Below, one piece after another: positions 1 to 64,000 of a DNA stretch of 64,000 nucleotides. Below the pieces are notes generated by a model, which worked only from the letters and a program-made list of their open reading frames with translations, was not told the origin of the DNA and made no database searches. The stretch lies in assembly GCA_020054205.1 (NCBI GenBank), contig JAGVLS010000003.1:1-64000 (forward strand), in the 5' to 3' direction. Numbering within the stretch: position 1 is the stretch's first letter; each line of letters starts with the position of its first letter. The translations under genes and the position numbers were made by a program. This DNA comes from Candidatus Obscuribacterales bacterium. GTDB lineage: Bacteria; Cyanobacteriota; Vampirovibrionia; Obscuribacterales; Obscuribacteraceae.

Positions 1-111
1 CAACGTTAGATTTTCTCCCGTTTTTCTCAGCTGTTGCCGGCATAGAAAAAAGAAACACCTGAATGTCCGAAAGCCGGATCTCCGAAAAGGAAACAAATTA
101 AAATAGTTTAC
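1..111. other. Window edge, no confirmed gene
   Basis: One plus-strand frame is open from the window edge to a TGA at 60-62 and reads like a protein C-terminus (ending AVAGIEKRNT). A second frame is open to TAG at 104-106 but is Lys/Arg-rich and unlike a protein. The first could be the 3' end of a gene outside the window, but 19 codons are too few to decide. Confidence 0.2.
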
Positions 112-978
112 TTATGGAAGGTTTTTAATAAAATCTTCTATGGACAACAAAAATTCTTCCCTAGCTACCGAACAAATATCATTGTGAGCAACTTCTTTCA
201 AAAACAAAGCTTTTTTAGGCTCTTTAGCTTGCGCAAATATCTCCTCAGCATGTGAAAAGGGAACAACCATATCCTGCACACCATGTATCACAAGAATAGG
301 AACATCCAACTTCCTTATAATAGATAAGCTATCTAGATTTGGTCTGGGAAACAATATTGAAGGATAATATTTAATGAACGGTAAAATTTCTTGTCCAATG
401 CGAGCTAAAGAACAAAAACCAGATTGTAAAATTAAACCAGCACTTTTACATTTAGAAGCAATTTGACAAGCAACAGCAGCTCCTAATGATTCACCATAGA
501 GAATAATATTTTCAGCAGGAATTTGAATCTCATTCAATAAATAATTATATGCAGCAATTCCATCGCTCACGATGCCAGGTACGGAAGGCTTTCCTTCACT
601 CAAACCATATCCACGATAATCATAAATAAAGACCGAAAGTCCAGATTCTAACAATAGATCAATTAAATGTTTCCTTATAGTCAAATTTCCTGAATTGCCA
701 TGACTCAGTAAAATAGTCTTTTCTGCTCCTGATAAAGCAAAATACCAAGCATGGAGTTTTGTTCCATCAGGGGCAAAAAAAGAAATATCGCGACATTTTA
801 TTTCGCGGATATGATCAATTTGCCAATCACCCTCAGGATGCAACCATGGATGAAAAAGCATATTGGCATAAAGCCGATGAGCTACACGCGGCGAAAGAAT
901 AATATAAGCTGTGGCAAGCAAAGACGCCGACCCAAGTGCAATTTTTGAAATAATTTGTAGAAGGCGTTTGTTACTCAT
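112..978 (-). CDS. Membrane-anchored alpha/beta hydrolase (S33/YfhR-ABHD13 type)
   Basis: Predicted serine hydrolase of unknown substrate, probably anchored in the inner membrane with its catalytic domain outside. An N-terminal hydrophobic segment (about residues 9-29) precedes an alpha/beta hydrolase core. The core shows an oxyanion-loop SHGNSGN, the RGYGLSEG strand typical of this family, a nucleophile elbow YGESLGAA, an acid in HGVQDMVVPF and a C-terminal His in EVAHND, so the Ser-Asp-His triad looks complete. I prefer the ATG at 978; an in-frame TTG lies three codons upstream. It is transcribed away from the sdh genes and stands alone. The general fold is certain; the reaction cannot be read from the sequence. 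Confidence 0.85.
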   Translation of the reverse strand: MSNKRLLQIISKIALGSASLLATAYIILSPRVAHRLYANMLFHPWLHPEGDWQIDHIREIKCRDISFFAPDGTKLHAWYFALSGAEKTILLSHGNSGNLTIRKHLIDLLLESGLSVFIYDYRGYGLSEGKPSVPGIVSDGIAAYNYLLNEIQIPAENIILYGESLGAAVACQIASKCKSAGLILQSGFCSLARIGQEILPFIKYYPSILFPRPNLDSLSIIRKLDVPILVIHGVQDMVVPFSHAEEIFAQAKEPKKALFLKEVAHNDICSVAREEFLLSIEDFIKNLP

Positions 979-1131
979 ATCTTTCAATTCATATTTTACA
1001 GATTAATAATTCTACCAATGTCAAGTTTTAAATCTACTCCAAACCAATACTCAACGAACTATAGCCCTACATATATATAAGTGTTGGTATTCATATCATA
1101 ACACTTGCCTATATATATACTGCTAAAATAA

Positions 1132-1503
1132 ATGCATTATGTAGATAACAATCTGGGTTTGGAGAATGGTCCTGTGATTCAACTAGCTAAAATTTCTCTT
1201 TTAGTCTTAAGTATTCTTATGACATTTGGCGGAATAATTGGATTTCTAAAAGCTCAAAGTAAAGCTTCTTTGGCAGCAGGTTTAATAAGTGGCGCATTGC
1301 TAATATGTTCATACTCTATCAGTATGCGAAACTCGGTAGTTGGTATCTTATTTGGAATTATAATTGCACTTTTGCTATCTATAACATTTGCTATACGTTT
1401 GTTTAAAACACGAAAATTCATGCCGTCTGGAATGTTAATGCTACTGTGCATTATCGAATTATTGTTTTTAGCATATGTCAATTATCTGGGACCGTCTGCC
1501 TAG
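1132..1503 (+). CDS. TMEM14-like small membrane protein
   Basis: A 123-residue protein with four hydrophobic segments. The glycine-rich pattern MTFGGIIGFLKAQSKASLAAG followed by a short helix and FGIIIALLL resembles the TMEM14/UPF0136 family, also found in cyanobacteria and chloroplasts, where members are linked to fatty-acid or small-molecule export. The bacterial role is not established. The ATG at 1132 has no clear Shine-Dalgarno sequence. A long AT-rich upstream region separates it from the divergent hydrolase, so it probably has its own promoter. The family call rests on pattern resemblance. Confidence 0.65.
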   Translation: MHYVDNNLGLENGPVIQLAKISLLVLSILMTFGGIIGFLKAQSKASLAAGLISGALLICSYSISMRNSVVGILFGIIIALLLSITFAIRLFKTRKFMPSGMLMLLCIIELLFLAYVNYLGPSA

Positions 1504-1849
1504 TTTTTGGAATCATGCCACTATATTTGGTGTCTTATTACCAAGCGCTAGCTCCATTATTGTCTTAGCTATTTTTGAATAAAATTTTACTATCAGATTA
1601 CCATTTTTACACTTCTTACCTGTTTATTGATTTCGTTGCCATGAGATAGCAATATCAATCTATAAACATCTCATAGTAATATCCAAAAAATTTCTTTGCG
1701 TGTGAATTGTTCGCTATAATTATGCTAACCGGCTATATAAGCCATTAATCACATGTAAGCAACGCAATAAAATTACAGCACTATTCACTATTACTTAAGT
1801 ATTTTCTTGCATCATTTGCATTACATTAGCTGCGTTAAAGGGAACAACA
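1504..1849. promoter_or_regulatory. 346-bp intergenic region with candidate sdh promoter
   Basis: No gene is visible here. A perfect TATAAT hexamer lies at 1715-1720, about 130 bases before the first sdh gene, with only a weak T-rich -35 (TTCTTT, 1692-1697). A 7-base dyad, ATGAGAT (1641-1647) and ATCTCAT (1668-1674), lies upstream and could be an operator. Both assignments are by eye. Confidence 0.4.
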
Positions 1850-2632
1850 ATGAATCAGACAAAATCCGCGCTTGCTCCACAAAAACCATTATCAACAGAA
1901 CGGCGTGATATTTGGTGGTTGGAACCAGCTTTAGTAGCCATAGGTTTTGGACTATTTATTATTTATGCAACATGGCGAGCGTTTGAAAACAATTTCTATG
2001 AAATAGGTCCCTATTTGTCTCCATTTTATTCACCAAAAATCGTTCTTGATTGGTGGAAATTTTCCCCAGCCCTGCTTATTCTGTGGGTTCCAGCAGGGTT
2101 TAGAGCTACTTGTTACTATTATCGCAAAGCCTATTATCGAGCTTATTTTTTAAGTCCACCTGCTTGTGGAGTTGGCGGAATCAATGCCTTAGGACTTAGT
2201 CAAGGCAAAAAATATTGTGGAGAATCAACATTTCCACTTGTTATACAAAACATACATCGATACATGCTCTACTTGGCAATCGCCGTTCTTGGATTTCTAT
2301 GGTATGACGCCATACTTGCATGTATATGGCAAAATCAATTACGCATTGGTGTTGGTAGCATAATTTTTATCGCTAACTGTTTATTCTTGTCAGCATATAC
2401 TTTTGGTTGTCATGTATTTAGACACTTAGTCGGCGGAAAGCTTGATTGTTTTTCATGTTCACAGACAGCTAAAACGCAATTCTCGTTATGGGAAGCTGTA
2501 ACCAAATTCAATGAACATCATATGTTCTGGGCATGGGTAAGTTTGTTTTCTGTTGCTATTACTGATTTTTATGTGCGTCTTATTGCCTCACATAGTATTT
2601 CAGATCTTACTCTTATTGGTCCTCCACTATAG
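1850..2632 (+). CDS. sdhC: Succinate dehydrogenase membrane anchor, Sdh1-type
   Basis: A 260-residue integral membrane subunit that should anchor SdhAB and pass electrons to the quinone pool. It has about five hydrophobic helices and matches, as I recall it, the single-subunit anchor of mycobacterial Sdh1 (Rv0249c type). Shared landmarks are SPPAC (residues 102-106), FPLVIQNIHRY (128-138), a CHxxxH block (187-192), TKFNEHHMFWAW and a C-terminal ISDLTLIGP. Cysteines at 88, 106, 123, 158, 177, 187, 200 and 203 and several histidines could bind heme or an iron-sulfur cluster. It is 63 bases upstream of sdhA and starts the operon. The sdhC symbol is by position; it is not homologous to the short E. 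coli SdhC. Confidence 0.85.
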   Translation: MNQTKSALAPQKPLSTERRDIWWLEPALVAIGFGLFIIYATWRAFENNFYEIGPYLSPFYSPKIVLDWWKFSPALLILWVPAGFRATCYYYRKAYYRAYFLSPPACGVGGINALGLSQGKKYCGESTFPLVIQNIHRYMLYLAIAVLGFLWYDAILACIWQNQLRIGVGSIIFIANCLFLSAYTFGCHVFRHLVGGKLDCFSCSQTAKTQFSLWEAVTKFNEHHMFWAWVSLFSVAITDFYVRLIASHSISDLTLIGPPL

Positions 2633-2695
2633 AGATTTAGCTCTATAGCGATTTGACTGTATATAAATTTCACCGCTCTAGTTATAGGTTAAAAA

Positions 2696-4519
2696 ATGGC
2701 AAATTACGAAATACATGAACACGACATATTAGTTATTGGAGCCGGTGGCGCTGGACTTAGAGCCGCCATCGAAGCTTCCGCCAAAGGCGTATCAGTTGGG
2801 CTGGTTTGCAAATCACTATTGGGAAAAGCTCATACCGTAATGGCTGAAGGTGGCATTGCAGCAGCATTAGCAAATGTAGATTCTAGAGACAATTGGGAAG
2901 TACATTTCCGCGATACTATGATTGGCGGCAAGATGCTCAATAATTGGCGCATGGCACAAATTCATGCTCAAGAAGCACCAGAGTGCGTTAGAGAATTAGA
3001 GCAATGGGGTGCAGTGTTTGATCGAACCAAAGAAGGAAAAATATTACAACGTGCCTTTGGCGGACATACATACAAAAGATTGTGTCACGTAGGTGATAGG
3101 ACTGGGCTAGAATTAATACGTACATTACAAGATAAAGGTGTACATCAAGGAATTGATGTATATATGGAATGTACAGTAACAAAAATTTTGAAAGACGGCG
3201 ATAAAGTTTCTGGTGCATTTGGTTATTTCCGCGAAGATGGCAGATATGTTTTGTTCAAAGCAAAAGCAATAATTTTAGCCACAGGTGGAGTAGGCAGATC
3301 ATATTTAGTCACATCCAATTCTTGGGAATATACAGGTGATGGACATGCACTCGCCTATGATGCTGGAGCTGATTTAATTGACATGGAATTTGTACAATTC
3401 CATCCAACTGGAATGGTTTGGCCACCAGGAGTTAGAGGTATTCTTGTCACTGAAGCTGTACGCGGCGAAGGTGGCATACTGCGTAATTCCAAAGGCGAAA
3501 GATTTATGTTTAAGTATTTACCGGAAGCAACAAGAGCCGATTATGCAGCAGATGAAACAGAAGCAAAAAAATGGCTGGAAGATACACTATCCGGTCGACT
3601 AAAAACAGAATATAAGCGTCCACCAGAACTTTCCACTAGAGATAATGTTGCTCGGGCCATATATACAGAAGTAAAAGAAGGACGTGGCACAGAACATGGC
3701 GGCGTATATCTCGATATTAGTTATCAAAATGCAGAACGCGTAAAGAAAAAACTTCCTAGCATGTATCATCAGTTTAAAGAATTGGCCGATGTTGATATTA
3801 CCCAAACTCCTATGGAAGTCGGACCAACCATGCATTACATTATGGGTGGTATAAGAGTTAACGCTGACACTGCTGAAACTCGCGTGCCAGGATTATTTGC
3901 TGCAGGAGAATGTAGTGGTGGCATGCACGGCTCTAATCGCTTAGGAGGCAATTCATTGTCTGATTTAATCGTATTTGGACGACGTGCCGGTAGAGGAGCT
4001 GTTGACTATACACATAAATTAGGATCAGCCCCACAAATATCAGAATCACAAATTACAGAGGCGATCGAAGAATTGGAAATTCCTTTTAAACGCCAAGATG
4101 GAATAAATCCTAATGATCTAGTAAAAGAGCTTCATACAATTATGGGTACTTATGTAGGAATATTTAGAGAAGAGAAAGACTTGCAAACTGGAATTGAAAA
4201 ACTAGAAGAGTTGAAAAAGAAATTCAAGCTGGTGAAAGCTAACGGAACCAAAGTCTTCAATCCAGGATGGCATTTATGCAGAGATTTGAAAAATATGCTC
4301 ATCTCATCTGAGGCTATTGCTCGAAGCGCCTTATCACGCAAAGAAAGCCGTGGTGCGCATAGTCGATTAGATTATCCCAAAACAGATGATAGCCTTGGAA
4401 ATGAAAATACATCCGTATCCAAAGATGGGGAAACAATGAAATTAGAAAAAACCCCTTTGAATAAAATGCCTGATGATTTAAAAGAATTATTTGCAAAAAA
4501 GGAGCCAGCTCATGCGTGA
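2696..4519 (+). CDS. sdhA: Succinate dehydrogenase flavoprotein subunit
   Basis: The FAD subunit that oxidises succinate to fumarate in the TCA cycle and respiratory chain. The N-terminal dinucleotide fold is GAGGAG (residues 15-20). The block AHTVMAEGG supplies His46, the expected covalent FAD ligand. Substrate-site residues appear in TRDNVARAIYTE, GPTMHYIMGG and HGSNRLGGNSLSD. The C-terminal domain ends with an acidic/Lys-rich tail. At 607 residues the length suits the mycobacterial Sdh1 type. Its 3' end overlaps sdhB by 8 bases, so the two are translationally coupled. Fumarate reductase activity cannot be excluded, but the anchor type favours succinate oxidation. Confidence 0.95.
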   Translation: MANYEIHEHDILVIGAGGAGLRAAIEASAKGVSVGLVCKSLLGKAHTVMAEGGIAAALANVDSRDNWEVHFRDTMIGGKMLNNWRMAQIHAQEAPECVRELEQWGAVFDRTKEGKILQRAFGGHTYKRLCHVGDRTGLELIRTLQDKGVHQGIDVYMECTVTKILKDGDKVSGAFGYFREDGRYVLFKAKAIILATGGVGRSYLVTSNSWEYTGDGHALAYDAGADLIDMEFVQFHPTGMVWPPGVRGILVTEAVRGEGGILRNSKGERFMFKYLPEATRADYAADETEAKKWLEDTLSGRLKTEYKRPPELSTRDNVARAIYTEVKEGRGTEHGGVYLDISYQNAERVKKKLPSMYHQFKELADVDITQTPMEVGPTMHYIMGGIRVNADTAETRVPGLFAAGECSGGMHGSNRLGGNSLSDLIVFGRRAGRGAVDYTHKLGSAPQISESQITEAIEELEIPFKRQDGINPNDLVKELHTIMGTYVGIFREEKDLQTGIEKLEELKKKFKLVKANGTKVFNPGWHLCRDLKNMLISSEAIARSALSRKESRGAHSRLDYPKTDDSLGNENTSVSKDGETMKLEKTPLNKMPDDLKELFAKKEPAHA

Positions 4520-5255
4520 AGCCACTTTAAAAGTTTTCCGTGGCACAGATTACGAAACCGGAGAATTCAAAACATACAAAGTACCTGTTGAAGATGGCAT
4601 GGTAGTGCTTGATGCAATCCACTATATTCAAAAAGAAATTGATCCGGACGTAGCAGTACGATGGAACTGCAAAGCAGCAAAATGCGGCTCATGTAGCGCT
4701 GAAGTAAATGGCAAGCCAGCATTAATGTGCAAAACTCGTATGGATCATTTTGCTAGTGACACAGAAATCCAAGTTCAACCTTTGAAAACGTTTCCTTTGG
4801 TTAAAGACTTAGTAACCAATGTAGCCTGGAACTACGAGGTAAATAAAAAAATTACGCCTTTTACCCCTGCTAAAGATGCTGACTGGACATTTTTTCAAGA
4901 AGATATTGAACGTGTACAAGAATTTCGAAAATGTATTGAATGCTTTTTATGCCAAGACGTCTGTCATGTTCTAAGAGATCATAATCGCAAAGATGCATTC
5001 ATTGGTCCCCGTTTTCTAGTTCGCACCGCAGGACTAGAAATGCATCCATTAGACAAAGCAAATCGCATCGAATCTTTAAAGGATCATGGCGGCATTGGTT
5101 TTTGCAACATTACAAAATGCTGTACAGAAGTTTGCCCAGAAGATATTCATATTACGGATAACGCCATTATTCCTTTAAAAGAACGTGTCGTGGACGAATT
5201 TTATGATCCAGTAATGATGTTACTTAAAAAAATATTTGGCAAAAAACAAAAATAA
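4512..5255 (+). CDS. sdhB: Succinate dehydrogenase iron-sulfur subunit
   Basis: A 247-residue electron-transfer subunit linking SdhA to the membrane anchor. The N-terminal ferredoxin domain has the [2Fe-2S] ligands in RWNCKAAKCGSCSAE plus a distal LMCKTRM. The C-terminal domain has CIECFLCQDVCHV for the [4Fe-4S] cluster and CNITKCCTEVCPED for the [3Fe-4S] cluster. I chose ATG 4512 because AAGGAG lies just 7 bases upstream, inside the end of sdhA; an in-frame start at 4491 lacks this support. The cysteine-rich core strongly resembles mycobacterial Rv0247c as I remember it, reinforcing the Sdh1-type assignment of the complex. Confidence 0.95.
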   Translation: MREATLKVFRGTDYETGEFKTYKVPVEDGMVVLDAIHYIQKEIDPDVAVRWNCKAAKCGSCSAEVNGKPALMCKTRMDHFASDTEIQVQPLKTFPLVKDLVTNVAWNYEVNKKITPFTPAKDADWTFFQEDIERVQEFRKCIECFLCQDVCHVLRDHNRKDAFIGPRFLVRTAGLEMHPLDKANRIESLKDHGGIGFCNITKCCTEVCPEDIHITDNAIIPLKERVVDEFYDPVMMLLKKIFGKKQK

Positions 5256-5257
5256 GA

Positions 5258-6139
5258 ATGAGTCCATTGAAAATTGGTATTAAATCACCTTTAATTTACT
5301 GGTTCTTTGGATCAATAATTGTTGCTGCTGTAATTCTTATTATTGGTCATTTATCAAAATCTCAGGCGCAGGCTATGACTATTCATCGCAATCTTAGTTA
5401 TATAAATGGTGATAATTCTGACTATCATAAGCTTGATTTATATCTTCCAGCAGGTAATAACAAGCCAATGCCTGTTGTTGTCTGGATACATGGCGGAGCC
5501 TGGATGCAGGGGAATAAAGAAATTTGTCCTGCTTCTCTTTTTGTCAAAAAAGGAATAGCTGTAGCAAGTATGAATTATCGCCTTAGCTCAGAAGCTCCAT
5601 TTCCAGCTCAGATCCAAGACTGTAAATCAGCAGTTAAATATCTAAGGGCAAATGCAAAACAATTCAATCTAAATCCGAACGCAATTGGTGCTTGGGGACA
5701 TTCAGCTGGTGGTCACTTAGCCCAACTGCTTGGATTATCTAAAACCCCTAAATCTTTTGCAAATGATTTAGCGGATGATTCAAAAGGCATACAAGCTGTT
5801 TGTAATTTTGCTGGTCCAAATAATCTTTTCACTTTGTATCATAAACATAAAAATCTCAATGAACAAATATCAATGCTTTTTGGAAATAAAGTAACAGATG
5901 AAGCTTTACGGCAAGCCAGTCCGGTTACGTATGTAAATAATGATGCTGCACCATCTCTTATTGTACATGGAACAAAAGATAATGTTGTTCCATTTGAACA
6001 GGGCAAAGAATTATATGATGGTCTTGCAAAAGCTGGTGCGAAAGTGTCATTGCTTAGAATCAATGGTGGCGAACATAATTCTATCGAGGAAAAACATCTG
6101 GAACAAATTCAACAATTTTTTTATGATGCCTTGAATTAA
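5258..6139 (+). CDS. Secreted or membrane-tethered alpha/beta esterase
   Basis: A 293-residue hydrolase of the BD-FAE/carboxylesterase-like group, probably acting on acyl or feruloyl-type esters outside the cytoplasm. A hydrophobic N-terminal segment (about residues 14-35) is a signal anchor. The oxyanion motif HGGAW, nucleophile elbow GHSAGG, acid HGTKDNVVPF and His in GGEHNS are all present. It starts two bases after sdhB without a good ribosome binding site, so it may be co-transcribed with sdhCAB, although no functional link to succinate metabolism is apparent. Substrate unknown. Confidence 0.85.
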   Translation: MSPLKIGIKSPLIYWFFGSIIVAAVILIIGHLSKSQAQAMTIHRNLSYINGDNSDYHKLDLYLPAGNNKPMPVVVWIHGGAWMQGNKEICPASLFVKKGIAVASMNYRLSSEAPFPAQIQDCKSAVKYLRANAKQFNLNPNAIGAWGHSAGGHLAQLLGLSKTPKSFANDLADDSKGIQAVCNFAGPNNLFTLYHKHKNLNEQISMLFGNKVTDEALRQASPVTYVNNDAAPSLIVHGTKDNVVPFEQGKELYDGLAKAGAKVSLLRINGGEHNSIEEKHLEQIQQFFYDALN

Positions 6140-6166
6140 AACACAAGAATATTTATTCTTTGTGTT
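6140..6166. terminator. Inverted repeat between convergent genes
   Basis: AACACAAGAATA (6140-6151) pairs with TATTCTTTGTGTT (6154-6166), with one bulged base and a two-base loop. It overlaps the last codons of the minus-strand gene. On the minus strand it is followed by TTTTAATTC, so it could terminate that gene, and it is short enough to act on both. It is AT-rich and not verified. Confidence 0.4.
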
Positions 6167-6755
6167 CATTCGGCAATACATCATTAAACTCATCAGGCTC
6201 AGTCGGAACAAATGCTGGCGTCATGTTATATGTCCATGTTGCATGAGACTTAGCATCATTCATAGTGAGAGTAACAATTTTAGCTTTTTCCATATATGGT
6301 TTTACTGGATCAATAATTGTTTTCCTAATTTCAGGCTTACTTAAAGATGTATCAATAACTAGTTCAATGGATTTATCGGCAGCCTTATCCATTTCCTTTT
6401 CATCGCCAGGTTCACGCCATTTAAAAGTTGCTTTGGCTCCATCAGCTTGCAAGCCCTCTAATAATTTGCTTTCAACCATTTGTCTGGCTTCAACATAATT
6501 TATCTTTTCAAGAGGATTGCTGGCTTGATTATTCGGCTTCATCAAATGTCCAATCCAGGAATTAGGCAAAAATGAAAATATAAAAATACCAACAAGAATA
6601 AACGCCACGATAAATGGCATTAAATTGACACCTGGCTCTTCAGGTCCATGTGATAAAAAACGAAAGGACTTACGAACATATTGTTTGGTACCACAAGATG
6701 GGCAAACTTCTTCCCAACCGTGTAATGGCACGCGACAACCTGGACAATCATGCAT
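6153..6755 (-). CDS. Zinc-ribbon, single-pass membrane protein of unknown function
   Basis: A 200-residue protein that I do not recognise as a named family. It begins with a zinc ribbon (CPGC at residues 4-7 and CPSC at 18-21), followed by a membrane helix near residues 46-64. The remaining soluble domain of about 125 residues has strands and charged helices and a repeated Lys-Pro-Glu motif pattern. This zinc ribbon-TM-domain layout is common in bacterial envelope proteins whose ribbon stays cytoplasmic. ATG 6755 is supported by AGGA eight bases upstream. It is followed by a candidate terminator and is probably monocistronic. Confidence 0.7.
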   Translation of the reverse strand: MHDCPGCRVPLHGWEEVCPSCGTKQYVRKSFRFLSHGPEEPGVNLMPFIVAFILVGIFIFSFLPNSWIGHLMKPNNQASNPLEKINYVEARQMVESKLLEGLQADGAKATFKWREPGDEKEMDKAADKSIELVIDTSLSKPEIRKTIIDPVKPYMEKAKIVTLTMNDAKSHATWTYNMTPAFVPTEPDEFNDVLPNEHKE

Positions 6756-6883
6756 ATATCAATCCTAATTCCATATAATACATTTTAATAACAATAATAA
6801 GTCTAGCAAAATTTTGACTAGCACATGCATGAAATGCCAATCCAAATTTAAGATTGCAATGTCAAGGACAAATTAGCACTAAG

Positions 6884-8176
6884 CTAGGAAGCTGGTCTAT
6901 TATCTTTTGGTTGCTCTAATTTAACCAAAGTCCATTGTTCGGTATGTGCTTTATCAAAATGAATCAATATAGGACTTTGTTCTTTGAGTAAATTAGATAC
7001 TCCTGTGTCATAAACAACATTTTTATTATCACCAATTGTCCATGCTACTCGCATATTTTTTTTATCAACTGTTCCTTTAACCGGTTTGGTCTCAGCAGTC
7101 AATACATTATAATAATTGCCCCGCACAACGCCACTTTTATTTACTGCTAATTGTACTAATTGCGTAGTATCAGCCTGCTCACCATCAACTAAGGAATAAA
7201 CTCCTAAAGGTTTCCAATTTTTTTTAAAATTATCAGGTAATTTTGCAACTTGAGAATTTTGCAGATTAGAATTTTGTAGATTATTAGTATTACCTTGTTG
7301 CTGATTAGTATTTACTTGCAGAGCTGGATAATAAACATCATTTGATGAATTTGCTAAAGTTTCTGCTTGTTGATAATAATTATTAGCTGATTCTAGCGGT
7401 TGTGAACCATAATAAACTGTATCACCCTGATAAGTAATATTATTGCCGTAATCATAATAAACTGGTTCATCGGTAGCAGGATAATCCCAGAAATCAGCTA
7501 ATCCTCCCCAGCCAGCACCAACCCACCAGTCTGGATACCACCCATATGGATGATTCCAATTATTCCACCAATTAGGATGATTTTGTTGCCAATTACGAGC
7601 TAAATTATTGAAATTGTCTCTGACTTCATTACCGCGTGAAGCTAGAGAATCAGGTCTCATTGCATTTGTACGATTACCTAAACTAGCAAAATTACGAGCA
7701 TTGCCACCATTTAAAAATCTACCAAAGCCTCCATCAGTTGGTAGAGAACTCATTCTGCCAGCATCATTATTATTCCAATTTTTGACATAATTATCCGGTC
7801 TAGACAAATCATTATCCAATTGACGATCAAGATCACTTTTATCGGCCATGCCTCTATTGCCATCAAAAGCGGAATTACCCCAGCCTCCATAAGGACGAGA
7901 AAATGCATCAGGACGATCGTCCATGCCTCTTCCATAATAACCATTATCTAAATGATCAAAGCCTTGCCCACGGCCAAAATCGCCTCGATCAAAATCCCCT
8001 CTGCCATAATCAGCACGGCCAAAGCCACCATCTCTAGCACCCATGCTAGCTCCTCCACCATGAAAACCACCGCCGCCAAATCCACCACCACCGCCACGAG
8101 CTAATGTGACAACTTCTTGGCTTAAAATTAGAGTCAAAGCCGTAAAACTAACAAAGAATAATTTTTCCATTCTCAT
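6884..8176 (-). CDS. Secreted glycine-rich protein with conserved C-terminal domain
   Basis: A signal peptide (MRMEKLFFVSFTALTLILS) leads into a Gly-rich and GRxDFGRG-like low-complexity region, then an Asn/Asp-rich middle with NHPYGWYPDWW, a short Gln/Asn-rich stretch, and a conserved C-terminal domain of about 105 residues (KPLGVYSLVDG ... HTEQWTLVKLEQP). I recall very similar C-terminal domains in planctomycete proteins loosely named mu-protocadherin or cell-surface protein; no biochemical role is known. The start at 8176 is favoured by GAGG nine bases upstream; a TTG five codons earlier overlaps that SD. It lies 17 bases downstream of the SnoaL-like gene, so the two look like an operon. 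Confidence 0.75.
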   Translation of the reverse strand: MRMEKLFFVSFTALTLILSQEVVTLARGGGGGFGGGGFHGGGASMGARDGGFGRADYGRGDFDRGDFGRGQGFDHLDNGYYGRGMDDRPDAFSRPYGGWGNSAFDGNRGMADKSDLDRQLDNDLSRPDNYVKNWNNNDAGRMSSLPTDGGFGRFLNGGNARNFASLGNRTNAMRPDSLASRGNEVRDNFNNLARNWQQNHPNWWNNWNHPYGWYPDWWVGAGWGGLADFWDYPATDEPVYYDYGNNITYQGDTVYYGSQPLESANNYYQQAETLANSSNDVYYPALQVNTNQQQGNTNNLQNSNLQNSQVAKLPDNFKKNWKPLGVYSLVDGEQADTTQLVQLAVNKSGVVRGNYYNVLTAETKPVKGTVDKKNMRVAWTIGDNKNVVYDTGVSNLLKEQSPILIHFDKAHTEQWTLVKLEQPKDNRPAS

Positions 8177-8193
8177 AAATTTAAACCTCAAAA

Positions 8194-9096
8194 CTATTTT
8201 TCTCTGACAAATTCAATAGTGGCAGTATCAGGCAACGGTTTATTTAAAATAGATCTATTTTTTGACTGCCAAGTAAATTTGTCATTATTAACCATGCTAA
8301 AAATATAGGAGGCACGGCTTAGCTGTCCTTCAGGACCTACGCCCATCGCTCTTATATTCCAGGATTTACCATCGCCATTCCAATAACCACGACCAAAACC
8401 ACCATTAGCATCAAAATTCCAGGACACTATTTTGTGAACTGCTGGATTCCAACCAATATATTGCTCTTCAATATTTTTCTTGCCATCAGACATAATTGTT
8501 TGATAAGTACAATGGATAAAACTCTTATTGTCTGTCCAATCAGCCTTTATATTCAATTTTCCCTTTTCATTTTGTGCTACCCAATTGCCAATCAACCAAC
8601 TCAAGTCATTAAGATTATTAACAGGTATTGGTGCACTACAAGGAGTTTCTGTCACGCTTAACATTTGCCATTGTCCATTTTCTTTCTTATGCACCGCTGT
8701 ATAGCGACTCATAGTACCAGTAGGAAATTTTGTCAAACGTGTAACTCCTTCTTCAATAGCAATATTTTCCGCTGGAAATATAATTGATTCAATTGAAACA
8801 TCAATAGGTTGCCCACCATATTGTTTAAAAAATTGCCGATATAAATTTTCTATTTCATTTCGCCCATTCCATTGTTTGCCATTCTCATCGATGAACTTTC
8901 CATCCTTAGTCCACATATTAGATAATAAATGAGCATTCCCTTTGGCAAAAGCTTTAGCAAAATCACTAGCTTGGACACGAATAAGCTTATCTTCTTCGCT
9001 TTTATTTAAATTTGAGGCAGCGTTCACACTTGCCAAACAAGAAAGAAGCAAAATACTTAAAGTACCAATAAAACGACTAAGATAAATTCGTCTCAT
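8194..9096 (-). CDS. Secreted SnoaL-like (SgcJ/EcaC family) protein
   Basis: A 300-residue protein with a signal peptide ending near SVNAAS. An N-terminal NTF2-like/SnoaL (DUF4440-type) domain contains AFAKGNAHLLSNMWTKDGKF and RNEIENLYRQFF. A second domain of about 140 residues contains DLSWLIGNWVAQ, IGWNPAVHKIVSWNFD and GFGRGYWNGDGKSW. Such proteins are often annotated as SgcJ/EcaC family oxidoreductases, but catalysis is unproven. The start MRRIYLSR at 9096 has AGAGGA about 12 bases upstream and gives a clean signal peptide; an ATG 17 codons earlier has neither. Pairing with the downstream Gly-rich gene suggests one extracytoplasmic function. Confidence 0.75.
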   Translation of the reverse strand: MRRIYLSRFIGTLSILLLSCLASVNAASNLNKSEEDKLIRVQASDFAKAFAKGNAHLLSNMWTKDGKFIDENGKQWNGRNEIENLYRQFFKQYGGQPIDVSIESIIFPAENIAIEEGVTRLTKFPTGTMSRYTAVHKKENGQWQMLSVTETPCSAPIPVNNLNDLSWLIGNWVAQNEKGKLNIKADWTDNKSFIHCTYQTIMSDGKKNIEEQYIGWNPAVHKIVSWNFDANGGFGRGYWNGDGKSWNIRAMGVGPEGQLSRASYIFSMVNNDKFTWQSKNRSILNKPLPDTATIEFVREK

Positions 9097-9297
9097 ACAG
9101 TTACGTTTTCCTCTCATACTAATAAAATTATTAAACTCTATTTTCATTGCTCTAACTTATCAGTACCACCAATTAGTTAAACAATTGATCTGTTCTTGCA
9201 AATAAAGTCTAACAATTGAACTATACTTAGCTGTGGCAGCCCACAAAGAGCCTTGTAAAAAATTATTACAGACAAAATTGCAAAGACAACAATTAAT

Positions 9298-10440
9298 TTA
9301 ATTGCTCGAAAACTTAACCAAAATTGCTTTGGGGAAATAAATATCAGGCTGTTTTATGTGATAAGCAAGTTTTTCCATATTAAGACAATAGGTAATAACT
9401 AATTTGTTGTTTTTAAAAGATAATTCTGGATGTGCTTTAGCTGCATAAGCAATTACATCTTTATTTGCTTCTGGACAAGTATAAATTAGTACGGAATCAC
9501 TCCAGGGTCCTTCTGGTTTTAATGAGTGTCTTAAAACTATTTTGTTATCCAAAGAAGAAATATATATAGCTACATAGCCATCTATTCCATTTAATTTCTT
9601 AACTGAAAATTCTCCCGCTGCATCAAATAAAAGTGCTCTTTTACTTGCATCTTTTCCCCAAAAATATTTATTACCTTCCTGACACCAATATTCAATAGCA
9701 GAAACATTCAATTGTTGAAGATTTTGTTTACTAATTCTAGATAAAACCAATGGGGTTTTAAACATATGTGCCATTTCAAATGGATTTGCACCATAAATAT
9801 ATAAATAGTCTCCAGCGAGCAAACAAGCTGCACCATTTTCTAAAATTGGTCCGGCAAGAGATGTTTTGGTAATTTGCCATTTTGTCGGTTTATCTTTTGG
9901 ATTTTCAACCCGAAATAAATCAGTACCTACTGTTTCAAAATTAAACCAGTCTTCTGCTTCTTTATCTCTTTTTTGCACTTGTCGAAAGAAAATATAAAGT
10001 TTACCATCCACTAAACACCCATCGGCTGGACGGTAATAACGTTCTGACTCTTTGTTAGTTTTAAATAGCGAACCTGGCTTTGGCTTATTCGTGTCCCAAA
10101 AAAATTGAAAACAACCTGTGGCGCTGAAAGGATCTTTCCAGGCAAGTGAATTATGAATAAGATCAAAATTAGTTCTTTTATTTTTTTCTATTGATCCAAT
10201 GAATGTTTCGCCAAATAACCAAATAGCTTTATATGGGTCAATGTTAATACTATAAGCGCTATCTCCACCAATCCAGCCATTATTTTGCCTAAAACATTTA
10301 TTTAGCCAATTACATGATTGAACACTAGTTATCTTAATGCTAGGTGTTGCTGAAACTATTTCTTCTGTTGCAAAACATTCACCCAAAGTAACAAATTGAG
10401 CAAAAACAATAATCAAAATAATATAAGTCAGTATTTTCAT
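9298..10440 (-). CDS. Secreted DUF4185 beta-propeller protein, possible glycosidase
   Basis: A 380-residue exported protein with a signal peptide (MKILTYIILIIVFAQFVTLG). The segment GWIGGDSAYSINI...IWLFGETFIG is the hallmark first blade of DUF4185 proteins. Later blades show DGCLVDGKLYIFFRQ, NGAACLLAGDYLYIYG and HPELSFKNNKLVITYC. Some DUF4185 members are characterised as glycoside hydrolases acting on arabinan in actinobacteria; others are uncharacterised, so the substrate here is open. The start at 10440 lies seven bases after the stop of the upstream M23 peptidase gene, implying co-transcription with a cell-wall enzyme. An earlier in-frame start overlaps that gene and spoils the signal peptide. 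Confidence 0.75.
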   Translation of the reverse strand: MKILTYIILIIVFAQFVTLGECFATEEIVSATPSIKITSVQSCNWLNKCFRQNNGWIGGDSAYSINIDPYKAIWLFGETFIGSIEKNKRTNFDLIHNSLAWKDPFSATGCFQFFWDTNKPKPGSLFKTNKESERYYRPADGCLVDGKLYIFFRQVQKRDKEAEDWFNFETVGTDLFRVENPKDKPTKWQITKTSLAGPILENGAACLLAGDYLYIYGANPFEMAHMFKTPLVLSRISKQNLQQLNVSAIEYWCQEGNKYFWGKDASKRALLFDAAGEFSVKKLNGIDGYVAIYISSLDNKIVLRHSLKPEGPWSDSVLIYTCPEANKDVIAYAAKAHPELSFKNNKLVITYCLNMEKLAYHIKQPDIYFPKAILVKFSSN

Positions 10441-10447
10441 ATCAAGG

Positions 10448-11704
10448 TCACATACGGACAAAATTTAAAGGATTATTTGGTTTACCATTTACTCTTACTT
10501 CAAAATGAAGATGTGGTCCTGTAGAAAATCCAGTAGTACCTTCATAACCAATCACGTCCCCTTTACTTACATTTTGTCCAGTTGCCACTGCCGCTTTTGA
10601 CAAATGAGCATAAAGTGTGGCCATACCTTTACCATGGCTAACGATCACTACTTTTCCATAACCACCATACCAACCCGAATAGAGAACATTACCACTATCG
10701 GCTGCTCTAATTTGAGAATGATTGGGCCCAGCTAAATCAATACCAGTATGGAATTTCTTTACACCAAATATAGGATGACGTCGCCAACCAAAAGGAGAAG
10801 TAACAGAAGCATGTAAAGGTAGTGCTAATTTGCCACTACCTTGAATCATGTTTTTGTTATTGCGTTTTTCCAAGTCCAAAATCTGATGCTCAAGTTGTAA
10901 TGACTCAGCTGCAAGCTGCCTTTCCGCTTGCTCATAAAAAGCTCTTTGCGTACGTAGTCGATCGGCTACTTGTTGTTGATTCAATTTTTCTCTATTCAAC
11001 ATTGAAGCAAGCCTAGCAAATTCCGAAACTAGTCCACCTAGTTTATTTTTCTGATTACCAAGTTGGCTACGTTTAGCTGTAAGTAATAAAGCTTTGGCTC
11101 TTAATTCTTCCAATAGTTGCTTATCTTGCTCAGCAATTTTCTCTTGGTAATAGAATAAGTCTAAAAGGGATTGCAAGGACGAAACTTGAAAAAGCATTTC
11201 CAACATCGTAAGTCTTTGTCCTTCATAAATCTCTCTTAGTCGTTTTATGACATCATCTGTTAATACTTCTTGTTCGGTGCGAGTTGCAACTATTTTGTTC
11301 TCACACTCATTTATATGTTTTTCTGTTTTGTGTAATTTATTTTTGCTCTTATTTAAAGCATCATTAGTAACATTCAGTTTGGTTTTTATTCGATTCAATT
11401 GCATAAGAGCAATCATTTCTTTTTGTCTGGCTTGCTTTACTTTATCTTGCAATTCTCTGCGGTGTCTCTCCAATTCACTAAGCCGTGATTTAACATCAGC
11501 TTTTGCGTCACGCTTGCCGTCTACTTGCCCAAGTGCCTCACCATTTGAATTAGCACTGCGTTTTTCATTCATAGCAATAATTTTGTCTTTGTCTTTTATT
11601 GTTGAAGCCGAATTAGCTTTGACTGGCAAAACCATTTGGCAAAGCCAGACAAAAACAAATAATAGTATGTATATCTGAGAAATATTTAGTTGCAAAGAAA
11701 TCAC
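10448..11704 (-). CDS. Murein endopeptidase, EnvC-like coiled coil plus M23/LytM domain
   Basis: A 418-residue periplasmic cell-wall hydrolase. After a signal peptide (to about residue 31) comes a long coiled coil (roughly 60-285) with heptad-rich Leu/Lys/Glu. The C-terminal LytM domain (about 298-418) contains SPFGWRRHPIFG, FHTGIDLAG and GPHLHFEV. The zinc ligands (H and D of HTGID, H of HLH) are present, so unlike degenerate E. coli EnvC this domain may itself be catalytic. Its likely role is septal or general peptidoglycan remodelling. The start is GTG at 11704 with only a weak SD. It is followed closely by the DUF4185 gene. Confidence 0.9.
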   Translation of the reverse strand: MISLQLNISQIYILLFVFVWLCQMVLPVKANSASTIKDKDKIIAMNEKRSANSNGEALGQVDGKRDAKADVKSRLSELERHRRELQDKVKQARQKEMIALMQLNRIKTKLNVTNDALNKSKNKLHKTEKHINECENKIVATRTEQEVLTDDVIKRLREIYEGQRLTMLEMLFQVSSLQSLLDLFYYQEKIAEQDKQLLEELRAKALLLTAKRSQLGNQKNKLGGLVSEFARLASMLNREKLNQQQVADRLRTQRAFYEQAERQLAAESLQLEHQILDLEKRNNKNMIQGSGKLALPLHASVTSPFGWRRHPIFGVKKFHTGIDLAGPNHSQIRAADSGNVLYSGWYGGYGKVVIVSHGKGMATLYAHLSKAAVATGQNVSKGDVIGYEGTTGFSTGPHLHFEVRVNGKPNNPLNFVRM

Positions 11705-11897
11705 TCAAAATAAATCGTCAAGTGTTAGTTTATCATTGAAAATTCAATCAATTATAGTCGCAAGTCAAGAGAACTTACAATTTGGCACGAATCAATGCAG
11801 AATCAATAATTATGTAAGCTTATATAGCTTTAATCAATATGCATATTCATTTATATATTGAGCCGGCTAGTGTCACAATTACAAAAGACCAAACGAT

Positions 11898-11917
11898 GAT
11901 AAATAGGGATAAATAGA
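11898..11917 (+). repeat. Two tandem 10-bp units upstream of the aldehyde dehydrogenase
   Basis: GATAAATAGG is followed directly by GATAAATAGA, 31 bases before the start codon of the aldehyde dehydrogenase gene. The position would suit an activator or repressor site, but a chance AT-rich duplication is equally possible. Confidence 0.35.
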
Positions 11918-11947
11918 GACAAATGCTTTATTAGAGGAATAATAAAT

Positions 11948-13390
11948 ATGCTGAAAGAAAAAGTTCAGTATCAATTAAATATAAAGGGAATTTCATCAAG
12001 TGAATATATAGAAATAAAAAATCCATATTCAGGTGAAGTTGTAGGTTTTGTGGCACTTGCAGATGAAAATGCAATTAAAGCTGCAATAAAAATTGCTCAC
12101 GAAACTTTCAAATCAAGCATGAGCAAAATGCCAGCACACAAACGCTCACAAATTTTGACAAAAGTATCTCAAGCTTTGTTAGAACAACAAGAAGAATTTG
12201 CTTCAATCATTGCTCAAGAAGGTGGAAAACCAATAAAAGATGCACGAATTGAAGTAACACGTGCAGCTTCAACCTTTGCTATTGCTGCTAACGAAACATT
12301 ACATTTAGACGGCGAACAAATCGCTATGGATAGGCATGCCGGTAATGAAACACGCTTAGCAATGGTTTTGAGAGAACCACTTGGAGTAATTGCAGCCATT
12401 ACTCCTTTTAATTTTCCATTGAATTTAGTCGCTCATAAGTTAGCACCTGCCTTTGCAACTGGAAATACAGTTGTATTAAAACCAGCAAGTCAAACACCTT
12501 TATCAAGTTTTAAATTAAAGGAAGTTTTAATTGAAGCAGGATTACCTGAAGGAGCACTAAATATAGTGCCTTGTCCAGGAAGTAAAAGCAGTGCTTTAGT
12601 GTCAGATCCAAGGCTAGCAATGCTTACTTTTACTGGTTCGCCATCTGTAGGTTGGCGTTTACGTAAAGAAATTGCTTCTGGCACACGAATAATATTGGAG
12701 CTAGGAGGAAATGCTGGCTTAATAGTACATAATGATGCGGATCTAGAGAAAGCAGCACAAGCTGCTTGTCGTGGTGGCTATGTCAATGCTGGTCAAACAT
12801 GCATATCTGTACAGCGTGTTTATGTACAAGAATCTGTCTATGACAATTTTCTTCAAAAATTCACTCAATTAGTCAAACAATTAAAAACTGGCGATCCATT
12901 AAATGATTCTGTAGAAGTTGGACCAATGATAGATAAAACTTCTTTGGAAAAAACAATGTTGTGGATAAACGAAGCAACAAAAACTGGTGCCAAATTAATT
13001 GTCGGCGGCAAACAGCTTGAGCACAATATTCTTGAACCAGCGATTTTAGTTGATACAAAAGACGATATGCTTGTCGTATGCCAGGAAGTTTTTGCTCCTC
13101 TTGTATCAGTAATGAAATACAAAACTATAGATGAAGCAATTGAAGCAATGAATAATTCAAGGTATGGACTGCAAGCAGGTGTATTTACACAAAACCTCGA
13201 AATAGCTTTTAAAGCAGCTCGCAATATAGACGCTGGTGGCGTCATGGTAAATGACGCTTCGACATTTAGAGCAGACCATATGCCTTATGGAGGACGTAAG
13301 GAATCCGGCATTGGTTTGGAAGGTGTAAAATATGCTATGCATGAAATGACACAACCCAAATTCATTTGTGTCAACTTGCCATCAAGTTAA
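11948..13390 (+). CDS. NAD(P)-dependent aldehyde dehydrogenase
   Basis: A 480-residue cytosolic enzyme oxidising an aldehyde to the acid. The fold markers are ITPFNFPLNLVAHK, the cofactor helix FTGSPSVGW, the general base Glu251 in ILELGG and the catalytic Cys285 in NAGQTCISVQR. The 34-residue Glu-Cys spacing is standard for the superfamily. Overall it resembles the lactaldehyde/succinate-semialdehyde dehydrogenase branch; the exact substrate cannot be read. AGAGGA lies nine bases before the ATG. It opens a tight three-gene operon with nanE (16-base gap) and a rhomboid protease (6-base gap). Confidence 0.9.
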   Translation: MLKEKVQYQLNIKGISSSEYIEIKNPYSGEVVGFVALADENAIKAAIKIAHETFKSSMSKMPAHKRSQILTKVSQALLEQQEEFASIIAQEGGKPIKDARIEVTRAASTFAIAANETLHLDGEQIAMDRHAGNETRLAMVLREPLGVIAAITPFNFPLNLVAHKLAPAFATGNTVVLKPASQTPLSSFKLKEVLIEAGLPEGALNIVPCPGSKSSALVSDPRLAMLTFTGSPSVGWRLRKEIASGTRIILELGGNAGLIVHNDADLEKAAQAACRGGYVNAGQTCISVQRVYVQESVYDNFLQKFTQLVKQLKTGDPLNDSVEVGPMIDKTSLEKTMLWINEATKTGAKLIVGGKQLEHNILEPAILVDTKDDMLVVCQEVFAPLVSVMKYKTIDEAIEAMNNSRYGLQAGVFTQNLEIAFKAARNIDAGGVMVNDASTFRADHMPYGGRKESGIGLEGVKYAMHEMTQPKFICVNLPSS

Positions 13391-13406
13391 TTAGAATGAT
13401 CATGAA

Positions 13407-14132
13407 ATGACCAACCTCAACCTCCATCTAAAAAATCTGAAAAATGGTCTTATAGTTTCATCGCAAGCAGTCAGCGGTGAGCCATTATCTAAACCAGAAC
13501 ATATTTGTGCTATGGCATTGTCAGCTCTAAATGGAGGAGCCAAAGGTATACGCTTAGAAGGAGCAGATAATATTTCATTGGTACGCAAACATAGCAAAGT
13601 ACCAATAATTGGGTTAACAAAATTAGATAATATCAGTAAAAATGAGGCACTAAAAACAGTTTATATCACACCAACATTTGCTGATGCCAAACTTATTTCC
13701 CAGGCAGGAGCTGACATAATTGCACTGGACGCTACTAATCGCCCCCGACCAAATAATGAAACTCTTAGCCAAATCATAAAAAGCATACATAATGAGCTTG
13801 GCAAATTAGTTTGGGCTGACATTTCGACACTGGAAGAAGGTGTGAGAGCTGAAAAAGCTGGAGCAGATATTATTTCCACTACATTATCCGGGTATACAGA
13901 TGAAACATATGTTGCACCTGAAAGTGCTCCAGATTTTAAATTATTAGAAGAATTAGTAAAAAATTTGCAAGTGCCAATAGTCTTAGAAGGTAGGGTATGG
14001 CACCCAGAAGAAGTAAGTAAGGCATTTAAAATTGGTGCTTATGCTGTCGTGGTTGGATCCGCTATCACAAGACCACAAATCATTACTAAAAGATTTGTGG
14101 ATGCAATTTTAACCACCAGCAAGGAGCACTAG
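13407..14132 (+). CDS. nanE: N-acetylmannosamine-6-phosphate 2-epimerase
   Basis: A 241-residue TIM-barrel enzyme converting ManNAc-6-P to GlcNAc-6-P in amino-sugar or sialic-acid salvage. The NanE-specific elements are LIVSSQAVSGEPL at the N-terminus, GIRLEGADNI, VYITPTFADAKL, IIALDATNRPRP (catalytic/binding strand), VWADISTLEEG, STTLSGYTDET, VLEGRVWHPEE and AVVVGSAITRP. Length and motif order are normal. No nanA lyase or nanK kinase is in the window, so the source of ManNAc-6-P is unclear. Its neighbours, an aldehyde dehydrogenase and a rhomboid protease, do not explain the role. Confidence 0.93.
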   Translation: MTNLNLHLKNLKNGLIVSSQAVSGEPLSKPEHICAMALSALNGGAKGIRLEGADNISLVRKHSKVPIIGLTKLDNISKNEALKTVYITPTFADAKLISQAGADIIALDATNRPRPNNETLSQIIKSIHNELGKLVWADISTLEEGVRAEKAGADIISTTLSGYTDETYVAPESAPDFKLLEELVKNLQVPIVLEGRVWHPEEVSKAFKIGAYAVVVGSAITRPQIITKRFVDAILTTSKEH

Positions 14133-14138
14133 TATTTT

Positions 14139-15848
14139 ATGACAGAATATAGCTTATGGCTATATCCGCTAGTATTTATTTCAATTCTTGGAATTGTAGC
14201 CAATATACGTGTTGGATTTTTTTGGAGTTATGGCCAATTCATCAAGCATTTAATAGTTTTATCAATAGCTATTATTGGTATTACGATAGGACCTGATTGG
14301 TTATGGACAATTCTCGGTTGGGTAATCTTATTTGTTTTTGTAATGCTTCCACAAATAATAATTACACGCATCAATAATGCTCTTAGCTTATTACATATTA
14401 ACGAAGCAACAAAACTTGCTAAACTAAATCAATTTTTCTTGTGGGGACCGCCAGGTAAATATTGGCTTGAAATATGCAAATTAATTTCAGGATACACAAA
14501 GAATGACATAGCTCAAGCTCAAGATGTTTTAAACCAAATACAAAAAAATAAAATTCCACCATCTATACAAGATAATTTAAATAGTTTTGTTATGTTTGGC
14601 AAAATAGTGATAAAAGACTGGCAAGGCATTATAAATGACTGGCAAGAAATAACAAAACAGGAATATGGCGAAAAAAAGAAATTTTTGCCACCAGCACATT
14701 TAGCATTATATGCATTTCGTGCTTACTGTGAATTGGGACAATTTGATCAAGCAATCTTATGCTTAAAACAATCTGGAATTGAAAGTACTAGTCCTAAATT
14801 TTCAGAAAATAGCCTTTACACTACTTTTTTAAGCTTCTTTAGTCTTTTAGGAGCACAAGATATCTTAAAAAATATACTTGTCCGTTTATCTAAAGGTAAT
14901 GGAGCATTACCTGAATATGCCCGTTTATTTTGGTTGGGGCGTTGCTTAGAGGCAAAGCATCAGTACCATGAAGCAGTTGAAGTATACAAAAAAGCATTAG
15001 ATAAAACACCTAGCAATATAGATAATTGGAGAGAACGATTACAGTTAAGGTTAGATAAAGCTATTGATGAAAGTTCTAAGAGTAATCCTGCAACAGACAA
15101 CACAGCAACAATTTCTTTTGAGAAAAAAGAAGAAATTGTCATTGACGGAAAAAACATTCTTAACCGAATGGTATTTGTTAATAGACTTATTAGCGGCAAA
15201 GGCGTCTGTAAAACAGTCAATGTATTAGCTGTCATTATTGTTAGTGCTTATTTGATAGCCAATTTTGCTCGAATTTTAAAAGCACCAACATTTTATCCTA
15301 TTTCATTTTTTTGCTATGCATATGGCATATTAAGCAGTACAGAAGTATGGCAAGGACAATATTGGCGTCTGGTTACGTATATATTTTTACATGCAAATAT
15401 TACACATTTATTGTTCAATGTACTTGGCTTAGTTTGGTTTGGCAAACTAATTGAAAAAACATATGGAAGCATAAATTTGATAATTTTGTTTTTCGCCTCA
15501 GGTATTATCAGCGGGTTAGCTAATATTTTGCTTTGTCCATCGCAGATGGCAATTGGTGCATCTGGAGCAGTAATGGGAATATTTGGAGCAACAGCAGCTG
15601 CCATAATTAGACTAAAACATGTTTTGCCAAATAAAATTCGCAAATATGAATTAACTTGGATATTAACACTTGCCATTGGACAAATAATGCTTGATCAATT
15701 AGTAAATTTAGTTGCACAAATTCAAGATCATTCTGGAACACTGCCACGCATAGCTTCTTTTGCCCATATAGGTGGTATGTTGGGCGGATTTATTATTGCA
15801 TTTCTTTTACCAATGAAAAAAATTGATAAAAATGCAGATGGCATTTGA
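14139..15848 (+). CDS. Rhomboid intramembrane serine protease with large helical N-terminal region
   Basis: A 569-residue membrane protein. Residues 1-75 contain two or three hydrophobic segments. A soluble stretch of about 250 residues follows, with TPR-like repeats (ALYAFRAYCELGQFDQAILCL; ARLFWLGRCLEAKHQYHEAVEVY). The C-terminal rhomboid domain has WRLVTYIFLHANITHLLFN, the nucleophile Ser475 in GASGAVMG and His543 in FAHIGGMLGG. The catalytic dyad is therefore complete and cleavage of membrane substrates is expected. AAGGAG sits 12 bases before ATG, in the end of nanE. The TPR-like region may recruit substrates. Confidence 0.88.
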   Translation: MTEYSLWLYPLVFISILGIVANIRVGFFWSYGQFIKHLIVLSIAIIGITIGPDWLWTILGWVILFVFVMLPQIIITRINNALSLLHINEATKLAKLNQFFLWGPPGKYWLEICKLISGYTKNDIAQAQDVLNQIQKNKIPPSIQDNLNSFVMFGKIVIKDWQGIINDWQEITKQEYGEKKKFLPPAHLALYAFRAYCELGQFDQAILCLKQSGIESTSPKFSENSLYTTFLSFFSLLGAQDILKNILVRLSKGNGALPEYARLFWLGRCLEAKHQYHEAVEVYKKALDKTPSNIDNWRERLQLRLDKAIDESSKSNPATDNTATISFEKKEEIVIDGKNILNRMVFVNRLISGKGVCKTVNVLAVIIVSAYLIANFARILKAPTFYPISFFCYAYGILSSTEVWQGQYWRLVTYIFLHANITHLLFNVLGLVWFGKLIEKTYGSINLIILFFASGIISGLANILLCPSQMAIGASGAVMGIFGATAAAIIRLKHVLPNKIRKYELTWILTLAIGQIMLDQLVNLVAQIQDHSGTLPRIASFAHIGGMLGGFIIAFLLPMKKIDKNADGI

Positions 15849-15852
15849 TCGG

Positions 15853-17361
15853 TTATTTAAACATTTTTGAAAAATAAAAAATTGGAATCCCAGATAATGC
15901 AAATATGATTCCAGCTAATTGATGCATCCAATTAACACAAAAAAATGCTACATAACCATAAACCAATACAGATGATATCACCAGAACCCAAGCCAAAGTA
16001 TTACCAGAACTACCAATTCTAAATGGTCGCAATATACCAGGATCTGTATAACGTAAACTAATTAAACATACACCATATAATAATGCTAAAACACCATACA
16101 TAAAACCAGCTGCTTCAGCTAAAAAAGTATATGCGTCGGCAAAAATACCAGTTCTGGTTAAAAGATTAGCACTAATACCAATAACAGCTAAACATGCTAA
16201 TTGAAACCATAATGCATAAGCAGGTACTTTTGTTTTAGCATGTAATTTTAAAAATTGTTTTGGGAAAAGTCCTGTTTCGGCAATCTTGTAACTTACACGA
16301 GCTAATGCCAAAAGTCCGCTCATTCCACAACCGATAATTGACAATACAACTCCAGCAAAAAATATTTGTCCCCAAATTTCTCCGCCAATATAGCCAGCAA
16401 GCGCTGGACATGTAGCTTGAACATTTGTACCTGGAACAACAACTGTAGTTTTATCAGCATTTAGTGTATAAGGAGAAATGGAACTTACAGCTATACACAT
16501 GAAAAAATAAATTGCAGCCACCGAAATCAATGTCTTCAGCAATGCTTTTGGTACAGATTTAGCAGCATCTTTAGTTTCTGAGGCTGTACAGCCAGAACAC
16601 TCGATACCAGCATAGGCAGCTACTGCCAGAGTTAGAACACTAAGCACATTTTCTACAAGATTAGCATTACCAGTGGGACTAGTAGGATTGATAATGTTAT
16701 TAAAAGAAAAGTGTTTAGAAGAAATTACAAGATATAAAAATAAAAATGCCAATGTAAATTTCAGTATTGTAAAACCATTATTGATTAATGCGGCTTTTGA
16801 TACGTGCATAAAATTCATAATGGTTAAAAGACTGAATAGTCCCAAAATTATAGCTGGACCAAACCAAATTGGGCTTTGGTTAATACTACCCCAAAATGTT
16901 GTACTTAAAAGATTTGCTAGCCCATTGGACATACATGAATAGCAAACAACTAAAAAAACCCAAAACAACCAACCAGTTAAAAAGCCAAATAATTCACCAG
17001 TTTGTGGAAATAAGCGTTTAAAAGCAACGTATTTATAGTAATAAGGGCCACCAGCAGCTGGAAACATTGATGAAAGTTCTGCCAATATTAAAGTAAGCGG
17101 CAAAGTAGCACAAGCTGCTATTACCCAAGCTAAAAGACAAGCTAATGTACCAGAGCGAGCAATCATCGGTCCATGAAATAACCATGCCATAGAACCAATA
17201 ATTGCACCAACACCAATCATCCATGAACTAAATGAAGATATTCCTACTGATAAATCCGCTGACAAATCGGTTGGCAGAGCGTCTGAGGGAGCATTATTAG
17301 CACTTGTAATACTATGTGTGGTCTCGGTATTTTTGACAGATTCAGTCAACAAACCTTTCAT
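15853..17361 (-). CDS. APC-superfamily amino-acid permease
   Basis: A 502-residue transporter with about 12 predicted helices. After a hydrophilic N-terminus of about 40 residues, the family signature is visible in WMIGVGAIIGSMAW and ILAELSSMFPAAGGPYYYKY. A further core motif AYAGIECSGCTASETKDAAKS marks helix 6 and the following loop. It is probably an amino-acid or polyamine proton symporter or exchanger; the substrate is not predictable. It faces the rhomboid gene tail-to-tail with a 4-base gap. The ATG at 17361 follows an AT-rich divergent promoter region. Confidence 0.9.
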   Translation of the reverse strand: MKGLLTESVKNTETTHSITSANNAPSDALPTDLSADLSVGISSFSSWMIGVGAIIGSMAWLFHGPMIARSGTLACLLAWVIAACATLPLTLILAELSSMFPAAGGPYYYKYVAFKRLFPQTGELFGFLTGWLFWVFLVVCYSCMSNGLANLLSTTFWGSINQSPIWFGPAIILGLFSLLTIMNFMHVSKAALINNGFTILKFTLAFLFLYLVISSKHFSFNNIINPTSPTGNANLVENVLSVLTLAVAAYAGIECSGCTASETKDAAKSVPKALLKTLISVAAIYFFMCIAVSSISPYTLNADKTTVVVPGTNVQATCPALAGYIGGEIWGQIFFAGVVLSIIGCGMSGLLALARVSYKIAETGLFPKQFLKLHAKTKVPAYALWFQLACLAVIGISANLLTRTGIFADAYTFLAEAAGFMYGVLALLYGVCLISLRYTDPGILRPFRIGSSGNTLAWVLVISSVLVYGYVAFFCVNWMHQLAGIIFALSGIPIFYFSKMFK

Positions 17362-17480
17362 TTAAAAATAACCCCATAAATTAAGAAGCATGCAAATAGT
17401 ATCCTAAAGAATAAATGCTAATGTCACTGGTGTATTTACGTAAGTATCTATTACAAGATCATATTTTAGTTAAATTATGC

Positions 17481-17518
17481 TTGACAGTCAGTGAAATATA
17501 GCTTATCTCTAGGATAAG
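17481..17518 (+). promoter_or_regulatory. Candidate promoter with overlapping palindrome
   Basis: TTGACA at 17481-17486 is a perfect -35 hexamer. Seventeen bases later comes TATCTC (17504-17509), a partial -10. The palindrome CTTATC-tctag-GATAAG (17502-17518) overlaps the -10, as an operator would. It lies 22 bases before the start of the downstream secreted-protein gene. Confidence 0.45.
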
Positions 17519-17540
17519 TTATTCTTTTAAATGAGTTACT

Positions 17541-18212
17541 ATGCCTAAAAATAAAGTTTTTGCCCTGCTTTCATTAGCTTTAGCCTGGTTTATTTCAATA
17601 AACCAGTGTTTTGCACAACAACAAAATCAAAATTATTATCCTCCCCAACAACAATATAATAATTACCAACCTGGTTATGGACAACAAACACAAGGTTATC
17701 AGGGCTATGCAAGCCAATCCGAACAATACGATCCTGGTTATTCACAAAACTATCAAGGACAGCCTTATTATCCTAATCAACAGAACAATTTCAATCAGCA
17801 AGGAAATTATCCTCAGCAAGGATATGCACAACAAGCACCTCCTGAAGCTATGTTAGACAATCAAAACGAAGCACAAATTCAAGAAGAACCATCTGAATCT
17901 AGTACTTTGATGAAAGCAGGTAAAGTTCTAGCTGGAGTAGCAGCACCACTTGCTGCAACTTATCTAATGAATAGAGCACAAAGCAAAAACCCTATGTACG
18001 GCTCCCCTTATGGTTCGCCTTATGCAAACCCATATGCCAATCCATATGGCGGTGGTTATTATCCTCCTGCACCAGCTTACGGATATCCTCCTAGTCCTTA
18101 TGCAGCACCTTATGGCGGCGGATATCCACAAGGAATGTATCCAACTCCTGTAAATTCAGGTGGTGTTGGATCAACTCTTCTCAATGCATTTGGATCTTTA
18201 ATAGCTCGCTAG
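17541..18212 (+). CDS. Secreted Gln/Tyr/Pro-rich low-complexity protein
   Basis: A 223-residue exported protein. A signal peptide (MPKNKVFALLSLALAWFISI...CFA) is followed by a long QQ/NY/PQQGY low-complexity stretch (about residues 26-100). A short hydrophobic segment follows, LMKAGKVLAGVAAPLAATYLM (about 123-143), then a Pro/Tyr/Gly repeat region with YGSPY, NPYAN and GGGYPPAP units. I recognise no family. The composition suggests a disordered, possibly adhesive or matrix, surface protein. A strong -35 and palindrome lie just upstream. The 3' end lies 5 bases from the convergent pseudouridine synthase gene. Confidence 0.7.
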   Translation: MPKNKVFALLSLALAWFISINQCFAQQQNQNYYPPQQQYNNYQPGYGQQTQGYQGYASQSEQYDPGYSQNYQGQPYYPNQQNNFNQQGNYPQQGYAQQAPPEAMLDNQNEAQIQEEPSESSTLMKAGKVLAGVAAPLAATYLMNRAQSKNPMYGSPYGSPYANPYANPYGGGYYPPAPAYGYPPSPYAAPYGGGYPQGMYPTPVNSGGVGSTLLNAFGSLIAR

Positions 18213-18217
18213 AATAT

Positions 18218-18817
18218 CTATTTAAACAATAGCGTGACTTCCTCTGCCGTTAAATGTCTAATTTGTCCAGGCTGAAGAAGATTCAAATCAAACACGTTAA
18301 GTTTACCAATTCCTGAGCGAACCAGGCGCAAAGTTGGATAGCCAATATGAGCAGTCATTTTTCTAACTTGCCTGTTTTTGCCCTCACTCAATAAAATTTC
18401 TAACCAACATGTTGGTATAGATAATCTTTTTCGAATTGGCGGATTTCTTTCTGGCAGTTTAGGCTCATTATCCAAAAGTTTGGCATAAGCAGGTTTTGTT
18501 TTCATATCACCAATAACCAATTCTTTAGCTAAAAGATCCAAATCTTTTTCTTGAGGAATATTTTCTACTTGCACTAAATAAATACGTTGATGTGAATGTT
18601 TTGGAAGAAGAAGAGCTTGATTTAAGCGATTATCATCACTTAAAATCAAAAGTCCCTCGCTGTCACTATCAAGTCTACCCACTGGATAAACAGATTTTGG
18701 AAAACCAAATTCAGCCAAAGTTTGTTTTTGAGAATTATATGCCTGTCCAAATTGACAAACTACATCATATGGTTTGTAAAAAGCGATGTATTTATATTTT
18801 TGCTCAGGACGAAACAT
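18218..18817 (-). CDS. RsuA/RluB/E/F-family pseudouridine synthase, RluE-like
   Basis: A 199-residue rRNA-modifying enzyme that isomerises a specific uridine in ribosomal RNA. It has KYIAFYKPYDVVCQF, the catalytic motif VGRLDSDSEGLLILSDD with Asp50, then IYLVQVE and LSEGKNRQVRKMTAHIG. No N-terminal S4 domain is present, and with this length that is the layout of RluE (23S rRNA U2457 in E. coli). The exact target here is inferred. The start ATG 18817 lies 21 bases downstream of the next minus-strand gene, so the two may be co-transcribed. Confidence 0.9.
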   Translation of the reverse strand: MFRPEQKYKYIAFYKPYDVVCQFGQAYNSQKQTLAEFGFPKSVYPVGRLDSDSEGLLILSDDNRLNQALLLPKHSHQRIYLVQVENIPQEKDLDLLAKELVIGDMKTKPAYAKLLDNEPKLPERNPPIRKRLSIPTCWLEILLSEGKNRQVRKMTAHIGYPTLRLVRSGIGKLNVFDLNLLQPGQIRHLTAEEVTLLFK

Positions 18818-18838
18818 ATTTATTTTTGCCTAAAAGTT

Positions 18839-19414
18839 CTAGGATACAAAAACTAAATTGCTATTTACACCGTGAGCATATGATACGGTAATTGTTGGTT
18901 GTCTTACAAAATCATTTATAGAACTCAGTACCAAGTCAACTCTAAGCTCAGCTGCTCTAGCTGGTACGCGTATAACAGGGATATTTCTTTTTGTATAACA
19001 ATTTTCAATGATAGGTGTGATTTTTCTTGTAAATTCCAAATTTTCATGACGAATGGAGTTTTGATCAAAAAATGGCAGTTCTTCAATTAAAAATGCCATT
19101 TCGTATTTATTATTATCAATTTCGTTGAATTCTTCTGGAATAGCAAGACCAGAATTTAAATAATAAGCTTCACCATCAAAAGCACCACGATCTAAAAATA
19201 CAATTTCTTCAATATGTGCGTATTCTTTTTCAATTTCAATCTGACGTCTTAAAACTTCTTTTTGGAATTTATCCAAATCTAACCAAGGGAGGTACACACC
19301 TTCTTTAATAACATCAGTAGCTTGTTCTTTAACTACTGTATAACCCCTTTCTTGCAAGAGGGTAATAATTGTTGTCTTACCAACTGACGGTCCGCCTGTA
19401 ATAACTACAAAAAT
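18839..19414 (-). CDS. P-loop ATPase/kinase-like protein (AAA_28 family), apparent ATT start
   Basis: The conventional start would be a TTG at 19357, but the same frame stays open upstream and encodes FVVITGGPSVGKTTIITLL, a perfect Walker A. In this frame a TAA lies at 19418-19420 and no ATG, GTG or TTG occurs between it and the P-loop. The codon ATT at 19412-19414 sits eight bases after GAGG, so an AUU start giving a 191-residue protein is the best reading. The rest shows EEIVFLDRGAFDGEAYYL (Walker B-like) and FTRKITPIIENCYTKRNIPVIRVPA, typical of small AAA_28 NTPases. A base error or frameshift is the alternative. Confidence 0.7.
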   Translation of the reverse strand: MFVVITGGPSVGKTTIITLLQERGYTVVKEQATDVIKEGVYLPWLDLDKFQKEVLRRQIEIEKEYAHIEEIVFLDRGAFDGEAYYLNSGLAIPEEFNEIDNNKYEMAFLIEELPFFDQNSIRHENLEFTRKITPIIENCYTKRNIPVIRVPARAAELRVDLVLSSINDFVRQPTITVSYAHGVNSNLVFVS

Positions 19415-19571
19415 GACTTATACCTCAAAGTTTAGTTATTCTCGGATTAAGCTCATTGAGCTCAAGATGAGACTATGCCAAGACCCCCATCCATAGACAA
19501 CATGTTATATGATGGTCTTGGAGTATTGCTACTTAAAAAAAATAAATAAATTGAGGAAAATACTAAGTAAT

Positions 19572-20576
19572 ATGCGCATATCCAAAAAAATAGCCTTATA
19601 TCTATTTATCTATTTATTTATAAGACCTCTGTCAGTTCAATCTGAAGAAATTGTCAGCCCCACCAACAGTCAAGCGACCAATTACAATCCTTTAGAGGGT
19701 CTTTTTACAGGACAGCCACAATACCCAACGCCGGGCGTGACAAAAATGAATCCTCATGTAATACCACCTAATACAAAAAATTTTTTAGAAGGACTATTTA
19801 CACCACAACCACAATATCCCACTCCTGGTGTAACAAAAATGAATCCTCATGCTCAGCATCCCGATGGTGAAAATCCATTAAAAGGGCTTTTTACAGGGCA
19901 GCCTCATTATGTAAGACCTAATGTAACTATTTTCAATCCAGAACCAACACCAAAAAATCCATTACCACCGGAATTAATGAATTTAAATAAAAAAGATTCC
20001 ACAGATGAATTACCCGATTTATTAAAAGACGAAAAAATATTATCTGAAAAAGCTAATACCGATAAAAAAGAAGAAGGAAATAAAGAAAAAAAAGGAGAAG
20101 AGAAAGATAGTAAAGGAAATAACAAAGAAAAAGCTAAAGAAGATGAAAAATCAAAAGACGATAAAACAATAAAAGGTGAGAAGGAGAAGGAAAATAAAGA
20201 AAAACACGAGAAAAAAGATAACAAAGAAAATCAAGAACTGAAACAATCTGAATCTAAAGAAGTAAAAGATATTAAATTAGATAAAAAACTAGAAGATAAA
20301 AATGGAAAAGCTGTAGTCACCCCATACCATCCACTACAAGAAGCAATTTTTGCTATGCATGCTGGCAAACATAATGAAAGCTTGAGAATATTATCTAAAG
20401 TATTAAGTCATGATCCTAAAAATGCCCAAGCGCATTACATTAAGGCAGCTACATTAGTTTTAATGAGGCGATATTCTGAAGCAAAAATTGAATATAAAGA
20501 AGTTTTGCATTTAACACCAGAAAATTCTGAACTTGCTAATTTAGCTCACAAAGGCCTAGAAAAATTGTTCAAATAA
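19572..20576 (+). CDS. Exported protein with three 31-residue repeats, Lys/Glu-rich linker and C-terminal TPR
   Basis: A signal peptide (MRISKKIALYLFIYLFIRPL) is followed by three tandem copies of a motif built on GLFTGQPQYPTPGVTKMNP at residues 39-62, 70-93 and 101-124. A linker of about 100 residues is almost entirely Lys, Glu and Asp. The C-terminus has two TPR-like helix pairs (MHAGKHNESLRILSKVL and LVLMRRYSEAKIEYKEVL). I do not recognise the repeat. The start at 19572 gives a clean signal peptide; an upstream in-frame ATG at 19509 adds 21 residues. It may be an assembly scaffold of the envelope. Confidence 0.7.
   Translation: MRISKKIALYLFIYLFIRPLSVQSEEIVSPTNSQATNYNPLEGLFTGQPQYPTPGVTKMNPHVIPPNTKNFLEGLFTPQPQYPTPGVTKMNPHAQHPDGENPLKGLFTGQPHYVRPNVTIFNPEPTPKNPLPPELMNLNKKDSTDELPDLLKDEKILSEKANTDKKEEGNKEKKGEEKDSKGNNKEKAKEDEKSKDDKTIKGEKEKENKEKHEKKDNKENQELKQSESKEVKDIKLDKKLEDKNGKAVVTPYHPLQEAIFAMHAGKHNESLRILSKVLSHDPKNAQAHYIKAATLVLMRRYSEAKIEYKEVLHLTPENSELANLAHKGLEKLFK
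19686..19943 (+). repeat. Three-copy coding repeat, 93-bp period
   Basis: Three in-frame copies encode a 24-residue motif with a 31-residue period. Copies 1 and 2 are nearly identical in protein (GLFTGQPQYPTPGVTKMNPH against GLFTPQPQYPTPGVTKMNPH). Copy 3 has diverged (QPHYVRPNVTIFNPE). Confidence 0.85.
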
Positions 20577-20711
20577 GTAAGATTAAAGAAGCAATTAATA
20601 GCCATTTACATTACTTAATACGATTCATTTTTAGATTATCAATAATGAGCTTGGAAAATTATTGAAATGGGCACAATTTTCTCAACAGCCATTTACTTAA
20701 AGGCATAATTA

Positions 20712-21476
20712 ATGACAGCGCTTATTTGGAATGTAGCAGCAATTACCGATCGCGGCAAAAGACGTACAGAAAACCAAGATCATTTTTATGTATCACCTGA
20801 TCAAAGAGTTTTTGTAGTAGCTGATGGGCTAGGCGGCGAGCTTGGTGGTGGAACAGCAAGCAAACTAACAGTGGAAGCGATAAATGATTTTTGGAAAGAG
20901 AATTTACCACCTGCAGAAAATAAACACGAAATTGAAAAATGGCTTAATCAAGCAATTTTTCAAGCAAATGAACGTGTACTTAACACCGCTCACGGTAATC
21001 CATCTTTAAGTGGCATGGGCACTACTATTGTTATTGCCGTTCAATCAAATAATGCTAACTTACATATTGCACATGTAGGTGATTCAAGAGCTTATAAAAT
21101 TAAAGAAGGAAAAGCAATTCCATTAACTCAAGATCATTCTCTTGTTATGGAATTACTATTGCAGGGTAAACTTAATGCAGATCAAGCTCGCAATAGCCAA
21201 ATGAAAAACTATATTACACGTTGCATTGGCAGAGCTAGCAAAATTGCCATAGATCAAACTCCAACAAAGCTTTCTGATAATGATTGGATAATACTTTGCT
21301 CTGACGGGCTATCATCAGTTATTTCGGATGAAGAAATCGGCAATGTGATTCAGCAATTTGAAAATCCAGAAGATGTCTGCCATGAATTAGTACAAAAAAC
21401 TCTTAGCGCTGGCGCTCCAGATAATGTAACCATTATAGCGGTGAAATATTCAATTAAACAAGAAGCACTAATATAA
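20712..21476 (+). CDS. PP2C-family serine/threonine protein phosphatase
   Basis: A 254-residue Mn/Mg-dependent phosphatase of the bacterial PrpC/Stp type. Motifs in order are RTENQDHFYV, VFVVADGLGGELGG, MGTTIVIA, HVGDSRAYKI, LTQDHSLVMELL, NYITRCIG, ILCSDGLSSVISDEEI and APDNVTIIAV. All metal-binding aspartates are in place, so it should be active. It is cytosolic, with no signal or membrane segment. No cognate Hanks-type kinase is in the window. Its end lies one base from the convergent secreted-protein gene. Confidence 0.94.
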   Translation: MTALIWNVAAITDRGKRRTENQDHFYVSPDQRVFVVADGLGGELGGGTASKLTVEAINDFWKENLPPAENKHEIEKWLNQAIFQANERVLNTAHGNPSLSGMGTTIVIAVQSNNANLHIAHVGDSRAYKIKEGKAIPLTQDHSLVMELLLQGKLNADQARNSQMKNYITRCIGRASKIAIDQTPTKLSDNDWIILCSDGLSSVISDEEIGNVIQQFENPEDVCHELVQKTLSAGAPDNVTIIAVKYSIKQEALI

Positions 21477-21477
21477 G

Positions 21478-22113
21478 TTATTGCTCTTTATCACCTCTAA
21501 CCAAATGATAAATCTTTTTACGATCATTATCTATCTTAGATACTTGATCATGAATATTATTAGCTAAACCAGCTATATCAGCATTACTATAAGGCGGCTG
21601 AACTGTAAGTCCTTGTAATGATGCAAAATTATCTTTTACTATTTTCAAACAATTTTGCATGGAATCTGCAAATGATTGACTATCATTTTTATTTTCATCA
21701 GGAATGACTAAGCTGTTTATTTCATCATTTAAAATTGGTATTAATTGAGACAATTGACTCATATGAAGATCAATATATTTTTTTCTAGGGGGCAAATACT
21801 GTTCCGGTCCAAATCCTTCAGCAGTTACAGGCATAATTGGAATCACTTCGCCACCAATAAAGTCGATTTCGCCCGCCATTTCAACTTGTTGTCTGCATTC
21901 AGCATACAAGTCAGTTGCAGCTCGTTTTAACCTATGAATAGATTCGCCCATTTGTTTTAAAGTAGTTTCACATCCCGAAACTTGTTGCTTTACGTTGGGA
22001 GCATTACTTGCTGGAGTCGAACTATCATTATCAGCAAAAGCGGAAGTAATGAAAATAAAATTTGCAAATACAAATAAAATCATGAATTTAAGTTTTAAAA
22101 ATTGCTTCGCCAT
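21478..22113 (-). CDS. Secreted helical protein of unknown function
   Basis: A 211-residue exported protein with a signal peptide (MILFVFANFIFITSAFA). The mature part is mostly alpha-helical with CETTLKQMGESIHRLKRAATDLYAECRQ and two further helical segments; three cysteines could form a disulfide. I recognise no family. ATG 22113 is well supported by GGGAG seven bases upstream. It lies downstream of the TrmH-like methyltransferase gene on the same strand, with a 63-base gap. Confidence 0.7.
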   Translation of the reverse strand: MAKQFLKLKFMILFVFANFIFITSAFADNDSSTPASNAPNVKQQVSGCETTLKQMGESIHRLKRAATDLYAECRQQVEMAGEIDFIGGEVIPIMPVTAEGFGPEQYLPPRKKYIDLHMSQLSQLIPILNDEINSLVIPDENKNDSQSFADSMQNCLKIVKDNFASLQGLTVQPPYSNADIAGLANNIHDQVSKIDNDRKKIYHLVRGDKEQ

Positions 22114-22176
22114 TATTAAACTCCCAGGCAGCTGATAGATTGTATTATCCCATGTTTTTAGGCAATAGAATTAATT

Positions 22177-22842
22177 TTATTCGATAAATTCAGATAGCAT
22201 ATAAGCAGCCACTCCAAAGGCAACAGCAACATTGAGCGATTCTTTTATACCTTTCATAGGTATATGACATATTAAATTACAAATGTTCCTAACCTCATGA
22301 GAAATTCCATTTACCTCATTGCCAACCACAAGACAAAGTGGTTTTTTAATAACACTTGATAATACTGCTTTAGATAACGAAATGCTGTTTTTATCATGCT
22401 CCAAACCAAGAACAAATACTCCTTGCTTCTTGAGTGTTTTTAAAACAGAAAAAGAATTGGGAAAATATTGCCAAGAAACACTATCTTCTGCCCCTAAACT
22501 GGTTTTTGCTAATTCTTTGCGAGGAGGATATGCTGTGATACCACATAAATATAATTGGCTAAAACCGGCACCGTCTGCTGTCCTAAACATAGAACCAACA
22601 TTCCACATACTTCTTATATCTTCTAATAATGCAGAGTATTGCCATGTACTTGCATCAATTATAATGTTTCGATTTGGTTCACTACTTAAATATTTTTGAT
22701 AGATCTTATCAATAAGCTCAACTGATTCAATAGACCGATATGACATTATTTGTTTGCATTTTGGACAAAAACCATTTTTTTCAATAATTATCTCAACATC
22801 AAAAATATGCATGCAATTATCATGAGGACAACGTATCTGCAT
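22177..22842 (-). CDS. TrmH/SpoU-family RNA 2'-O-methyltransferase with N-terminal zinc ribbon
   Basis: A predicted SAM-dependent ribose methyltransferase acting on tRNA or rRNA. Knot-fold motifs are clear: RSMWNVGSMFRTADGAG (motif 1, with the Asn and Arg), CLVVGNEVNGIS (motif 2) and IPMKGIKESLNVAVAFGVAAY (motif 3). An unusual N-terminal extension has CPHDNC (Cys5, Cys10) and CPKC (Cys27, Cys30), a likely zinc ribbon for RNA binding. The ATG at 22842 is chosen over a TTG two codons earlier. It is separated from the IPT-domain gene upstream by 11 bases, suggesting co-transcription. Confidence 0.9.
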   Translation of the reverse strand: MQIRCPHDNCMHIFDVEIIIEKNGFCPKCKQIMSYRSIESVELIDKIYQKYLSSEPNRNIIIDASTWQYSALLEDIRSMWNVGSMFRTADGAGFSQLYLCGITAYPPRKELAKTSLGAEDSVSWQYFPNSFSVLKTLKKQGVFVLGLEHDKNSISLSKAVLSSVIKKPLCLVVGNEVNGISHEVRNICNLICHIPMKGIKESLNVAVAFGVAAYMLSEFIE

Positions 22843-22853
22843 GAACAATTAGC

Positions 22854-23825
22854 CTAATCTTGCGGAAATTGCGGTATTTGCCCACAATAACGAGGACCAA
22901 TATCAATTGGTAATTGATTGATTGATGGAACATTATTAGATACAACAGAAATAGGAATATTTATTTCTTGTGGACCATAACTCCAATTTGGAACTATCAC
23001 CACAAGTGAGTTGGTATCGCCAGACACAATTTGCGCTTGCACATTGCCAAAATATACTTTGTTGTCGCTTATATTAGCGGCAAAATTTCTACCATGAACA
23101 GTCATTTGTGCACCAGGCGGCACCATCCAATAATCGAGTGACAATAGTTCAGGAGCTTTTGCATGATAAATAAAAACTGGCACAGAATTACTGGCAAGCC
23201 CATCGACCATTACAGTTAGTTTATTGGTTCCCATATCACAATTTTCTGGCACTTTTACAAGTAATGCATTATTGGAGGCTGACAATATTTGCCCTGGTTT
23301 TGAATTAAACATAACTACGTTGGCACCAGCATTAGAACTGAAATTTTCTCCTGCAATCGTCAAATTTTCTTGCAATTGCACTGAACGAGGATGAATAAAA
23401 TTTACCTTCACAGACTTACTTACAAGCCAAAAAGACAATGAAGAATTTGGCTTACCGCCAGCTTCAATAATAATTTGGCTTGTACCAGGTTGAATTTGTC
23501 CACTTACATCAATAGTTGCCTCTGATCTACCACTCAGACTTTTTTCCGTTGCCACTAAATAGCCAGCAATTGTAATGCGAAACCAGTTATATGCTGGATT
23601 TTTGCTAGACCCATTAACAACCACTAGGTTAAGCGGCAATTTCTCTTCCCCTGCCGCCAGTGTCATTGAATCTTGAAACCATTGATCTTTTAAGGAAGTG
23701 CATATATATGGCTTGGATGTAAATAAAGTCACCAAATTATTTGATTGTTGTGCCAAAACAATTTGGTGAGAGAAAAAGAATATAGCCATTGCTAAAAATC
23801 GAAAAATATTTTGTTTAAGCTTCAT
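22854..23825 (-). CDS. Exported IPT/TIG-domain protein
   Basis: A 323-residue extracytoplasmic protein. A signal peptide (MKLKQNIFRFLAMAIFFFS...VLAQQ) is followed by a beta-rich N-terminal domain and two IPT/TIG immunoglobulin-like domains. The first is LTIAGENFSSNAGANVVMFN...KLTVMVDGLASN; the second is MTVHGRNFAANISDNKVYFG...NIPISVVSNN. Such domains bind sugars or mediate protein contacts at the surface. The start at 23825 is chosen for the signal peptide. It is divergent from pqqA, so the 168-base gap probably holds both promoters. No functional link to PQQ can be shown. Confidence 0.8.
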   Translation of the reverse strand: MKLKQNIFRFLAMAIFFFSHQIVLAQQSNNLVTLFTSKPYICTSLKDQWFQDSMTLAAGEEKLPLNLVVVNGSSKNPAYNWFRITIAGYLVATEKSLSGRSEATIDVSGQIQPGTSQIIIEAGGKPNSSLSFWLVSKSVKVNFIHPRSVQLQENLTIAGENFSSNAGANVVMFNSKPGQILSASNNALLVKVPENCDMGTNKLTVMVDGLASNSVPVFIYHAKAPELLSLDYWMVPPGAQMTVHGRNFAANISDNKVYFGNVQAQIVSGDTNSLVVIVPNWSYGPQEINIPISVVSNNVPSINQLPIDIGPRYCGQIPQFPQD

Positions 23826-23948
23826 GATAATCGCACTACCTTTGCATCCTTCAAATATATATAGTTTGTACAGCAATATCTAATATAAGACAATCTTGAC
23901 AAAGCTATTACTTTTCAAACTCATGGCTTCAATAGCCAATTAGTGATG

Positions 23949-23967
23949 TACAATACTTTTGTATAAA
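23949..23967 (+). promoter_or_regulatory. Candidate pqq promoter/operator
   Basis: The dyad TACAA-tactt-TTGTA spans 23949-23963 and overlaps TATAAA at 23962-23967, about 30 bases before the pqqA start. A perfect TTGACA lies further up at 23896-23901, but without a matching -10. These are visual candidates only. Confidence 0.3.
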
Positions 23968-23993
23968 TAGCTATGCCTGGAGTCAGTATTGCC

Positions 23994-24065
23994 ATGTGGG
24001 AAAAACCTTCATACGAAATTATCAATGTATCCAGTGAAATTACAGCATACGTATACAAGAAGTAG
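23994..24065 (+). CDS. pqqA: PQQ precursor peptide PqqA, 23 residues
   Basis: This tiny gene encodes the ribosomal peptide from which pyrroloquinoline quinone is built. The peptide starts MWEKPSY and ends SSEITAYVYKK. Glu15 and Tyr19 form the required E-x3-Y pair that PqqE cross-links. The N-terminal MW.KP pattern and the length fit known PqqA peptides. ATG 23994 has GGAG 11 bases upstream; an in-frame ATG at 23973 would add seven residues but has no SD. The stop codon overlaps the ribosome-binding region of pqqB. Being the first gene directly before pqqBCDE makes the call strong. Confidence 0.9.
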   Translation: MWEKPSYEIINVSSEITAYVYKK

Positions 24066-24074
24066 GGTCTAATT

Positions 24075-24974
24075 TTGTTTGTAAAACTTTTGGGGACCAT
24101 CGCTGGCGGTGGTTATCCACAATGGAATTGTGCTTGCAAACGTTGCAAAAAAGCAAGAAGAACAGAACCAAATAAAATTCGATATCATGCTTGTCTAGCT
24201 ATTAGCGTTGATAAACATAATTGGCATTTATTAAATGCTCCGCCAGATATTGCTCAACAAATTGAGGCGCATAAAGAATTACATCCAAATTTTAGTCGAA
24301 ATTCTCCCATAAAAAGTATATTACTGACAGATGCAGAATTAGATCATACGATTGGGCTTTTAGTACTTAGAGAAAATAGTAAATTTCGTATTTTTGGCAC
24401 AAAATCTGTTTTAAAAGCCTTGTCTCACTCATTTCCAGTGCGGCAAATTTTAAGTTCTTATGCCAGGCTTGATTTTCATGAAGTTAATGTAGGACAGTCT
24501 TTTGAATTGGAGCCAAACAAACTTGAAGTTACTCCAATTAAAAGTGGCAATAAAAAACCACGTTATATAAACGACTCAAATACAAATAACAATGACTGGG
24601 TAATTGCTTATCATATCAAAGATTTGCAAAGCCAAAAATCTATTGTGTACGCTCCTGCCATAGAAATTTGGGATAAACAAATAAAATCACATCTAGCACA
24701 AACAGAATATGCTTTCATTGATGGAACATTTTGGAGTGATGACGAAATGCTAGACACATGCAATATTGCTAAAAATGCTAGTGCAATGGGACACGTCCCA
24801 CTTAATGGCATTGGTAACACTCTTCACCAAATAAAAGAAATGAATTTACCTAAAACAATATTGGTTCATATTAATAATACCAACCCTATACTAGATTCAT
24901 CGTCAATGGAATACAAAAATATCACCGACCAGGGAATTGAAATTGGCAGTGAAGGAATGGAAATTGAATTATAG
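24075..24974 (+). CDS. pqqB: PqqB, metallo-beta-lactamase-fold PQQ biosynthesis protein
   Basis: A 299-residue member of the metallo-beta-lactamase fold needed for PQQ formation; in the family it is reported to hydroxylate the tyrosine of the cross-linked intermediate. The N-terminus VKLLGTIAGGGYPQWNCACKRC is diagnostic. DAELDHTIGLLVLRE, a modified metal-site region, and MGHVPLNGIG near the C-terminus also match. It starts at TTG (24075) with AGTAGGG overlapping the pqqA stop. The pqqC gene follows after 30 bases. Confidence 0.95.
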   Translation: MFVKLLGTIAGGGYPQWNCACKRCKKARRTEPNKIRYHACLAISVDKHNWHLLNAPPDIAQQIEAHKELHPNFSRNSPIKSILLTDAELDHTIGLLVLRENSKFRIFGTKSVLKALSHSFPVRQILSSYARLDFHEVNVGQSFELEPNKLEVTPIKSGNKKPRYINDSNTNNNDWVIAYHIKDLQSQKSIVYAPAIEIWDKQIKSHLAQTEYAFIDGTFWSDDEMLDTCNIAKNASAMGHVPLNGIGNTLHQIKEMNLPKTILVHINNTNPILDSSSMEYKNITDQGIEIGSEGMEIEL

Positions 24975-25004
24975 AATTTAACTAATTCAAAAGGAGGCAA
25001 GAAA

Positions 25005-25739
25005 TTGAATTTAACATCTAATATTGCTTGGTCTTGGACTGAATTTTTAGAAGAGTTAAAAGAAATTGGTCAAAAGCAGTATCACGACAAACATCCATTT
25101 CACATACGTATGCATGAGGGAAAACTCAGCAAAAATGACTTGCAATTATGGATAAAAAATCGTTTTTATTATCAAAAGAATATTCCCATCAAAGATGCTT
25201 TTATACTAACAAAATTACCATCTAGTACTGAAAGAAGAATTTGGATCAAAAGAATTATCGCTCATGATGGTGAAATAAATAACTTGGATAATCAAGGAGG
25301 TATTGAAGCTTGGCTATATTTAGGCGAAGCAGCAGGACTTGAGCGTAATTATATGCTCGATGATAGTAAAATTATTCCTTCTGTACGTTTTGCAGTAGAT
25401 GCGTATATAAATTTTTGCCGATTGCAACCTTGGTATCTGACTGTTGCCTCTTCACTTACAGAATTATTTGCACCAGATTTAATAAGTAATCGAATGAGCG
25501 CAATTAGTAAACATTATCCTTTTATTGATGATAATGGATTAAAATATTTCAGAACCCGAGTCAATCAAGCGAATAATGAATCAATTGAAGCATTGTCTTT
25601 ACTCAAACCAATAGCCATTAATAAGGAAATACAACTGGCGATTATCGAAGCTTTGTCTTTCAAATGCAATGTTCTTTGGTCACTATTAGACGCAATAGAC
25701 CTAGAGTGTAATAAAAAACAAATATATGCAAACAACTAA
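25005..25739 (+). CDS. pqqC: Pyrroloquinoline-quinone synthase PqqC
   Basis: A 244-residue cofactor-free oxidase that carries out the final ring closure and eight-electron oxidation to PQQ. Helical-bundle signatures are HPFHIRMHEGKLSKNDLQLW, NRFYYQKNIPIKDA, RRIIAHDG-like KRIIAHDGE, GGIEAWLYLGEAAGL, SSLTELFAPDLISNRM and RTRVNQANNESIEAL. It starts at TTG (25005) preceded by an excellent AAGGAGG. The 3' end overlaps pqqD by 14 bases. It is a stand-alone protein, not the PqqCD fusion seen in some methylotrophs. Confidence 0.95.
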   Translation: MNLTSNIAWSWTEFLEELKEIGQKQYHDKHPFHIRMHEGKLSKNDLQLWIKNRFYYQKNIPIKDAFILTKLPSSTERRIWIKRIIAHDGEINNLDNQGGIEAWLYLGEAAGLERNYMLDDSKIIPSVRFAVDAYINFCRLQPWYLTVASSLTELFAPDLISNRMSAISKHYPFIDDNGLKYFRTRVNQANNESIEALSLLKPIAINKEIQLAIIEALSFKCNVLWSLLDAIDLECNKKQIYANN

Positions 25740-25998
25740 ATCTAATTCAAAACCGAATATTAATAAGTTAGCAAAACTAAAATATGATGAGACACGTAAT
25801 CTCAATTTTATATTATTGCCCGAAAAGATCGTTAAGCTAAATGGAACTGCTAACGCCATACTTAGTTTATGTGATGGTACAAAAACTATAAGTGAAATAA
25901 TTGAACTCCTTGAAAAAAAGTTTTCTGTTGATGCTATTGAAAAAGATGTTATGGATTTTATAAGCGACGCGAAAAACCATGGATGGATTACAATCTAA
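25726..25998 (+). CDS. pqqD: PqqA-binding chaperone PqqD
   Basis: A 90-residue RiPP recognition element that presents PqqA to PqqE. The central block RNLNFILLPEKIVKLNGTANAILSLCDG...SEIIELLEKKF matches the winged PqqD fold, where the strand after the N-terminal helix binds the leader. It overlaps pqqC by 14 bases and pqqE by 20, so all three are translationally coupled. The length is usual for a free-standing PqqD. Confidence 0.93.
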   Translation: MQTTKSNSKPNINKLAKLKYDETRNLNFILLPEKIVKLNGTANAILSLCDGTKTISEIIELLEKKFSVDAIEKDVMDFISDAKNHGWITI

Positions 25999-27100
25999 AG
26001 AAAAAAATCCTTTAAGCGGCATTGCCCCTCCTTATGCTTTATTGGCAGAGCTAACACATTCTTGTCCATTACATTGTCTCTATTGCTCTAACCCTATTAA
26101 TTTAGTCAAAAAAGAAAAAGAACTTTCTACTTCTCATTGGCTAAATATCATTGAACAAGCAAGTGACTTAGGGATAATGCAAATGCATTTTTCTGGTGGC
26201 GAGCCACTAATAAGAACCGATCTAGAACAATTAATAAATAAAACTCGCGACCTAAACATCTATTCAAATTTAATTACTAGTGGAATTGGTTTGACTCAAA
26301 ATAGACTTTCAAATTTAATCACATCAGGCATCAACCACATACAATTAAGCATTCAATCACATGAAGCCGTGTCGACAAAAGTAATTACTAATAGCGAATG
26401 TTTTCAAGCCAAACAATCAATTGCTTCGTTAATTAAAGAGTCTCAATTACCATTTACTATTAACATAGTACTACATGCTTTGAATTTAGATAATATTGAA
26501 GAGATTATCGAAATGTGTATAAGTTGGGGAGCTCATCGTATAGAATTAGCGAATACACAATATTATGGTTTTGCTCTTGCAAATCAATCTGTGTTATTAC
26601 CGAATAAATTACAGATTGAAAAAGCTTTTGCTATTTACCAAAGAAAAAAGCAAGAATATGGAAACAAAATAGAAATAATTTGGGTGATACCAGATTATTT
26701 TGAAGAGTACCCTAAACCATGCATGGGTGGTTGGGGACTCATTCAGCTAACAATTACACCTGCTGGGCAAGTATTACCTTGCCCAGCAGCTTCAATTATT
26801 TCATCCATTAGTTTTGAAAATGTTAGAGAAAAATCTTTAGACTGGATTTGGTACGAATCATCTTCTTTCAATATATTTAGAGGCGATATGTGGATGAAAG
26901 AACCATGTAAGTCATGTATTTACCGTTTTGATGATTACGGGGGCTGTCGCTGCCAGGCGTTTGCAATTACAGGTAGTGCTTCTAATACCGATCCTGTATG
27001 CAAATATTCACCATATCGTCCTTTGATCGATAATGCTATTTCTACAACAAATTCCAGAGAAAATATTTTGGCAAATATAAAATACCGTAATCTTGACTAG
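25979..27100 (+). CDS. pqqE: Radical SAM PqqA peptide cyclase PqqE
   Basis: A 373-residue radical SAM/SPASM enzyme forming the Glu-Tyr C-C bond in PqqA. The radical SAM cluster motif is CPLHCLYC, with C29, C33 and C36 in the standard Cx3Cx2C spacing, followed by HFSGGEPLIRTDLEQL. The C-terminal SPASM region carries CMGGWGLIQLTITPAGQVLPC, CKSC and GGCRCQAF...PVC for auxiliary clusters. It ends the operon; pqqF or another protease gene is not adjacent. The start ATG 25979 lies inside pqqD and lacks a good SD, consistent with coupling. Confidence 0.95.
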   Translation: MDGLQSKEKNPLSGIAPPYALLAELTHSCPLHCLYCSNPINLVKKEKELSTSHWLNIIEQASDLGIMQMHFSGGEPLIRTDLEQLINKTRDLNIYSNLITSGIGLTQNRLSNLITSGINHIQLSIQSHEAVSTKVITNSECFQAKQSIASLIKESQLPFTINIVLHALNLDNIEEIIEMCISWGAHRIELANTQYYGFALANQSVLLPNKLQIEKAFAIYQRKKQEYGNKIEIIWVIPDYFEEYPKPCMGGWGLIQLTITPAGQVLPCPAASIISSISFENVREKSLDWIWYESSSFNIFRGDMWMKEPCKSCIYRFDDYGGCRCQAFAITGSASNTDPVCKYSPYRPLIDNAISTTNSRENILANIKYRNLD

Positions 27101-27150
27101 GTCGGCTTGTCAACATATTTATCGTTATTAAGAGCCTTTTACAAGAAATA

Positions 27151-27181
27151 AACGTCCAGGTATGATAACGTCCAGTATGAT
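27151..27181 (+). repeat. Tandem direct repeat upstream of protease gene
   Basis: AACGTCCAGGTATGAT (27151-27166) is followed at once by AACGTCCAGTATGAT (27167-27181), identical except for one missing G. It lies 28 bases before the start of the DUF4388 protease gene and after pqqE. The placement suits a regulator-binding site. Confidence 0.6.
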
Positions 27182-27209
27182 TATGTAATACCAAATGCAA
27201 GAATAATTT

Positions 27210-28682
27210 ATGGCAAATCTTCAAGATTTAAATAAGCATGCAAGTTCAATAGGGCTTCTTGTAGACCGATGTGTAAAACGCGAGGAGCCTTTCGGCACAG
27301 TTTGGCTTGTTGATAATAATCGCGTAGCAACATGTGCGCATCTAGTAGTACTTTTTGAAGAATTTTTACCTGGACTAAAAGTTAGATTTCCTCATATTCA
27401 ACAAGAGTGGGAAATAGTAGATATGCTTTTCCATCCTCGCTTTGATCGCAAATTAGCCCACGAACTTGCTAAGCGTGCTCTTTTAGAACCAGTACCGTCC
27501 CCTGCATTGCAAGATCATAATCTTGTAATTTTGAAGCTTTCGCGAGAGTTATCGTCCCTAAAACAAGAGTCCGTGACAACATTTAACAAAAAAATAGGAA
27601 TAGCTCCACTGCCTCGAACAAAAGGGCTATCTGGTGAAGTAGATGAATTAGGACTTGCCATTGTTATTCAAACAATAACCAATTCACGCAAAGATGGCTC
27701 AATTATTATTACTGATGAAAGAAATAGACCGATAGCAAAACTATTCTGCAAAGAAGGTAAAATACTTTATGCTAAATATGGGCAATTATCAAACGAATCT
27801 GCAGTTTACCAAATGTTTGCCCAACAATTATCTGGTCATTTCAATTTCAAAGCACAGACCAAACCTGATTGGCCTGTAAAAGATATTATTATTCGCGCTA
27901 CTGATAGTCTTATTTTAGATGCTCATCGCCGATTAGATGAAATTCCAAAATTACTTTCACAGTTGGGTGGAACAGGAGTTGCTTATGTGAGAGTTTTTGA
28001 ATCAGTAAATTTGGATATCCTCCCATCAGAAACAAAAAATAGTGCTGATACTATTTGGTATCATCTTGATGGTGGTATTTCAATTGATCAATTGTGGCAA
28101 TTCGTCAACTTGGACGATCATTCAATATATCAAGCATTAATTGCTCTTCTTGATACGAAACAAATAAGACCAGTTTCTTTTGTAAGCAATGATCTTAATC
28201 CGATGCAGCCACTAGAATTAGCTCCCCATCTTAAATTAGCTCCATGGGATGAAATAGTAAGTTTATCAACTCATCCTACGGTAGGAAGAAGTGAAGCAAG
28301 AAAAGGAAATTTAGTGGGACTTTTACGCCCTAACGATCCCTGGCATTTACTTCACAATATCAAATTACCATATAAAGCAGCTGGTAGCCCTTTACTTAAA
28401 AATGACCAAGTAATTGGTATGCATTGTGGCTTACTTCCACTTGATCCTAAATTACATGCTTTGCCGTCACATTTAAATCAACTCTTATGGGTAGAGTCAA
28501 TTTATCAATGCTTAAATAGCAAAGGTAAAATTACTGGCTTAAAACCAAGCAAAAAATCTGTCGGTATGCTTATACCTAAAACAGATGATAGTTCAAGTGG
28601 CTATAAAAAGTGTGTCAAATGCCACTCAAGTATGCAAAAAAACGCTCAATTTTGTGGTGCATGTGGACGAAAATTTAACTAA
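27210..28682 (+). CDS. Trypsin-like protease interrupted by a DUF4388 domain, with C-terminal zinc ribbon
   Basis: A 490-residue protein without a signal peptide. The N-terminal lobe resembles a trypsin-fold protease with His44 in ATCAHLVV and Asp102 in DHNLVILKL. The Ser393 half appears only near the end, in AAGSPLLKNDQVIGMHCG. Between them (about 141-345) lies a DUF4388/PatA-like region (SRKDGSIIITDE...IAKLFCKEGKILYAKYG...SGHFNFKAQTKP) followed by helices. The C-terminus is a zinc ribbon (Cys468, Cys471, Cys482, Cys485). The catalytic assignment is by pattern; the Ser motif lacks the canonical GDSGG. The gene overlaps the convergent HTH-PAS gene by 8 bases. Confidence 0.7.
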   Translation: MANLQDLNKHASSIGLLVDRCVKREEPFGTVWLVDNNRVATCAHLVVLFEEFLPGLKVRFPHIQQEWEIVDMLFHPRFDRKLAHELAKRALLEPVPSPALQDHNLVILKLSRELSSLKQESVTTFNKKIGIAPLPRTKGLSGEVDELGLAIVIQTITNSRKDGSIIITDERNRPIAKLFCKEGKILYAKYGQLSNESAVYQMFAQQLSGHFNFKAQTKPDWPVKDIIIRATDSLILDAHRRLDEIPKLLSQLGGTGVAYVRVFESVNLDILPSETKNSADTIWYHLDGGISIDQLWQFVNLDDHSIYQALIALLDTKQIRPVSFVSNDLNPMQPLELAPHLKLAPWDEIVSLSTHPTVGRSEARKGNLVGLLRPNDPWHLLHNIKLPYKAAGSPLLKNDQVIGMHCGLLPLDPKLHALPSHLNQLLWVESIYQCLNSKGKITGLKPSKKSVGMLIPKTDDSSSGYKKCVKCHSSMQKNAQFCGACGRKFN

Positions 28683-29370
28683 GTGACCTACATGCTTCTT
28701 TTTTGTCTAATGATTGTGGCGCATCACAAGCGTCACGAAATAAAATAACACCACCATGTAATTTACCGGCTTTATCTACAACTGGACGTGCACTTACTTT
28801 CAACAAACGAGTTGTTTTTACATTTTTCACTAGCACTTCAGCCCGGTCCACTTTTTCTCCACCAATTGCTCTAGCTAAAGGTAATTGGCGGCTGGGATAA
28901 AGAGATTCACCATTAGGGGTATATATACCATAAATTTCAGACCAATCATCAGGAGATACTTCCATAATACCAAGTCCTGTAAGGCGTTCGGCTGTGGAAT
29001 TGAACAAAACAAATTTTCCTTCTGAATTACAAACAATAAACCCATCAGAAGAACAATCAGAAAAATAATTTATTATTTGCATCTGCAACGGCGTGGGAGT
29101 ATCTGACTTAAGTAATAAATCAATATCTAAAGACGATGCCATTTTCAATTCTGTATCATGTACTAAATCAGAAGTAGAGACATTAAGAGCCTTTGATAAT
29201 ATATTTAAATTTCTCAATGAAGGATGGCGAGCTGCTCTTTCCACATCACAAATATATGATCTAGCTAAGCCAGATCTTTTAGCTAATTCTTCCTGAGAAA
29301 AAGAATTAGCACAACGATATTCTTTCAAAACAGAACAACATGTAGCGGCAAAATATTCAGGAAATTCCAT
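28675..29370 (-). CDS. XRE-family HTH regulator with PAS sensor domain
   Basis: A 231-residue cytosolic regulator. Residues about 8-72 form an XRE helix-turn-helix (SFSQEELAKRSGLARSYICDVER...LSKALNVS). A PAS domain covers about 95-220 (DGFIVCNSEGKFVLFNSTAERLTG ... GKLHGGVILFRD), with an ARPV strand of the kind seen in light, oxygen or ligand sensors. No kinase or output beyond the HTH is present, so ligand or redox sensing probably alters DNA binding directly. Its 3' end overlaps the protease gene by 8 bases, a convergent antisense overlap. Confidence 0.9.
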   Translation of the reverse strand: MEFPEYFAATCCSVLKEYRCANSFSQEELAKRSGLARSYICDVERAARHPSLRNLNILSKALNVSTSDLVHDTELKMASSLDIDLLLKSDTPTPLQMQIINYFSDCSSDGFIVCNSEGKFVLFNSTAERLTGLGIMEVSPDDWSEIYGIYTPNGESLYPSRQLPLARAIGGEKVDRAEVLVKNVKTTRLLKVSARPVVDKAGKLHGGVILFRDACDAPQSLDKKEACRSLS

Positions 29371-29496
29371 GAATCTATTATCCTAATTTAAGTGGTCAGG
29401 CTCCATTGTTACATATTGCCGAAATTCTTGCCATAAAATTCAAATAGGTTTTCCAATCACACATAGCTGTAAAGAAATGTTATTTTCTAATTATTA

Positions 29497-30198
29497 CTAA
29501 ATACCTGATACCAACCTTGCAATGAAAAAAGCCACGGTGGCGGCTATAGCGCCAACAAAGAGAGTCTGTATTGCACTTAAAATTGGCTTATTTCCTATAT
29601 ATATTCCTTTTATAAAACCAAATATAAATAAGGCTAAAAGTGTAAGAAAAATAGAAGTTAATAGTGAAATATTTGCATTATTAATCACCATATAAGGAAA
29701 TAAAGGAATTAAACCACCAGCAATATAAGAAATGGCAATAGTAATAGCGCTAATTACAGCTTGTTTGGGTTTTGGTTCATCTAAAGACAATTCAAATTTC
29801 ATCATAAAATTTACCCAGTCTTTAGGTCTTTTCTCTAATGAGTATACAAGCGGTTCTATATCAGCATCGCTAAGCCCATAAGCGCTAAAAATTTCCCTTA
29901 CTTCTTTTTTTTCAGCCTCGGGTATTTCAGTTATTTCTCTCCATTCTCTACGCTTTTCGCTTGTATAATGCTCCGCATCACCTTTTGCTGCTAAATAACC
30001 ACCTAAGCCCATGGCTATGGCGCCAGCTGCTATTTCAGCTAAACCAGCAGTAATGATTATCTTATTTACAAGTATTGCACCAGATAATCCTGCCGCCAAT
30101 GCAAACGGAACTGTAAGACCATCAGAGATCCCAATAACAATATCTCTAACTAATTGCCTAGCAGTAAAATGACGTTCAATATGGGGATTTGGTGGCAT
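29497..30198 (-). CDS. VIT1/CCC1-family iron or manganese transporter
   Basis: A 233-residue membrane protein. The family signature GISDGLTVPFALAAGLSGA forms helix 1, followed by AEIAAGAIAMGLGGYLAAKGDAEHY and a cytoplasmic helical metal-binding region (KKEVREIFSAYGL...MMKFELSLDEPKP). Three more hydrophobic helices complete the five-helix topology. Members move Fe2+ or Mn2+ out of the cytosol. ATG 30198 is the first start. It stands alone between the HTH-PAS gene and the divergent ABC operon. Confidence 0.92.
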   Translation of the reverse strand: MPPNPHIERHFTARQLVRDIVIGISDGLTVPFALAAGLSGAILVNKIIITAGLAEIAAGAIAMGLGGYLAAKGDAEHYTSEKRREWREITEIPEAEKKEVREIFSAYGLSDADIEPLVYSLEKRPKDWVNFMMKFELSLDEPKPKQAVISAITIAISYIAGGLIPLFPYMVINNANISLLTSIFLTLLALFIFGFIKGIYIGNKPILSAIQTLFVGAIAATVAFFIARLVSGI

Positions 30199-30360
30199 AA
30201 GTTACAAAGAGAAATATAAATTTCAAAGCAAAGTTCATATTATAGTCGAAATTAAGAATATTTAGTTAGGCGTATGTATTGTATTCACCGACAATAGAAA
30301 AAGCCCTATTCGATAGTTGTGCGAAATTGGGGCATTCAGTAGTTTTTCGTTGTAATTTAT

Positions 30361-31350
30361 ATGCATAATGTTGTTCATTTAGATAATTTGAATAAAGTAT
30401 TTAAATTAAAAACTGGATCTTTTTTTAAAAGATCAGAAAGAGAAATTCAAGCAGTAAGTAATATAAGTCTAGATATTCCAAAAGGTCAGTCTATAGCATT
30501 TATTGGACCTAATGGCGCTGGTAAATCCACTACCATAAAAATGCTAACTGGCATTTTGCATCCAAGCTCAGGACAAGCTTCTGTTTTGGGATTAACTCCA
30601 TGGAAGCAACGAGACAAACTAGCTTATAAAATCGGTGTTGTATTTGGTCAGCGATCGCAGCTTTGGTATCACTTGCCACCAGGCGATACTTTTGAACTTT
30701 TAGCTCAAATCTATAATTTAAAAAAAAATGATTATCAAAAACGGCGCGATATGCTCATTGAACGTTTTGGTCTTTCAAGCTTCCTTGATATACCAGTAAG
30801 ACGTTTATCTCTTGGACAACGCATGCGTGCTGAAGTAGCCGCCAGTCTTTTACATGCTCCAGAAATTGTTTTTCTAGATGAACCTACAATTGGATTGGAT
30901 GTAATCGCTAGACAAGAATTACGCGATCTAATAAGGCAGTGGAATCAAGAAGAAGGATTAACGGTATTTTTAACTAGTCATGACGCTGGCGATATCGAAA
31001 ATGTCGCTAGGCGCGTCATCGTAATTAATCACGGACAAATAGTACTTGATGATAAGGTATCACAAATGCGCCGACAATATTTAGCCTCAAAAGTATTGGC
31101 AGTAAAATTCCACGAGCCACCACTATCGCCTGCAATTTCTGGCATCAGCATATTGAAATCAAGCCAATATACACTAAAGCTGGAAGTTGATACCAACATA
31201 ATACCAATCGAGCAAGTAGTAAACGAAGTATTGAAACTTGGTCCAGTGGCTGATATCACCATTGAGAATCCTCCCTTAGAAAAAGTTATTGCCCATATCT
31301 ACGCTCAGGGAAATAAATTAGCACCGGACAGAAACGACAATGAAACATAA
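30361..31350 (+). CDS. ABC-2 type exporter, ATP-binding subunit
   Basis: A 329-residue ATPase of the drug/antibiotic-export (DrrA-like) type. Walker A is GPNGAGKST (49-57), the signature is LSLGQRMRAEVAA, Walker B is IVFLDEPTIGLD and the switch His is in FLTSHD. The C-terminal extension matches the DrrA group. It overlaps the first permease gene by 11 bases, making a three-gene operon with two ABC-2 permeases. The substrate is unknown. Confidence 0.93.
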   Translation: MHNVVHLDNLNKVFKLKTGSFFKRSEREIQAVSNISLDIPKGQSIAFIGPNGAGKSTTIKMLTGILHPSSGQASVLGLTPWKQRDKLAYKIGVVFGQRSQLWYHLPPGDTFELLAQIYNLKKNDYQKRRDMLIERFGLSSFLDIPVRRLSLGQRMRAEVAASLLHAPEIVFLDEPTIGLDVIARQELRDLIRQWNQEEGLTVFLTSHDAGDIENVARRVIVINHGQIVLDDKVSQMRRQYLASKVLAVKFHEPPLSPAISGISILKSSQYTLKLEVDTNIIPIEQVVNEVLKLGPVADITIENPPLEKVIAHIYAQGNKLAPDRNDNET

Positions 31351-32152
31351 TTATTTACAAGCAAGCGCCAAATATTTTTGGATTGCAAAAATAACTATGC
31401 GATCTAATTTAGCTTATTTTGGTGAAATTGGAAGTCGATTTATTTTTCTAGCTATTATTCTATATATTTTCATGTGTTTATGGCGCGTAACATATACAGA
31501 TACTGGCGCTACTTATTTAGGTGATTTTACTTTTGCTCAAATGCTTTGGTATTTAGCCATTACCGAATCAATTATATTATCCACTCCAGACGTTAGCCAA
31601 AAAGTGGACGAAGATGTGCGCAAAGGTACTCTAAGTATTCATTTAATCAAGCCCTTATCTTATCCATTATATTTTCTAAGCATGACCTTTGGTGAAAGAA
31701 TAGTGCGTTTCACAATGAATATGTGTGTGGGTGCTTGTGTAGTTTATTTTTTTGTCGGACCAATTGGACTTAGCCTCAAAGGAATATTGTTGTTTTCTTT
31801 AGCTATACCTTTGGCTTTTATCCTAGATTTTCTCACTTATTTTACAATTGGACTAGCTGCTTTTTGGCTTGAAGATACACGTGGTCTTAGAATTATCTAT
31901 TCCAGAATAGTAATGGTTCTCGGTGGCATGTTAATACCAATTGAGCTATTTCCTGACTTTGTCCAGCCAATAATAAAAGTATTGCCATTTTCTCAAATTG
32001 TTTATGGTCCAGCAAAACTATTTGTCAATCCCAGCAGTCAATTTTTGTTTACTTTATTGTTGCAACAATTTATATGGGTCTGTTTGCTTACTCTTTTCAT
32101 GCAGTATATCTATAAATTGGCACTAGAGAGGGTACATGCCAATGGAGGCTAG
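31340..32152 (+). CDS. ABC-2 type exporter permease, first subunit
   Basis: A 270-residue membrane protein with about six helices, resembling the ABC-2 permease group that pairs in twos with a DrrA-like ATPase. The coupling-helix region VDEDVRKGTLSIHLIKPLSYPLYF is typical. It overlaps the ATPase gene by 11 bases and the next permease by 17, so all three are coupled. Confidence 0.9.
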   Translation: MKHNYLQASAKYFWIAKITMRSNLAYFGEIGSRFIFLAIILYIFMCLWRVTYTDTGATYLGDFTFAQMLWYLAITESIILSTPDVSQKVDEDVRKGTLSIHLIKPLSYPLYFLSMTFGERIVRFTMNMCVGACVVYFFVGPIGLSLKGILLFSLAIPLAFILDFLTYFTIGLAAFWLEDTRGLRIIYSRIVMVLGGMLIPIELFPDFVQPIIKVLPFSQIVYGPAKLFVNPSSQFLFTLLLQQFIWVCLLTLFMQYIYKLALERVHANGG

Positions 32153-32951
32153 TTTGTTCGCTAAATTCTATAACTATTTTCTCCTAGTAGTAAAATATGT
32201 CTCGTGCAATTTTAAGTCGCACATGGAATATAGAGGCGCTTTTTTATCACAAGTAATTGCCATGTTTTTGAATAATTCAGTATGGGTAATTTTTTGGGTG
32301 ATATTTTTTAATCGTTTTCCAGTTCTGAGGGGCTGGGAAATTAAAGACGTAATTACACTTTGGGCAATAGCTGCCTCAGGTTTTGGTATTGCAGACACTA
32401 TTTGTGGTAACGGACTTGAAATTCCTCGACTAATAACACGCGGACAACTTGATATTTGGATGCTCTATCCTAGAAAATTATTACCGCATATGCTTTTAGG
32501 CAGAATGGATGCTACTGCCTGCGGTGATGCTTTATTTGGTTATGTTGTATATATTGGCTTTGTACACCCAGATATTTTACACTTTATCATGTTCGTTGCT
32601 CTTACTTTAGCGGTGGCTTTAGTATTTATTGGTTTTGATATTTTATCTGGAAGTCTTGGCTTTTTCATCGGTAATTCTGAAGCCCTAACACTAGAGCTGA
32701 GATTTGCCATGATTACATTTAGTACTTATCCGCTAAATTTATTTGATGGAGCAGTAAAAATAATTCTATATACTTTAATTCCAGCTGGCTTTGTTAGTTA
32801 TTTGCCCATACAAGCCTTAAGAAATTTATCTCTCACCGATGCATTTTTGACTCTTCTTGGAGGCATAGGCGTAATACTTGTCGGCAGTACAATATTTCAC
32901 TTAGGCTTAAAGCGTTATGAATCTGGAAATTTACTAGAAATGCGCAATTAA
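32136..32951 (+). CDS. ABC-2 type exporter permease, second subunit
   Basis: A 271-residue six-helix permease, the likely partner of the preceding one. RLITRGQLDIWMLYPRKLLPHMLL is its coupling segment and SLGFFIGNSEALTLELRFAMITF lies in the conserved fourth-fifth helix region. The ATG at 32136 overlaps the previous gene by 17 bases. A TTG at 32154 has a GGAGG five bases upstream and is a plausible alternative start six codons later. The heterodimeric membrane pair plus one ATPase completes the exporter. Confidence 0.9.
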   Translation: MPMEASLFAKFYNYFLLVVKYVSCNFKSHMEYRGAFLSQVIAMFLNNSVWVIFWVIFFNRFPVLRGWEIKDVITLWAIAASGFGIADTICGNGLEIPRLITRGQLDIWMLYPRKLLPHMLLGRMDATACGDALFGYVVYIGFVHPDILHFIMFVALTLAVALVFIGFDILSGSLGFFIGNSEALTLELRFAMITFSTYPLNLFDGAVKIILYTLIPAGFVSYLPIQALRNLSLTDAFLTLLGGIGVILVGSTIFHLGLKRYESGNLLEMRN

Positions 32952-32961
32952 ATTATCGATA

Positions 32962-34047
32962 TCAAACACATTTGAGCTCAGTCCACATTCGATCATAAAA
33001 TTGTACTGTTTTGCCCACGTCACCAATTTCTTCACATTTGTCCAGTAATGATTCAGGTGGATAAAGGGTTTTGTCATTTACTAATTCAAGTGGTAATCTT
33101 TCAAAAGCTTTTTGATTGGGATTAGCATAATACGTATAGCAAGTATTGGCCTTTGCTATTTCTGGATCCAGCATAAAGTTAAGCCAAAGATGTGCGTTTT
33201 CTACATGTGGAGCACTATAAGGAATACACATATTATCTACCCACATCGAAGTTCCACTTTTAGGTATGACATATTTTACATCGCTATTAGTTCTTGCCGC
33301 TTGATGCGCATCACCGCTGAAAGCTAAAGACAATACACTGTCACCGCTTGCTAGATAAATAATCACTTGATCAGATGTATAACACATCGTTAGCGGTTTT
33401 TGTATTTTTAAGTCTTGGCAGGCAATTGCAATTTCATTTTCCACTTGCGTATTGTAAGAGTATCCTCGCCTTTTTAAAGCAAGTCCAATTGTTTCTCTAG
33501 CATCTTCCAATAAAGTCATGCGCTGCCCTAGTCGTTTATCCCAGAATATATCCCAATCATCTGGCAAAGCACAATTTCTTTCTTGCAAACCTCTTGCGTT
33601 ATAGGCTATTCCCGTAGTGCCAAATGTATACGGCACAGAATATTGACAGTGAGGATCAAATAAAGGATTGCGAAATCTTTCCATGATAAATTTAAAATTT
33701 GGTATTTTCTCTTTATCAATTGGCTGTAAGAGTTTCAATTCTCTTAATTTTCTTACACCATAATTAGTAGGGACAACAATGTCATAATCAGACGCTCCTG
33801 CTTGCATTTTGGCAATAAGCACTTCATTGCTAGATACAGTGTCATATACAACTTGAATGCCATAACGCTTTTCAAATTCCGGTATGGTATCAGGATGAAT
33901 GTAATCAGGCCAACTATAAATATTTAGTTGTTTTTTATTAGCCTTTTGTGGCAATGACAATTTTGAACAAGCATTGAGCGTATAAGCAGTGCTTGTACAA
34001 GTTGCTAATAACGTTAAAAGTTGACGGCGACTGATTAACATAGCCAT
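32962..34047 (-). CDS. PotD-like polyamine-binding lipoprotein
   Basis: A 361-residue periplasmic solute-binding protein for spermidine/putrescine-type ligands. Markers are LNIYSWPDYIHPDTIPEFEKR, VVYDTVSSNEVLIAKMQAG, YDIVVPTNYGVRKL and the ligand-site loops FGTTGIAYNARG and SGTSMWVDNMCIP. The N-terminus MLISRRQLLTLLATCTSTAY with lipobox LNAC (Cys at about residue 27) indicates lipidation; SRRQLL also resembles a Tat motif. Starts at 34047 or 34041 fit; the longer 34116 start would bury the signal. No potABC genes are adjacent, so its transporter is encoded elsewhere. Confidence 0.88.
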   Translation of the reverse strand: MAMLISRRQLLTLLATCTSTAYTLNACSKLSLPQKANKKQLNIYSWPDYIHPDTIPEFEKRYGIQVVYDTVSSNEVLIAKMQAGASDYDIVVPTNYGVRKLRELKLLQPIDKEKIPNFKFIMERFRNPLFDPHCQYSVPYTFGTTGIAYNARGLQERNCALPDDWDIFWDKRLGQRMTLLEDARETIGLALKRRGYSYNTQVENEIAIACQDLKIQKPLTMCYTSDQVIIYLASGDSVLSLAFSGDAHQAARTNSDVKYVIPKSGTSMWVDNMCIPYSAPHVENAHLWLNFMLDPEIAKANTCYTYYANPNQKAFERLPLELVNDKTLYPPESLLDKCEEIGDVGKTVQFYDRMWTELKCV

Positions 34048-34197
34048 ATCTAACCATAAACTTGTTTGGGCGACAAATTCTACAAATAATATATTGACAA
34101 CGGACAAAAATGGCATGTATAGTCAAATTCAGTGGCATATACTAAGTGTAAATACTCGGATTTTTGCCTTAATTCAAGTTTAATCATATCGACTATA

Positions 34198-34887
34198 ATG
34201 CCAGACGAAATTCAAGATAACACTAAAAATGAAGAAATCGCTCAGGATGGCGATGGGCAATCTGCTCTTAATAGTCTTGATGTTTTTGAAAAACCATTCC
34301 CAGTTGTAAGAGAAAGAAAATTGGAGAATGGAAGTGTGGAATTAGAAATGCCTGATTATGAGGGCACTACAATTGTATTGGATAAAACTGGTAATCCATC
34401 ATCTTATGGTTGGCAATTAAAAAATGAAGGAGAAAATAAAGTTTTTACTTCAAAATATCATAGCTTTACCATATTAAAGGATGGTTCAGTAATACATGAT
34501 GGCATTAATGACCAAACTATTTACGCCAGACTCTCAGTAGACGAAAATGGAATTAGCAAATACAAAAATAAAGATGGTTTTGAAGTTAAATATGATAGTG
34601 GAAATTTTGTTATCAAAACAGCTCATAAGACATGGAGTTTTGATCAAAATGGGATATTAACCGTATTGGAAAATGGCAAAAAGGATATTTATAAGCCTCA
34701 TATATTGCCCAGGGGTAACAATAAAAATCTTAATTATGGCGATGGCAGCTCTATGTATTTTGATAATACTTATAAAACTATAGAATATGGGATAAGCGTA
34801 AGAAACAGCGAAAATGTGCCTGTTAAGCGCTCTTTTTCCCTATACCAATATAGACCTTCTTTAATATCTGACTCACAGGTCAAATAA
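34198..34887 (+). CDS. Hypothetical beta-rich protein with repeated strand pattern
   Basis: A 229-residue soluble protein beginning MPDEIQDNTKNEE. Most of it is a series of short beta-strand pairs with NGSVELEMPDYEGT, LDKTGNPSSYGWQL, ILKDGSVIHDG, LSVDENGISKYKNKDGF and WSFDQNGILTVLENG, which recall Asp/Gly-turn repeats such as those in RHS-like or propeller proteins. I recognise no named family. A GTG start at 34132 would add 22 residues with no SD; I prefer ATG 34198. A GC-rich hairpin element begins three bases after the stop. Confidence 0.6.
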   Translation: MPDEIQDNTKNEEIAQDGDGQSALNSLDVFEKPFPVVRERKLENGSVELEMPDYEGTTIVLDKTGNPSSYGWQLKNEGENKVFTSKYHSFTILKDGSVIHDGINDQTIYARLSVDENGISKYKNKDGFEVKYDSGNFVIKTAHKTWSFDQNGILTVLENGKKDIYKPHILPRGNNKNLNYGDGSSMYFDNTYKTIEYGISVRNSENVPVKRSFSLYQYRPSLISDSQVK

Positions 34888-34889
34888 AA

Positions 34890-34956
34890 GCGCCCCCGCT
34901 CGCCTATTTATGCAGGACCGGAAACGGAGGCGCCCATGCGCGTATCTATCAGATAC
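34890..34956 (+). ncRNA. GC-rich structured RNA candidate
   Basis: In AT-rich surroundings this stretch can fold with an outer stem GCGCC (34890-34894) to GGCGC (34929-34933), a hairpin CCG-GAAA-CGG (34918-34927, GNRA-type loop) and a second hairpin GTATCT-atc-AGATAC (34942-34956). GGAGG at 34926-34930 lies within the paired part, five bases before an ATG at 34936, so the fold could hide a ribosome site. It has no T-run, so it is a poor intrinsic terminator. It starts three bases after a stop codon. No known riboswitch matches. Confidence 0.4.
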
Positions 34957-35049
34957 ATAAAGGTCATACCCATAAAACAAAATTCTATTCAATTCGTTAA
35001 TTTAAGTCTTAATCTAACAATATTATTTAATCAGATAAGATTAATTCGC

Positions 35050-35391
35050 TCATTCGCTTGTTTCAGGTTTTCGTTCGTCTTTAATTGGGATCAAATAAGG
35101 CTCAACTTTTTGCCGCAAATCTTTCAAAGAATAATTATCTGGCGATATTAATATTATGGGCATATTTGCTAAATCTAGATCAGAGCCTATTTCAGAAGCC
35201 AATTCCTGCCCAGATCCGTCAATTAATTCTTTATCGGCAATAATTAACGAAGGAAAGTTTTTGCGAGCTAAAAATAAAGCTAAGGCAATACTATTGGCGT
35301 AAATAACCTGGCATTCCCATGGGCTTACTGCTTCTTTGACTATTTCAATTGTATTATTTGATCTTGTTACAACTAGAATTGAAATTTCCAA
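35050..35391 (-). CDS. Stand-alone pseudo-receiver protein
   Basis: A 113-residue CheY-like fold protein with SILVVTRSN, FPSLIIADKELIDGSG, PIILISPD and a C-terminal VEPYLIPIKDE. The putative phospho-Asp in IIAD is present, but the N-terminal acidic pair is replaced by TRS and the C-terminal Lys-Pro is missing, so phosphorylation is doubtful. The start is TTG 35391, with AAGGA about ten bases upstream; a longer reading from 35430 lacks SD support. No histidine kinase is adjacent. Confidence 0.7.
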   Translation of the reverse strand: MEISILVVTRSNNTIEIVKEAVSPWECQVIYANSIALALFLARKNFPSLIIADKELIDGSGQELASEIGSDLDLANMPIILISPDNYSLKDLRQKVEPYLIPIKDERKPETSE

Positions 35392-35507
35392 AATAAACCA
35401 ATCCTTAATGAGGCAATCTAAAATTGTCAAAATTACTATGCAAGCTTAGTATAGTATTGGCTAGAATAGCAATCTAGTGGTACAACATATATAGACAAGG
35501 AGGCTTT

Positions 35508-35735
35508 ATGATGACAAAAAGTGCTAAAGTCTCGCCACAATTGGCAAGAAAAAAATCAACACGAAAAAAGCTAATGAGTGCCGTCTCTATATGCCCTGTC
35601 GGAGGAGCAGGTTGGTGTCCTTATCCTTTTTCATTAAACCAATTGCAAAAACATTTAAAGTCCAAATCCGAAACTAATATTTCCGAGGAAAAGAAAACAC
35701 TGGTTGCTGTTGGAGCTAGATCCAGAGGAAAATAG
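35508..35735 (+). CDS. Small Cys/Gly/Pro-containing peptide, possible RiPP precursor
   Basis: A 75-residue protein with the best Shine-Dalgarno in the region (AAGGAGG, 35497-35503). ATG 35508 and 35511 both fit; the second has ideal spacing. A basic N-terminal part (LARKKSTRKKL) leads to MSAVSICPVGGAGWCPYPFS, with two Cys-Pro motifs around a Gly-Gly and Trp. A Lys/Glu-rich tail ends VGARSRGK. The shape of leader plus a small Cys/Trp/Tyr core suggests a peptide modified after translation or a metal-binding peptide. No maturase gene is next to it, and I know no named family. Confidence 0.6.
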   Translation: MMTKSAKVSPQLARKKSTRKKLMSAVSICPVGGAGWCPYPFSLNQLQKHLKSKSETNISEEKKTLVAVGARSRGK

Positions 35736-35737
35736 AT

Positions 35738-36337
35738 TTATTTACTTAGTAGATCTTGCTTGTAGCGTATTGATCTAGCTTTTTCAGATAATATTTGTGC
35801 TTCATCTGGACGGTTATTATTTCGCAAAAATTTCTCATAAATTTCCAAAGCATCAGCTATTTTAGGATCGTCTTTGTTTAATCCTTTTTGTCTAATATTA
35901 AGCAATTTTTTGTACAATTCTTCCGCTTGAGCATCTTTTCCATGATCGCTATATAACTGAGCTAAATCTGGCAAAAAATCTGCAAAGCGCTGATTAGTTG
36001 CTCCTACTAAACCTTCCATATGTCTCATAGCTAGCTCATATAAACGCTCAGACTCACTTGGATTTCCAAGTTTATCTTGCACCAAAGCTAGTTTTGTTAA
36101 ATAAGTCGCTACACCAGGATCAATTTTTTGTGCCTTTTCAGCTAAATCAATAGCATTTTTCCAATGCTTTTGTGCTTCATCATATTTGTTATTGTTATAA
36201 AATTCTTGTGCTTCTCGATTTTCTTTTTCCCAATTACTCAAATTGGCATCATTATTCGAGCTTATTTGAGCAAAAGCGTTGCTAATACTCAAATATAGAC
36301 AAATTATAATTATTGACCTAATAAACGTCGCCACCAA
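35738..36337 (-). CDS. Exported TPR protein
   Basis: A 199-residue periplasmic protein. A signal peptide (MVATFIRSIIIICLYLSISNAFA) precedes about four TPR-like helix pairs: EAQEFYNNNKYDEAQKHW, TYLTKLALVQDKLGNPSESERLY, DLAQLYSDHGKDAQAEELY and ALEIYEKFLRNNNRPDEAQIL. It is a likely scaffold. It starts inside the 3' end of the upstream coiled-coil gene (28-base overlap), indicating translational coupling. It ends 2 bases from the small peptide gene on the other strand. Confidence 0.8.
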   Translation of the reverse strand: MVATFIRSIIIICLYLSISNAFAQISSNNDANLSNWEKENREAQEFYNNNKYDEAQKHWKNAIDLAEKAQKIDPGVATYLTKLALVQDKLGNPSESERLYELAMRHMEGLVGATNQRFADFLPDLAQLYSDHGKDAQAEELYKKLLNIRQKGLNKDDPKIADALEIYEKFLRNNNRPDEAQILSEKARSIRYKQDLLSK

Positions 36338-36960
36338 GGCTTAGACCATTGAACCATTTCTGTACGCATTTGAGCTGCTTTTAGTTTTTCAACAGCTAAT
36401 TTAACTTCTGCTAAATCTGATTGTACATCTTCTGCTGCTAAAGCTAGTCCCATTGCTCTATTAGCTTGAGATTGTAAATCAGGTAATAACCTAATTTCAG
36501 CTTCAAGCTTTGCAATTTTTGAGCGATCATAAACTCTGTCATTTAAGAGTGTAATAATGGTTTCTTGTGCTTCCATTAATAGTTCTTTCAGTCCAACAAT
36601 TTCTTTATCTTTTTCATCAGGGTTAGAAATGACTTGCGCTTCCCTACCGCGCAACACAGATGCAAAACCTTCCAAAAGATTTGCTAAGTCATCTTTAGAA
36701 AGTTTTGATTCAGCAACAGTTAAAGAATTAGAAGAACTGCTCTCGACATCTGTATTATCAGTCGCTTGTTCAACACTTTGCTTGAAAGCTAAATTTTCAA
36801 TCGCTTTATCAGGGCTAGCATCAAATGGCATGCTTCCTCTTATACTGTTTTCTTCAACACTCTTTTTATTTAGTCCCAATTCTTGCAAGCTCATCGAAAA
36901 CTCCAAAAGTAAAACTTTGCTGGACATATTATCGTAATCTTTATCACTATTGTCTAGCAT
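36310..36960 (-). CDS. Coiled-coil protein of unknown function
   Basis: A 216-residue, mostly helical cytosolic protein. Residues about 75-205 form a long coiled coil (EKDKEIVGLKELLMEAQETI, RSKIAKLEAEIRLLPDL, ALAAEDVQSDLAEVKLAVEK). The end is EMVQWSKPWWRRLLGQ, an amphipathic Trp/Arg tail that may touch the membrane. The N-terminal quarter is Ser/Asp-rich. MLDNSD at 36960 or a second Met (MSSKVLL, 36927) could be the start. Overlap with the TPR gene suggests a joint function. Confidence 0.65.
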   Translation of the reverse strand: MLDNSDKDYDNMSSKVLLLEFSMSLQELGLNKKSVEENSIRGSMPFDASPDKAIENLAFKQSVEQATDNTDVESSSSNSLTVAESKLSKDDLANLLEGFASVLRGREAQVISNPDEKDKEIVGLKELLMEAQETIITLLNDRVYDRSKIAKLEAEIRLLPDLQSQANRAMGLALAAEDVQSDLAEVKLAVEKLKAAQMRTEMVQWSKPWWRRLLGQ

Positions 36961-37033
36961 TAAAACAAGACAGATATTGAATAAATATCTAATTATACCA
37001 AGAGATAGATAATCTATCTATACAGCTCACCAA

Positions 37034-38620
37034 TTAATTGATTTGACGTTCTTTATCTTGCCAAAACTGAGCACGCAATAATTTTTTATATATCTTGCCA
37101 CTACCTGTCTTTGGCAACTGTTCAAGAAATTCCACACTTCTTGGAGCCTTATAGTGCGCTAATCTTTGTCTAACAAAGGCAATTATTTCATCCTCGGATG
37201 AAGACTGACCATCACGCAAAACAACAAAAGCTTTTACACATTCGCCCCATTTAGAATCTGGCACACCAATTACAGCGCATTCACGTACAGCTTTATGTTC
37301 ATACAAAATATATTCAACTTCAGTTGAATACACATTTTCTCCGCCAGTTATAATCATGTCCTTTTTGCGATCGACAATATTTATATATCCATCTTTATCA
37401 ACCACAGCTAAATCCCCAGTATGAATCCAACCGTTTTTTATAGTTTCTTGAGTAATGATTGGTTGCTTCCAATAACCTGGTGTAATAGTCGGTCCGCGAG
37501 CAATTATTTCGCCAACTTCTAGATCATTGTGCTCCACTTCACGACCATCCATACGCACAACTTTAACTTCTGCGCCAATATATGGTCTACCAGTGCGGCA
37601 TCGCCTAGCTAAATCTTCTTCCTTAGACAATTGTTGAGAATTATCTTTTGGAGCACTTATAGTTAGAAATGGGCTTGTCTCAGTCATTCCATAAAGTTGA
37701 ATATATTCACAGCCAAATATATTTATTGTTTGTCTAACTACCTCTGGAGCTATCGGGGAACCCCCAGTAATTAAAGTCCGAAGAGACTTGCATGAATACT
37801 TTTCTTTATTTGGATCATGTATCATTTGATTGAGCATAGTGGGTACCAGAACTGTAATTGAAACTTTTTCTTCGTCAATCAGTTTTAAAATTTGAGAAGA
37901 ATTAAAATAAGACAAAAATACATGTTTTCCACCGGCCCATGTCATAGCAAAGCTTGCCCAGGCATCAGCTAAGTGAAACATTGGAGCGGCATGAATCCAA
38001 GTATCATCAGCTGATAAACGAAGATCAGCAATTGCCGCTAATGCATTAAAAGCAACATTGCCATGCGTTAGCATTACTCCTTTTGGTTTACCAGTAGTAC
38101 CACTTGTATAATAAAGTTGAGCTAAATCATTTGTATCAATTTCAGGCAATTCATTGAAATCAATTACTTGATCATCAAGCACTAGATTGTCATATTTATA
38201 TGCTTTAGAAGTGACATAAGGACATTCACCATCGCCAAGCCAGACAATAGTTTTTACATTTGTACTATCGGCTAAAGCTTTTTGAATTTCAATGGAAAAA
38301 TCAGTGTGGGCAAACAAAAGAACAGATTCTGAATCAATTAAAATTGCCGTAGTTTCTGAGCTCGATAATCGATAATTTAAAGGTGTAAGTATAATTCCAA
38401 GAATTGCGCAAGCATAATAAATTTCCAAATATTGAAAACAATTTGGAGCAGCAATAGCAACAATTGCACCTTTGTGCAATCCTTTATCAAGCATAAAAGC
38501 AGCTATATTACATACTCGCTTGCCAAATTGCTCATATGTAAAACGCTTATTGCCATCGACAATAGCTTCTTTCGTACCCCATAAAGATACAGCTTTTTGA
38601 AAAGATAACCAAAGATTCAT
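37034..38620 (-). CDS. AMP-forming acyl-CoA synthetase (fatty-acid CoA ligase family)
   Basis: A 528-residue enzyme that activates a carboxylic acid, probably fatty or aromatic, to its CoA thioester with ATP. Motifs are YYTSGTTGKPKGVMLTH (AMP-binding), YGMTETSPFL, GWIHTGDLAVVDKDGYINIVD, RKKDMIITGGENVYSTEVE and the catalytic Lys in PKTGSGKIYKK. Domain order and length are normal. ATG 38620 is chosen; an in-frame TTG lies six codons upstream. It lies 30 bases upstream of the DUF2207 gene's 3' end on the same strand. Confidence 0.92.
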   Translation of the reverse strand: MNLWLSFQKAVSLWGTKEAIVDGNKRFTYEQFGKRVCNIAAFMLDKGLHKGAIVAIAAPNCFQYLEIYYACAILGIILTPLNYRLSSSETTAILIDSESVLLFAHTDFSIEIQKALADSTNVKTIVWLGDGECPYVTSKAYKYDNLVLDDQVIDFNELPEIDTNDLAQLYYTSGTTGKPKGVMLTHGNVAFNALAAIADLRLSADDTWIHAAPMFHLADAWASFAMTWAGGKHVFLSYFNSSQILKLIDEEKVSITVLVPTMLNQMIHDPNKEKYSCKSLRTLITGGSPIAPEVVRQTINIFGCEYIQLYGMTETSPFLTISAPKDNSQQLSKEEDLARRCRTGRPYIGAEVKVVRMDGREVEHNDLEVGEIIARGPTITPGYWKQPIITQETIKNGWIHTGDLAVVDKDGYINIVDRKKDMIITGGENVYSTEVEYILYEHKAVRECAVIGVPDSKWGECVKAFVVLRDGQSSSEDEIIAFVRQRLAHYKAPRSVEFLEQLPKTGSGKIYKKLLRAQFWQDKERQIN

Positions 38621-38650
38621 ATCAAATTTCCATGTCAAACAAATTCAATA

Positions 38651-40426
38651 CTACCAATCACCACCGCCACCACCACCAAAGCCGCCACCACTAAAACCAC
38701 CACCATCACTAAAGCCGCTAAAGCCCCCGCCAGCGCCTGAACTAGAACTGGTTGGCATCGGTTGAGAAACAAAAGTGCTCCCCATTGTCGTCATACTATA
38801 ACCTAAATCATTAACAAAAGTATTGGATGAAAATATATAATTTGTACTGCCGTATCCTAAAGGTTCATACCAACTAGGAGGGGCAGTAATTAAATCATGG
38901 AATTTTTCTGCCCATTGATTTTCTACACCCAATACCATCGCATAAGGTAATAACCTACCAAATATTGTGGGATCCTTTTCAGCTAATACTCTAAGCCGAT
39001 CTTTTTCTGCCATTCTTACAAACCGTTTATAAGCAAGAGATTGACGTAGAAAAGATACACCGGTTTTAGTTCGCACAGGCATTGCACCTGAGGCACAACA
39101 AATAATAATCCCACTTAAAACCGTACCTATTCCCCAGGCAACTGAGCTTGAAATTCCTGCTATAAAAAAGATAACGCCCAAACAAATTCCAAGTATCCCA
39201 AGAACATAATAACCTTTCTTGACCATTTGTGGATTTTGTGTAAAACAATCTTTTGTGATGAGAGATTCGTAAATGGCATCAGATACAAGAGGCAAATTAG
39301 TATAAAACGTATTTTTTAATTGGGATAAATAAACGGTCGTATTGGATAAACCAAATATGCCATGCATTACCCTATCTTCATACTTATTTAGCTTGTGTGC
39401 ATCTTGAGGTAGATCTAATTTGGTAAATTCATAATCTTTGCCTGAAAAAAATAAAAATCCAGATGCTGGTAATTCTCTAATTTTTAGATAGCCTCTAGCT
39501 GCCAGATCAATAACTGTTGAAACAATGTCTTTAGTATCACAGCTTTCATCTACTAAAGTTCCTACTTCAGCTGGAGTTAAATCTTTTGGTGGCTCCCATT
39601 CTACAGATATGGCTCCCACTGATTCTGGATCTCGACCAAGATGCCACCACAAAGCAAACATTATTATCGAAGTAAAAATTGGCAAAGCAAAGGCAGGATA
39701 CCAATCTCTTATCAGCCAACACAATTCTTGCAAAGCTGACGCTTTTACCACGCTATTTGCAGGCAATCTAACTAAAATTGTCATTTGTTCACCGCTATAA
39801 AGTTTAGGCGTGGAAAAAAATAAATTTGCTGTTTCTTTATTTATATTTCCTCTTTGTTTTGATCCTTGTTCACCAAGAAAACAATCAGCTTTAAGACTAT
39901 CGATATTTACGGAAGCTGGAGGATAAAATTTGCAAGTTACATTGTGAATGGTTACTGGCCAATCAGCACCAGTGACGTTCCAATACAGCTCTGGCTGATT
40001 TTGAAAAAAGTTTATTATTCTATTTACTCTGTAATGCAATCTATATAAATTAACACCAGTAACTAACTCATCTGGTTTACCTATTTTTATTACTACATCA
40101 TTTCCATGTACAGAACTTGAATAAGGCAATGTTTGCCCATTGCCATTTGTAATATCTATGATTTTAAAATCATTCTGGTAATTACCATGATTTCTTGTGA
40201 ATTTAATTGGAATATTACGATATATCCCATGCTTATATTGACTACCAAAATCTCTAGCGATATTTTCAATCACATCAAGAGTGCCATCTTTGTTTAAGTG
40301 AATGTTCGCTGAAAATTCTTTGATTGAATTAGCCAAAGCATTAGAGCCCATTAGCAAGAAGCAAATGACACAAATAATGTGGGCAAACAAGAAGTAAAGA
40401 GGCTTCCTTTTAAATAGCGTATTCAA
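38651..40426 (-). CDS. DUF2207 membrane protein with Gly-rich tail
   Basis: A 591-residue envelope protein of the DUF2207 family. After a signal peptide/TM (about 10-32) comes the domain SANIHLNKDGTLDVIENIARDFGS...YKHGIYRNIPI, a beta-rich extracytoplasmic part, a membrane pair near 240, WEPPKDLTPAEVGTLVDESCDT with a winged-helix-like region, another TM pair near 410-440, and a C-terminus of GGGFSGGGFGGGGGGDW. The start is TTG 40426 with GAGG seven bases upstream. It is divergent from lemA, its common genomic partner in other bacteria. Function is unknown; the pair is thought to act in envelope maintenance. Confidence 0.88.
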   Translation of the reverse strand: MNTLFKRKPLYFLFAHIICVICFLLMGSNALANSIKEFSANIHLNKDGTLDVIENIARDFGSQYKHGIYRNIPIKFTRNHGNYQNDFKIIDITNGNGQTLPYSSSVHGNDVVIKIGKPDELVTGVNLYRLHYRVNRIINFFQNQPELYWNVTGADWPVTIHNVTCKFYPPASVNIDSLKADCFLGEQGSKQRGNINKETANLFFSTPKLYSGEQMTILVRLPANSVVKASALQELCWLIRDWYPAFALPIFTSIIMFALWWHLGRDPESVGAISVEWEPPKDLTPAEVGTLVDESCDTKDIVSTVIDLAARGYLKIRELPASGFLFFSGKDYEFTKLDLPQDAHKLNKYEDRVMHGIFGLSNTTVYLSQLKNTFYTNLPLVSDAIYESLITKDCFTQNPQMVKKGYYVLGILGICLGVIFFIAGISSSVAWGIGTVLSGIIICCASGAMPVRTKTGVSFLRQSLAYKRFVRMAEKDRLRVLAEKDPTIFGRLLPYAMVLGVENQWAEKFHDLITAPPSWYEPLGYGSTNYIFSSNTFVNDLGYSMTTMGSTFVSQPMPTSSSSGAGGGFSGFSDGGGFSGGGFGGGGGGDW

Positions 40427-40503
40427 ATAATTACCTCAAAAACAATCAATTTATTATTGGTATTATATCCATTGTAATAGTTTAGCTTGCAAGGAGGATT
40501 TAA

Positions 40504-41142
40504 ATGACTTTTTCAGTTGTGATTCTCGCTGCAGCAATTTTGTTGGTTATATCAGCTCTCTGGGCTATCGGTACATACAACGGATTGGTTAGATTACGTC
40601 AAAATGTTCGCGAAAGCTGGTCAGCAATCGAGACAGAGTTGAGACGGCGTTATGACTTAATACCTAATTTAGTCGAAACTGTAAAAGGATATGCAAGCCA
40701 TGAAAGGGGCACGTTAGAAGCTGTTATACAAGCACGCAATTCTGTTGTTACAAATGCGCCAATAGAAAACCAAATTCAATCACAAAATGTTTTAACCGGA
40801 GCATTGAATAAGTTAATGGCATTAAGTGAATCATATCCTCAACTTAAGGCTAATGATAATTTCAATCAATTATCAAAAGAATTAGCAGACACAGAAACAC
40901 GAATATCTCAGGCTCGAAGATTTTATAATGCTAATGTAAAAGAACTAAATTCTAATTGTGAAACATTTCCTTCTGTTTTCATTGCCAATGCATTTTCCAT
41001 ACGACAACAACCTTATTATGGTATTGAAGATGCTGATGCTTATAATCCTGTTAGCGTTAAATTCGCTGATAACACTAATGAAGGCACCAAAATAAAATTA
41101 CAAGACAATAAAATATCTATAGAAGATATTGAACGCAAATAA
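40504..41142 (+). CDS. lemA: LemA family protein
   Basis: A 212-residue protein with one N-terminal membrane helix (about 5-24) and a helical bundle. Diagnostic is RENVRESW-like RQNVRESWSAIETELRRRYDLIPNLVETVKGYASHE, then VIQARNSV, ADTETRISQARRFYNANVKELN and FPSVFIANAF. Size and pattern are normal. An excellent AAGGAGG precedes the ATG by 8 bases. It shares a 77-base divergent promoter region with the DUF2207 gene. Its cellular role is not established. Confidence 0.93.
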   Translation: MTFSVVILAAAILLVISALWAIGTYNGLVRLRQNVRESWSAIETELRRRYDLIPNLVETVKGYASHERGTLEAVIQARNSVVTNAPIENQIQSQNVLTGALNKLMALSESYPQLKANDNFNQLSKELADTETRISQARRFYNANVKELNSNCETFPSVFIANAFSIRQQPYYGIEDADAYNPVSVKFADNTNEGTKIKLQDNKISIEDIERK

Positions 41143-41147
41143 AATTA

Positions 41148-42383
41148 TTACGGCATCAAATCTATTTGAAGTTCTTTGAATGCTGCTTCTAGTGATGTTC
41201 TTGTACGTTGGCAATAATGCAATGCCATTATTGCTTGTTCTTTTTTAATTCGTCCTGTTTCTATATAAGGTAAACAAACTTTCGCAGAGTCAATAGTTAG
41301 TTTTTCAATTTTGCCTGCAGAAACAAGGATTAAGCCAACGTCGCCACCATGTTTAGCTCTAACTTTGCTGGCTGTTTCTATATCTTGTTCTGTAATCAAG
41401 CCAGCCTGACGAATAAGCTCAAGTACTCTTTTTGCTATTTCCCTTGGATCATTAGTACGTCTTGCCAAAGTAGCAAATTTATCGTCTAAAACACCCTGAT
41501 TTTCCATTGCTTTTCTTAACGCATCTATAGTTTCTTCTCTAGAAAGAATTCCTCGTGTAAACAATTCTTGTAATTTGAGAGCAGAGTCTATGTAAGGATC
41601 AGGAATAATACCAGCCTCTACAAGCAATTCTCCTAGCATTATATTGCTTGATCGCTTATCAATTAAATCTAACGGCATACCGTGTCCAAATGTAGAACTT
41701 GGATCTGCTGTTTGAGCCTGTTGAATAGGTTGAGCTTGTGGAACAGGTTGTGGCGGCAATTGTACTTGCGCTTGTCCCTGCATTTGTGGCTGATTCCACT
41801 GTGGTGTTTGTAAGGGCATTTGTCCTTGCAAATTATTTGGCTGTGGCATTTGACTTGGAATTGGAGCTTGAGGTACAGGCGCTTGCGGCATTGGTTGCGC
41901 TGGCGCTTGTGTTTGCTCCCATTGAGCTGGTGGTGAACCGCCTGTTTGTGAACCAGCTCCCCAATTTACATTAGTGTTACTAGTTGGATTTCTCCACAAA
42001 TTTTGATTGGAATTTGTCTGAGATGCATTACTTGCTGGTTGACTGGCACTAGTTCCGCCTGTAATTTCAGTAAGCGACATACAAGTAATATCATAAATCA
42101 TTTCGTAGTTAGAAGTAGGATATGTCCATATGGTTTTAGAACCATCTTCACCTTGGAAAAGAGACCAAATTGGCTCTGAAACTCCTTGGTCATATCTACA
42201 GGTCAAAACGAAAGCTAAATTGTTTGCTACATCCTGGATAGATATTTCACATAAACATCCACGAGTTTTTTCAGCCTCGACAAATAAATTTCGCACGTCC
42301 TTAAGTTCGGGTGCCTTATTTAATGTACTTACTTTAAGTCGGCCACGATGTGTTACTTCAGATTGTTTGCGCGGTTTATACAT
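41148..42383 (-). CDS. Shared-N-domain protein with Pro/Gln linker and GspE-N-like C-terminus
   Basis: A 411-residue cytosolic protein with three parts. The N-terminal domain (about 20-107) matches that of the 45-46.7 kb protein: VRNLFVEAEKTRG...FVLTCRYD...IWSLFQGED...NYEMIYDITCMSL. A long Gln/Pro/Ala low-complexity linker (about 110-240) follows. The C-terminus (250-411) is helical, beginning IMLGELLVEAGIIPDPYIDSAL, which resembles the GspE/PilB N-terminal domain, with further LIRQAGLITEQDIETAS-type helices. I know no named family for the whole. It is probably a signalling or scaffold adaptor. Confidence 0.7.
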   Translation of the reverse strand: MYKPRKQSEVTHRGRLKVSTLNKAPELKDVRNLFVEAEKTRGCLCEISIQDVANNLAFVLTCRYDQGVSEPIWSLFQGEDGSKTIWTYPTSNYEMIYDITCMSLTEITGGTSASQPASNASQTNSNQNLWRNPTSNTNVNWGAGSQTGGSPPAQWEQTQAPAQPMPQAPVPQAPIPSQMPQPNNLQGQMPLQTPQWNQPQMQGQAQVQLPPQPVPQAQPIQQAQTADPSSTFGHGMPLDLIDKRSSNIMLGELLVEAGIIPDPYIDSALKLQELFTRGILSREETIDALRKAMENQGVLDDKFATLARRTNDPREIAKRVLELIRQAGLITEQDIETASKVRAKHGGDVGLILVSAGKIEKLTIDSAKVCLPYIETGRIKKEQAIMALHYCQRTRTSLEAAFKELQIDLMP

Positions 42384-42452
42384 ATAAGCTCACATATTAA
42401 ACTGTATCAAAGTCATTATTCCCACCAAAAGCCTATTTACCATGAATATCTC

Positions 42453-43166
42453 TCATTTTCTAATCAGGTGAATGAACTGAGTGATAATTTTAGGGTTAAC
42501 CCAATAAATTAATGCAAATAAAATCCCTAAAATAATTAAATAAGCAAGCACTTTTACCCAGGTGAAATTTTTCGAATGCCAGGACTTTAAGCGATTAAAT
42601 TCTCTTTTTGTCGATTGGCTAGAAACTGGTTTATTACTTGCGATCTGATCAATTGTCTCAGTACTTATTATTGGCTCAGATACAAGCTTAGGCTCATCTA
42701 TAGCCGGGCTTTCAATAATTTCATCAGGCTTCGAAAAAACTTCATTAGTTTCATGAGTTTCGTCAATTTCATCAGACTGATTAATAAGAAGCCACGAGTC
42801 TTCCAATTGAGATCTAACAGCATCATCTATGGAATTAGGCAATAATTCTAATAAGCGATCTATCTCTATGGAAAGAGATTGCTTTAAATCAGAGATATCT
42901 TGTCCTTTTGCATCGAGAAAAGCAAAATTACCCTTTTGAACAGTGAGCAGTTTTTTTAAAGCTTCTTCACCCGTTTCATCGGTGGAGGAGACTTTTGCTC
43001 CAGTAATATAGCGTCCACAAAATATACCAATACGTCCGTTAAATTCGTTACAAGTAATCCGCAACACGCCATTTTGTACGTCTTTTACATTGAGCACTAT
43101 TTCCAAAACTTCACGTAAGTCTTGGTCGTCTGATATTTGTCCTTCCAGAACAGCAAACACTTTCAC
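42453..43166 (-). CDS. DUF4388 protein with C-terminal membrane anchor
   Basis: A 237-residue protein. Residues 1-115 are a DUF4388/PatA-like domain (LEGQISDDQDLREVLEIVLNVKDVQNGVLRITC...GRIGIFCGRYITGAKVS...KKLLTVQKGNFAFLDAKG). An acidic, low-complexity linker rich in Glu, Ser and Thr follows. One membrane helix near the end (WVKVLAYLIILGILFALIYW) makes it tail-anchored. The start is GTG 43166 with poor SD. It is one of three DUF4388 genes in this window and lies 69 bases upstream of the shared-domain gene. Confidence 0.75.
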   Translation of the reverse strand: MKVFAVLEGQISDDQDLREVLEIVLNVKDVQNGVLRITCNEFNGRIGIFCGRYITGAKVSSTDETGEEALKKLLTVQKGNFAFLDAKGQDISDLKQSLSIEIDRLLELLPNSIDDAVRSQLEDSWLLINQSDEIDETHETNEVFSKPDEIIESPAIDEPKLVSEPIISTETIDQIASNKPVSSQSTKREFNRLKSWHSKNFTWVKVLAYLIILGILFALIYWVNPKIITQFIHLIRK

Positions 43167-43315
43167 TCTCTCTTATTTAAATATCTGGCGCTATCGTGAG
43201 CTAATTACCTCTTAAGCCATATATGCCCAGTATACACACCTGCATTAACACAGGCTGAAGTAGTTAAAAATTACGATTGTCCGATATAATTTTTTCAAAG
43301 TCACTGCATGCAGTA

Positions 43316-43867
43316 CTAAGGTTGATTCAACAAATCTTGCATAATTTTATTTGATTCTTGCATACGCCCAAGTTGCTCTGGCATATTTTTCATCATGTTA
43401 TCAAGCCCTTGCCCAGACATGATTTGACTTAAATCAGCATTACTTCCACTTGCAGAATCATTAGCTAGTGAGCCAGTACCACTAGTTCCAAATGAGCCTT
43501 TGCTTTGAAATGTACCGCCTGAACCAAAAGAGCCACTGCTATTAAAAAAACCATTTCCTTGACCTGAGCTAGAAGAATTTGACGAATTGCCAAAATTTCC
43601 TAATTGTTGGCTTAAATTTCCACCTGGACTCATCTTCCCTAAATCACCTAATCCAGACATATTGCCTGCATCATTAGTTTTAAAGCCACTTTGAAACATC
43701 TCAGTTAAGCCATTACCAATTTGACTGATGTCTGTTCCTTGCAATTGAGAAGTATCGGTTGGTATTCCTAAGGCACTCAAATCATCTGCTTCTTGTGCTG
43801 AGAGGGAAGAAATGCTAAAACAAACAGCAAATAGAAAGGTTAATGAAACATACACTATCTTAAACAT
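43316..43867 (-). CDS. Secreted Ser/Gly-rich low-complexity protein
   Basis: A 183-residue exported protein. A signal peptide (MFKIVYVSLTFLFAVCFSIS) is followed by a Ser/Gly/Asn-rich region (NSSSSGQGNGFFNSSGSFG) and Gln/Met-rich helices ending MPEQLGRMQESNKIMQDLL. I recognise no family. It resembles other disordered exported proteins of this window in composition. Confidence 0.65.
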   Translation of the reverse strand: MFKIVYVSLTFLFAVCFSISSLSAQEADDLSALGIPTDTSQLQGTDISQIGNGLTEMFQSGFKTNDAGNMSGLGDLGKMSPGGNLSQQLGNFGNSSNSSSSGQGNGFFNSSGSFGSGGTFQSKGSFGTSGTGSLANDSASGSNADLSQIMSGQGLDNMMKNMPEQLGRMQESNKIMQDLLNQP

Positions 43868-43998
43868 CTTTTGCTGCCCCCGACTAATGTGATTTCAAAT
43901 GGTAATATAATTTCGCCTATTAATACTATTTTCCCAAGAAAAAATCGACATTAACATTTCTCTAAATCATAACTACTTATATTTACAAAACAACATTA

Positions 43999-45009
43999 AT
44001 GAATAAAAAACAACTGCTTATAATAATCTGTACTTTATTTTTCTCCATAAATGTATTTGCACAATCTCTACCAAAATCATTGGATACATGTACAGATATT
44101 GGCCATTACAAAACTAAAATTGGCAATACTTATCTAGTAATTTCAAATTATTGGCAGGCACCTGTCAATTTAGGATTACCAATCAATACATTAGGCTGGG
44201 AAGATAGTCCATTTATATCACCTGACGGTAATACTCTTTATTTTACTTATTTTCGAGTAGATCCAATTACTGCTGTTACAAAACAAAAGATAATTATCAC
44301 AGGACCAGAAAGACCTAATTGGCCAAGCAATATTGTTGGTCCAGGTGGAGCAGAAATTTATGTAAGCAAAAAAATAAATGGTTTTTGGCAAGAACCACAA
44401 AATATAGGTAAAACAATAAATAAGCCACAAGATTTTGAGGGAGATGAATGGGTATCAGCCGCTGGAAACGAAATACTTTTTACCATTGGCGAAGGAAAAG
44501 CTGAAAGACCAAGAGGAATGCATTATTCCCAAAAAACTACAAATGGCTGGCAAGAATCACAATTAGCAACAAATATTGGTTTTCCTTTTTTACCAACAGA
44601 TGAAAACCCACATATAACTCTTGATGGTCATACTTTGTTTTTTCAATCCAATAGGGCTGGTGGTTATGGCAAAGAAGATATTTGGCTGTCAAAAAACATA
44701 AATGGTCGTTGGACTCAACCAGAAAATCTAGGGAGAGAAGTTAATACAGCTGCCAAAGAAGGATCACCTGTAAGCTTAGATGGCAAAATATTGTTTTTTG
44801 AATCAGAAGGTGGCATTTATGCATCCAAAAAATTAGCAAATGGAAAATGGAGTAATAGACAAATTATTGTTACTCATGGAGAAGGTAGTAAAGTCGTCGT
44901 TGGTGATCCAGCAATAGCTGCCAATGGAGATTTATATTTCATTGCAGCCTGGCAAACAGCTTCAGGCGCCTGGAATGCCGATATTATGTATGCTAAAGCA
45001 AGGTATTAA
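43999..45009 (+). CDS. Exported PD40 beta-propeller protein
   Basis: A 336-residue extracytoplasmic protein. A signal peptide (MNKKQLLIIICTLFFSINVFA) precedes a TolB/PD40-type propeller: SPFISPDGNTLYFTYF, EWVSAAGNEILFTIGEG, NPHITLDGHTLFFQSNRAGGYG, EGSPVSLDGKILFFESEGG and DPAIAANGDLYFIAAW. Blades with WxxPxNLG motifs (GRWTQPENLGREVNT) resemble OmpA-linked PD40 proteins that bind other envelope components. Function is unknown. It ends one base from the convergent signalling gene. Confidence 0.85.
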   Translation: MNKKQLLIIICTLFFSINVFAQSLPKSLDTCTDIGHYKTKIGNTYLVISNYWQAPVNLGLPINTLGWEDSPFISPDGNTLYFTYFRVDPITAVTKQKIIITGPERPNWPSNIVGPGGAEIYVSKKINGFWQEPQNIGKTINKPQDFEGDEWVSAAGNEILFTIGEGKAERPRGMHYSQKTTNGWQESQLATNIGFPFLPTDENPHITLDGHTLFFQSNRAGGYGKEDIWLSKNINGRWTQPENLGREVNTAAKEGSPVSLDGKILFFESEGGIYASKKLANGKWSNRQIIVTHGEGSKVVVGDPAIAANGDLYFIAAWQTASGAWNADIMYAKARY

Positions 45010-45010
45010 T

Positions 45011-46714
45011 TTAAGTATTTTTTGCTATATCGGAAAATAAAATTACTGGTTTGTGAGCTATAGAAGAATATCTTTTTGCATAAGTGCCATAAGTTAAAAG
45101 AGTATCTAAATCACGACAATCATCAGGAATACTAGCAATACCTGATGATAGCATTATCTGCATACCTTGCATCAAGGGAGATAAAGGCGCCTTATTTAGC
45201 ATATCGTACATTCTGTTTGCAAATACATAAGCTCCAGAACTATCAGTTTCTGGCAATAACATAATTAAACTTGATTTTTGGAAATGAGCTAACAAATCAA
45301 GTTTACGCTTTCGTTTATCTATGCGTTCACAAGCTTCATTTAAAGCCTGTGCTGAAAGCCTTAAATAAGCACCCTGTTTTTCGTCATAAACTCCCAATTC
45401 AAAAACAATAATAGAAAACCGCCCACCAGATCTTTCAAATCGATAAAATTCTCTTTGTAATAAATATAGAAAAGCCCCATAACTAAAAATACCTGTGGTT
45501 GGTTCAGACAGTGAAGATACAGCATTATAAATTAGTCCTGGATCAACCTGAATAGTCTCAGAAATACCCAACGATACATCCTGAATTGGCTTTGGAGCGA
45601 TTGTTACTAAATGTGCGTTTAAAAGGCTGTACATAATAGGAATCCATTCGGACTTTACAGTAGGATGTTTGCGTAAAACATCAGATAGCGCACTTCTATT
45701 ATCTATCGCGTCAAAAAATTTACGTTGGCTAATTATATCAATTTGAACAATGCCAGAAAGCATTTGTTCAAATTGAGCTGGTGTAATTGCTAAATCTATT
45801 TTTTGCAAATATGAATCTTGTGTGAGTCCTTGAGCTTGTAAAAAGCTAATTTGTTTTTCTAAAATAAGGCATTCATTGAATAAAGTCTCAAAATTCTTTT
45901 CAATACTGCGATGCGTAGTATCTTCACCAAGAGCAAAGTGAAATTCACCCTCCCTCCAAGTAATCACATCTAATACTGCCGTATCACCCTTTGTATCAAG
46001 CGTTGAGGCATGAATGATAATACCGCTTTTAAAAAATATTTCTGCTGCGCCAAGTCCGCCATAAATGGACAATCTTCCAGTCAGCATTTTTTGATGAATA
46101 TGACGCATTAAGTTTGCAACACTAATATTTTTCAAACTTCCAGCTAAATCTGTTGAACTTGTCTCAGCATTTGAAGCAATATTTGCAGCTGCTGCTAAAG
46201 TACTCATAGTGTTTGCAACTTCATTTGCAGCATTAGGCAGAGGAGCATTATTGGTAATTATTGGTGGTTTCGGAAAAACATTATCGTTGCTAACAGATGG
46301 TGGCTGTTGATAATCAGAAATTGTTGTTGATTGAGCAGAAGCATTCGAATCAGGCTTTGCTCCAGTGTTTACATTTGCGCCGATTTGAGAAGATGTATTA
46401 TATTCTTTATCACATTCCAACATGACTAAATTATAAATTAGACTTAAATCGCCACTTTCATGTCCCCATAAAAGTTGCGAATTCTCACCTTCCCCTTTAT
46501 AAAGCATCCATATTGTTGGTTTATCCACAATCACCTTAGCAGTAAGCACAAATAAAGTAGGCTTTTCCGGCTTCATCCAGGCAATTTCTACAAAACGTCC
46601 ACGATTTTTAGCAGCTTCTGAAAATAAAAAATGAATATCTTCTTCGCCAGGTATCTGAGACAACTTAGCTAAATTTATATTGGCAGTACTTTGTTTTTTT
46701 CGAAACTGATACAT
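45011..46714 (-). CDS. Shared-N-domain protein with DUF4388 and degenerate GGDEF
   Basis: A 567-residue cytosolic multi-domain protein. The N-terminal domain (20-105) is homologous to that of the protein at 41-42 kb. A low-complexity linker (to about 185) follows, then a DUF4388 domain (about 190-310: SLKNISVANLMRHIHQKMLTGRLSIYGG...AEIFFKSGIIIHAST), a helical region, and a C-terminal GGDEF-like domain (about 395-560: GIFSYGAFLYLLQREFYRFERSGGRFSIIVFE...IMLLPETDSSGAYVFANRMY). The GGDEF signature is replaced by FQKSS, so it should not make c-di-GMP. It may act as a sensor or scaffold. Confidence 0.75.
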   Translation of the reverse strand: MYQFRKKQSTANINLAKLSQIPGEEDIHFLFSEAAKNRGRFVEIAWMKPEKPTLFVLTAKVIVDKPTIWMLYKGEGENSQLLWGHESGDLSLIYNLVMLECDKEYNTSSQIGANVNTGAKPDSNASAQSTTISDYQQPPSVSNDNVFPKPPIITNNAPLPNAANEVANTMSTLAAAANIASNAETSSTDLAGSLKNISVANLMRHIHQKMLTGRLSIYGGLGAAEIFFKSGIIIHASTLDTKGDTAVLDVITWREGEFHFALGEDTTHRSIEKNFETLFNECLILEKQISFLQAQGLTQDSYLQKIDLAITPAQFEQMLSGIVQIDIISQRKFFDAIDNRSALSDVLRKHPTVKSEWIPIMYSLLNAHLVTIAPKPIQDVSLGISETIQVDPGLIYNAVSSLSEPTTGIFSYGAFLYLLQREFYRFERSGGRFSIIVFELGVYDEKQGAYLRLSAQALNEACERIDKRKRKLDLLAHFQKSSLIMLLPETDSSGAYVFANRMYDMLNKAPLSPLMQGMQIMLSSGIASIPDDCRDLDTLLTYGTYAKRYSSIAHKPVILFSDIAKNT

Positions 46715-46725
46715 AAATCACCAAA

Positions 46726-47286
46726 TTATTTATTGTCTTTAGGTAAAGACAATAAATAACTACTATATTTTGGATTGGGCCAATAGCCATAATCCCCAAA
46801 CGAAAAGCAAGCATCAGTGGCATCATCACTTGCATTCAAACCAGATAATGGAGCTACCTGATTAATATTAGAACCGGACATTTCTTGATTCATGGCATTA
46901 CCTAAAAGAGTATTATCATGCTTAAGTTTCAAACTATCCTGGTAAAGGTTGTATTTATCTTGCTCGACCAAAGCTCTTAATCCTTGCAATCGAAGTATAT
47001 TTTGTCCCATATATTTTTTTGCTTGATTTTGAAATATCGACTTATTTTTCAAATAAGGGCTTAATATATTTGCATAATCACGACTTTTATTATCATATTG
47101 CTCATAAACATTACTATCTTTAGATAATTGCTTTTTATCTGCAGCTAGTACTTTTTCATCTGATTGAACAGTTTTATAATCAGAATCTACTGTTTCATTT
47201 TGAGAATATGCACAATTACTTGTCAAACAGACAATAATCATGGCACCCATTTGCATTCTAAAAAAATTAATCAGGAGATTATACAT
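46726..47286 (-). CDS. Exported hypothetical protein
   Basis: A 186-residue protein. The proposed start at 47286 gives the signal peptide MYNLLINFFRMQMGAMIIVC ending near NCAYSQ; an in-frame ATG at 47385 would add 33 residues with a second hydrophobic stretch. The mature part is Lys/Asp-rich and helical (YKTVQSDEKVLAADKKQLSKD; KKYMGQNILRLQGLRALVEQ) and ends with an aromatic DYGYWPNPKYSSYLLSL. I recognise no family. It lies 11 bases upstream of the signalling protein on the same strand and may share its promoter. Confidence 0.6.
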   Translation of the reverse strand: MYNLLINFFRMQMGAMIIVCLTSNCAYSQNETVDSDYKTVQSDEKVLAADKKQLSKDSNVYEQYDNKSRDYANILSPYLKNKSIFQNQAKKYMGQNILRLQGLRALVEQDKYNLYQDSLKLKHDNTLLGNAMNQEMSGSNINQVAPLSGLNASDDATDACFSFGDYGYWPNPKYSSYLLSLPKDNK

Positions 47287-47412
47287 AAGGACTTCATTCT
47301 TATTTAAATAATACCTATTATGAAGTGCCCAAAAGATTAGAGCATAAAACAAAGTCTTGCTTGACATTTTCATATAGAGACACATTAAATTACAAACTAG
47401 AGCATTTACTAA

Positions 47413-47844
47413 ATGTCTAATTCATTTGAAATCCTTGATCATCCCGCCGATATGGGCTTTCAAGTTATAGGCAAATCCGAAATTGACTTATTTATTTATT
47501 CAGCAATTGCTCTTACGCACGTATTAGTCGACCTTGAAAGCATTGAGTGCAAAGAAACAAAAATCATTAAACTGGAAGGCTTTGATCTAGAATCATTACT
47601 ATACAATTGGTTGTCAGAGATAATTTTTGAATTTGATGGGGAAGGTAAAGTCTATAATCAATTTGAAGTACTAAAACTAACAAATACAAACAATACATTT
47701 TATCTTGAAGCGAAATTACAAGGTGAAAAATATGTGCCAAATAAACATGTAATTAAGACTTATGTAAAAGCAATTACATACCATCAACTTTCAATAAATA
47801 AAACGACAACAGGTTATATAGCAAAAGTTTTTTTAGATATTTAA
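47413..47844 (+). CDS. Archease
   Basis: A 143-residue activator of the RNA ligase RtcB; it speeds guanylylation and turnover. The diagnostic N-terminal DHPADMGFQVIG carries the metal-binding Asp, and KAITYHQLSI is the conserved C-terminal strand. The last Asp (FLDI) is at the usual position. Twelve bases separate it from rtcB, so the two form an operon, as in many archaea and bacteria. ATG 47413 lacks a good SD. Confidence 0.92.
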   Translation: MSNSFEILDHPADMGFQVIGKSEIDLFIYSAIALTHVLVDLESIECKETKIIKLEGFDLESLLYNWLSEIIFEFDGEGKVYNQFEVLKLTNTNNTFYLEAKLQGEKYVPNKHVIKTYVKAITYHQLSINKTTTGYIAKVFLDI

Positions 47845-47855
47845 GGAAAAATGCC

Positions 47856-49325
47856 ATGGCAATAAATCTGTTAGAAACAAAAAGTAAATGGCAAGGAATT
47901 ATTCAAACAAAAGATAGTTACAGATATGTGATACCTAAAAGCTATAAAGCAGAAATGAAAGTTGATGTTTTATTATTTAGCAGCCCAAGTCTTATCGAAT
48001 ATGCTTTAACTGATTTGTCTTTAGAACAAGCCTGCAACGTAGCTTGTCTACCGGGAATTGTTGGAAACGCGTTAGTGATGCCAGATATTCACCAAGGTTA
48101 TGGTTTTCCAATTGGTGGTGTGGCGGCAATGCGTCTTGATGAAGGAGTAGTTTCACCAGGTGGTGTCGGTTTTGATATAAATTGTGGCGTACGCTTACTT
48201 ACAAGCAAATTATCACGCGTAGAAATTTTAAATACATTAGAGACACTATTAGATGAATTATTTAAAGCAGTACCAACTGGCGCTGGCACCCATGGCGGAA
48301 TTTCAATAAATGAACGCGATTTAGATCAAATACTAGCAAAAGGATCAAAATGGGCATTGCAAAATGATTATGCTACCCAAGCTGATATTGATCACACAGA
48401 AGAATATGGACAAATGCCTAATGCTAATAGTAATGCAGTAAGCACAAGAGCTAAAAAACGTGGGTTGACACAACTTGGTACGTTAGGATCTGGAAATCAT
48501 TTTCTAGAAATTGATTATATTGAAGAAATCTATGAGCCAGAAATTGCAAAAGCATTTGGATTATTTAAAGACCAAATATGTTTTATGATTCATTGCGGCT
48601 CTCGCGGACTAGGGCATCAAGTGTGTACTGATTATGTATCGGCTATGAAACCCATAATGTCTAAATATTCAATAAAAATTCCAGATAGAGAACTTTCATG
48701 CTGTCCTATTAATTCACAAGAAGGACAAGAATATTTAAGTGCTATGGCAGCTTCAGCAAATTTTGCTTTTGCCAATCGGCAATGTATAACATACCGCATT
48801 CGCAAAGCAGTGACAAAATTATTTGGCAAAAATACTGAGCTTAATTTGCTTTATGATGTTGCTCACAATATGGCCAAATTTGAAACTCATGTTATTGATA
48901 ATAAACCAGAAAAATTATTAATACATCGAAAAGGGTCTACACGTGCCTTTCCTGCTCATCACTTAGAATTACCAAAATCACTTCAAGAATGTGGACAACC
49001 AGTAATTATTCCTGGTGATATGGGAAGAGCTTCATATATTTTAGTAGGTACAGAACAAACACTTAAAGAATCATTTGGCAGTGTTTGCCATGGTGCAGGA
49101 CGAATTATGAGTCGAACGCAAGCACGCAAAGGTCATAATTCCAAAGATGTAATTGAAAGTTTATGCAAATTAGGTGTAATTGCTAAAGCATCAACCAAAG
49201 AAGGCTTAACAGAGGAAGTACCAGAAGCTTATAAACCAATTGATGAAGTAATCGAAGCTGTACATAACGCTGGACTGGCGAAACGCGTTGCTCGCTTAAA
49301 ACCAATTGGTGTTATTAAAGGATGA
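47856..49325 (+). CDS. rtcB: RNA-splicing ligase RtcB
   Basis: A 489-residue GTP- and Mn-dependent ligase that joins RNA 2',3'-cyclic phosphate (or 3'-phosphate) to 5'-OH ends. Motifs in order are MPDIHQGYGFPIGGVAA, GGVGFDINCGVRLL (metal Cys), GTLGSGNHFLE, MIHCGSRGLGHQV, YDVAHNMAK, RKGSTRAFPAHH, PGDMGRASYILVG and SVCHGAGRIMSRTQA (guanylylated His). All expected metal and catalytic residues are visible. Coupled to archease, it probably functions in RNA repair or tRNA processing rather than intron splicing. No RtcA is adjacent. Confidence 0.96.
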   Translation: MAINLLETKSKWQGIIQTKDSYRYVIPKSYKAEMKVDVLLFSSPSLIEYALTDLSLEQACNVACLPGIVGNALVMPDIHQGYGFPIGGVAAMRLDEGVVSPGGVGFDINCGVRLLTSKLSRVEILNTLETLLDELFKAVPTGAGTHGGISINERDLDQILAKGSKWALQNDYATQADIDHTEEYGQMPNANSNAVSTRAKKRGLTQLGTLGSGNHFLEIDYIEEIYEPEIAKAFGLFKDQICFMIHCGSRGLGHQVCTDYVSAMKPIMSKYSIKIPDRELSCCPINSQEGQEYLSAMAASANFAFANRQCITYRIRKAVTKLFGKNTELNLLYDVAHNMAKFETHVIDNKPEKLLIHRKGSTRAFPAHHLELPKSLQECGQPVIIPGDMGRASYILVGTEQTLKESFGSVCHGAGRIMSRTQARKGHNSKDVIESLCKLGVIAKASTKEGLTEEVPEAYKPIDEVIEAVHNAGLAKRVARLKPIGVIKG

Positions 49326-49567
49326 ATTCTAAACTGTAGATGAGTATCAGAGACAAAGACGGATTACTTATTAAGCAATCTGTCAGTTAGCCGATTAAGA
49401 AAGTTTTGAACCAATTTTATAAACACCAAAGTCAATGCCAGAAAGATAATAGTTAAGATTAATTGGGATTGGTACATAAACGCATCTTATCTCAATTTTT
49501 TCCAATATCAATAAAAATGATGTCAAAAGCAGTTTTGAATACATCAAAATAGCATTAAAATCCATGC
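49326..49567. other. Intergenic region after rtcB
   Basis: No known motif or RNA is recognised in this 242-base stretch. The only content is one small minus-strand open frame (listed separately). Confidence 0.5.
49364..49477 (-). CDS. Possible 37-residue membrane peptide
   Basis: An ATG frame encodes MYQSQLILTIIFLALTLVFI followed by a basic tail KLVQNFLNRLTDR. This is one hydrophobic helix with a positive C-terminus, the form of many small regulatory membrane proteins. There is no good Shine-Dalgarno and no homologue I know. Chance is possible in AT-rich DNA. Confidence 0.3.
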   Translation of the reverse strand: MYQSQLILTIIFLALTLVFIKLVQNFLNRLTDRLLNK

Positions 49568-49822
49568 TTATATATTTTGAGCAATAAGCAATTCCTTTTT
49601 TTGCCTGCTAAGGCGTTTAATCTTATTTTCAAAACTCATAGCTTCAGACTTAGTACCAAATTGCCAGTAAGCAACAATTTTTACAGGCAATCTTCCCCTT
49701 GTATACTTAGCACCATTGCCAGAATTATGGCTACTTATACGGGCTTCTAAATCAATAGTCCAACCAGTATATAAAGTCTTGTCGACACATCTAAGAATAT
49801 ACGTATAGTAAGTTTTATTCAC
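49568..49822 (-). CDS. GIY-YIG domain nuclease-like protein (YhbQ/UPF0213 type)
   Basis: An 84-residue protein that is nearly all GIY-YIG domain: YYTYILRCVDKTLYTGWT, then DLEARISSHNSGNGAKYTRGR and the Glu in SEAMSFENKIKRLSRQ. Family members are small and of uncertain function, with weak DNA endonuclease activity reported for some. It starts at GTG (49822). The preceding minus-strand gene is 9 bases upstream, so they may be co-transcribed. Confidence 0.9.
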   Translation of the reverse strand: MNKTYYTYILRCVDKTLYTGWTIDLEARISSHNSGNGAKYTRGRLPVKIVAYWQFGTKSEAMSFENKIKRLSRQKKELLIAQNI

Positions 49823-49831
49823 GAAGTACTA

Positions 49832-50302
49832 CTAAGGCTTTGTTGTGGTTTTTTCTGATTTTTCAATTTCAGCTAACATTTGTTTTGCAGTTGCCAACAT
49901 TTTATCGTCTTTCAAATCACGACTAGTTCTTTTTGAAAGTCCCAAAATAGAAAATTTGAGAGCATCTTTTTTAGACATAAACTCTGGTCCTTTAATCTCA
50001 CAACCAGCACCATCAATAAACATTCGTTGTACTGTAGAAACACGATCGTTTTTGAAAGTAAGTAAGAATTGAGGTCCATGATGGCAATCAGAATTAAATT
50101 TAGCATTAGTGAACTTTTGATCAAATGTAAGCTGTCCCTTAAACTGTTTTGAAAGCTCTGCTTTATTAAGTCCAAAAAATTGAAATTCATCAATTCCCCA
50201 AGGCACATATCCAGTTTCAAGATGTGAATGTCCGTAAGCAAAGTTTGAAAATGCCAAAAAACTTACAAGCACAAAGCTAATAAGTCTAAGAAGTATTCTC
50301 AT
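49832..50302 (-). CDS. Exported hypothetical protein
   Basis: A 156-residue protein with a signal peptide (MRILLRLISFVLVSFLAFS...FAYG). The mature part has FQFFGLNKAELSKQFKGQLTFDQKF and a Cys pair in NSDCHHG and GAGCEIKG that may form a disulfide. A C-terminal Lys-rich segment ends EKTTTKP. I recognise no family. GGAG lies 12 bases before the ATG. Confidence 0.65.
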   Translation of the reverse strand: MRILLRLISFVLVSFLAFSNFAYGHSHLETGYVPWGIDEFQFFGLNKAELSKQFKGQLTFDQKFTNAKFNSDCHHGPQFLLTFKNDRVSTVQRMFIDGAGCEIKGPEFMSKKDALKFSILGLSKRTSRDLKDDKMLATAKQMLAEIEKSEKTTTKP

Positions 50303-50433
50303 AATAAAAATCGTTCTCCTATAGACAATAATTATTTTAGAACAAAATCATACAGTAAACAAGCAACAATTGTCCTCTTGTATACTTTGACTTTTGCATG
50401 ATAAAATAAACAGTCATCTAACGAAAGCCTCAT

Positions 50434-51081
50434 ATGTCAAAGCATATTATATTTAAATTCTTGTTGTTATTTATTTCTATGCTTGCCATTACATTTGGTA
50501 CTGCATATAGTACCATTGCTAAATCATCATACCCAAATAGGTCATTTGCAACAAAAATAATCCAAGTACCATTATGCCGCCAAGCAACTGAATACACTTG
50601 TGGAGTTGCTGCCTTACAATCTATTTTTGCTTTTTATGGCGAAGATATAAGAGAAGAATTATTAGCTAAACAACTTGGTAGCAATGAAAAGAATGGTACC
50701 TCTCATAAAAATATAGCCAAGCTCGCCAAAGCAAAAGGTTATGAAGTGAACATAACTGAACAAACAAGTATTGAAAAATTAAAAAGTATATTGAACAAAG
50801 GCAATCCAGTTATTTGTTTAATTCAAGCCTGGGCTGAAAAAAAAGTTGATTATAAAAATGATTGGGATAATGGACATTATGTAGTAGCAATTGGCTATGA
50901 TAATAAAAATATTTATTTCATGGATCCGGCAACCATAGGTAATTATACGTATATACCAATACAAGAATTTTTAACCCGCTGGCATGATAAAGAAGGATCA
51001 AAAAAAATATTACAATTTGCTATGGTAATCACAAAAGACAAAACCTTGTACAAAGCAAACGAGTTTAAACCATTAAATTGA
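50434..51081 (+). CDS. Exported C39-family (papain-like) peptidase
   Basis: A 215-residue protein with a signal peptide or anchor (residues 1-28). A C39-like domain follows with catalytic Cys56 in TEYTCGVAALQ, His148 in NGHYVVAIGYD and Asp164 in FMDPAT. The layout matches stand-alone C39 peptidases rather than the ABC-fused ones; such enzymes may cleave leader peptides or cell-wall peptides. Its TGA overlaps the start of the EamA transporter gene, so they are translationally coupled. Confidence 0.88.
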   Translation: MSKHIIFKFLLLFISMLAITFGTAYSTIAKSSYPNRSFATKIIQVPLCRQATEYTCGVAALQSIFAFYGEDIREELLAKQLGSNEKNGTSHKNIAKLAKAKGYEVNITEQTSIEKLKSILNKGNPVICLIQAWAEKKVDYKNDWDNGHYVVAIGYDNKNIYFMDPATIGNYTYIPIQEFLTRWHDKEGSKKILQFAMVITKDKTLYKANEFKPLN

Positions 51082-51962
51082 ACAAAAAATCTTTTAATTC
51101 TAGTTTATTAGCAGCTGTATTAGCTCCATTTTTTATTGCTTTAGGTATTATGTTAATAAAACTTGCATGCAATAACACACCAGCTCTTGTTGTAGCCGGT
51201 TTGGGATCACTCATGGCTGTGCCAATTTTATATTTGGTATCTGTTACTACAAAACAAAAATTACTAATTAAAGATTTATTGACCAAACAAAGAAAAGCAT
51301 TTTTGCAAGTGCTGATAACAAGAGCAATTTTTGGTCAAATGTTAATTACAGCAGGATTTGCTCTCACTACCGGAGTCAAATCTGTTCTTCTTTTACGCCT
51401 AGAGCCAGTATTTGTATTGATTTGGAGTATTTTTCTTAAAGGTGAAAAACCATCGAAGGCAAAATTAGGATTAATAACAATGCTAATAATAGGCTCGGCT
51501 TTAGTAGTAGCACCAAATAATGCCCTTAGCGCTCCCAATATTGGCGATTTATTGATTATATTGTCACTTTTGTTTTTGTCTTATTCGTATATGCCAACTG
51601 AAATAGTAGTAAAACAATCATCAGCACAAGGACTAAATTTTTTGACTACTTTCATTAGCGGCATTGTCATTACAATTATTTCCATATTCATATATCCAAA
51701 TGCATTTAGCTCAATTACAACAAAATCATTAGAACTTATATTTGGCTATTCTTTTGTATTTTTTATTATTGCTGCTAGCCTTTATTTTTACGCATTCAAA
51801 ACAGCAAAACCTTGGGTAATAGCTTCATTATTGTCATTAGAAGTAGTATATGGGATAATATTGGCTTATTTTATGCTGCAAGAAACTATGACAATCAATC
51901 AAATAATAGGTTCTATAATTATTTTGGCAAGTACAGTTTTAATAGGCAAATATTATCAATAG
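51078..51962 (+). CDS. EamA/DMT-superfamily transporter
   Basis: A 294-residue membrane protein with ten predicted helices in two EamA repeats. Helices such as VLLLRLEPVFVLIWSIFLKGEKPSKAK and the terminal VIASLLSLEVVYGIILAYFML are typical of drug/metabolite exporters. It starts at TTG (51078), overlapping the C39 peptidase stop in TTGA. The coupling to a peptidase suggests they act on the same peptide or amino-acid product. Substrate unknown. Confidence 0.88.
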   Translation: MNKKSFNSSLLAAVLAPFFIALGIMLIKLACNNTPALVVAGLGSLMAVPILYLVSVTTKQKLLIKDLLTKQRKAFLQVLITRAIFGQMLITAGFALTTGVKSVLLLRLEPVFVLIWSIFLKGEKPSKAKLGLITMLIIGSALVVAPNNALSAPNIGDLLIILSLLFLSYSYMPTEIVVKQSSAQGLNFLTTFISGIVITIISIFIYPNAFSSITTKSLELIFGYSFVFFIIAASLYFYAFKTAKPWVIASLLSLEVVYGIILAYFMLQETMTINQIIGSIIILASTVLIGKYYQ

Positions 51963-52000
51963 AAGTCCCCGCTTTGAAAAAATCATTTCAATTAATGTGA

Positions 52001-52019
52001 ATCAAGATTCATTCTTGAT
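52001..52019. repeat. Inverted repeat before the kdp operon
   Basis: ATCAAGA-ttcat-TCTTGAT is a perfect 7-base dyad with a 5-base centre, 39 bases after the EamA stop and about 118 bases before the kdp genes. It may be a weak terminator (TAATTTTG follows) or an operator. Confidence 0.4.
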
Positions 52020-52043
52020 GTAATTTTGATCTCTTTCGTGTCA

Positions 52044-52086
52044 ATTTTTATACTTGTTTGACAAGCAATACGTTTCTATTAATAGT
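52044..52086 (+). promoter_or_regulatory. Candidate kdp promoter and KdpE box
   Basis: ATTTTTATACTTGTTTGACA (52044-52063) is T-rich and resembles, from memory, the E. coli kdp operator; it ends in a perfect -35 TTGACA (52058-52063). The -10 region (TATTAA 52077 or TAATAG 52080) is poor, as expected for an activator-dependent promoter. Confidence 0.45.
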
Positions 52087-52137
52087 ACATAACTAAAGTT
52101 GATTAGCAATTCCAATTGAATATTTTGTATCAATAAT

Positions 52138-52236
52138 ATGCCTGATCTATTCGCAATTATATCTGTAATTCTCCTGTCTATAGTGACATGGTTATTTATA
52201 ACTGCTTGTGACAAATTGAGCAAAAATCAACAATGA
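52138..52236 (+). CDS. Small membrane protein at the head of the kdp operon
   Basis: A 32-residue frame encodes one helix (MPDLFAIISVILLSIVTWLF) followed by ITACDKL. The FAxxSVILLSI...xxACDKL pattern resembles short hypothetical proteins found directly before kdpF in other bacteria. Its TGA overlaps the kdpF ATG by four bases (ATGA), so coupling is likely. It has no clear SD. Function is unknown. Confidence 0.65.
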   Translation: MPDLFAIISVILLSIVTWLFITACDKLSKNQQ

Positions 52237-52325
52237 TTTATATCTATATTTTCACCTTGATAATTTCTCTTCTTTTAGTGATCTATTTATTAATAGCTCT
52301 GCTAAAACCCGAAATTTTTGCATGA
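52233..52325 (+). CDS. kdpF: KdpF, small subunit of the potassium pump
   Basis: A 30-residue, single-helix peptide that stabilises the KdpABC complex. The sequence ends with [13 protein letters not shown], matching the KdpF terminal motif (LxxALLxPExF). It overlaps the upstream small ORF and kdpA by four bases each (ATGA), an uninterrupted translational chain. It is shorter than standard gene-finder limits, so it is easily missed. Confidence 0.88.
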   Translation: MIYIYIFTLIISLLLVIYLLIALLKPEIFA

Positions 52326-54064
52326 TAACAAATAGCTTAACTCAAATAATCTTTTTTATCGTTGTTCTTCAAATTACAGCCGTTCCACTTGGAATATATA
52401 TAGCTAAAGTATTTAAAGGACAAAAAACATTATTGTCCTTCCTTATATCTCCAATTGAAAACGGTATTTATAAAATATGTAAAATTGATCCAGAAGAAGA
52501 AATGTCGTGGAAAACTTATGCCATAACAATGTTTATTTTCAATATTATTGGCTTAATAATTGTATATATTCTCCAGAGATTACAAGTATGGCTGCCGTTA
52601 AATCCTCAAAGTTTACCAGCTGTTTCAGCCGATAGCGCTTTTAATACCGCCGTTAGTTTTGCTACTAATACAAATTGGCAAGGATATAGTGGGGAAACAA
52701 CTATGTCCTACTTAACTCAAGTGTTAGGACTTAATGTACAAAATTTCCTGTCGGCTGCAACCGGTATTGCTGTCTTATTTGCATTCTTTAGAGGTTTTAC
52801 GCGTCAAGAAACTAAGGTAATTGGAAATTTCTGGAGCGATCTGACAAAGAGTATTCTTTATATCTTTTTGCCCTTGTCAATAATTTTGAGCATCTGTTTG
52901 GTGTCTCAAGGATCGGTACAATCTTTTGCTCCCTATCAAATTTATCACCCCTTAGAAAAAGATATTACAAAACAAATATCGCCACAATCACCAACTATTG
53001 CTCTTGGTCCAGCTGCCTCACAAATTGCTATTAAACAGCTTGGCACCAATGGTGGTGGCTTCTTCAATGTCAATTCAGCTCATCCTTTTGAAAATCCCAC
53101 TCCTTTTTCAAATTTTTTGGAACTTATTTCAATTCTATTAATTTCAACTGCTTTATGTCATACGTTTGGCCACGTAGTCAATGATAAACGTCAAGGCATT
53201 GCTATATTGGCAGCTATGACAATTATTTTCATTGCAGCATTATCCATATGTTTTGTTGCGGAGGCAAATGGCAACCCTGTAATGCAAAAACTAGGAGCAG
53301 ACATCAAGGCAAATCCATTGCAATGCGGTGGCAATATGGAAGGCAAGGAAGTTCGTTTTGGAATTGTCAACTCAGCAATATGGGCAATTGCTACAACTTG
53401 CGCCTCCAATGGTTCAGTAGATTCAATGCATGATTCTTTTACGCCATTGGGAGGACTCATGCCTATGTTGATGATGCAATTAAGTGAAGTCATTTTCGGT
53501 GGAGTAGGCTGTGGTCTTTACGGAATGCTGGTATACGCTATCATGGCTGTTTTTGTAGCAGGATTAATGGTAGGGCGTACTCCTGAATATTTAGGCAAAA
53601 AAATTGAATCATTTGAGATGAAAATGGCATCCCTTATAATTTTAATTCCACCAATACTAGTATTGCTTGGTACTGCATTAGCAGTTTCACTAGATTGGGG
53701 AAGATCTTCTGTACTTAATCCTGGAGCACATGGATTTAGCGAAATATTATATGCATTCTCTTCAGCTGGAAATAATAACGGTAGTGCATTTGCTGGACTT
53801 AACGCTAATACGCCCTTTTACAATTATTCTTTAGGAATATGTATGTTTTTTTCTCGCTATTGGCTAGCTATACCTGTATTGGCAATAGCAGGATCTATAG
53901 CACAAAAGAAATTAGTTCCGGTTAGCTTAGGAACAATGCCTACGCACAACCTTTTATTTGTCATTCTTCTAATAAGTATCGTGTTAATTATTGGCGCCCT
54001 TACTTTTATTCCAGCTCTTGCTTTAGGTCCTATTGTCGAACATCTACAACTTATGAGTAAATAA
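52322..54064 (+). CDS. kdpA: Potassium-transporting ATPase subunit KdpA
   Basis: A 580-residue channel-like subunit that binds and translocates K+. The four selectivity-filter regions are visible: [35 protein letters not shown] (strict GTNGGG), [12 protein letters not shown] and [13 protein letters not shown]. There are about ten helices and the length is normal. It forms the import path driven by KdpB. ATG at 52322 overlaps the end of kdpF. Confidence 0.96.
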
Positions 54065-54065
54065 C

Positions 54066-56135
54066 ATGACTGCTCAAAAATCATTATATAGTCACAAAAT
54101 AATAATACAAGCGCTAATGGAATCAGTCCGTAAACTAGATCCGCGCGTGCAAGCAAGAAATCCAGTCATGTTTGTAGTTGAAATTGGCAGTGTTTTAACC
54201 AGTTTGTTATTCTTTAGCGCACTGTTCGGTCAAGCAGAGGCCCCAACAGGATTTATTTTTGCTATTACTATTTGGTTATGGTTCACTGTTTTATTTGCTA
54301 ATTTTTCAGAATCTATTGCCGAAGGGAGAGGCAAAGCACAAGCTGAATCCTTACGCCAAGCACGCAAAGATATACTAGCTAAAAAACTTAGCGTCGGAGA
54401 AAAAAAATATGGAAGTAATTATGAAAGAATATCAGCATCAGCATTACGCAAAGGAGATATAGTAATTGTTGAAGCTCAAGAAACAATTCCTTGCGATGGA
54501 GAAGTAATCGAGGGTGTAGCTTCAGTTGATGAAAGTGCAATTACCGGTGAAAGCGCTCCAGTTATCAGAGAAAGTGGAGGGGACAGAAGCGCAGTCACCG
54601 GTGGTACTCGTGTTTTATCTGATTGGTTAGTAATAAAAATTACAGCTAATCCCGGTGAAACTTTTCTTGATCACATGATATCAATGGTTGAAGGAGCAAA
54701 AAGACAAAAAACTCCAAACGAAATAGCCCTCAATATATTACTTGCTGCTCTAACCTTAATATTTCTTCTGGTAACTTTGACACTTTTCCCGTTTTCTAAA
54801 TATAGCGTGGAAGTAAATAATCAAGGACTTATGGTAAGTGTAACTGTTCTAATTGCTTTATTAGTGTGTTTAATTCCAACAACAATTGGTGGACTATTGT
54901 CAGCCATTGGAATTGCTGGCTTGGATAGATTACTAAGAGCAAATGTTATTGCTATGTCAGGCAGAGCCGTGGAGGCAGCCGGTGATGTTGACGTTTTATT
55001 GCTTGACAAAACCGGGACAATAACCTTAGGAAATCGCCAAGCTACAAATTTCATTCCAAATAGCGGAACTAGTGAAAGAGATTTCGCTGATGCTGCTCAA
55101 ATATCTTCACTTGCTGACGAAACACCGGAAGGTAGAAGCATTGTAGTTTTAGCCAAAGAAAAATATGGATTACGTGAACGAAATATTCATGAATTAGGAG
55201 CAACATTTATTCCTTTCAGTGCTCAAACAAAAATGAGTGGTGTCGATTTTGACGGAAAACAGATAAGGAAAGGCGCTTTTGAAGCCATTGAACTTTATGT
55301 TGCAAGCCAAGGTGGAGAAGTATCTCAAACTGTAAAAACTATAGTAGCTGATATAGCTAAGAGTGGTAGTACACCACTTGTAGTAGCAGATGGAGCTAAT
55401 GTACTAGGTGTAATACAGCTAAAAGACATAGTTAAAGGAGGAATTAAAGAAAGATTTGCTGAATTGAGAGCAATGGGCATCAAAACGATAATGATTACCG
55501 GTGATAATCCACTTACAGCAGCAGCGATTGCAGCTGAAGCTGGCGTAGATGATTATCTTGCTCAAGCAACTCCTGAAGAAAAATTGCGTCTTATTCGCAA
55601 TTCTCAAGCTAGTGGTAAATTGGTTGCAATGACAGGCGATGGTACAAATGATGCACCAGCTTTAGCTCAAGCAGATGTTGCAGTAGCTATGAATACAGGT
55701 ACGCAAGCAGCAAAAGAAGCTGGCAATATGGTTGACTTAGATTCAAACCCAACTAAATTGATTGAAATTGTCGAAATTGGCAAACAACTCTTAATGACAC
55801 GAGGAGCTCTCACTACTTTTAGTATCTCCAATGACGTAGCAAAATATTTTGCTATTATTCCAGCAGCATTTGCTACTACATATCCAGTACTAAATAAGTT
55901 AAATGTAATGGGTTTACGCACCCCCGAAAGTGCCATTCTTTCTGCAGTTATTTTTAATGCTCTAATAATTTTATTTTTACTGCCGCTTGCTCTAAAAGGA
56001 GTTCGTTATAAGCCAGTAGGTGCTTCTATTTTGCTCAGAGATAATCTGGTTATTTATGGTATCGGCGGATTGATCGTTCCGTTTATTGGAATTAAATTAA
56101 TTGATATGGCACTAGAATTATTGAGGTTAGTCTAA
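54066..56135 (+). CDS. kdpB: Potassium-transporting P-type ATPase subunit KdpB
   Basis: A 689-residue P-type ATPase that powers K+ uptake. The actuator TGES is at 160-163 and the phosphorylated Asp314 in [42 protein letters not shown] and the hinge [17 protein letters not shown] complete the set. It has seven predicted helices and starts one base after kdpA. The Ser in TGES is the residue whose phosphorylation inhibits E. coli KdpB at high K+, and it is conserved here. Confidence 0.97.
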
Positions 56136-56138
56136 CAC

Positions 56139-56723
56139 GTGTTACAAAAGGCATTGCTTCTTATTATGATATTTACAGTAATTACAGGCATAATTTATCC
56201 AATTATTGTCACGGCTATAGCACAAACAATTTTCCCATACCAAGCAAATGGCAGTTTAATTTTCGATTCCCAATCAAAACAAATAATTGGCTCTGAATTA
56301 CTTGGACAAAATTTCTCTCAAGCAAAGTATTTTTGGGCAAGGCCGTCATCTACATCAACTTTCCCATACAATGCCGCTGCATCATCTGGATCAAATCTTG
56401 GCCCGACGAATAAGGCGTTATTGGAAGCTGTACAAACTCGAATAACAATGCTTACCACTTTAGATCCACAGAACAATAAATTGATCCCTGTTGATTTGGT
56501 CACAGCATCATCAAGTGGTCTTGACCCCCATATAAGCTTGGCAGCTGCCGAATATCAGATAAATCGTGTAGCTAAGGCAAGAAATTTAAATATAGAGAAA
56601 ATTAGAATTCTTGTTGTTCAAAATACGATTAAACAACAATTTGGATTTTTGGGAGAACCATGTGTAAATGTGTTAAAGCTAAATTTAGCATTAGACAATA
56701 TAGAGAAAAGAAAAAACTATTGA
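56139..56723 (+). CDS. kdpC: Potassium-transporting ATPase subunit KdpC
   Basis: A 194-residue single-pass subunit needed for assembly and K+ affinity. An N-terminal helix (LLIMIFTVITGIIYPIIVTAI) precedes the periplasmic domain with SELLGQNFSQAKYFWARPS, AASSGSNLGPTNKAL and TASSSGLDPHISLAAAEYQ, all KdpC-specific. It starts at GTG three bases after kdpB. The last 20 residues are Lys-rich and variable. Confidence 0.94.
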   Translation: MLQKALLLIMIFTVITGIIYPIIVTAIAQTIFPYQANGSLIFDSQSKQIIGSELLGQNFSQAKYFWARPSSTSTFPYNAAASSGSNLGPTNKALLEAVQTRITMLTTLDPQNNKLIPVDLVTASSSGLDPHISLAAAEYQINRVAKARNLNIEKIRILVVQNTIKQQFGFLGEPCVNVLKLNLALDNIEKRKNY

Positions 56724-56744
56724 CAATAACATATACTGTTACTA

Positions 56745-59432
56745 ATGACTGAAGATCGTAATCCTGACTTATTTCTAAATCGCTGGCGCGAGGCAGAATC
56801 TAAAATGGTTAAAGGTCGCTTAAAGATTTTTTTTGGCGCTATAGCCGGCGTTGGTAAAACATATTCAATGCTTGAGGCAGCACAAAAAATCAAACAAGCC
56901 GGTACAGATGTTATTGTTGGCTATGTCGAAACTCATGGCAGGCAAGAAACTGCTGCTCTTTTGGAAGGTTTGGAAATATTACCTTTAAAAAAGAGTGATT
57001 ATCGCGGAGTAGAATTACAAGAATTCGACATAGACAAAGCACTGGCTCGAAAACCAGAACTTATTCTCGTCGATGAGCTTGCTCATACAAATATTTCTGG
57101 ATCACGTCATTCAAAACGCTGGCAAGATGTGCAAGAACTTTTAGAGGCCGGCATTAGCGTTTTTACAACCCTAAACGTACAGCACATTGAAAGTTTGCAG
57201 GACATTGTATCACAAATTACTGGGATAACTATGCACGAGCGCGTGCCTGACTCCTTGCTAGAAACAGCATTTGAAATCGAATTAGTGGATTTACCACCTG
57301 ATGAGCTTATTCAAAGACTAAAAGAAGGGAAAGTCTATATTCCCGAGCAAGCAAAAAAAGCTATAGACAATTTTTTTAAAAAAGGTAATTTAATAGCTTT
57401 ACGAGAACTATCACTTAGATATACAGCCGAGCACGTTGATGCTCAAATGCAAGAATATAGACAAGCAAATCAAATAAAAGATGTTTGGCCTGCTACAGAA
57501 AAAATTCTCGTTTGCATAAGCCCAAGTCCTTTATCGTTTCGCATCGTAAGAGCAGCAAAACGTATGGCTTGGAGCTTACATGCTCAATGGATTGCAGCAT
57601 ATGTAGAAACTTCTGAAACTCTTCGGCATCCACGTGCTGACAAAGACAGGGTAGTTCAGACATTAAGATTGGCAGAACAACTTGGTGCACAGACATTAGA
57701 ATTGACTGGAGATGATATCAGTGAAGAAATAATAAAATACGCAAAGCAATATAATGTCTCAAAAATTATTGTTGGTAAGCCGACTTTGCCACGGTGGCGA
57801 GAGATTATTTTCGGCTCCATAGTCGATGATATTATTCGTAAAAGCGGTGCCATAGATGTATACGTTATTACAGGAGAGCGTAGTGAACTAGGCGTGCTTG
57901 GTTCCCGTCGTTTGCGACCTACCAGCAAATGGGACCTTTATATTTCAGCCACAGTTTTGGTTATTATTGCCACCGGTATTGCCTCTCTTATGCATCCTTA
58001 TTTTGAACTTTCAAACGTTGTAATGATATACATATTGGGGATAGTCATCGCATCAACAAAATATGGACGAGGTCCTTCTATTTTAGCTTCAATTTTAAGT
58101 GTTGGAGCTTTTGATTTCTTCTTTGTTCCTCCATTTTATACTTTTGCCGTGGCCGACACACAATACTTAATTACTTTTGCTGTTATGCTCACCATAGCAC
58201 TTGTAATTAGCACACTAACTGTTCGTACAAGGCAGCAAGCAGAAGCAGCACGCTTAAGAGAAGCTCGAACTGCTACTCTTTATTCCATGAGTCGAGAATT
58301 AGCTACTTGCCTTGATATGAATGATATAGTTGAAATTGGTATAAAACACATTGGTGAAATATTTAATTGCCAGGTAAGCATAATGCTTCCAGATGAAAAT
58401 AAGAAGCTAAAAATAGCAAGAGTATCTGAAACCAAACATGCTTTTACAGAACCAGATCAAGGTGTAGCAATATGGGTTTTTCATAATGGTCAATTAGCTG
58501 GACTTGGTACCAATACTTTACCTGGAAACAACGCCCTCTATATTCCTCTAGTAGCATCAAACAGAGCCATTGGTGTCTTAGCTGTTCGTCCTACTAAGAG
58601 CGACCATTTCTCTTCTCCTGAACAATTACATCTGTTAGAGACTTTTGCTAATCAAATCGCACTTGCCTGGGAAAGAGCCAATCTTTCTAAGGAAAATGAA
58701 AGCACCCGCCTAGAAATTTATACTGAACAATTACGAAATTCATTACTTAGCTCCGTATCGCACGATTTACGTACACCGCTTGCTACCATCTCCGGGGCCG
58801 CTAGCAGCATTATTGAAGGAACTGAAAAACTAGATATAGATAGCTGCAAAGAAATGGCAAAAGAAATCTATTCAGAATCAGCTCGGCTAAACCGATTAGT
58901 TAGTAATTTACTTGATATGACTCAGGTGCAATCAGGCAATTTAACAGTAAATAAAGATTGGCATCCAATTGATGAAATAATCGGAGTAGCATTAAATTGT
59001 ATCGATGAAAAATTGTCCAATCGCAAAATAAATACGCACATCGCAAGAGAATTACCCTTAATTGCTATTGATGCAACCCTCATTCAACAAGTTTTAGTAA
59101 ATTTGTTTGAAAATGCCATCAAATATACACCAGCTGAAAGTCCCATTGATATTTCAGCTTCTATTTTGGATCACTTCTTGTTAATCGAAGTAGCCGATCG
59201 AGGCCCTGGCATTGATCCAGCAAATCAAGAAAAAATATTTCAAAAATTCTTCCAGGCAGATAGAACAAAATCAACTGGAGTCGGACTTGGTTTAGCAATT
59301 TGTAATGGAGTTATAGAAGCTCACGGAGGAAAAATTTGGGTCGAAAATCGTATTGATGGAGGAGCTTCATTTAAATTTACTCTGCCGCTCTCTGATAATC
59401 CACCAAAACTAATGTTAGAATCTGATAAATAG
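56745..59432 (+). CDS. kdpD: Sensor histidine kinase KdpD
   Basis: An 895-residue full-length sensor of K+ limitation and turgor. The N-terminal KdpD domain has Walker A GAIAGVGKT (31-39) and DELAHTNISGSRHSKRWQD. A USP-like domain follows (about 245-375), then four membrane helices (about 400-500), a GAF-like domain, HisKA with His673 in SSVSHDLRTP, and HATPase (NLFENAIKYTP, DRGPGIDP, GVGLGLAI). The phospho-His has the same residue number as E. coli KdpD. It begins 21 bases after kdpC and is in the same operon. Confidence 0.96.
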   Translation: MTEDRNPDLFLNRWREAESKMVKGRLKIFFGAIAGVGKTYSMLEAAQKIKQAGTDVIVGYVETHGRQETAALLEGLEILPLKKSDYRGVELQEFDIDKALARKPELILVDELAHTNISGSRHSKRWQDVQELLEAGISVFTTLNVQHIESLQDIVSQITGITMHERVPDSLLETAFEIELVDLPPDELIQRLKEGKVYIPEQAKKAIDNFFKKGNLIALRELSLRYTAEHVDAQMQEYRQANQIKDVWPATEKILVCISPSPLSFRIVRAAKRMAWSLHAQWIAAYVETSETLRHPRADKDRVVQTLRLAEQLGAQTLELTGDDISEEIIKYAKQYNVSKIIVGKPTLPRWREIIFGSIVDDIIRKSGAIDVYVITGERSELGVLGSRRLRPTSKWDLYISATVLVIIATGIASLMHPYFELSNVVMIYILGIVIASTKYGRGPSILASILSVGAFDFFFVPPFYTFAVADTQYLITFAVMLTIALVISTLTVRTRQQAEAARLREARTATLYSMSRELATCLDMNDIVEIGIKHIGEIFNCQVSIMLPDENKKLKIARVSETKHAFTEPDQGVAIWVFHNGQLAGLGTNTLPGNNALYIPLVASNRAIGVLAVRPTKSDHFSSPEQLHLLETFANQIALAWERANLSKENESTRLEIYTEQLRNSLLSSVSHDLRTPLATISGAASSIIEGTEKLDIDSCKEMAKEIYSESARLNRLVSNLLDMTQVQSGNLTVNKDWHPIDEIIGVALNCIDEKLSNRKINTHIARELPLIAIDATLIQQVLVNLFENAIKYTPAESPIDISASILDHFLLIEVADRGPGIDPANQEKIFQKFFQADRTKSTGVGLGLAICNGVIEAHGGKIWVENRIDGGASFKFTLPLSDNPPKLMLESDK

Positions 59433-59440
59433 AGGAAGTT

Positions 59441-60142
59441 GTGTCAATTAAAGATCCAATAATTTTAGTTATTGAAGATGAAGCACCAATCAGGCGTTTT
59501 TTAAAATTGGCGCTTACTAATCACAACTTTGTATTTAAAGAAGCATTTACCGGCAAAGAAGGACTTCTCCAAGTTGCTAATATACAGCCAGCGCTTATTA
59601 TTTTAGATCTTGGTTTGCCGGATATGGATGGACTCGATGTAACCAAACAGATAAGGGAATGGAGCGATATACCAATTATTGTTTTATCTGCACGTGGACA
59701 AGAGCAAGATAAAGTAGAAGTATTAGATGCGGGCGCCGATGATTATCTTACTAAGCCATTTGGCATTTCCGAACTTCTTGCTCGTATTAGGGTAGCTTTA
59801 CGACATGCCTCAAAAACAACCGACGAAAAAACCGAAAGTGAATATAATTTTGGCAACGTTAGGGTGGATTTTGCCAAGCGCCAAGTATTTTTTAAAGACA
59901 AAGAAATACATTTAACTCCAAACGAATACAAATTATTAACCACGCTCATTCGTTATTCAGGCAAAGTAGTAACACATAATCAACTATTGAAAGAAATATG
60001 GGGGCAGGGTTATAGCGATGAAACACATTATTTGCGGGTTTATATGGCTCAACTACGCAGAAAGCTTGAAGATGACCCTGCCCACCCTCATTATTTTATA
60101 ACTGAACCTGCTATAGGTTATAGGCTTAAAGTTGATAACTAA
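59441..60142 (+). CDS. kdpE: Response regulator KdpE
   Basis: A 233-residue OmpR-type activator of the kdp promoter. The receiver has the acidic pocket (VIEDE), phospho-Asp56 in IILDLGLPDMDG, IVLSARG and YLTKPFG. The C-terminal winged helix reads EIHLTPNEYKLLTTLIRYSGKVVTHNQLL and ETHYLRVYMAQLRRKLEDDP. The GTG start follows kdpD by 8 bases with AGAGGAAG. It closes the operon. Confidence 0.96.
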   Translation: MSIKDPIILVIEDEAPIRRFLKLALTNHNFVFKEAFTGKEGLLQVANIQPALIILDLGLPDMDGLDVTKQIREWSDIPIIVLSARGQEQDKVEVLDAGADDYLTKPFGISELLARIRVALRHASKTTDEKTESEYNFGNVRVDFAKRQVFFKDKEIHLTPNEYKLLTTLIRYSGKVVTHNQLLKEIWGQGYSDETHYLRVYMAQLRRKLEDDPAHPHYFITEPAIGYRLKVDN

Positions 60143-60144
60143 GC

Positions 60145-61200
60145 TTATGGAACACCTTGCATTCCAATATGTGGCACACTATTTGGCTCAGATGCAGTAA
60201 GTTGTTTTTCACCTTGTACTGTCATAGTCAATTCTAATAACATACGCTTCATTTTCATAATCTCGGCACTCAATTGTTGAAGCATAACACTGCGTGCTGT
60301 CAAAGTACCGATAGAAAGCCCTTTACGCCTGGAAACACTAGCTGTTAATATGTCAAGTTGTTTTTTGGAATGTCTATCAGTAAAAGAAGGCATGTTGGAA
60401 TCAGCAACCCAGCGATCTACCAATTGATCAAGCCTCTTTTTTCCTCTTGGATCATCAGCCGGAACTTGATTCAAATATTCCCAAATCGACCGAGGATATT
60501 CAATATCAGCAGTAGTAGGATAACCAAATAATTTTGCCAACATATTTGGCTCAACTTCTGAAGTTTTCTTTTTACCATTAAGTTGTTTCAGTGTCCACAA
60601 TGAAGCAATTGATGGTACAACACCAGCAGGAATACCAATGATCCCAGAAGGAATTGCAAACTTAGCATTTTTATAAGTTGGAATAGCTAAGGCTTCCGTT
60701 ACTGCCCATAAGGCACCATTGCTAATAAAGCTAATTGCATTAGTGCGAGCAATTGCTTTATCACGATCATTTGTATAAGTAGCAAGAATTTCACAATAAA
60801 CCTGATGCTCTGCACCAATTTCTGCCATTGTAAAATCAATATCTAAATCAGTCTTTTGAATTACTAAAATAGCTTTTTGTATAGCCTCCCATAAATCTTG
60901 TCTTGCACTTAAAGTTTCAATAGTTATGGAACCATCATTTGAGTCTACTTTACTGCGTAAATTTCGAATGCGCTCTAATAAAGGTATCAATCCAATGTTG
61001 TTGGCAAGCTGTATTGTATTTGGTGCCAATGTTGATGTAGTTAGACTAACTCCTGTCTTGAGGATTTGCTTTGGAATAGCAAGGGTATTAGCTGTTGATT
61101 CTTTAGGTTGTGTGCTTGCTATTGCCTGTGATTTAACTGGTAAGCATGAGTGTACTGACAATAATAAAACACAGAAGAAATTGATATACCGTTTTTTCAC
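60145..61200 (-). CDS. Exported hypothetical protein with hydrophobic hairpin
   Basis: A 351-residue protein with a signal peptide (MKKRYINFFCVLLLSVHSC...). The mature part is helical, with LLERIRNLRSKVDSND near the start. A membrane-like pair lies around 175-225 (ISFISNGALWAVTEALAIPTY and FAIPSGIIGIPAGVVPSIASL), followed by KRLDQLVDRWVADSNMPSFTD and a last helix LSAEIMKMKRMLLELTMTV. I recognise no named family. The start is GTG 61200. It faces kdpE tail-to-tail with a 2-base gap. Confidence 0.65.
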   Translation of the reverse strand: MKKRYINFFCVLLLSVHSCLPVKSQAIASTQPKESTANTLAIPKQILKTGVSLTTSTLAPNTIQLANNIGLIPLLERIRNLRSKVDSNDGSITIETLSARQDLWEAIQKAILVIQKTDLDIDFTMAEIGAEHQVYCEILATYTNDRDKAIARTNAISFISNGALWAVTEALAIPTYKNAKFAIPSGIIGIPAGVVPSIASLWTLKQLNGKKKTSEVEPNMLAKLFGYPTTADIEYPRSIWEYLNQVPADDPRGKKRLDQLVDRWVADSNMPSFTDRHSKKQLDILTASVSRRKGLSIGTLTARSVMLQQLSAEIMKMKRMLLELTMTVQGEKQLTASEPNSVPHIGMQGVP

Positions 61201-61338
61201 CTTAATTGAACCTCAGAAATACACAGAAGATGGTTAATTTGACAGTTATTGCACGTTTTCATATGCACTATACAAACACCAATATAAAAAAGGAATCAAC
61301 GCAACGTTTAAGTATATCAAGATAACATCAATACAGAA

Positions 61339-61355
61339 AAAAACTTTTTGTTTTC
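61339..61355 (-). terminator. Weak candidate terminator of mgtE
   Basis: On the minus strand, GAAAAC-aaaaa-GTTTTT-like pairing (61339-61355), continuing into T-rich sequence, lies about 10 bases past the mgtE stop. The stem is nearly all A-T, so it is weak. Confidence 0.3.
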
Positions 61356-61364
61356 AAGAGACTA

Positions 61365-62681
61365 CTACAATAAAGTCCCACGTAATATCAAACTAGCTAC
61401 ACTGAAATAAAGAATAAGTCCAGTTACATCAACTAAAGTAGCAATAAATGGAGTGGAGGCACTAGCCGGGTCAAAACCAACACGTCTTAAAATAAATGGC
61501 ATAATTGAACCAGCTACTGTTCCCCATAAAACAATTCCTAATAATGTAATGCCAACTGTGGCAGCAATTAACCAATAATGCTCACCATATGTATGAAAAA
61601 AGTGCTGCCAAATTACAATTCTAGCTATCCCGATTAAACACAAAATAGCACCAAGCATAAAACCAGTAAATATTTCGCGATGCATTACACGCCACCAATC
61701 AGACAAACGTAATTCACCTACTGCCATAGCTCTAATTACAATTGTTGATGCCTGAGAACCAGCATTACCACCACTACTTATAATTAAAGGGACAAAAAGA
61801 GCAAGCACTACTGCTTGCGCAATTTCATCTTCAAATTGACTCATAGCATTAGCTGTGAGCATTTCGCCTAAAAACAATATTGTCAGCCAACCTGCTCGTT
61901 TTTTAAGCATATCCATTAAAGACAATTTCAGGTAAGGAGCTCCTAAGGCAGAGCTGCCTCCCATTTTTTGAATATCTTCTGTTGCTACTTCTTCAACAAC
62001 ATCTACAATGTCATCAATAGTAACAATACCTTTCATACGATTATCAGCATCAACTACCGGGATAGCAATTAAATCGTGTTCGGCAAATAATCTGCTCACT
62101 GTTTCTTGATCTGTATCTTCCAATATTTTAACTGGCCTTGTTCGCATAATATCTCGAATTATTTGATATGGCTCAGCAGCAAATATCGTACGCAGGGAAG
62201 TAACACCCAATAAATGTTGCATGGCATCAAGTACGTATACAACATATACAGTTTCGGTTGCTTCCAACGCTTGTTTGCGTACATAAGTAAGGGCTTCAGA
62301 TACTGTCATATCCGGACGCACGCGCGCAAAACGAGGACTCATTAGTCCACCAGCTACATCTTCTCGATATTTTAATAATGCTTGTATATCATCACGCGTA
62401 TTATCATCGACCAAACCAATAAAATGATCACGTTCTTCATTACTTGCTACTTGCACTAAGTCAGCAGCATCATCAGGATCTAAAATACGCAACCAGACAG
62501 TTTGTTCACCTTCTGGCATTTGAGATATTATTTCATATTGATCTTTTGTACTGAGTTCAAGAAAAAATTCTTGCGCATCCGATAATGGTAATTGCCTAAA
62601 TTGCAATAGCTTTTCAGATAAAGAAGCTTGCGGCCATTTCTCGTGCAATTCAGGATGAAGGTTATGATTAATTCTTCTCAA
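61365..62681 (-). CDS. mgtE: Magnesium transporter MgtE
   Basis: A 438-residue Mg2+ channel/transporter. An N-terminal superhelical domain (DAQEFFLELSTKDQYEII, LDPDDAADLVQVASNEERD) is followed by two CBS domains (about 130-260: GGLMSPRFARVRPDMTVSEAL and IMRTRPVKILEDTDQETVSRLF) and a plug helix. Five membrane helices follow, with FVPLIISSGGNAGSQASTIVIRAMAVGE and the pore-related DPASASTPFIATLVDVTGLILYF. The length is typical. The start is TTG 62681 with AAGG nine bases upstream. It lies 20 bases from nagZ on the same strand. Confidence 0.96.
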   Translation of the reverse strand: MRRINHNLHPELHEKWPQASLSEKLLQFRQLPLSDAQEFFLELSTKDQYEIISQMPEGEQTVWLRILDPDDAADLVQVASNEERDHFIGLVDDNTRDDIQALLKYREDVAGGLMSPRFARVRPDMTVSEALTYVRKQALEATETVYVVYVLDAMQHLLGVTSLRTIFAAEPYQIIRDIMRTRPVKILEDTDQETVSRLFAEHDLIAIPVVDADNRMKGIVTIDDIVDVVEEVATEDIQKMGGSSALGAPYLKLSLMDMLKKRAGWLTILFLGEMLTANAMSQFEDEIAQAVVLALFVPLIISSGGNAGSQASTIVIRAMAVGELRLSDWWRVMHREIFTGFMLGAILCLIGIARIVIWQHFFHTYGEHYWLIAATVGITLLGIVLWGTVAGSIMPFILRRVGFDPASASTPFIATLVDVTGLILYFSVASLILRGTLL

Positions 62682-62701
62682 GACAAACGACCTTATATTA
62701 T

Positions 62702-63823
62702 TTATTCAAAACCAGGTAGTGATAATTCAAAATTAGACCATGGCTTATTATTGAATAATTTATCAGCCAATCTTTTATGCTCTGCCAGTGTATTATTATC
62801 TAATTTTGTCACTGGATATTGTGGCAAAGCATTGATAAATTTATCAATACGCTCATGTGATTTATCAATTGCCGATTCAGAAACTTCTCTTGATTCATAA
62901 GCATTTTGCAAAAGTTCAGCCATTTTTGTTGCATCGGCTAAATTGATATTGTCACCAGCCACCAAAAATATATCTAAACCAGCATTTATTGCTTTAACAA
63001 TATTCTCTTTTTGCTTAATCAGATTGGCTGTGGCCGCCATACCAAGAGCATCAGCTATTACCACGCCTTTAAAATTCATTTCTTCTCTAAGCAAATAGGT
63101 AAGAAATTCTTTTGATAAAGTGGCACTGTTTTTAGGATCTATTTTAGGAAAAGTAATATGAGCAGTCATTACCAAAGGTACATTGATATCTATCAAAGCT
63201 TGAAATGGTATGAGCTCTCTTTTTTTCAATTCATTGAATGTAAACTCTAATACTGGAGTACCGTAGTGAGAGTCAATTTTGGTATCGCCATGCCCAGGAA
63301 AATGTTTAGCACAAGGAGCAATTCCATTTTTTTTCAAAACTTCAGCAAAAGTTACAGCAGCTCGGCTTACATACTCAGCTGTTGTACCAAAAGCACGTTC
63401 GTTAATGACTGGATTTTCCGGATTACTATGAATATCGGCTACCGGCGCAAAATTTACATTTACACCCAAAGATTTAAGTTCTTGCGCCATAGCCTGCGCC
63501 ACATTAGCAACATCTACACCCCAAAAAGCAGCATAAGGAAATCTTGTAATTGGCAAAGGTGGACGAACAACTCTGCCGCCTTCATGATCAAGAGATATCA
63601 TCAGTTTTTCATGATTTAAAACTTTACGACATTGTCCAAGCAATTTTTCATAAGCGGCAAGCCATGTATCATAATCAGTTTCTTGCAAAAAATTACGTTT
63701 GCGAAACATTATTGCAACTGGCTGTAATTTATCCAATAATCTGAGCTCATCATCAGTCAATTGAATACCACTTGGTTCAACTAAAAAATTTTTACCAAAA
63801 TCCGATAACTTTCGACTGCCCAT
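62702..63823 (-). CDS. nagZ: Glycoside hydrolase family 3, NagZ-like beta-N-acetylhexosaminidase
   Basis: A 373-residue GH3 enzyme that releases GlcNAc from peptidoglycan fragments in wall recycling. The core has ISLDHEGGRVVRP, NFAPVADIHSNPENPVINERAFG, the family motif KHFPGHGDTKIDSHYG (with the NagZ-type Asp-x-His dyad) and VVIADALGMAA carrying the nucleophile region. There is no clear signal peptide, as in cytosolic NagZ. GGAG lies 7 bases before ATG 63823. It probably shares a transcript with mgtE downstream. Confidence 0.88.
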   Translation of the reverse strand: MGSRKLSDFGKNFLVEPSGIQLTDDELRLLDKLQPVAIMFRKRNFLQETDYDTWLAAYEKLLGQCRKVLNHEKLMISLDHEGGRVVRPPLPITRFPYAAFWGVDVANVAQAMAQELKSLGVNVNFAPVADIHSNPENPVINERAFGTTAEYVSRAAVTFAEVLKKNGIAPCAKHFPGHGDTKIDSHYGTPVLEFTFNELKKRELIPFQALIDINVPLVMTAHITFPKIDPKNSATLSKEFLTYLLREEMNFKGVVIADALGMAATANLIKQKENIVKAINAGLDIFLVAGDNINLADATKMAELLQNAYESREVSESAIDKSHERIDKFINALPQYPVTKLDNNTLAEHKRLADKLFNNKPWSNFELSLPGFE

Positions 63824-64000
63824 TTATCTGCTCCAGAAGCAATAACCATTTTAGCAGGCATTCTTGGAATGATTTTACTTAGACGCGGCAGTTATCAAGA
63901 AGCAGCAGAACGGTGATTCTATCTAGATTTTGCTTGTTTGATATACATCTATATAGAAACTTTAAGATTACAAGGTCGTGATTTGCTAGACAGTCTTGAA
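63824..64000. other. Intergenic, window end
   Basis: No gene supported. One short plus-strand frame resembles part of a TPR helix (see rejected items); it ends at TGA 63914-63916. Confidence 0.4.

Follow-up and report, generated by a model that had tools for sequence, protein, structure and literature searches.

A predicted pseudoprotease with a PATAN and winged-helix module in the linker between its two trypsin-like barrels, from the bacterial order Obscuribacterales

Introduction

Within a 64,000-nt stretch of DNA from a Candidatus Obscuribacterales bacterium (hereafter the window), an ATG-started open reading frame on the forward strand (27210-28682) encodes a protein of 490 aa that raises an unusual question: can a protease fold be interrupted by a signalling-type domain, and if so, is the interrupted protein still an enzyme that the inserted domain might control? 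An initial annotation, made from the sequence, had proposed a protease fold split by a DUF4388 domain, a catalytic triad of His44, Asp102 and Ser393, and control of activity through ligand or partner binding. We examined these proposals by structure prediction, by alignment to uninterrupted paralogues, and by a survey of relatives and their gene neighbourhoods. The gene is real, and its protein is conserved (dN of 0.31-0.37 against orthologues, dS being too high for an estimate). Promoter and terminator scans returned chance-level signals only. The features that we identified are collected in Table 1.

Table 1. Coordinates of the gene, its domains and key residues in the window, with the basis of each assignment
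Feature	Position	Strand	Basis
Whole gene, predicted trypsin-fold pseudoprotease with PATAN insert	27210..28682	+	490 aa
Beta-barrel 1 of trypsin fold, residues 1-115	27210..27554	+	AlphaFold2 model, superposition over 1-441, paralogue alignment
His44, equivalent of the catalytic His	27339..27341	+	Alignment; His in 34/35 relatives
Asn104, position of the catalytic Asp	27519..27521	+	Asn in 35/35 split relatives; Asp in uninterrupted paralogues
Inter-barrel linker insert, residues about 116-334	27555..28211	+	AlphaFold2 model and paralogue alignment
DUF4388 / PATAN, residues 141-244	27630..27941	+	Pfam PF14332, E 9e-10
Winged-helix domain, residues about 249-324	27954..28181	+	AlphaFold2 model of the insert alone and structure matches
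Beta-barrel 2 of trypsin fold, residues 335-441	28212..28532	+	AlphaFold2 model, superposition, paralogue alignment
Ala391, position of the nucleophile Ser	28380..28382	+	Paralogue alignment
Ser393, two positions past the nucleophile	28386..28388	+	Paralogue alignment
C-terminal zinc ribbon (C468, C471, C482, C485)	28602..28679	+	Sub-cut-off Pfam score and Cys conservation
Convergent HTH-PAS regulator gene	28675..29370	-	Neighbour at 4/6 orthologous loci

A trypsin-like fold in two parts

Trypsin_2 left a sub-threshold trace in Pfam (15.4 bits against a cut-off of 27.6), a sequence search of the PDB returned no match, and a PDB search with the protein's profile gave only chance-level or zinc-ribbon matches. 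An AlphaFold2 model was built from an alignment of 35 relatives (pLDDT 86.4, pTM 0.82), and one superposition on solved structures spanned residues 1 to 441, with 172-202 residues aligned at an rmsd of 2.5-3.8 A and Z scores of 17.8-19.6. The chains matched were RsgI9 S1C (Z 19.6), MucD, HtrA1, DegQ, DegP, chymotrypsins, and MamO. Since each lobe comprises only about 110 residues, a single superposition of this extent needs both lobes, with the approximately 220 intervening residues mostly skipped. According to the model, the protein has a trypsin/chymotrypsin (S1-like) fold of two packed beta-barrels forming one domain. The proposed split of a protease fold is thus borne out: both lobes superpose on single trypsin-like domains and are related parts of one double-barrel match.

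The position of the insert was resolved by aligning the split family to a set of 21 uninterrupted paralogues that cover both barrels. The spacer between the barrels measures about 8 residues in the uninterrupted paralogue, compared with about 220 in the split family, and the alignment of the second barrel is gap-free, anchored by HLLH, a Gly, and HCG. The insert sits in the linker that joins the barrels and not within either barrel. The suggestion of a signalling-type domain inside the enzyme fold is therefore correct insofar as the domain lies between the two halves, but the paralogues place it in a linker rather than in a barrel. A PATAN and winged-helix module in the linker of a trypsin fold constitutes a natural, clean case of domain insertion.

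The first part of the module scored 39.1 bits as DUF4388 (cut-off 25). We equate it with PATAN, as the two names denote one domain (InterPro entry). In the best PF14332 matches of the phylum, DUF4388 contains a long internal insertion and a receiver domain comes after it, the same order as in PatA and PixG. In the window protein, Pfam gave no match to a receiver domain (REC, PF00072), none to a PDZ domain up to E 1, and none to DUF4384 (PF14326). The PATAN domain has been described previously (PMC7690835, PMC11580455). When the insert was modelled alone (pLDDT 86), its second part matched winged-helix structures with Z scores from 8.9 to 7.0; comparison of the PATAN part with solved structures returned no clear match, which does not imply a novel fold. 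The C-terminal zinc ribbon noted in the initial annotation (CxxC...CxxC, residues 465-488) scores under the Pfam cut-off, yet it is upheld by its four cysteines, which are almost invariant among relatives. The window encodes a second DUF4388 protein, of 567 aa, in which the domain is combined with GGDEF (45011-46714, reverse strand), and the genome as a whole has eight DUF4388 matches.

Loss of the catalytic residues

The uninterrupted paralogues display the triad motifs TCGH, KFD, and GDSG, the last in 21/21 sequences, and provide a reference for each catalytic position. The assignment of His44 as the catalytic-His equivalent agrees with this reference, as it aligns with the paralogue His. 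The remaining two assignments do not: Asp102 and Ser393 are present at those positions, almost 300 residues apart, but the triad was misassigned. Asp102 is variable among relatives (K, D, Q, E, P, N, S, or R), and the window segment HNLVIL aligned with the paralogue FDVALL places Asn104 at the Asp position. Likewise, KAAGSPL aligned with GDSGAPI places Ala391 at the nucleophile position, with Ser393 two places beyond it.

Position 391 is Ala in 22 of the 34 relatives that reach it (Ser in 7, Cys in 3, Thr in 1, and Ile in 1). Position 393 is Cys in 17 of the split relatives, Ser in 13, Thr in 2, and Ala in 2, and its equivalent in the intact paralogues is Ala in 10, Ser in 5, Thr in 4, and Cys in 2. 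Because the intact paralogues carry a small residue at this position beside the true Ser, no catalytic role is needed there. Of a complete His-Asp-Ser triad with GxSG, the window protein retains His44 alone. With its Asp replaced by Asn104 and its Ser by Ala391, we predict that it is an inactive pseudoprotease. The proposal that the insert controls enzyme activity is consequently unsupported for this protein, as the absence of the catalytic Ser and Asp makes regulation of its own proteolysis unlikely. Loss of activity may not extend to the whole family, since seven relatives, all of them long forms (described below), combine Ser391 with Asn104, and these could retain traces of activity. A more distant split paralogue of 854 aa in the same genome (L023, G000:C11:153868-155214) appears by eye to have a different pattern of loss, with Ser at the His position, the Asp apparently retained, and His at the Ser position.

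Distribution and relatives of the split family

Of the 60 nearest genomes, 39 contain matches to the split family: the window's own, each of the 35 remaining members of its family, and three further genomes of the order. The other 21, which belong to different families of the class, gave no match. When 84,980 species' genomes were scanned, 35 loci were obtained, in records named nearly always as Melainabacteria, Obscuribacterales, Obscuribacter, or Cyanobacteria, with a few bins under unspecific or other names. In a broader set of 292 genomes from the phylum, what matched outside the Obscuribacterales group was for the most part the PATAN part or the zinc ribbon. The split family was found only in Obscuribacterales (Melainabacteria), a distribution that by itself makes it very probable that the host belongs to this order. 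Two contigs labelled Actinobacteria and Proteobacteria (L058 and L064) carry it as well, probably through binning or labelling errors. A mobile-element origin was dropped, as viral contigs, phage records, and plasmid records held no relative.

The majority of relatives are long forms of about 700-900 aa, in which the zinc ribbon is followed by a transmembrane helix and a DUF4384 domain. In a maximum-likelihood tree of the two barrels, a single branch (100/100) divides the split forms from the uninterrupted paralogues, and the short forms (the window protein and L031-L036) constitute one clade (100/100) among the long forms. The window's clade is thus a derived soluble form that ends after the zinc ribbon and is nested among long forms.

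An uninterrupted relative is encoded in the same genome (C16:118698-119999). Its Trypsin_2 domain (44.7 bits, E 3e-11) is followed by a hydrophobic helix and a weak DUF4384 match, and a DUF4384 gene lies downstream. It has the same two barrels as the split form, and its C-terminal DUF4384 is found in the long split forms as well. Unlike the window protein, it has an intact His/Asp/Ser triad, lacks PATAN, and is membrane-anchored.

Gene neighbourhood

A gene for a DUF4384 protein predicted to be secreted adjoins the long form on the same strand in 25/25 loci with enough flank, lying downstream in 24 and upstream in 1. These neighbours (cluster c1, L037-L063) encode proteins of about 300 residues, and the four that were read have similar C-terminal motifs (e.g. 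VLHIDVDLHHI). In one relative (genome G019), the split gene is separated from the DUF4384 gene by a caspase-TPR gene (L108:3795-6293, reverse strand), whose product has 832 aa (Peptidase_C14, E 8e-17).

The short form of the window is without the membrane part, the DUF4384 part, and the DUF4384 neighbour gene, and has no fixed genetic partner besides a frequent HTH-PAS neighbour, which is convergent at 4/6 of its orthologous loci. The HTH-PAS gene does overlap the 3' end, as annotated, tail to tail by 8 bases; this is an ordinary convergent overlap. It is adjoined by a VIT1-family gene (29497-30198, reverse strand; PF01988, E 2.7e-69).

Upstream lies a complete pqqABCDE operon for pyrroloquinoline quinone (23994-27100, forward strand), with PqqB, C, D, and E recognized as NCBIfam equivalogs and a pqqA candidate of 23 residues, MWEKPSYEIINVSSEITAYVYKK, at 23994-24065. 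The winged helix of the insert structurally resembles RiPP recognition elements (PqqD-like), and pqqD lies upstream. We set aside a role in PQQ biology, since no match emerged when profiles were compared against the window's PqqD (probability 0.6%) and pqq genes adjoin only 1/6 orthologous loci (L036).

Discussion

We consider it probable that the window protein is a non-catalytic cytoplasmic scaffold of trypsin fold, carrying a PATAN and winged-helix insert in its linker and derived from membrane-anchored forms, and that its function is probably one of binding or regulation and not of cleavage. The scaffold function is what we infer beyond the features that were computed, namely the split fold, the insert position, the Asp and Ser replacement, the nesting, the protein conservation, and the distribution. 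In this scenario, a PATAN and winged-helix module would have been inserted into the linker between the barrels, with a zinc ribbon after them. The ancestor would have had the order trypsin-fold/PATAN, zinc ribbon, transmembrane helix, and DUF4384, from which the membrane and DUF4384 parts were presumably lost. A peptide, protein, or metal ligand would be bound in the inter-barrel cleft, where His44 and strand 403-407 (GxHCG) are both conserved. As the insert bridges the two barrels, such binding could alter the contacts of PATAN or the winged helix with a partner. PATAN and the winged helix may thereby provide the interaction surface or output. Likely partners would be a PATAN client or an active paralogous protease, by analogy with the activation of MamE by MamO.

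Several other readings have to be weighed against this scaffold. The protein could be a new kind of allosteric sensor whose dead cleft, through halves joined via PATAN and the winged helix, couples ligand binding directly to the binding of a PATAN partner. We regard this as unlikely; if true, a pair of periplasmic DUF4384 domains would, in the long forms, be linked through the membrane with a PATAN client in the cytoplasm. A related reading, and a special case of the favoured one, is that the degenerate cleft binds the active paralogue, or the substrate or product of that protease, and reports on, activates, or restrains it. Dead and active forms have the two-barrel fold in common, as well as the HCG strand, and intact and split genes lie within a few kb of each other in two assemblies (G003 contig 376 and G014 contig 9, the latter with the intact protease, a secreted DUF4384 gene, and the split form in a row), but in the window's genome the two genes are not co-located, and we consider this pairing unlikely.

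It is quite unlikely, in our estimation, that the protein acts mainly through a PATAN-type output on type IV pilus motors, with the barrels as a structural platform only. This reading draws on the PATAN of cyanobacterial response regulators, which binds the pilus motor PilB (PMC7690835, PMC10519157), and is consistent with the distribution of invariant columns: across all 35 relatives there are 16, of which 9 fall within residues 139-183, a count to which columns beyond residue 186 could not contribute since one truncated row ends there. No pilus gene was noticed adjoining the gene, however. Very unlikely is an active protease gated by the PATAN insert that would use His44 and a displaced nucleophile at Ser393 (Cys in many relatives). 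The retention of His44 in 34/35 relatives and of Ser, Cys, or Thr at position 393 in 32/34 would suit such an enzyme, but this position is two residues past the nucleophile and varies in intact paralogues beside the true Ser, and the Asp position is an invariant Asn.

The family is of broader interest. The same genome offers a control for the insertion, in the form of a paralogue that lacks the insert and is apparently active, and as catalytic loss accompanies the insertion across a bacterial order, the conversion of a protease to a scaffold becomes testable. Moreover, PATAN, known from cyanobacterial regulators that control pili, occurs here in a new context in non-photosynthetic relatives.

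Comparison with known systems

The literature that we searched held no description of the split architecture nor of DUF4388 in proteases; the one paper there that names DUF4388 is on nitrite reductases. HtrA/DegP proteases have an active triad and PDZ domains. They share the double-barrel with the window protein (HtrA1 Z 18.9, DegQ 18.4, DegP 18.1) and differ from it in both of these respects. The PATAN-receiver regulators (PixG, PixE, and PatA type) share the DUF4388/PATAN domain; in these REC is fused to PATAN, whereas in the window protein PATAN lies in a protease fold and REC is absent. The best structural match of the joined lobes, RsgI9 S1C of Clostridium thermocellum (PDB 7sjy), is a protease-like domain to which a capacity for cellulose binding has been ascribed (PMC12203970), but it is part of an extracellular anti-sigma-factor sensor with an NTF2 fusion and without PATAN.

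MamO is a trypsin-like pseudoprotease of magnetotactic bacteria that activates its active paralogue MamE and binds a transition metal through a surface di-histidine (PMC4794232). The window protein resembles MamO (PDB 5hma, Z 17.8) in its trypsin fold, degenerate active site, and, as we propose, non-catalytic role. MamO differs in having no known PATAN insert, in its metal binding, and in belonging to the magnetosome system. A degenerate active site in a trypsin fold is common to both; the repurposing of this fold is a known theme, of which the PATAN-split architecture is a new form.
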